Shown here: piece by piece, positions 1-9,252 of the stretch | Layout of the letters: the number at the start of each line of letters is the position of its first letter | Position numbering within the stretch: the stretch's first letter is position 1 | NCBI GenBank assembly: GCA_027064085.1 | Contig: JAMOQH010000111.1 | Coordinates: 1 to 9,252 of the forward strand | Source: a bacterium | GTDB lineage: Bacteria; UBP6; JAFGXH01 | Length of the DNA stretch: 9,252 nucleotides | Direction of reading: 5' to 3' | Notes under the pieces: generated by a model | What the model was told of the DNA's origin: nothing | Seen by the model: the letters and a program-made list of their open reading frames with translations, nothing else | Databases searched by the model: none | Program-made: the position numbers and the translations under genes

Positions 1-533
1 CTTGTACTACCATTGGAGCAGCCTGTATGGATACTGGAGTTTGTGATGGAAATAACTGTTTTAAAAAATGTACTGCGGATAATGATAGTTCTTGTGGTAG
101 AGATGATTTAGTGTGTGAAGATCATGATGATGGAGCAGGACCATTGTGTGTTAAAAAATGTTATTCTAATTCCGATTGCAATAGTAATTATTGTGTAGCA
201 GGACATTGTGAACTTCACTATATGAACTGTAATTTAAATGATGCCCTAGATGATGGCTGTGCTTATGGAGAATTTTGTACTACAAATAATGGGCAAGAAT
301 TATGTTACCCTAATGGAGATGGAGCTATTGGCTCTACCTGCGAGTGGACTGGCGACTGTATTGAAGGAGCTGCTTGTATAGGTAATAGTACAAATGGACA
401 TAAATGTACTGAAGTTTGTAAATGGTCTGATGACTGTAGCGATAGCAATGATCATTGCTATGCTTTTACTCTTGACAATGGCCAAAGACAATACAGATAT
501 GAAAGTGACGATATTTATGGATATTGTGATTAA
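1..533 (+). CDS. Cys-rich secreted/surface protein, 3' part only
   Basis: The reading frame is open to the left edge of the window (first full codon at base 3, Cys). The Met at base 27 is therefore almost certainly internal and the start and any signal peptide lie outside. About 176 residues are visible, with 24 cysteines (nearly 14%) and many Asp, Asn and Gly. Spacings such as C-x5-DC-x4-YC-x3-HC recur, and 'KKC' and 'GAAC' units return several times, so the protein is built of small disulfide-stabilised modules. This resembles Dickkopf-N/EGF-like Cys-rich modules in secreted proteins of Myxococcota-type bacteria. That placement is from pattern only, and no enzymatic motif is visible. It must act outside the cytoplasm, where disulfides form. 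Its TAA stop (531-533) overlaps the stop of the convergent HAD-like gene by 4 bp. Function unknown; adhesion or surface-structural roles are possible. Confidence 0.85.
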   Translation, partial: CTTIGAACMDTGVCDGNNCFKKCTADNDSSCGRDDLVCEDHDDGAGPLCVKKCYSNSDCNSNYCVAGHCELHYMNCNLNDALDDGCAYGEFCTTNNGQELCYPNGDGAIGSTCEWTGDCIEGAACIGNSTNGHKCTEVCKWSDDCSDSNDHCYAFTLDNGQRQYRYESDDIYGYCD

Positions 534-1249
534 AGGCTTTTAATTATAGTAAAATCCTTTGAATCTAAATTCTCATTTGAAATAAGAAACAACTTATCTT
601 TGTTTAAATAAGGAATTAAAAGTTTGATGTTTTTAATATTACTATCAAAAATAGCAATAATTTCGCCCATATTAATCCATTTGGAAGTAATGTTTCTGAT
701 GTTGTTTGAATTAACATTCATAATTATAGTTGTTTTATTTTTACCTATAGGAAAATTTAAACTTTCTAATTTTTTAACCGTAGGAGCAATACTATTCAAA
801 CCTCTATTAGTAATATAAACAATAAATGCTCCATTTTTATATAAATTATTTACAAAATCAATAGATTCACCAATTGCGATATCAGCACTTAAAGTATTGG
901 CTGAATTATAATTTTCTTCTAGATATTTTTTAAAATTATCTTTTTGTTTCTTACTAATCTTCAAGTTAGATATATCATTTAATATATCATTTAGTTTTAA
1001 GTTTACAAAATCTTTCTCCTTAAAGTATTTTTTAATTGCTCTTGACCTATGTTTTTTTAGGTAATTATTAAAAAGCAACTCATACCTTGTAGTACTGTTT
1101 AATAAAACATTATCTAAATTAAACACAACAAAAGAAGTTTTATCTTGCTTGTTATTATTTGTAATCTCATCATTTATTTTTTTAAATGAATTTTGATTAT
1201 TGGCAAATATACTAACTGAAAACAACATAATCATAAAAATCCTAAACAT
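530..1249 (-). CDS. Secreted HAD-fold protein, probably a pseudo-phosphatase
   Basis: 239 residues. An N-terminal signal peptide (residues 1-16, hydrophobic core ending S-I-F-A) predicts export to the periplasm. The rest resembles the HAD class IIIB acid-phosphatase-like fold. The motif I region (residues 41-49, VVFNLDNVL) matches the usual hhhDxDxxL strand, and motif II is VYITNRG (144-150, Thr147). The motif IV region is IIAIFDSN (197-204, Asp202). The nucleophile position of motif I is Asn44 instead of Asp, confirmed as codon AAT, and the second acidic residue expected after Asp202 is missing. HAD phosphatases use the first Asp as nucleophile, so catalysis by the usual mechanism is unlikely and a binding role is plausible. 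The start is supported by AGGAG with a good spacer and by a TATAAT promoter upstream. The 3' end overlaps the convergent Cys-rich gene by 4 bp. The family assignment is moderately sure; the substrate is unknown. Confidence 0.8.
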   Translation of the reverse strand: MFRIFMIMLFSVSIFANNQNSFKKINDEITNNNKQDKTSFVVFNLDNVLLNSTTRYELLFNNYLKKHRSRAIKKYFKEKDFVNLKLNDILNDISNLKISKKQKDNFKKYLEENYNSANTLSADIAIGESIDFVNNLYKNGAFIVYITNRGLNSIAPTVKKLESLNFPIGKNKTTIIMNVNSNNIRNITSKWINMGEIIAIFDSNIKNIKLLIPYLNKDKLFLISNENLDSKDFTIIKSL

Positions 1250-1273
1250 TTTAACTCCTAAAAATACTTTTGA

Positions 1274-1302
1274 ATTATAATATATTAATATAATTAAAGC
1301 AA
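1274..1302 (-). promoter_or_regulatory. Candidate sigma70-type promoter for the HAD-like gene
   Basis: On the minus strand TTGCTT (1302-1297) and a perfect TATAAT (1279-1274) are separated by 17 bp. They lie about 25 bp upstream of the ATG at 1249, which has AGGAG just before it. The spacing and the -10 are good; the -35 matches only TTG. In DNA this AT-rich, chance -10 boxes are common. Confidence 0.4.
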
Positions 1303-1376
1303 AAATTTTTTAATAATGTTTTTACATTGATAAAATTGACACAAAAAGATTATGATTAATTAATGGATTTAATTTT

Positions 1377-1664
1377 TTAGAACCCACTTAAAGAATGATG
1401 TTTTTTACCACTTGCATCATAACAAGATCCCGTACCACATGAAGAACTAAAAGTACTAGCTGTACTACAAGATTTTTTCATTACTGATTCACAAACCTTT
1501 TTCCCTTTTTTTCTATCAGAAAAACTATCTCCTTTTACACATACATACATAGTATTGTTACCATCTTTCTAGCCACTTCCACTCATGCACTTACTAAATG
1601 CAGGTGTTGAAAATACAAACATACTTACTGACAATACCAAAAAAATTGCACTTAAACGCTTCAT
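1377..1664 (-). pseudogene. Small six-Cys secreted protein with in-frame TAG
   Basis: Reading from ATG at 1664 gives 96 codons in one frame ending in TAA (1379-1377), interrupted only by a TAG at codon 32 (1571-1569). The start is well supported: AGAGG lies 7 nt upstream. Residues 1-24 form a clear signal peptide (MKRL, hydrophobic core, then TPAFS before Lys25). After the TAG the frame continues with a coherent mature domain: Cys at 26, 42, 58, 66, 76 and 81, Lys-rich stretches, and no other stop to codon 96. An even number of cysteines after a signal peptide suggests three disulfides. A single CAG-to-TAG or TGG-to-TAG change would explain the stop. All intact genes in the window end in TAA and none contains an in-frame TAG, so there is no local evidence of a changed code. 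Recent pseudogene, sequencing error or amber readthrough all remain possible. Family not recognised. Confidence 0.7.
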
Positions 1665-1879
1665 AAAATACCTCTATAAAAATTAATGATATAGTATTTT
1701 ACATTAAAACAAGCTTCTAAAGAAGATTTTTTACTTTGTTTAGAACTAAAAGATTTAGAGGATATTTCTTTATACTCAGATTTTGAAGAATGAGATGGAG
1801 TTTGAGGTAAAGAACTTGAACTAAACAAAAGGTATATTACCGCGAAGAACACCATAATAAGAATGACTAAAGATATCAT
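1661..1879 (-). pseudogene. Transmembrane plus Ser/Lys-rich fragment, possible kinase C-terminal remnant
   Basis: An open frame of 72 codons starts at ATG 1879 with one strong transmembrane segment (residues about 2-20), followed by a Ser/Lys-rich tail (about 21-54). It ends in TGA (1663-1661), overlapping the ATG of the next small gene as ATGA. I see no ribosome binding site before its ATG, and the last dozen residues read through the next gene's ribosome binding region, so it does not look like a normal independent gene. Its ATG overlaps the stop of the kinase N-lobe fragment as TAATG. The simplest reading is that it is the juxtamembrane and C-terminal part of the former kinase gene, left in another frame after an internal deletion. 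Alternatively it is a translationally coupled small membrane protein. Confidence 0.35.
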
Positions 1880-2070
1880 TACAAATTTTTTAAAACTTTT
1901 GTTTCTCTCTCAAATAATTCAACTAATTTCCAATTTTTGATATTGTTTATTACTAATTCTTTAATAACGACATTCTTATTATTTATGATATCAAGTGCTA
2001 AATAAGTATTAGACTCATTAGATATATTAAATTCTTTAATAACTTGATATTTATTATTTATCAAATTCAT
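1879..2070 (-). pseudogene. Truncated Ser/Thr protein kinase N-lobe
   Basis: 63 codons from ATG 2070, with AGAGG about 6 nt upstream and a plausible promoter. The sequence follows the start of a Hanks-type kinase domain. A YQVIKEF strand (8-14) leads into TYLALD (22-27), then VVIKEL (34-39) with the ATP-anchoring Lys37. The alpha-C region LFERETKVLKNL (52-63) holds the conserved Glu56. The frame then stops in TAA exactly where the family usually continues with an N-H-P type motif. The C-lobe with the HRD and DFG motifs is absent, and the roughly 220 bp downstream are too short to hold it. The Gly-rich loop has also lost its glycines (residues 16-21, ISNESN). It therefore cannot be a kinase, and I read it as a remnant of a larger gene truncated by deletion. 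A short binding protein is the less likely alternative. Confidence 0.65.
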
Positions 2071-2091
2071 AAGTAACCTCTATTGATTACA

Positions 2092-2120
2092 TTGATTATA
2101 TGGATTATTATGTTTATAGT
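2092..2120 (+). promoter_or_regulatory. Candidate promoter for the NlpC/P60-like gene
   Basis: TTGATT (2092-2097), a 17-bp spacer, then TATAGT (2115-2120): 4/6 and 5/6 matches to the sigma70 consensus. The predicted leader is about 57 nt, with TGGAG (2174-2178) 5 nt before the ATG at 2184. It occupies nearly the same bases as the divergent promoter on the other strand. Confidence 0.4.
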
Positions 2121-2123
2121 AAA
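2095..2123 (-). promoter_or_regulatory. Candidate promoter for the kinase-remnant block
   Basis: On the minus strand TTTACT (2123-2118), a 17-bp spacer and a perfect TATAAT (2100-2095). Transcription would begin near 2088, giving a short leader with AGAGG before the ATG at 2070. Each hexamer overlaps one of the opposing promoter's hexamers. Confidence 0.4.
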
Positions 2124-2183
2124 GTAAAAGTGAATATAGCATATAAAAAGATGTCTAATTGAATATATTTTTATGGAGTTATT

Positions 2184-3728
2184 ATGTTTTATAGATATAT
2201 TGTTATGTTTTTTATTGCTTTTAGCTTGTTTTCTAAAGGTTTTATTGTTCAAAAACCTATAATATTTTTAACAAAACCACAAAAATCTAAATATGAATTA
2301 CCTGTTAAAGTACAAAATTTAATTAAAATCAATAAAAGTAGTAATAATTTTTTAGATAATCTTAATTATAAAGCAAGAAAGAAATTAGTCAGTTATGCTC
2401 TTAGATTTAATAACACAAAAGGTAAAAGAAGCAGAAACTTTAGAAATGATTGTTCTGGTTTTACAAGAAAAGTTTATTCTAAATTTAATATTGAGTTATT
2501 TAGATTGCCAAGACATGAGTTAAAGTCTATTAATGGAAAATGGTTAAATGGAGTTGAGTTGATATGGAAATATTGTAAGAAACATGGTAAAGTATTTATA
2601 AGAAAAACTCCAAAAACAGGTGATATTGTTTTTTTTGATAATACCCACGATAGAAATAAAAATGGAAGCTATGATGATTATTTTACTCATGTAGGAATTG
2701 TTGTTAAAGTAGATAAAGACAAAACCATTCATTATATTCACAAGGCAACAAGTGGAGTAAAAATTTCTAAATTAAATATGAAATATAAAAACAAACGAAA
2801 ATATGGTAAAAAGGAAATCAATTCATATTTAAGAAGAAGGGGAAAATATAGATTAAGTGGACAATTACTAAGAGGATTTGGTTCTATATTTTCAACATCT
2901 AGTACCCCCCGTAAGGATAAGTCGCTGGCTTACTCTCCAAGAAAGCAACAAAGTAAGGATAAGTCGCTGGCTTATCCTCCAAGAAAGCAACACAGTAAGG
3001 ATAAGTCGGAGACTTATCCTCCAAGAAAGCAACAAAGTAAGGATAAGTCGCTGGCTTATCCTCCAAGAAAACAACACAGTAAGGATAAGTCGCTGGCTTA
3101 TCCTCCAAGAAAGCAACAAAGTAAGGATAAGTCGCTGGCTTATCCTCCAAGGAAGCAACACAGTAAGGATAAGTCGGAGACTTATCCTCCAAGAAAGTCA
3201 AAATCCAATCCTATCATGAACTCAAGTAGGCCTTATCCTCCTGTTCAAATTATTCCTAAAAAATATAGAAAACAAATTGTAAAGCAGGCTATTTCATATA
3301 TAGGTAAAAGTATAAAAAAAGAAGATTTCGCCAGAAAAGTATATTCCGATTTAGGATTTAATATATTAGACAAAGAATTTAATAATGAAGAATATATTGA
3401 AAGAGCTATTTTTTGGACTTTTAAAAAAAATGGAAGGCTGTTTAGTGCTACGAAACCTAAAATCGGAGATTTAATATTTTTTGATAAATTAAATGGAAAA
3501 AACTTATTTTTAAATATTGCAATAATTGAAAAGATAAATAAAAATCAAATAACATTTATACATTCTTTAGATGGATTAGTTAAAAGGGGATTTCTAAATA
3601 GTAAATATTGGAAACTAAACAAAAAAGACAAAAAAATTATAAATAGTTACTTCATTAAAAATAAAAACAGCAGACGAAAATTAGCATCAGATTTTTTTAG
3701 AAGATTTGGCTCTATGTTTTCAAAATAA
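2184..3728 (+). CDS. Secreted NlpC/P60-like protein: active-type domain, repeat linker, inactive second domain
   Basis: 514 residues. Residues 1-19 are a signal peptide. Domain 1 (about 60-236) has NlpC/P60-type cysteine peptidase signs: NDCSGF (88-93) with candidate nucleophile Cys90, TGDIVFFD (145-152), and THVGIV (168-173) with His169. His186 in HYIHKA is the likely third residue. Such enzymes usually cut peptidoglycan stem peptides. Residues 244-341 are seven 14-residue repeats (KDKSLAYPPRKQQS type), strongly basic (net about +20) and Pro-containing, probably an extended wall- or surface-binding linker. Domain 2 (about 359-514) aligns with domain 1: FTRKVY with FARKVY, TGDIVFFD with IGDLIFFD, YIH with FIH, and a shared tail (GFGSIFS, RFGSMFS). 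Cys90 aligns with Lys379 and His169 with Asn444, so domain 2 should be catalytically dead. The start is backed by TGGAG 5 nt before ATG. The gene ends 5 bp from the convergent barrel gene. An amidase or transglutaminase-like reaction cannot be excluded. Confidence 0.85.
   Translation: MFYRYIVMFFIAFSLFSKGFIVQKPIIFLTKPQKSKYELPVKVQNLIKINKSSNNFLDNLNYKARKKLVSYALRFNNTKGKRSRNFRNDCSGFTRKVYSKFNIELFRLPRHELKSINGKWLNGVELIWKYCKKHGKVFIRKTPKTGDIVFFDNTHDRNKNGSYDDYFTHVGIVVKVDKDKTIHYIHKATSGVKISKLNMKYKNKRKYGKKEINSYLRRRGKYRLSGQLLRGFGSIFSTSSTPRKDKSLAYSPRKQQSKDKSLAYPPRKQHSKDKSETYPPRKQQSKDKSLAYPPRKQHSKDKSLAYPPRKQQSKDKSLAYPPRKQHSKDKSETYPPRKSKSNPIMNSSRPYPPVQIIPKKYRKQIVKQAISYIGKSIKKEDFARKVYSDLGFNILDKEFNNEEYIERAIFWTFKKNGRLFSATKPKIGDLIFFDKLNGKNLFLNIAIIEKINKNQITFIHSLDGLVKRGFLNSKYWKLNKKDKKIINSYFIKNKNSRRKLASDFFRRFGSMFSK
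2913..3206 (+). repeat. Seven tandem 42-bp in-frame repeats with inner inverted repeats
   Basis: Units start at 2913, 2955, 2997, 3039, 3081, 3123 and 3165, each exactly 42 bp (14 codons). Two variants differ in codons 5-6: Leu-Ala (units 1, 2, 4, 5, 6) and Glu-Thr (units 3, 7). The unit end alternates Gln-Gln and Gln-His, so the array probably grew in multiples of two units; units 2-3 resemble 6-7. Units 2-7 carry inverted repeats: AGGATAAG...CTTATCCT with a 7-nt loop in Leu-Ala units, and AGGATAAGTC...GACTTATCCT with a 3-nt loop in Glu-Thr units. Unit 1 has lost the right arm (CTTACTCT), and a leftover of the motif occurs near 3231. G+C is about 43% per unit, well above the flanks. Confidence 0.95.
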
Positions 3729-3733
3729 AGAAA

Positions 3734-4426
3734 TTAAAATTTAAAGCCAATATTTAAACTAGAGTTTAGGTTATGTTCTTTTAAGACCATTTTATAGTTG
3801 TATGTAAATGCTATGGAAATAGTAAAAATATTTTTAAGTTTTGTTTTTGACATAAAAAATAATGTCTCAAAACCTAAATATCCTCCATAATCAATAAAAC
3901 TATGTTTATTCCCTTCATAATTCATTTCAAAATCAGGAGATGCATTTTCTTCATTAAAACCCATTTTACTTGTTTCTTTATAAAAATTACCACCACCATA
4001 AAAAGTCATATAAATTCTATTTTTTAAATGCATCAAATATCCAAGTCCAAGGTATAAATCAAGATATGTTTTTTCCTGTTTTAAAAAATTTTGATACTCA
4101 TTAGAGTCTGAAAATTTTAATTTAATAAAAGTATCCAAAAAAAGAGAACTTTTCATAATTAAAGTTACTTTAGGAGCTAACTTATATTCTCCATCGTATT
4201 CTTCAGGATTAGTATTTAGAACTTTTTCTTTAACTTCTTTAAAAAAGAAAAATCTGTATCCAAGTGTAGGTAAAAAACTAAAATTATGCCTGTTGATTGT
4301 ATCTTTTCCATATTTTAATCCAAATCCAAGTGATATGTCATTTGTAAAAGTATTAGATGAAAAAAGGTTTAGGGAAATTACAAAAAACAGTAAAAAAATA
4401 ATATAAAATTTATTAATTACATTCAT
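3734..4426 (-). CDS. Predicted outer-membrane beta-barrel protein
   Basis: 230 residues from ATG 4426. A GTG 12 bp further upstream is also in frame, but GGAG at 4436-4433 sits 6 nt before ATG 4426, which makes that ATG the better start. Residues 1-23 are a signal peptide (MNVINKF, a long hydrophobic core, then LFSSN). The mature part alternates aromatic/hydrophobic and polar residues in strand-sized stretches rich in Gly and Tyr, for example YLDLYLGLGYLMHL and IYMTFYGGGNFY. The last strand ends in Gly-Phe-Lys-Phe; a C-terminal Phe is the usual insertion signal for outer-membrane barrels. Size suggests about 8-10 strands. The start overlaps the end of the metallopeptidase gene by 14 bp, implying translational coupling and a shared envelope role. 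No specific family recognised; a porin-like, adhesion or structural role is open. Confidence 0.7.
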   Translation of the reverse strand: MNVINKFYIIFLLFFVISLNLFSSNTFTNDISLGFGLKYGKDTINRHNFSFLPTLGYRFFFFKEVKEKVLNTNPEEYDGEYKLAPKVTLIMKSSLFLDTFIKLKFSDSNEYQNFLKQEKTYLDLYLGLGYLMHLKNRIYMTFYGGGNFYKETSKMGFNEENASPDFEMNYEGNKHSFIDYGGYLGFETLFFMSKTKLKNIFTISIAFTYNYKMVLKEHNLNSSLNIGFKF

Positions 4427-5636
4427 TAAACTCTCCACTTATTAAAGAAAATCTTCTTTTTAATATAGAACAAACATTATTAATTTGTGCTTGTGTAACA
4501 TCAGTTTCTTGTTTTAGTGTTTTTATGAAACAATTTCCAGGCGTAGCCATAGTAATATTGTTCATTTTATCACTAAATACCTGATAAAGACAAGCGTATG
4601 ATTTTAGCAGATATTTGTCAAAGTTTTCAATATTAACTGTTTTTTGTGCTTCCCACATTGAAGATGCCCAAATTGTTCCAGCCCAATAATAAGATTTGCC
4701 TTGAGCTTCATCCTGACATGTCTGAGGATTTAAGCTTGTCAAAAGCATATCAGTAGTAAGTTGTCTATTATTTTCTAAACTTCTATCTGCAATTATAGTA
4801 CTGTCTACTCCTATTTCATGCTTAGTTATAGATAAATAGAATAATTCTGCACTTCCAGTTTTTCTTGATGCCCAATAATCAGAAAAGCCTTCATTCATTG
4901 CTGATTTATAAAACTCATTATGTACATCTTTACAGTTTTTAGCAAGGCTATCATAAAAGATATCATCGTCTTCAAGCACTCCTTGTGCCGTATAAGCAAA
5001 AATAGAATGAGCAAATTCATGAGTAATAACCATAGGGTTTGAAACAAGGGCCAGATGTTTTAATTTATCTTGTTTTAAAAATGCTAAACAATTTAATAAA
5101 GGGTAATACATTGCATTATCTTTCATATCTTCTTTTTCGTTAGCCTGATTAGGCATTTCAAGTTTTAGTTCATAAAAAATTTTAATTTGACCATAAGGAG
5201 CACCATTAGCTCCTATATCCATGTTTAACCCATTGTTAATAAAAAAATCAATAGCTTGTCTTAAGTTATACTGAAGAGTTAATAATATGCTATCTTCTAA
5301 GGTATAGGGGATAATAGTATCATCTTCTATTGTATATCTAATATTAGGAGAAACACCTTCATCTTTATATGTTACATCATTTAGTTCTTTAACAGTAGCT
5401 GTTGTTTCATCAAGTTCATCACCTGCTTCGAGATACATTCCAATTCTGGCTTTTGATAAAAACTTAAACCTTTCTGATTCAAATTCAGATAAAGATTTAA
5501 TTCCTTTTACTTCAACTTTTTCATAACTTACTTTTTTGGTATTTATATCAACAGTTAAAATTTCTTCATATTTGGGAATATCTTCACCACAACTATAAAA
5601 GAAGATTAATACCGATAAAAAAACAAAATATTTCAT
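4413..5636 (-). CDS. Zinc metallopeptidase lipoprotein, M36/M4 (gluzincin)-like
   Basis: 407 residues. The N-terminus (MKYFVFLSVLIFFYSC) is a lipoprotein signal with Cys16 as the probable lipidated residue, so the mature protein should be membrane-anchored outside the cytoplasm. HEFAH (206-210) is the HExxH zinc motif, with His206 and His210 as ligands and Glu207 as catalytic base. NEGFSDYWAS (248-257) supplies the third ligand, Glu249, in the manner of gluzincins. An upstream NAMYYPLLNCLAF stretch (174-186) and a downstream YYWAGTIWASSMWEA stretch (317-331) fit the fungalysin/thermolysin pattern better than other clans. The propeptide appears short and there is no separate C-terminal domain. 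Start: AAGGAG close to ATG 5636, with a TTGACA promoter upstream. It is first in a two-gene operon with the overlapping barrel gene. Activity is well supported; the substrate is unknown. Confidence 0.85.
   Translation of the reverse strand: MKYFVFLSVLIFFYSCGEDIPKYEEILTVDINTKKVSYEKVEVKGIKSLSEFESERFKFLSKARIGMYLEAGDELDETTATVKELNDVTYKDEGVSPNIRYTIEDDTIIPYTLEDSILLTLQYNLRQAIDFFINNGLNMDIGANGAPYGQIKIFYELKLEMPNQANEKEDMKDNAMYYPLLNCLAFLKQDKLKHLALVSNPMVITHEFAHSIFAYTAQGVLEDDDIFYDSLAKNCKDVHNEFYKSAMNEGFSDYWASRKTGSAELFYLSITKHEIGVDSTIIADRSLENNRQLTTDMLLTSLNPQTCQDEAQGKSYYWAGTIWASSMWEAQKTVNIENFDKYLLKSYACLYQVFSDKMNNITMATPGNCFIKTLKQETDVTQAQINNVCSILKRRFSLISGEFNECN
4433..4436 (-). promoter_or_regulatory. Ribosome binding site deciding the barrel-gene start
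   Basis: GGAG on the minus strand lies 6 nt before ATG 4426 and inside the 3' end of the metallopeptidase gene. It favours this ATG over the GTG at 4438, which immediately precedes GGAG and has no upstream binding site of its own. Confidence 0.6.
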
Positions 5637-5661
5637 ATACTCTCCTTAATTTAACTAAATA

Positions 5662-5690
5662 AAAGTATCATTATTTGGAAAAAATGTCAA
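5662..5690 (-). promoter_or_regulatory. Candidate promoter for the metallopeptidase-barrel operon
   Basis: A perfect TTGACA on the minus strand (5690-5685) is followed after 17 bp by TACTTT (5667-5662), a weak -10. GATACT at 5669-5664 is an alternative at shorter spacing. It lies about 25 bp upstream of ATG 5636, whose AAGGAG falls within the leader. Confidence 0.4.
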
Positions 5691-5705
5691 AATTATCTAA
5701 AACAA

Positions 5706-5735
5706 TTGATTTTATTGCTTATAATCAGCTATAAA
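5706..5735 (+). promoter_or_regulatory. Candidate promoter for aroB
   Basis: TTGATT (5706-5711), an 18-bp spacer, then TATAAA (5730-5735), giving a very short leader to ATG 5753. A perfect TATAAT at 5720-5725 is an alternative -10, but no good -35 precedes it. The choice between the two is uncertain. Confidence 0.3.
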
Positions 5736-5752
5736 TTATCCTTTGGGGATAT

Positions 5753-6775
5753 ATGAAATACTGTAAAAATATAAAAAAAGACTTAAATAATTATTTAAAA
5801 AATAAAAAATATTCTAAAATTTTTGTATTAGTAGATGAAAACACATTAAAATATTGCTTAAGTTTACTTGGTTTAAAATTTAAATATCAAATAATTAAAA
5901 TATCAGGTGGAGAAAATAATAAAAATATAAAAACAGTAACTACTATTTGGCAAGAATTATTAGTAAATAATGCAGATAGAAACTCATTACTTATAAATTT
6001 AGGAGGTGGAATTATATCCGATTTGGGAGGATTTTCAGCTTCAACATATAAAAGAGGAATTGATTTCATTAATATACCAACAACAACCCTTTCTCTTGTA
6101 GATGCAACAATTGGAGGTAAAACAGGTTTTAATTTAGACAATAAAAAGAATATGATAGGGGCATTTTCAGAGCCTAAAGAAATATTTATTGACATTGATT
6201 TTCTTAAAACTTTACCAGAAAGAGAATATTTAAACGGTATAGCAGAAGCATTAAAACATGGATTGTTATTTGATATGGAATATTTTAATAAGATGATTGA
6301 ATTTATTAATCAGAGGGAACAATTACTTAATATGGTTAAAACTTCTATTAAATTCAAAAAAGATATTGTAGAGCAAGATTTTAAAGAAACTGGTGTTAGA
6401 AAAATACTTAATTTAGGGCATACAGTCGGACATGGCTTAGAAAGTTATTTTCTTAATAAAAATACAGAACTTAAACACGGAGAAGCAGTAATTATGGGCT
6501 TAATTACTATGTTATATCTATCTAATAAAAAATTTGATTTTGATAATTCTCTCCAAAATAGAATAATAACTGATTTAAAAAGAATTTATACATTAAACAT
6601 ATACAAAGAATTTAGCAATAAAGAAGTTATAAATCATATTTTGAATGATAAAAAAAACAATGATAACAAAATACTAATGGTTTTACTAAAAGATGTAAAT
6701 AAACCTGTGTTTGATATTGAAGTTACAGAAAATGAATTAAATGATAGTTTAAATTATTTAAAATTTATATTGTAA
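5753..6775 (+). CDS. aroB: 3-dehydroquinate synthase
   Basis: 340 residues. AroB converts DAHP to 3-dehydroquinate, the second step of the shikimate pathway to aromatic amino acids, in the cytoplasm with NAD and a divalent metal. Family signatures run in order: NLGGGIISDLGGF (82-94) and YKRGIDFINIPTTTLSLVDA (99-118) followed by GGKTGFN (121-127) for NAD and substrate binding; AEALKHG (164-170) with metal ligand Glu165; LGHTVGHGLE (221-230) with metal ligand His223 and active-site His227; and KHGEAV (241-246) with metal ligand His242. All key residues are intact. The N-terminus is a little shorter than in E. coli AroB. The VDENTLKYC and NLGGGIISDLGGF wording looks closest to Bacteroidota-type AroB, an impression from memory. 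The ribosome binding site is unusual (GGGGA, 3 nt before ATG). It stands alone, with no other shikimate gene beside it, and its 3' end overlaps the convergent receptor gene by 18 bp. Confidence 0.95.
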   Translation: MKYCKNIKKDLNNYLKNKKYSKIFVLVDENTLKYCLSLLGLKFKYQIIKISGGENNKNIKTVTTIWQELLVNNADRNSLLINLGGGIISDLGGFSASTYKRGIDFINIPTTTLSLVDATIGGKTGFNLDNKKNMIGAFSEPKEIFIDIDFLKTLPEREYLNGIAEALKHGLLFDMEYFNKMIEFINQREQLLNMVKTSIKFKKDIVEQDFKETGVRKILNLGHTVGHGLESYFLNKNTELKHGEAVIMGLITMLYLSNKKFDFDNSLQNRIITDLKRIYTLNIYKEFSNKEVINHILNDKKNNDNKILMVLLKDVNKPVFDIEVTENELNDSLNYLKFIL

Positions 6776-9252
6776 ACTTCCCCATACTCTCATTGTTGTT
6801 TGGGGATATAAAACTTCTCTTCCTGCATCATAATATCTTTGATTTAAAATATTATCTATTTTTAGTGAAACATTAAATCCTTTAATAAATACATCTTCAG
6901 CCCATACAGACATATTTAGTACAAAGTAAGGGTCGGAAGATAAAGTTTTGTCTTCTGATGGATTATATTCATTTCCTGTTTCTTTGAAGTTTTTCTTAGG
7001 AACAAGTTTATCACTTGTATATCTTCCTGTTAAATTGAAGTTATATTTTTTGAATAATTTGTAATTGATTGAAAATAAACCATAATATTCCTGTCCGTAT
7101 TCAAGTCTTTCAAAGGTATCATTAACATTTTTTTCAGCTTTATTATATCCACCTCTTACTGTGAAATATAATTCAGGCATAACCGTTAGCTTGGAATATA
7201 ATTCTACCCCTGTTGTTCTGTATTCATTTTTATTCGCTTGCTGATTATATTCTTTCCCAGCTGTTGGTTGCTGTGTTGCAGGGAATTTAGCTTCAGCATC
7301 AAGATCACCTGTTCTTTTTTTATAACTAATTACATTATCAATTCCTGTTCTGAAATATGTTAACTCAATATCCAGAAATCCTCTTTTATTATAACCAATT
7401 TGGGCTTCAATTGAATTTGATGTTTCAGGCTCCAAAGTTGGATTTCCATAATACGCATCTTTTCTGAAGTAATATAATTCATGTAATGAAGGGGCTTTAA
7501 AACCCTGCCCCCAAATGGCTTTAAAGAAAAAATCTCCAGGAGTTACAACCAAGGATGCCTTTGGTGAAAACTGAGCCTTGTAAATTGAGTTTTTATCATA
7601 CCTTGCACCACCAACTATTGAAATCATTTTAAGTAAATTTACTTCAGCCTGCAAAAAAGCACCCATATTATTTTGTGTATATTTAGGAACATCAATATTA
7701 CTTGCTTTGAATACTTCAGGATAATACCATCTTGTTGTTTTCAGATGTTCATAATCAAATCCTACAAGCAATGTTGTATTTATTGGTTTAATTCCTATCG
7801 TTGTATAAATTTTACCTTCATATCTGTCATCTTGAGCAGCCATTTTCCTTATATATCTTCCACCGCATTTAATTTCTTTTTCATAAATAGTGTTACCATC
7901 TCTATCTACTAATGGATTACCATCTGAGCCGACTACGGGGATGGGATTATTATCTGAATCAACTTTATTTACTAGTTCACAATCTGAATTTGCATTATCA
8001 TAGGGTTTTTTCTCATATTGAGCACCATCTGCAAATTTATATCTATCATGGCTTAATGTAACATCTAAAGAAAGAGATAGGGTATCATTATTAATTAACT
8101 CATTGTCATATTTTAAAGAATTATAAAATCTGTCTGTAACAAGCCTTGTATCATCTCCTCCTACTGAAAATGTTGTAATTGGAGCATAAGGGTCGTATCT
8201 GTTGTAATATGATGAAATATTAAAGTCCCATAATTTTAATTTACCCAAAAAGGTATATGAATTTTGACTCATACCATTAATGGTAACATCTTTCCCTGCT
8301 ACATCAGACCATTCTTTAATAACCATGTCGCTTGAAGTATCTTCTTTGTAGGTCATAATAGAACCAAGTATTGAAACATTTTTGTTGATATTTTTAACAA
8401 CTCTTGTATGAGTTGAAAATGTATTATGTGTACCTGTTGTAATTGTCAGACTATTATTACTATTATAATTTTTGGTAACAATATTTATAACTCCTAACAA
8501 AGCATTGGCACCCCAGATTGATGACCCCGGACCTTTCTGAATCTCTATTTTCTGTACATCTTCCAGAGATATTAATCCATTTGAAATAATATTTCTGTAG
8601 AACTGAGTAAAGCTCATATTGTGCCCATCAATAAAAACAAGTAAATATTTACCATAAGTTGTTCTATCATTAATACCTCTTAGACCAACATCGGGCCATG
8701 AACCATTGTCATTAACATCGAAACCATTATCTCTTAATATTTCGGTTAGTGAATGGTATCCTTTTTCCTTTATATCTCTATGGGTAACAACTGAAATATT
8801 TGCAGGGGCAGAAGCTCTTGATTGAGCATATTTAGATGCTGTAACAACTTTTTCTTCTTCTTCATCTTCAATAAAAACAGCAAACTCATCATCAATAACT
8901 TCTTCAGAGTTTTCATTGTCTGAGTTTTCATCTGCCAAAATATTTTTATTTTGTTTTTTATCAATTTCAATGATATCAACATATTGTGGGTTTTCTTTAC
9001 CAGCAAAGCCTTTTATTGATTTGTTTTCAATATCAACTACTTCTATATAGTAAACAACTCCAACTTTACCCATTTCGTCAGGTGTGATTTTACTAGTGTA
9101 GAATCCTTCTTTAGGATTCATTTCTTTTTCGGACCACTTCTTATCATTAATATTTTTATAGTGTAAAATTACATAGTTTACTTTATGTGTATTCAAAATA
9201 TTTGCTTTTATTTCTATATTATGCCCTTGTTTTACCCTTATCACTTTTGTGT
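6758..9252 (-). CDS. TonB-dependent outer-membrane receptor with N-terminal Ig-like domain, 5' end missing
   Basis: The frame is open to the right edge, so the true start and signal peptide lie outside. The GTG at 9244 has no ribosome binding site in view and begins inside a domain; residues here are counted from it. Residues about 1-92 form an Ig/fibronectin-like beta domain (VILHYKN, then GVVYYIEVVD), followed by an acidic linker (104-131). Residues 132-140 (KVVTASKYA) are a possible TonB box. The plug spans about 142-258 (SLTEILRDNGFDV, then IEIQKGPGSSIWGANALLGV at 233-252). The barrel runs to 828, with GFKAPSLHELYY (581-592), NPTLEPETS (601-609) and a C-terminal Gln-Tyr-Lys-Phe. Such receptors import siderophores, cobalamin, sugars or metals using TonB-ExbBD energy; the substrate cannot be told. 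Residues 421-461 form an Asp/Gly-rich insert between Cys422 and Cys460. The 3' end overlaps aroB by 18 bp. Confidence 0.92.
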   Translation of the reverse strand, partial: TKVIRVKQGHNIEIKANILNTHKVNYVILHYKNINDKKWSEKEMNPKEGFYTSKITPDEMGKVGVVYYIEVVDIENKSIKGFAGKENPQYVDIIEIDKKQNKNILADENSDNENSEEVIDDEFAVFIEDEEEEKVVTASKYAQSRASAPANISVVTHRDIKEKGYHSLTEILRDNGFDVNDNGSWPDVGLRGINDRTTYGKYLLVFIDGHNMSFTQFYRNIISNGLISLEDVQKIEIQKGPGSSIWGANALLGVINIVTKNYNSNNSLTITTGTHNTFSTHTRVVKNINKNVSILGSIMTYKEDTSSDMVIKEWSDVAGKDVTINGMSQNSYTFLGKLKLWDFNISSYYNRYDPYAPITTFSVGGDDTRLVTDRFYNSLKYDNELINNDTLSLSLDVTLSHDRYKFADGAQYEKKPYDNANSDCELVNKVDSDNNPIPVVGSDGNPLVDRDGNTIYEKEIKCGGRYIRKMAAQDDRYEGKIYTTIGIKPINTTLLVGFDYEHLKTTRWYYPEVFKASNIDVPKYTQNNMGAFLQAEVNLLKMISIVGGARYDKNSIYKAQFSPKASLVVTPGDFFFKAIWGQGFKAPSLHELYYFRKDAYYGNPTLEPETSNSIEAQIGYNKRGFLDIELTYFRTGIDNVISYKKRTGDLDAEAKFPATQQPTAGKEYNQQANKNEYRTTGVELYSKLTVMPELYFTVRGGYNKAEKNVNDTFERLEYGQEYYGLFSINYKLFKKYNFNLTGRYTSDKLVPKKNFKETGNEYNPSEDKTLSSDPYFVLNMSVWAEDVFIKGFNVSLKIDNILNQRYYDAGREVLYPQTTMRVWGSLQYKF
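6779..6806. terminator. Weak hairpin at the aroB/receptor convergent junction
   Basis: TCCCCA (6779-6784) and TGGGGA (6801-6806) form a 6-bp, G+C-rich stem with a 16-nt loop just after the aroB stop, inside the 3' coding end of the receptor gene. No T-tract follows in either direction, so a classical intrinsic terminator is not supported. It is noted as the only G+C-rich inverted repeat at this junction. Confidence 0.15.

Follow-up and report, generated by a model that had tools for sequence, protein, structure and literature searches.

The window is the whole 9,252-nucleotide contig C111 of a 3.65-Mb draft genome (G000; 195 contigs, 94.7% complete). On its plus strand lies an ORF for 514 residues with an ATG at 2184 and a stop codon ending at 3728. 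Its product has a signal-like N terminus followed by two NlpC/P60 domains on either side of a repeat linker, the second of which lacks the catalytic Cys and His and is called dead below. The features of the gene are as follows.

2184-3728, + strand: whole ORF, with a signal-like N terminus, an active NlpC/P60 domain, a repeat linker and an inactive NlpC/P60 domain
2184-2246, + strand: hydrophobic, signal-peptide-like N terminus (simple motif scan; helix at residues 2-16 in the model)
2361-2897, + strand: domain 1, residues about 60-238, NlpC/P60 fold with Cys-His-His intact (profile, alignment, model)
2451-2453, + strand: codon of the catalytic Cys90
2649-2678, + strand: DRNKNGSYDD loop of the DxNx(D/N)G type, a family signature missing from domain 2 (alignments)
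2688-2690, + strand: codon of the catalytic His169
2739-2741, + strand: codon of the third-site His186
2901-3236, + strand: linker, residues 240-351, predicted to be disordered, pLDDT about 40 (full-length model)
2911-3197, + strand: 42-bp tandem array, 6.8 copies, 91% matches, one palindromic element per unit
2956-2978, no strand: palindromic REP-like element, copy 1 of 6 intact (AGGATAAGTCGCTGGCTTATCCT)
2998-3020, no strand: element copy 2, perfect 10-bp arms, 3-nt loop
3040-3062, no strand: element copy 3
3082-3104, no strand: element copy 4
3124-3146, no strand: element copy 5
3166-3188, no strand: element copy 6, perfect 10-bp arms
3240-3725, + strand: domain 2, residues 353-514, NlpC/P60 fold without the Cys and His (alignment, model, structure comparison)
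3318-3320, + strand: Lys379, replacing the catalytic Cys
3513-3515, + strand: Asn444, replacing the catalytic His
3561-3563, + strand: His460, the retained third-site His

The protein is probably exported, as judged from its N terminus. A simple motif scan found no lipobox Cys there, unlike in most soluble relatives from the same bacterial family; signal peptides and membrane helices were called by eye and by such scans rather than with a dedicated predictor. The neighbouring genes on the contig, which encode a HAD-type phosphatase, a predicted lipoprotein with an HEFAH motif, AroB and a TonB-dependent receptor, offer no operon clue and no hint of an effector-immunity pair. In the contigs compared, the NlpC-like ORF was the only window gene with a match, and a plasmid search with the whole 514-residue protein returned none. 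Elsewhere in the window, positions 3-533 (+) encode a Cys-rich repeat protein, incomplete because the contig ends there, which resembles Cys-rich lipoproteins found at other places in G000 (L033, L201). At positions 1250-2079 (-) a Ser/Thr-kinase-like sequence begins (MNLINNKYQVIKEF...), is soon interrupted by stops and looks truncated or decayed.

The two NlpC/P60 modules

Domain 1 scored 44-55 bits against the Pfam NLPC_P60 profile (PF00877, MEROPS C40), above the curated cutoff of 23. It has the Cys nucleophile in a DCSG motif, the His and the third polar residue of NlpC/P60 sites, all invariant in the alignment (A3), and in the full-length model it superimposes on 7cfl (Z 14.2, rmsd 2.5, 120 residues aligned). 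In fold and in its Cys-His-His it is like the D,L-endopeptidases LytE (8i2d/8i2e), Acd24020 of C. difficile (7cfl), CwlO and MepS, which carry SH3, LysM or other binding modules and are not known to carry a dead NlpC copy. By sequence it belongs with single-domain NlpC/P60 proteins of Nitrospira, Myxococcota, Spirochaetota and others that bear the signature FFDNTxDxNxDGxxxD; these differ from the window protein in having one domain, with the active site intact. The DRNKNGSYDD loop could, at a guess from its motif, be a metal loop.

Domain 2 alone scored 15.9 bits against the same profile (E 0.013), below the cutoff. It lacks most of the DCSG motif region and also the D-x-N-x-(D/N)-G-type loop, which most relatives keep, other dead paralogues included. 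An earlier note made from the letters of the sequence had proposed that the active-site residues of domain 1 (Cys90, His169, His186) correspond to Lys379, Asn444 and His460 in domain 2, and all six are at the positions claimed. It had also taken domain 2 for an NlpC/P60 fold, to be checked by structure prediction, and this reading stands: an AlphaFold2 model built with a supplied alignment of 20 relatives reached a mean pLDDT of 89.5 and a pTM of 0.87, and NlpC/P60 structures ranked first when it was compared using VIA-align, with 7cfl at Z 12.7 (rmsd 2.0, 112 residues), LytE 8i2d at Z 12.6 and the non-catalytic RipD 4jxb at Z 10.8. Domain 2 is predicted to have the circularly permuted, papain-like fold, and it lacks both the catalytic Cys and the catalytic His. 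The full-length model shows two good domains joined by a linker with a pLDDT of about 40, and its pTM is 0.44; therefore, no fixed arrangement of the modules is predicted.

RipD of M. tuberculosis (Rv1566c; PDB 4jxb, 4lj1) is a dead NlpC/P60 domain, with Ala83-Ser132-Glu144 at its site, which binds peptidoglycan and carries a peptide-repeat tail (PMC12067865). Like RipD, domain 2 keeps the fold, has lost the catalytic residues and adjoins a peptide-repeat segment. However, RipD has a single dead domain, whereas the window protein joins a dead and an active domain in one chain, through a linker whose repeat comes from a genomic palindrome.

The linker is a tandem array of a genome-wide palindromic repeat

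The linker had first been read as a functional basic hinge. It was not, however, shaped for the protein: at the DNA level it consists of six or seven tandem copies of a palindrome, AGGATAAGTC-NNN-GACTTATCCT, one inside each 42-bp unit, with hairpin z-scores of -2.8 to -6.3. Searching G000 with the window's version of this element yielded 58 places, versus 2 for a reversed control, and a looser pattern with three arm pairs left free yielded 67 versus 0. Eight other genomes, of which two belong to the same family (G001 and G002), gave no match to the looser pattern. Sites of this genome-specific element (GGANNAGNCNNNGNCTNNTCC) include L202 1920-2291, L032 2347-2535, L193 893 and L219 2004.

We inspected 65 of the 67 sites. 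The three free arm pairs were complementary in 58, 59 and 41 of them, versus 35, 31 and 24 expected if the arms were independent, a covariation reached by 0 of 2000 shuffles, which indicates that the hairpin is what is kept. The covariation is visible in the peptide, where Lys changes to Glu while Tyr changes to His or Arg on the opposite arm. The element uses the codons AAG, TCG and GCG, which seldom occur in the genes of the window; a constraint on the DNA rather than on the peptide would lead one to expect this. Most sites (58 of 65) fall within open frames 150 residues or more in length, and 56 of these 58 share a single frame, which reads (S)(K/R)D(K/E)xxx(Y/H/R)P. When separate ORFs were counted, 34 of 36 used this frame (p about 1e-8, even on the assumption of two open frames). 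Host proteins with recognised domains include TilS, DnaX, an ABC-F-like ATPase, CheA, a Ser/Thr kinase and FtsK. In these the element is found outside the Pfam domains or between two of them, and in TilS it is an in-frame insertion missing from the G001 and G002 orthologues.

Of 48 flanks examined, 40 have GTAN directly ahead of the stem, with GTAA in 26 and GTAG itself, the sequence expected of GTAG-type REPs, in 10. Two properties place the element among REP sequences: it is a palindrome in the range of 20-40 bp dispersed over the genome in 67 copies (control 0), and the genome encodes a RAYT-like transposase with copies of the element in its gene (G000:C192). This ORF, L202:1543-2496 (+), scored 56 bits against NF047646, below the cutoff of 80. 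Seven in-frame copies of the element split it, lying after the HxH motif and ahead of the C-terminal Tyr segment, and the Y1_Tnp profile missed the gene because of this array. Other genes of G000 do match Y1_Tnp, with no match in G001 or G002, and the strict element pattern was not found next to the three Y1_Tnp genes of G000 that Pfam identified. The two co-occur in one genome, and the C192 RAYT may move the element.

Intragenic REPs and Rickettsia palindromic elements (RPE) are already known (PMC3733652), and the present element resembles GTAG-type REPs and RPEs in being a short dispersed palindrome with GTAN beside the stem, in lying in frame in some ORFs and in sharing its genome with a RAYT (PMC3733652). 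Published REP families are mostly intergenic, whereas the copies described here lie mainly within ORFs and in one frame, some of them in tandem arrays, and published clusters encode up to 82 residues as against about 96 for the window array (PMC3733652). PARCEL palindromic coding repeats are likewise tandem, intragenic and of dyad symmetry, but they encode a 25-residue amphipathic domain (PMC2996958), whereas the window repeat peptide is hydrophilic and predicted to be disordered. The element thus looks like a GTAG-type REP family living mostly inside genes, with an unusual preference for coding sequence, and at the DNA level the linker is a tandem amplification of it. In this linker a selfish palindromic repeat has come to code for a protein tether, and genes like ftsK, dnaX, cheA and tilS illustrate that such elements can occupy linkers in a single frame.

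The same palindrome also forms an intergenic array at L201:1798-2224 (G000:C189). There the palindrome has GTAG at its foot, and the array, which separates two genes for envelope proteins, is part of a longer AATCCGCCC-type repeat. A different palindrome (ACAAGGGGTTGCAACCCCTTGT), possibly a second family, lies in frame at the 3' end of an IS200-like transposase gene (L203:1883-1905).

Dead NlpC/P60 domains in the bacterial family

The family was sampled through three genomes, G000, G001 (another genus) and G002. A contig of G001 (C304; the G001 contig is JAFGXH010000096.1 in the genome collection, from a Zodletone Spring metagenome bin) encodes a 604-residue lipoprotein with the same order of parts, namely, an active NlpC/P60 domain, a long repeat linker and a dead C-terminal NlpC/P60 domain. 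The latter reads TSAG and IDIG, with Ser for the Cys, Asp for the His and the third His kept. The loss of the Cys and His in domain 2 is hence not a private decay, as the one homologue with this layout shares it. The G001 linker, (AEAKRKAELD)n, is a different repeat with no palindromes in it; the two linkers thus arose separately at the same place.

The active-dead layout was seen in two of the three genomes. Two further kinds of protein with dead NlpC domains are encoded in all three. One is a tandem dead-dead protein that carries a lipoprotein signal; the other starts with a class III nucleotide cyclase (PF00211, 77-84 bits), continues with a hydrophobic stretch and ends in one or two dead NlpC domains. 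Each genome also encodes an active single-domain or an active-dead protein. The cyclase fusions at L026:761-2056 (-), L027:2038-3339 (+) and L031:2467-4530 (-), in which the hydrophobic stretch is a predicted single membrane helix, are possible wall-fragment sensors. A single literature search yielded nothing relevant on a link between NlpC and cyclases.

Simple Nei-Gojobori counts between G001 and G002 gave dN/dS values of 0.07, 0.15 and 0.20 for dead domains and 0.14 for the active single-domain pair. These values concern the dead paralogues of G001 and G002 rather than the window's own domain 2, and they indicate purifying selection on dead paralogues where dN/dS could be measured (0.07-0.20). 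The wider survey, made by scanning the collection with an eight-row alignment, covered 80 named loci and the matches in 386 further genomes. Every inspected relative outside the family keeps the Cys and His; one very weak match (L143) has the Cys and is too divergent at the His to read. Dead NlpC copies are therefore, within this sample, a speciality of the family, in which they have been kept and have spread into active-dead proteins, dead-dead lipoproteins and cyclase fusions.

As to where domain 2 came from, its 33% identity to domain 1 over 147 columns (BLASTP E 6e-17) and the match of a profile of nine active domains to the two dead C-terminal domains (E 1.2e-21) place duplication well beyond chance. 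The earlier proposal that domain 2 arose by duplication of domain 1 was right in this broad sense. As to its timing, the window's domain 2 groups in the best tree with its C-terminal counterpart in the G001 active-dead protein (86/93), but the AU test did not reject a duplication private to the window (p 0.33). One clade (96/97) unites ten dead domains that come from the dead-dead and the cyclase proteins. The window's domain 2 has no close orthologue, its nearest homologue being 28% identical, and sits on a long branch; because of such long branches the tree does not fix its origin. Domain 2 may come from an old shared duplication, belong with the other dead clade or be a private copy; a tree of such short, fast domains is weak.

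Possible roles of the two modules

On balance, we lean towards an exported two-module wall protein in which the N-terminal module cuts and the C-terminal module binds or senses peptidoglycan, the two being joined by a REP-built tether. Judging from its family and fold, the N-terminal module, with its complete Cys-His-His, would most likely cleave a bond of the peptidoglycan stem peptide. The C-terminal module, which keeps the predicted fold and has lost the nucleophile and general base, would most likely bind the stem peptide or peptidoglycan in the manner of RipD, holding the cutter on its substrate or sensing it, while a linker of predicted disorder built from the REP element would tether the two. 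The retention and spread of dead NlpC domains across the family favour binding or sensing over decay. That one module cuts and the other binds or regulates, as the earlier note suggested, is made more plausible by the purifying selection on dead paralogues and by the RipD precedent (PMC12067865). Against binding, domain 2 has lost part of the start of the active-site helix, so that preservation of the groove may be doubtful.

A less probable alternative, still to be taken seriously, is that the dead module does not bind peptidoglycan itself and is a regulator, which would act on domain 1 as an inhibitor or activator or would bring in a further hydrolase. Degenerate LytM proteins such as EnvC, which activate amidases, are a known functional parallel, and dead and active modules share one chain with long flexible tethers in two genera. 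However, the full-length model shows no fixed contact between the modules (pTM 0.44), and dead domains also occur without an active partner in their chain.

Domain 2 could also simply be decaying after duplication, the REP-like array having landed where nothing was constrained. The long branch, the Pfam score under the cutoff, the lost DxNx(D/N)G-type loop and the adjoining selfish DNA would fit; we nonetheless consider this improbable, given the full-length open frame with a confident fold, the protein from another genus that shares the layout and whose domain 2 is dead as well, the purifying selection on dead paralogues and the presence of the element in linkers of constrained genes (ftsK, dnaX, cheA). 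It is very unlikely that domain 2 works with an altered site, for example a Ser or Lys together with the remaining His: both C-terminal domains keep the third His and G001 has Ser at the Cys position, but the nucleophile and the general-base His are both gone and their replacements differ (Lys/Asn; Ser/Asp). Least likely of all is a wall-degrading effector delivered into other cells, an idea of the earlier note that we dropped: although the fold is also that of type VI amidases, Tse1 among them (Z 8.6-8.8), no secretion-system or immunity gene was recognised among the identified genes of the 9.25-kb contig. Moreover, most soluble members of the family have lipoprotein signals, and the soluble members are conserved in the manner of housekeeping envelope proteins.

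Returning to the cutter with a peptidoglycan-binding or -sensing partner, a wall peptidase with a dead copy of itself across genera, together with cyclase-fused dead copies, suggests that peptidoglycan is bound or sensed here in a way not recognised before. More tentatively, and with doubts that outweigh our confidence, we suggest that the family may have turned a peptidase fold into non-catalytic receptors for wall fragments, which would be tied to a cutter in one case, doubled in lipoproteins in another and coupled through one predicted membrane helix to class III nucleotide cyclases in a third, so that muropeptides outside would control cyclic nucleotides inside; in one species, a REP-type palindrome would supply and resize the tether.
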